In this document: in pieces, positions 1 to 5,423 of the stretch | Layout: each line of letters starts with the position of its first letter | Numbering within the stretch: position 1 is the stretch's first letter | Assembly (NCBI GenBank): GCA_012329085.1 | Contig: JAAXQB010000133.1 | Coordinates: forward strand, 1 to 5,423 | Source: Methanosarcinales archaeon | GTDB taxonomy: Archaea; Halobacteriota; Methanosarcinia; Methanosarcinales; Methanosarcinaceae | Direction: 5' to 3' | DNA: 5,423 nt | Position numbers and translations under genes: made by a program | The notes under the pieces: generated by a model | What the model was told of the DNA's origin: nothing | The model's input: only the letters and a program-made list of their open reading frames with translations | Database searches by the model: none

Positions 1-191
1 AGCATGATAAAATCTTTAATTTATTTTATAGGGTGAGTGAAGAAATAAAAGGAACAGGAACGGGTCTTGCAATTGTTAAGAAAATTATTGAGGTGCATGG
101 CGGCAATATATGGGTAGAATCTGCAAAAGGAAAGGGGGTGTATATTTTATTTTACAATTCCCTATGTGGATTATTGATTGATGGTAAATAA
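1..191 (+). CDS. Sensor histidine kinase, C-terminal ATPase fragment (5' end outside window, probable frameshift)
   Basis: This is the last part of a two-component sensor kinase, which autophosphorylates a histidine using ATP. The frame beginning at base 3 reads HDKIFNLFYRVSEEIKGTGT and continues GLAIVKKIIEVHGG, then IWVESAKGKG. These are the F box and G2 box of the HATPase_c domain followed by its usual last strands. After KGKG the reading frame stops making sense and ends at a TAA at 189-191. If one G is removed from the five-G run at 134-138, the sequence instead reads CIFYFTIPYVDY and stops at 175-177, which is the normal FTIP ending of the family. The gene therefore carries a one-base insertion, real or from sequencing. 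The G2 box has T where L is usual (GTGTG rather than GTGLG). Sensor domain and partner regulator are not visible. The family is confident; signal sensed is unknown. Confidence 0.88.
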   Translation, partial: HDKIFNLFYRVSEEIKGTGTGLAIVKKIIEVHGGNIWVESAKGKGVYILFYNSLCGLLIDGK

Positions 192-245
192 AAATTTTGT
201 GATGCCCCCACCATAAAGTAATTGTATTGCATAGCATTTTTTCAT

Positions 246-272
246 TAGCACATTCGGGACGAATGGGCGTTA
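246..272 (+). repeat. 27-bp palindrome family, copy 1
   Basis: Begins TAGCACATTCGGGACGAATG and ends GGCGTTA. The core CATTCG-GGA-CGAATG is a perfect 6-bp inverted repeat. The asymmetric ends TAGC and GCGTTA give the copy an orientation, here plus. It lies about 70 bases after the histidine kinase and could also form a hairpin in its transcript. Confidence 0.8.
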
Positions 273-275
273 AAT

Positions 276-292
276 ATAACTTATAAAGTTAT
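276..292. repeat. AT palindrome ATAACTT-ATA-AAGTTAT, copy A
   Basis: A perfect 7-3-7 inverted repeat lying between palindrome copies 1 and 2. Eighteen bases (277-294) recur identically at 3071-3088, again between two copies of the palindrome family. It may be a protein-binding site or part of a composite repeat; the role is unknown. Confidence 0.7.
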
Positions 293-312
293 ATAATAGA
301 GTAAATTTTTAA

Positions 313-339
313 TAGCTCGTTCGAAACGAACGATCGTTA
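313..339 (+). repeat. 27-bp palindrome family, copy 2
   Basis: Starts TAGCTCGTTCGAAACGAACG and ends ATCGTTA, exactly 27 bases like copy 1 and in the same orientation. Its core CGTTCG-AAA-CGAACG is perfectly self-complementary. The right flank (TATCTCGCAATTTA) is also similar to the flank of copy 5, so the repeated unit may extend past 339. Confidence 0.8.
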
Positions 340-474
340 TCTCGCAATTTAGTAATATTTTAAAATTATTTTATTTAATGCGTAATATTTAATTTCAAAA
401 AATAACTTTTTACAATACATTAAGTTCTTAAAATTTTATAACAATGAAATTAACATTGAAATTTTCTTAAATTC

Positions 475-502
475 TATATATATATATGGATATATATATA
501 TC
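475..502. repeat. TA-dinucleotide tract
   Basis: Two runs of alternating TA are separated by GGA; positions 489-502 form the perfect palindrome GATATATATATATC. This is low-complexity DNA that could extrude or slip during replication. No function is implied. Confidence 0.6.
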
Positions 503-642
503 TTACTTTCCACAGATTTTCATCTATCTTTTTATACAATTTATAATAATTATATTTTTAGATATTTGATAAATATTATTTTTAGAGTGTAATGGCACAA
601 TCTGTTTAATTTCAACAAAGAATGCTATATATACATAAAATT

Positions 643-810
643 TCAATCTGAAATATTGATTAAATCCTTTGCAAATAAATCATAATAAAAAGCAACATCC
701 TTATCAATTATTGGTGGAGTAACTGTAATAAGAATTGCAATATTATTATAATTTAAACGCCAATAAATATGTCTAAACTATGCATCATATTTACAATTAA
801 GGATGTCTAT
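643..810 (-). pseudogene. Possible remnant of a second EpsI-like gene
   Basis: On the minus strand an open stretch of 45 codons (777 down to the TGA at 643-645) reads FRHIYWRLNYNNIAILITV, then TPPIIDKDVAFYYDLFAKDL and INISD. A stop (TAG, 778-780) interrupts it and the same frame continues upstream as ILNCKYDA. The order IYW, a hydrophobic strand with a proline soon after, then an aromatic helix resembles the C-terminal part of the intact EpsI at 3203-4003 (AIYWYMFRRFGRDEGVTMIR, LTAP, ENELFD). This is a hand alignment with low identity, so the assignment is tentative. It has no visible start and lies tail to tail with nothing intact. It could instead be the remnant of an unrelated protein, or chance in AT-rich sequence. 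Confidence 0.35.
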
Positions 811-830
811 AAATTAAATTAATTGCACAA

Positions 831-1321
831 ATTAATAAAATTAGAATAATAATCATAACATGTATAATATTTTTTGCATTTGTAAGAACTCTAACTTTAC
901 CACATGTAAATAATTGATTAAATTTGATAATTCGATAGTTCGTGTAAAATAAGTTATAGCTGTATGTGTAAGATTATTTGTTGATGCCTTAAATAATAAT
1001 AAAGGAATTGTGCGATTAACAACAACAAGAGCAAACGCGGTTGGTGTTGATGAAGTATCATTTGCAAAAATTGTTTTTGAAATCATATCACACAGTTTAA
1101 CAATTTTGGATATAACTGGGTTTTCAAAAACAAATTGAGATAAAGAATTTATATCTTATTCAATTGCATATGATGGAAAAATAATAATGATATCGCTATA
1201 ACATACAGAAGAATATAAATATTATTTTGAAAAGTCAGAACCAAAAATATCAGAATTTGTGATTGTGATTGTAATATTGTCAATTCTTGGAGTTGTATTG
1301 TTATTTAAAAAAATCAAATAA
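831..1321 (+). pseudogene. Broken gene for a secreted protein with a C-terminal sorting-type tail
   Basis: The frame at 831-917 reads INKIRIIIITCIIFFAFVRT, like a signal peptide but with ATT where ATG would be expected. The reading then shifts to a second frame, which runs from 914 to the TAA at 1319-1321 with in-frame stops at 950, 1136 and 1199. That frame contains protein-like sequence (LFVDALNNNKGIVRLTTTRA; SFAKIVFEIISHSLTILDIT; EEYKYYFEKS). It ends with EPKISEF, a hydrophobic run VIVIVILSILGVVLLF and the basic KKIK. A short PEF-like motif, membrane helix and basic tail at the extreme C-terminus is the layout of archaeal PEF-CTERM sorting signals. I infer a former exosortase substrate of about 165 residues that has lost its start, shifted frame and gained stops. 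The body is not a family I recognise. The opposite strand is open over 853-1086 but looks like a shadow. Confidence 0.6.
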
Positions 1322-1343
1322 CGATCATTCGTTCCGAACGATC
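1319..1343 (-). repeat. 27-bp palindrome family, copy 3a
   Basis: Reads TAACGATCATTCGTTCCGAA on the plus strand, the reverse orientation of copies 1 and 2. It forms a direct tandem with copy 3b at a 25-base period (22 of 25 bases identical by eye). Its first bases overlap the final TAA of the upstream pseudogene. Confidence 0.8.
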
Positions 1344-1370
1344 AAACGCTCATTCGTTCCGAACGAGCTA
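1344..1370 (-). repeat. 27-bp palindrome family, copy 3b
   Basis: Second tandem unit, ending GAACGAGCTA. The 9-base arms GCTCATTCG and CGAACGAGC pair around TTC with one A-C mismatch in plus-strand RNA; in minus-strand RNA the same pair is a G-U wobble. Seven Ts follow at 1378-1384 on the plus strand, so copies 3a/3b could have ended transcription of the upstream pseudogene. Confidence 0.8.
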
Positions 1371-1383
1371 TCAAAGATTTTTT

Positions 1384-1410
1384 TAACGCACATTCATTAT
1401 GAATATGCTA
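1384..1410 (-). repeat. 27-bp palindrome family, copy 4
   Basis: TAACGCACATTCATTATGAA then TATGCTA: same length and end bases as the family in minus orientation, but with an AT-rich core (CATTCA-TTA-TGAATA, one mismatch). It appears to be a more decayed copy. Confidence 0.7.
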
Positions 1411-1433
1411 AAACAAAACTTAAATAAAATAAA

Positions 1434-1465
1434 AATGAGATTTAAAAATCTTATTCTATTTTTTT
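1434..1465 (+). terminator. Hairpin plus T-run, possible terminator
   Basis: AATGAGATTT and AAATCTTATT pair over 10 bases (one G-U) around AA, followed after CTA by seven Ts (1459-1465). The form suits an intrinsic terminator for plus-strand transcription through the pseudogene. The stem is AT-rich, so strength is doubtful; T-runs alone can terminate archaeal transcription. Confidence 0.4.
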
Positions 1466-1598
1466 AAATAATTCAAAAAGTTTATTTGAAATGAATGCAT
1501 CATTCATAAAATATATAATATTTATTAATAAATATAATTTTTAATTTTATTAAAATGCCATAACAATCAAATAAAGAAATGTATTTATACTTGAATGA
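1466..1598. other. AT-rich spacer with two inverted repeats
   Basis: No gene seen. It contains ATGAATG-CAT-CATTCAT at 1491-1507, whose arms resemble the core of the palindrome family, and the perfect 18-base palindrome ATATTTATTAATAAATAT at 1518-1535. Confidence 0.5.
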
Positions 1599-1715
1599 AT
1601 GATAATTAAAGACATGAAATTAAAGCCATCGATATACGAATATGAAAATGGAGTGTATTTGCATCAATTTATAAATAGATATGTAAATATATGGGGGCGA
1701 TGTGGAAAAAAATAA
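1599..1715 (+). CDS. Possible 38-residue small protein overlapping the CPBP start
   Basis: An ATG at 1599 (second ATG at 1614) opens a frame encoding MIIKDMKLKPSIYEYENGVY, then LHQFINRYVNIWGRCGKK, ending in TAA at 1713-1715. It overlaps the start of the CPBP gene by 14 bases in another frame. The composition looks protein-like (many Tyr, Asn, Lys, one Trp) rather than a random translation of AT-rich DNA, but it matches nothing I recognise. The TTTATAAA promoter proposed for the CPBP gene lies inside it, which argues that if real it is separately transcribed or a remnant. Low confidence. Confidence 0.25.
   Translation: MIIKDMKLKPSIYEYENGVYLHQFINRYVNIWGRCGKK
1668..1675 (+). promoter_or_regulatory. 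TATA box for the CPBP gene
   Basis: TTTATAAA centred about 30 bases before the GTG at 1702. Archaeal TATA boxes lie about 26 bases before the transcript start, which places it near 1698 and gives a leader of only a few bases. The sequence GGGGGCGAT (1693-1701) resembles a Shine-Dalgarno site (AGGAGGTGAT type), but most of it would then lie upstream of the transcript start. Confidence 0.5.
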
Positions 1716-2478
1716 TCTAATACATTATAAAGTAGTTGTTGCACATGTGCTTGCAATTTTTATGGGGGAGTTTTTTATATTTTATGGGCAAATGCTTGCG
1801 GGTGCAACCATCCATTTTATCAACATGCACACAATAGTTATTTCAATGGTATTTATCAAAAATAAAAATAGTGTATTGACCAATCAACTTATTCAATCAC
1901 TTGTTCTTTTATTGCAACTTAGACTAATCAGCATGATAATGCCAATATTCTTTGCTATGACGATATACCATCATGCAATGATATATGCACCATTATTCAT
2001 ACCAATATATATTTTACTTGTGCATCAAAAATTTACAATGAATGAAATTGGGGCTACTTTTAAATCATTCCATATATATGTTATGGCTGCAATTCCAATT
2101 GGAATGGGATTGGCATGGATTGGATATCATGTAATTCATCCTGCATACATGATACCAGATATTAGAGTGCCAAATTTAATAATTATGGCTATAATAATGA
2201 TTATGTTTGCAGGCATGGCAGAATCACTTATTTTTTGGTCGATATTACAAACAAGATTTGAAAAAGTAATAGGTCCATTGCAAGGAGTGTTAGCCACAAG
2301 TGTTTTATTTGGAATTATGCACTCTGGGCATGGAAATATATATGTAATTGCTTTTGCATGCTTTGTAGGATTGATAATGGGATATATATTTCATAAAACT
2401 CGAAGCTTGCCATTCATAGTAAGTATATTTTGTATTAATAATATATTCCTTTATGGATTATTTCCACACATGCTATAA
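1702..2478 (+). CDS. CPBP (CAAX protease-like) integral membrane protein with degenerate active site
   Basis: This is a 258-residue, very hydrophobic protein with about seven to eight membrane segments. Its C-terminal 90 residues match the CPBP/Rce1-like intramembrane protease domain (AESLIFW 173-179, LQTRFEKVIGPLQG, FGIMH 203-207, KTRSLPFIV 232-240). Family motif 1 is normally EExxxR; here it is E174-S175-xxx-W179. Motif 2, FxxxH, is intact (F203, H207). The last His of the usual H-xxx-N motif is Phe (F243), while N247 is kept. Active members cleave membrane proteins or lipidated peptides; with these losses this copy may be inactive or have another role. Relatives act near exosortases and as sorting proteases (the myxosortase-type CPBP proteins), so a sorting role is possible but inferred. 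GTG 1702 is chosen because a stop lies in frame at 1684 and no ATG occurs before residue 21. Confidence 0.8.
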   Translation: MEKNNLIHYKVVVAHVLAIFMGEFFIFYGQMLAGATIHFINMHTIVISMVFIKNKNSVLTNQLIQSLVLLLQLRLISMIMPIFFAMTIYHHAMIYAPLFIPIYILLVHQKFTMNEIGATFKSFHIYVMAAIPIGMGLAWIGYHVIHPAYMIPDIRVPNLIIMAIIMIMFAGMAESLIFWSILQTRFEKVIGPLQGVLATSVLFGIMHSGHGNIYVIAFACFVGLIMGYIFHKTRSLPFIVSIFCINNIFLYGLFPHML

Positions 2479-2482
2479 ATTA

Positions 2483-2731
2483 TTACAATATGTATTCAAA
2501 ATATCTTAATATATTAGAAATGATTATTGTTAAATAAATAAAAATGAATGTTAGCATACACATAACAAATGTATTTTTACTCCACTCATTTTGCATGTTT
2601 AAATGCGATATAAGTTCGATTGTTGTAATTGATATTATAAGTGAGATGGTTATGAATAGCAATCCATATTCAAATGGTATGGCGTTATGCACATTTGCAG
2701 ATTCTACATTTGATACAATGACTGTTAACAT
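2483..2731 (-). CDS. Small two-helix membrane protein, unknown function
   Basis: The product has 82 residues with two predicted membrane segments (about residues 23-42 and 54-76) joined by a short polar loop (HLNMQNEWSKN). The N-terminus (MLTVIVSNVESANVHNAIPF) is mildly polar. I recognise no family. A TTTATAAA box lies 27 bases before the ATG, the expected spacing for a leaderless archaeal transcript, and there is no Shine-Dalgarno sequence. It converges on the CPBP gene with four bases between the two stop codons. The opposite strand also has an ATG-started open frame over 2544-2741; the promoter position and the clean hydrophobic pattern favour the minus-strand reading. Confidence 0.55.
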   Translation of the reverse strand: MLTVIVSNVESANVHNAIPFEYGLLFITISLIISITTIELISHLNMQNEWSKNTFVMCMLTFIFIYLTIIISNILRYFEYIL

Positions 2732-2754
2732 GATATTATAATTACTTGCATTAA

Positions 2755-2762
2755 TTTATAAA
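2755..2762 (-). promoter_or_regulatory. TATA box for the small membrane protein
   Basis: TTTATAAA, the same eight bases as before the CPBP gene, centred 27 bases from the A of the ATG at 2731. This spacing predicts that transcription starts at or next to the start codon. Confidence 0.5.
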
Positions 2763-2888
2763 CTTTACAATTCTATTTAAAATTGATAGAAGTTTAATAT
2801 ATGGTGTTTAAAATTTGATTTTTAAAAATATTTAAATTTACTAATTGATGTTACACAAATATAATTTTATTTTATTTCTGTATTTCAA

Positions 2889-2915
2889 TAGCTTATTCAA
2901 AATGAATGGGCGTTA
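2889..2915 (+). repeat. 27-bp palindrome family, copy 5
   Basis: TAGCTTATTCAAAATGAATG then GGCGTTA, 27 bases, plus orientation. The core ATTCAAAATGAAT is imperfect. Flanks match those of copy 2 (AATAGCT before, TATCTTGCA after), suggesting the element is longer than the palindrome itself. Confidence 0.75.
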
Positions 2916-3070
2916 TCTTGCATTTAAAATACTGATTTACAATTACTTTTTTTATCATTTGTGTTAATTTACTTTATTGTATGTATTTAATGATTGTAAA
3001 AAAATATGCATTAATTTGTGTAATTTACATACTTTTCAGATTGATGTATTCATCACTTTTTCATTGTATG

Positions 3071-3088
3071 TAACTTATAAAGTTATAT
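3071..3088. repeat. AT palindrome, copy B
   Basis: Identical over 18 bases (TAACTTATAAAGTTATAT) to 277-294. As with copy A, it lies between two members of the palindrome family (copies 5 and 6). Confidence 0.7.
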
Positions 3089-3116
3089 GCTTAACATGAT
3101 TTCTTTACAATAGCTA

Positions 3117-3152
3117 TAAAAAAAATTCAACGGATCATTCGGGATGAATGAT
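3117..3152 (-). terminator. Hairpin plus eight Ts after EpsI
   Basis: Read on the minus strand, ATCATTC-ATCCC-GAATGAT forms a 7-bp stem with a 5-base loop, followed after CCGTTGAA by eight Ts (3125-3118). It lies about 50 bases beyond the EpsI stop in the direction of transcription, so it is a plausible terminator for the exosortase-EpsI unit. The stem is palindrome copy 6. Confidence 0.5.
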
Positions 3153-3157
3153 TATTG
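3127..3157 (-). repeat. 27-bp palindrome family, copy 6 (diverged)
   Basis: TCAACGGATCATTCGGGATG then AATGATTATTG. It has the core ATCATTC/GAATGAT and the AACG end, but the TAGC end is lost and there is an extra base. It is included as a diverged member; the match is weaker than for copies 1-5. Confidence 0.5.
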
Positions 3158-3202
3158 TTTCATAAATTTTTCAAGTCATAAATTATTAATTCTTATTAAT
3201 TT

Positions 3203-4003
3203 TTAAAATTTTTTTTTTAATTTATTTGAAAATATTATAATTATTGGAATCGTAACAAGCAATAAAATGATGAAAATTCCCATCGATCCATGTTTATATA
3301 TAATTTGTTCAGATATTGTTATTTCTAAAATTTCATCTCCATACATCGCATCGAATAATTCATTTTCTATAAATCCTGACATCATTGCAAGTGTTGCATA
3401 AGTATCAACTCGCACAGGTGCAGTTAATCTAATCATTGTAACACCTTCATCTCTGCCAAATCTTCTAAACATATACCAATATATTGCAACTTGTTTTCTA
3501 TCGGGATTTACTTGATTATGCGCAAATAATTTATTTACATACATATTTCCAAATATTAAATAATCTCCATCTCTTGCAACATTGAGTTGCTTAATATCTA
3601 TATTTGAAATATCCCACCCATGACTAAAACATGCTATTGGATCGTGAAACCCTCCTCCTTTTCGGCTATTTATTATATCCATGAATATAATCCCTTCTTC
3701 GCTTGTAAATGCCCTACTCATAAGTATGTCAATATCTAATATTTCATATACATGATCTGGATATGTGAAATTAAATCCTTGCCAATTCCCAAGAACCATA
3801 GGAAATCGTTCAATGTCTTCTCTACAATTATAATCAAATGCTGTTTTTAAAAGCATACGATTCTCTGTCTCATGCCAAGAAGTATCAACAACAGTATAAT
3901 CGGCAAGATCTATTGGAGATAAAAGAAAAATAATTACAAATGTTAATAAAAATATGCCAACTATTGTTATGAGATTTCTCTTAATTTCAGAGATCCGAAA
4001 CAC
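3203..4003 (-). CDS. EpsI-type exosortase partner (DUF3485 family)
   Basis: The 266-residue protein is probably membrane-anchored with its main domain outside. It has one N-terminal membrane segment (about 11-28). Next comes FPMVLGNWQGFNF (67-79), the P-x-x-L-G-x-W signature of EpsI, and SRKGGGFHDPIACFSHGW (113-130) with the H-x-P-x-x-C motif (H120, P122, C125). AIYWYMFRRF (173-182) and IRLTAPVRVD (191-200) close the domain. A second hydrophobic segment (about 240-258) and the tail NKLKKKF follow; most bacterial EpsI proteins lack this C-terminal helix. EpsI proteins are found beside exosortases, often fused to them, and are thought to assist export or processing. The gene overlaps the exosortase by 37 bases. 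The GTG start at 4001-4003 lies inside the Shine-Dalgarno-like GGGAGGTG; no ATG, GTG or TTG follows in frame nearby, so the start is unsure. Confidence 0.85.
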   Translation of the reverse strand: MFRISEIKRNLITIVGIFLLTFVIIFLLSPIDLADYTVVDTSWHETENRMLLKTAFDYNCREDIERFPMVLGNWQGFNFTYPDHVYEILDIDILMSRAFTSEEGIIFMDIINSRKGGGFHDPIACFSHGWDISNIDIKQLNVARDGDYLIFGNMYVNKLFAHNQVNPDRKQVAIYWYMFRRFGRDEGVTMIRLTAPVRVDTYATLAMMSGFIENELFDAMYGDEILEITISEQIIYKHGSMGIFIILLLVTIPIIIIFSNKLKKKF

Positions 4004-4797
4004 CTCCCTATGATAAATAATAGTATAATTGATATGCTAAAAAAAATTGGGCTAGATATATCATGGAAGAATACCATAGCAGCATCTTTGCCATACATGT
4101 CAGCTACAACTAATATAGATGCTATTCGTAAAATATTCATTGATATTGCAATTGGGAAAGTAGCCAAGAGTAAAGATAATTTCATATATATCGTGCCTTT
4201 CAAGACATAAGCATATATGGTTGAAAGTGTTATGAGGGAAATTATTGATTTAATTCCACTGCATGGTGCAGCTACTAAAAAAGTACCTGCATCCGTTTGT
4301 ATTTTTGCACCGACATTAATGGCTGATATGCCTAAAGTTTGAACTATAATAGTTGAAATATTTGCAGAAAAAAGTTCCATATTAACAGAAGCAGTGCTAA
4401 GTGGTATTGGAACCATAAAAAATAAAAACAATATTGGAAATGCCAGCGATTTAATAGTATTTATACCGTAAATATAAATAATTAGTCCTGCCATTACAGT
4501 AATGAGTGATATGGCAGATAAAAATCTAATGGTCCAAAACCATCCTATGCCATGTATTATTAAACCAATTATAAAAAGCACAACTCCCATATCAGATGAA
4601 TTTTTTTTTATAGAGGATAGTGTAGATCTTTTTTTCCATACAACATACCCAGAAATTAATGGAACCATAAATCCATGTGAAAAATATGGGTTGTGAGTCC
4701 ATGAACTTATAAGCCAAGTGAATGTATTAAAATAAAGTGCAAATATAAATCCTGCTATTAACAGAAATGTAATTTTTATGTATTTATCATCGTTCAT
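3967..4797 (-). CDS. Exosortase/archaeosortase family transpeptidase
   Basis: This polytopic membrane enzyme cuts proteins bearing a C-terminal PEP/PEF-type sorting tail and transfers them to a cell-envelope acceptor. It has 276 residues and about eight membrane segments. The catalytic triad is visible: Cys179 in APCSGI, Arg224 in NILRI and His245 in FFHD. Other family landmarks are SHGFMVPL (40-47) and MVPIPLST (128-135). The ATG at 4797 gives the usual N-terminus and has no Shine-Dalgarno sequence. It overlaps EpsI by 37 bases, so both are probably made from one transcript. An eroded relative lies upstream at about 4950-5245, and a sorting-tail protein beyond it is a candidate substrate. 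The family is clear; the subtype (archaeosortase class or exosortase class) cannot be fixed by eye. Confidence 0.93.
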   Translation of the reverse strand: MNDDKYIKITFLLIAGFIFALYFNTFTWLISSWTHNPYFSHGFMVPLISGYVVWKKRSTLSSIKKNSSDMGVVLFIIGLIIHGIGWFWTIRFLSAISLITVMAGLIIYIYGINTIKSLAFPILFLFFMVPIPLSTASVNMELFSANISTIIVQTLGISAINVGAKIQTDAGTFLVAAPCSGIKSIISLITLSTIYAYVLKGTIYMKLSLLLATFPIAISMNILRIASILVVADMYGKDAAMVFFHDISSPIFFSISIILLFIIGRCFGSLKLREIS

Positions 4798-4949
4798 ATT
4801 AATTTATTGTGTGATAAATCTGTGCAATTTATTTATTTTTGAAAGTTAAATCGTACAAATTAGTTAAATTTTGGAATGAAAAATTGCTTCGGTTATATAA
4901 ATACTTTATTAGTATAAATATTTATCATTCATTTTTTTTCTTTTTTTAT
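4798..4949 (-). promoter_or_regulatory. Upstream region of the exosortase-EpsI unit
   Basis: Reading towards the gene there is a TTTATATA box at 4901-4894 and a weaker AAATAAATAAA stretch about 35 bases before the ATG. The first would give a leader of about 70 bases, the second about 8. I cannot decide between them. No Shine-Dalgarno sequence precedes the start. A short ATGAATGATAAATAT at about 4939-4925 echoes the exosortase start (MNDDKY) but soon reaches a stop. Confidence 0.35.
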
Positions 4950-5245
4950 AAGTTTAAAAATTGAATTAATAAAGATATTTTTGCATCGGCATCAATTATA
5001 AAATGAAAATGTATTCAACATATCGATAATAATAAAATATATAAAAAAAAGTTTCATAATAGCAAATGCAATAATTAAAAATTAAAAATGATATTGAACT
5101 ATTGATAATTTAATAATATTTATGCCATAAACAAAAAAATTAATCCTGCCATCTCGAAAATGAGTGGGATGGCAGGTAAAAGCTTAATAAAATGAGATAA
5201 ACTTATCATATAAATTATATAATCGATTTATTATCGAATTTTATA
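4950..5245 (-). pseudogene. Eroded second exosortase
   Basis: Minus-strand DNA here aligns with the middle of the intact exosortase gene. Bases 5110-5188 match 4451-4530 at roughly three positions in four by hand alignment, and encode IKLLPAIPLIFEMAGLIFLF against IRFLSAISLITVMAGLIIYI (residues 90-109). A one-base deletion follows, then nucleotide similarity continues (aligning with PILFLFFMV) and, after a gap, through GCAAAAATA near 4985, equivalent to residues 164-166. Upstream similarity fades by about 5245, so roughly the first 60 codons are missing; the Arg and His regions are not recognisable either. Frameshifts and stops make it non-functional. It may be the former exosortase partner of the adjacent sorting-tail gene, or a duplicated piece of the intact one. 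The limits are approximate. Confidence 0.75.
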
Positions 5246-5297
5246 ATTTTAGCAAATCATTTTATAATTTAGTTAGATTTAAAGAATGTTTATCAAT

Positions 5298-5423
5298 CTA
5301 CTCTTTTTTTCCTTTTTTAACAAGCCCCAATCCTGACAGACCAAGACCAACTAAAATCATCGTGGTAAGTTCTGGAATTGGAACAATTGTTGCCATTTCA
5401 AGATCCATATGTAAATAATCCAC
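5298..5423 (-). CDS. Secreted protein C-terminus with PEP-CTERM-like sorting signal (5' part outside window)
   Basis: The final 41 codons of a gene that enters from the right edge. They read VDYLHMDLEM, then ATIVPIPELT, then a hydrophobic stretch TMILVGLGLSGLGL, and end in KKGKKE. A Pro-x-Pro-Glu motif, one helix rich in Gly and Leu and a short basic tail at the C-terminus is the layout recognised by exosortases; the helix closely resembles bacterial PEP-CTERM helices. The protein is therefore a probable substrate of the exosortase at 3967-4797, and would be cleaved near the PIPE motif. Its mature domain is not in the window. The signal differs from the SEF-type tail in the 831-1321 pseudogene. 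There are no internal stops and the frame looks intact. Confidence 0.85.
   Translation of the reverse strand: MDYLHMDLEMATIVPIPELTTMILVGLGLSGLGLVKKGKKE

Follow-up and report, generated by a model that had tools for sequence, protein, structure and literature searches.

Tagged Hairpin Repeats in the Non-Coding DNA of an AT-Rich Contig from an Archaeon Related to ANME-2/Methanosarcinales

Introduction

REP hairpins and domesticated transposases have been studied in bacteria. The GTAG-type REP and BIME units that go with RAYT (TnpA-REP) are extragenic hairpins of 20–40 bp that carry a conserved unpaired end tag and occur as singlets and in clusters; for the GTAG superfamily, the available sections of PMC3733652 give stem lengths of 5–13 and loop lengths of 2–20. 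CGTC-tagged REPs, such as RPE-4 and RPE-6 of Rickettsia and dRS3 of Neisseria, are bacterial as well and have loops of 4–5 nt (PMC3733652, same sections). Hairpins lacking the GT[AG]G tag also exist, namely the untagged REP-like families and the REPs of Y1 classes 2.6 and 3, all of them bacterial (PMC3733652 and PMC6006769, in the parts available). In the accessible text of PMC6006769, the Y1 enzymes of Archaea belong to IS200 subclass 1.1 only, and the REP-associated enzyme classes are not seen in Archaea. RepRanger lists intergenic palindromes in archaea, under a definition that takes in essentially every intergenic palindrome except terminators, and the accessible rows of its table include no ANME-2 or Methanosarcinales genome (PMC12306157).

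Here, we describe seven copies of a short repeat in an archaeal contig that was analyzed over its whole length of 5,423 bases (the window). This one window contains the repeats, the hairpin with its tag, and the non-coding placement. In the broad sense, a REP is a short (20–40 bp), imperfect, foldable palindrome that is extragenic and present at high copy number throughout the genome. The copies agree with the palindromic form and the extragenic location: the unit is 27 nt long, with a 9-bp stem and a 3-nt loop that lie within the GTAG ranges (PMC3733652, available sections), and every copy in the window is extragenic. The units share with GTAG REPs the unpaired end tag and the occurrence as singlets and in a cluster, but differ in having an archaeal host and in ending in TA and GTTA (TAAC when read from the opposite strand) instead of GTAG, and so fall outside that superfamily. 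CGTC REPs are similar in their 8–9 bp stems and short tail, and in being found in eroding AT-rich genomes without a dedicated transposase (PMC3733652, available sections); however, the window units have a 3-nt loop and no CGTC end, with CGTT(A) joined to the stem in its place. The likeness to the untagged and Y1 class 2.6 and 3 families is one of description, not of sequence.

We consider the copies to be a REP-like hairpin repeat family in an AT-rich, uncultured relative of the ANME-2/Methanosarcinales archaea, with a probability of roughly 60%. This reading fits best because the units are short, non-coding, conserved hairpins with a one-sided unpaired tag that occur as singlets and as a tandem pair. 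An earlier, sequence-only reading had offered REP-like elements, the ends of a miniature transposon, or operator sites; the first is kept here and the other two are disfavored. If correct, a tagged, covarying archaeal hairpin family makes an archaeal equivalent of REPs testable, as well as the question of whether repeats of this kind increase in number in genomes undergoing erosion. Should there be no copies beyond these seven, they are an ordinary local repeat.

Gene Setting of the Window

The window has a GC content of 26% and is 54% coding and 46% non-coding. It starts with the 3' end of a histidine kinase gene (1–191, HATPase_c), followed by a gene for a CPBP/Rce1-like protein (1702–2478, from the Pfam and ORF scans). 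Four genes lie on the minus strand: a small membrane protein (2483–2731), an EpsI-like DUF3485 protein (3203–4003; 25.0 bits, slightly below the Pfam cut-off of 26.1), an exosortase (3967–4797; EpsH, 186 bits), and the tail of what is probably a sorted surface protein (5298–5423; PEP-CTERM models with scores under their cut-offs). A decayed frame at 953–1321 matched no model in the pieces searched, the best being Heimdall-CTERM at E = 0.16; by eye, it looks like the tail of a PEF-CTERM-type surface protein. The window DNA had no match among phages and a single 53-base match among plasmids, to an insect symbiont record, which is taken as low complexity.

Among species genomes, the nearest relatives of the exosortase, at no more than 50% identity, are from Methanosarcinales, ANME-2 and Methanoperedens. 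The 16 loci of exosortase relatives that were examined have GC contents of 35–53%. In a 30-row tree, the window falls near these relatives on a long branch (0.64), without starred support. Five loci were laid out for comparison of gene order, with the small gene matched by eye. Four of them (L002, L003, L004 and L006) have the same order of exosortase, EpsI, small protein and convergent CPBP gene, and L001 does not. This cluster is that of ANME-2/Methanosarcinales archaea. The gap between EpsI and the small gene is 128, 131 and −4 bases in L002, L003 and L006, respectively, and in L004 it contains another gene. In the window, this gap is 471 bases long and holds copies 5 and 6; given the short gaps in L002, L003 and L006, it points either to the loss of a gene or to a spacer rich in insertions.

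The exact CPBP protein was found on 17 contigs and the exosortase on one, which had first suggested that 1384–2915 was a mobile multicopy unit. This idea was dropped, since the place of the CPBP gene is conserved in the relatives. The EpsI cluster comprises 19 sequences, indicating that the organism has merely been sampled often and that the CPBP count is no sign of a multicopy unit.

Seven Copies of a 27-Base Unit

Six complete copies resemble TAGC-N3-TTC-N5-GAA-N4-CGTTA. The sequence-only reading had given 27 bases for the first five complete copies, and this length holds for each of the six; the variable spacing that it allowed (N2-3, N3-5, N2-4) gives way to a fixed N3, N5 and N4 in all six. 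When searched with up to three mismatches, the pattern TAGCNYRTTCRNNNYGAAYGNNCGTTA, which was derived from the very copies that it counts, gave six matches (four exact, one with one mismatch and one with two), and both the mean and the maximum in 200 dinucleotide shuffles were 0. A matrix trained on the six copies scored them at 33.8–45.1 bits, values that are high by construction, and the best score over 200 first-order random sequences was 13.4 bits. The six copies have a GC content of 41%, compared to 21% for the intergenic DNA, the copies themselves included, confirming that they are GC-richer than their surroundings.

Copies 1 and 2 are on the plus strand, at 246–272 (TA-GCACATTCG-GGA-CGAATGGGC-GTTA) and 313–339 (TA-GCTCGTTCG-AAA-CGAACGATC-GTTA), each with one stem mismatch. 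Three copies follow on the minus strand: 3a at 1319–1345 (TT-GATCGTTCG-GAA-CGAATGATC-GTTA), 3b at 1344–1370 (TA-GCTCGTTCG-GAA-CGAATGAGC-GTTT) and 4 at 1384–1410 (TA-GCATATTCA-TAA-TGAATGTGC-GTTA). Copies 3b and 3a are the first and second units, respectively, of a single tandem pair with a period of 25 bases. Copy 5 is on the plus strand at 2889–2915 (TA-GCTTATTCA-AAA-TGAATGGGC-GTTA). Copy 6, at 3131–3157 on the plus strand (CG-GATCATTCG-GGA-TGAATGATT-ATTG), has lost its tags and kept its stem. It is degenerate and less secure than the six complete copies: at 13.9 bits by the matrix, it barely exceeds the random best. Copy 6 had been placed on the minus strand, probably wrongly, as the plus position fits better both ungapped (13.9 vs. 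3.7 bits) and gapped (13.9 vs. 10.3 bits). With copy 6 on the plus strand, copies 5 and 6 have the same orientation, not opposite orientations as previously described.

Hairpin Structure and Covariation

The unit had been called a palindrome. The inverted arms do fold, but folding yields a 9-bp stem and a 3-nt loop with unpaired ends rather than a symmetric 27-base palindrome. The order is TA, stem, loop and an unpaired GTTA tail, with a stem consensus of GCNYRTTCR/YGAAYGNGC; on the other strand, the tail becomes a 5' TAAC tag ahead of the hairpin. All seven hairpins fold below their own shuffles on the TAGC strand, with RNA z-scores from −2.0 to −4.6 and of −5.2.

With copy 6 on plus, 61 of the 63 stem cells in the seven copies are standard pairs, and four of the nine stem pairs are doubly changed (e.g., C-G to A-T, G-C to A-T, T-A to A-T and A-T to G-C). 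The covariation score was 0.455, compared to a shuffled mean of 0.286, and was equalled in 3 of 500 shuffles; structures slid along the unit reached at most 0.074. The number of doubly changed pairs, a measure said to be least misled by the relatedness of the copies, was equalled in 38 of 500 shuffles. Placing copy 6 on minus gave 59/63 paired cells, 4/9 doubly changed pairs (equalled in 40/500 shuffles) and a covariation of 0.392 (2/500). These values apply to mutually related copies and to the third structure tried, which was chosen after folding. Neither the first structure, which was out of register, nor the second, in which TAGC was paired with GTTA, had shown a clear excess of covariation (94/500 and 86/500 shuffles, respectively). 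The stem pairing is kept while the bases change.

On the TAGC strand, the odd stem pairs in the six good copies were G-T in five cases and A-C in none, a hint that this is the strand that folds, although one change is common to 3a and 3b and the independent events number four or fewer. Including copy 6, the non-Watson–Crick cells comprised seven G-U and two others with copy 6 on plus, and five G-T, two A-C and two others with it on minus.

The core is symmetric and its TTC...GAA does not vary among the seven copies, as would be expected of operator sites for a dimeric regulator with a YRTTCR half-site and a spacing of 3. Such a role is nevertheless very unlikely, because both arms change together, outer stem included, and the copies have neither a common promoter position nor a fixed relation to gene starts. 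Similarly, the stability of the hairpins as RNA is consistent with elements of transcripts, such as 3' end hairpins, terminators or stabilizers, as is the location of copy 1, copy 6 and the 3a/3b/4 group at 23–63 nt from the ends of reading frames. However, the orientation to the neighboring gene varies, and the Rfam 15 covariance models gave no match at E-values up to 0.5, making RNA elements a highly improbable explanation. The earlier statement that no named family fits thus holds within what was searched: there was no Rfam match, the tag differs from both GTAG and CGTC (PMC3733652, available sections), and among the papers found by literature search, PMC3733652, PMC6006769, PMC2817692 and PMC12306157 included, none was recognized as describing this hairpin family.

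Placement, Orientation and Flanks

All seven copies lie outside intact genes (p ≈ 0.004, or 0.009 when 3a and 3b are counted once, for this window), as had been noted from the sequence; copy 3a shares three bases with the stop of an open stretch at 1202–1321. Along the window, the copies are found 55 and 122 nt past a gene end, around the decayed frame, 158 nt ahead of a gene start and at a distance of 46 nt from a gene end. The plus orientation of copies 1 and 2 and the minus orientation of 3a, 3b and 4 were confirmed. The proposal that these copies bracket the stretch 340–1318 found no signal, as the strands run + + − − − +, followed by + or −, and the flanks are hardly alike: the best of 30 comparisons, between the left flanks of copies 4 and 5, matched at 17 of 24 positions (p = 0.0006, uncorrected).

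Two inverted pairs, copies 2 and 3b (36 nt at 86%) and copies 4 and 5 (51 nt at 80%), might be regarded as the terminal inverted repeats of a decayed transposon, or of two, spanning 313–1370 or 1384–2915. Several observations make this interpretation hardly credible. The CPBP and small genes within 1384–2915 are placed alike in L002, L003, L004 and L006, showing that this segment is not a transposon, and the scanned pieces of 340–1318 have no Pfam transposase match. Copies also occur alone, and no target duplication was seen at the copies by eye. The suggestion that they are the ends of one miniature transposon is likewise not supported: the homology has no convincing continuation into the flanks, and the orientation pattern is unremarkable.

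Alternatively, copying of the hairpin may have stayed confined to the eroding 3 kb around these copies and proceeded by slippage, hairpin-templated repair or gene conversion, with neither a transposase nor a genome-wide family. The tandem pair, the confinement of the known copies to 2.9 kb, the further decay close by, and the lack of the hairpin family in relatives (16 and 237 genomes, see below) would all agree with such local expansion. We consider it unlikely, as many positions vary among the copies while the pairing is preserved, suggesting age and repeated spread, and the flanks are mostly unshared.

Search for Relatives and a Candidate Mobilizer

One strict pattern, which by inspection fits four of the seven copies and which variants would escape, had no match in 84,980 species genomes, and three exact, narrow patterns had none in viral contigs. 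With up to two mismatches, none of 16 relative genomes was positive, and 2 of 237 class genomes had single, off-consensus matches. This is below the reversed control pattern, which gave eight matches in seven of the same 237 genomes, and neither match is a convincing family member. A filter that recovers a family of three in the window found a hairpin family of at least three in none of 23 archaeal comparison loci, and a pair in three of them. As far as shown, the hairpin family is lineage-specific among the genomes searched, a set that leaves out the source lineage.

If the copies are a REP-like family, the units would have spread as single-stranded hairpins recognized by their shape and tag. 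The mobilizer would most likely be a HuH Y1 (IS200/IS605-type) transposase acting in trans, a role that we regard as possible at somewhat less than even odds. In the window itself, Pfam recognized no transposase in six ORFs and five further pieces. Y1_Tnp (PF01797) is present in 167 of the 237 class genomes, so that candidate mobilizers are common; this class-wide presence makes a Y1 enzyme plausible without tying it to the repeats. The units would be tolerated in spacers and decaying genes, and 3a and 3b may have arisen by local duplication. We infer dispersal and an enzyme for these units, and no function specific to the sites: they would be non-autonomous mobile elements that serve no set purpose where they lie.

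A covariance model of the unit (R1), applied with strict filters to 392 phylum genomes, was positive in one, G300, which has no exosortase match. Its three matches scored 28.4, 26.7 and 25.1 bits, similar to the degenerate copy 6 (25.2 bits), while the five best window copies scored 37.9–39.6. The G300 hairpins have the same core and the same 9-bp/3-nt plan, and are few. We did not count them as family members, and their kinship with the window repeats is doubtful. In a broader proposal, the repeats would be an archaeal equivalent of the REP system of bacteria: with a GTTA/TAAC tag and a single-strand transposase of their own, they would proliferate in an ANME-2-like genome that is AT-rich and eroding, and the G300 hairpins would be distant members; we judge this quite unlikely. 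One G300 hairpin is alike by eye over ≈32 nt at two places; it occurs exactly at two places, and at 35 with up to two mismatches, mostly weak, compared to four for the reversed control. At ≈1533–1565 on the minus strand of the G300 locus L098, the order TA-stem-AAA-stem-GTTA can be made out by eye.

Probable Decay in the Window and Its Source Lineage

The whole window has a GC content of 26% and is 46% non-coding, and its exosortase (3967–4797, minus strand) falls on a long branch of the tree, adjoining relatives with 35–53% GC. From this combination, we infer that the source is an unusually AT-rich, eroding lineage close to ANME-2, possibly one that is host-restricted.

Comparison of the sequence at 4976–5188 with the exosortase gene revealed three direct repeats (to 4300–4530) at a nearly constant offset of 658–677, which suggests that this region is a decayed partial copy of that gene. 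Only a 9-residue piece was detected there by tblastn (E = 1.6). Folding placed the strongest hairpin of the window inside the same region (5145–5176, −19.6 kcal/mol).

Broken open stretches were also found at 953–1321, ending in a hydrophobic segment with lysines that, by eye, resembles the tail of a sorted surface protein; family models gave zero matches to pieces of this region. The stop codon is provided by the end of copy 3a (1319–1345, minus strand) of the 27-base REP-like hairpin family.

In the CPBP-family protein (1702–2478), the alignment showed ESxxFW where all five aligned relatives have EExxFR, and FC in place of the later HG that the same five retain. Judging from these residues, the protein may be an inactive paralogue, or the gene may be decaying. 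An identical protein is present on 17 contigs. Its sequence cluster comprises two sequences, compared to 19 for the neighbouring EpsI-like protein (3203–4003, minus strand), and the two genes thus seem to vary very unequally within the population.

Additional Hairpins

Repeat comparison within the window revealed a second short hairpin, TAACTT-ATA-AAGTTA, on the plus strand at 274–294 and 3068–3088, with 18 bases identical between the sites. The first starts 2 bases past copy 1 of the 27-base family (246–272), while the second lies ≈40 bases ahead of the degenerate copy 6 (3131–3157).

A 0.7-Mb genome from the same phylum as the window source carries similar hairpins of doubtful kinship. One occurs at two of its loci (L098, 1500–1565; L099, 1500–1540), alike over ≈32 bases, and adjoins another in opposite orientation, with the ends TA...GTTA.
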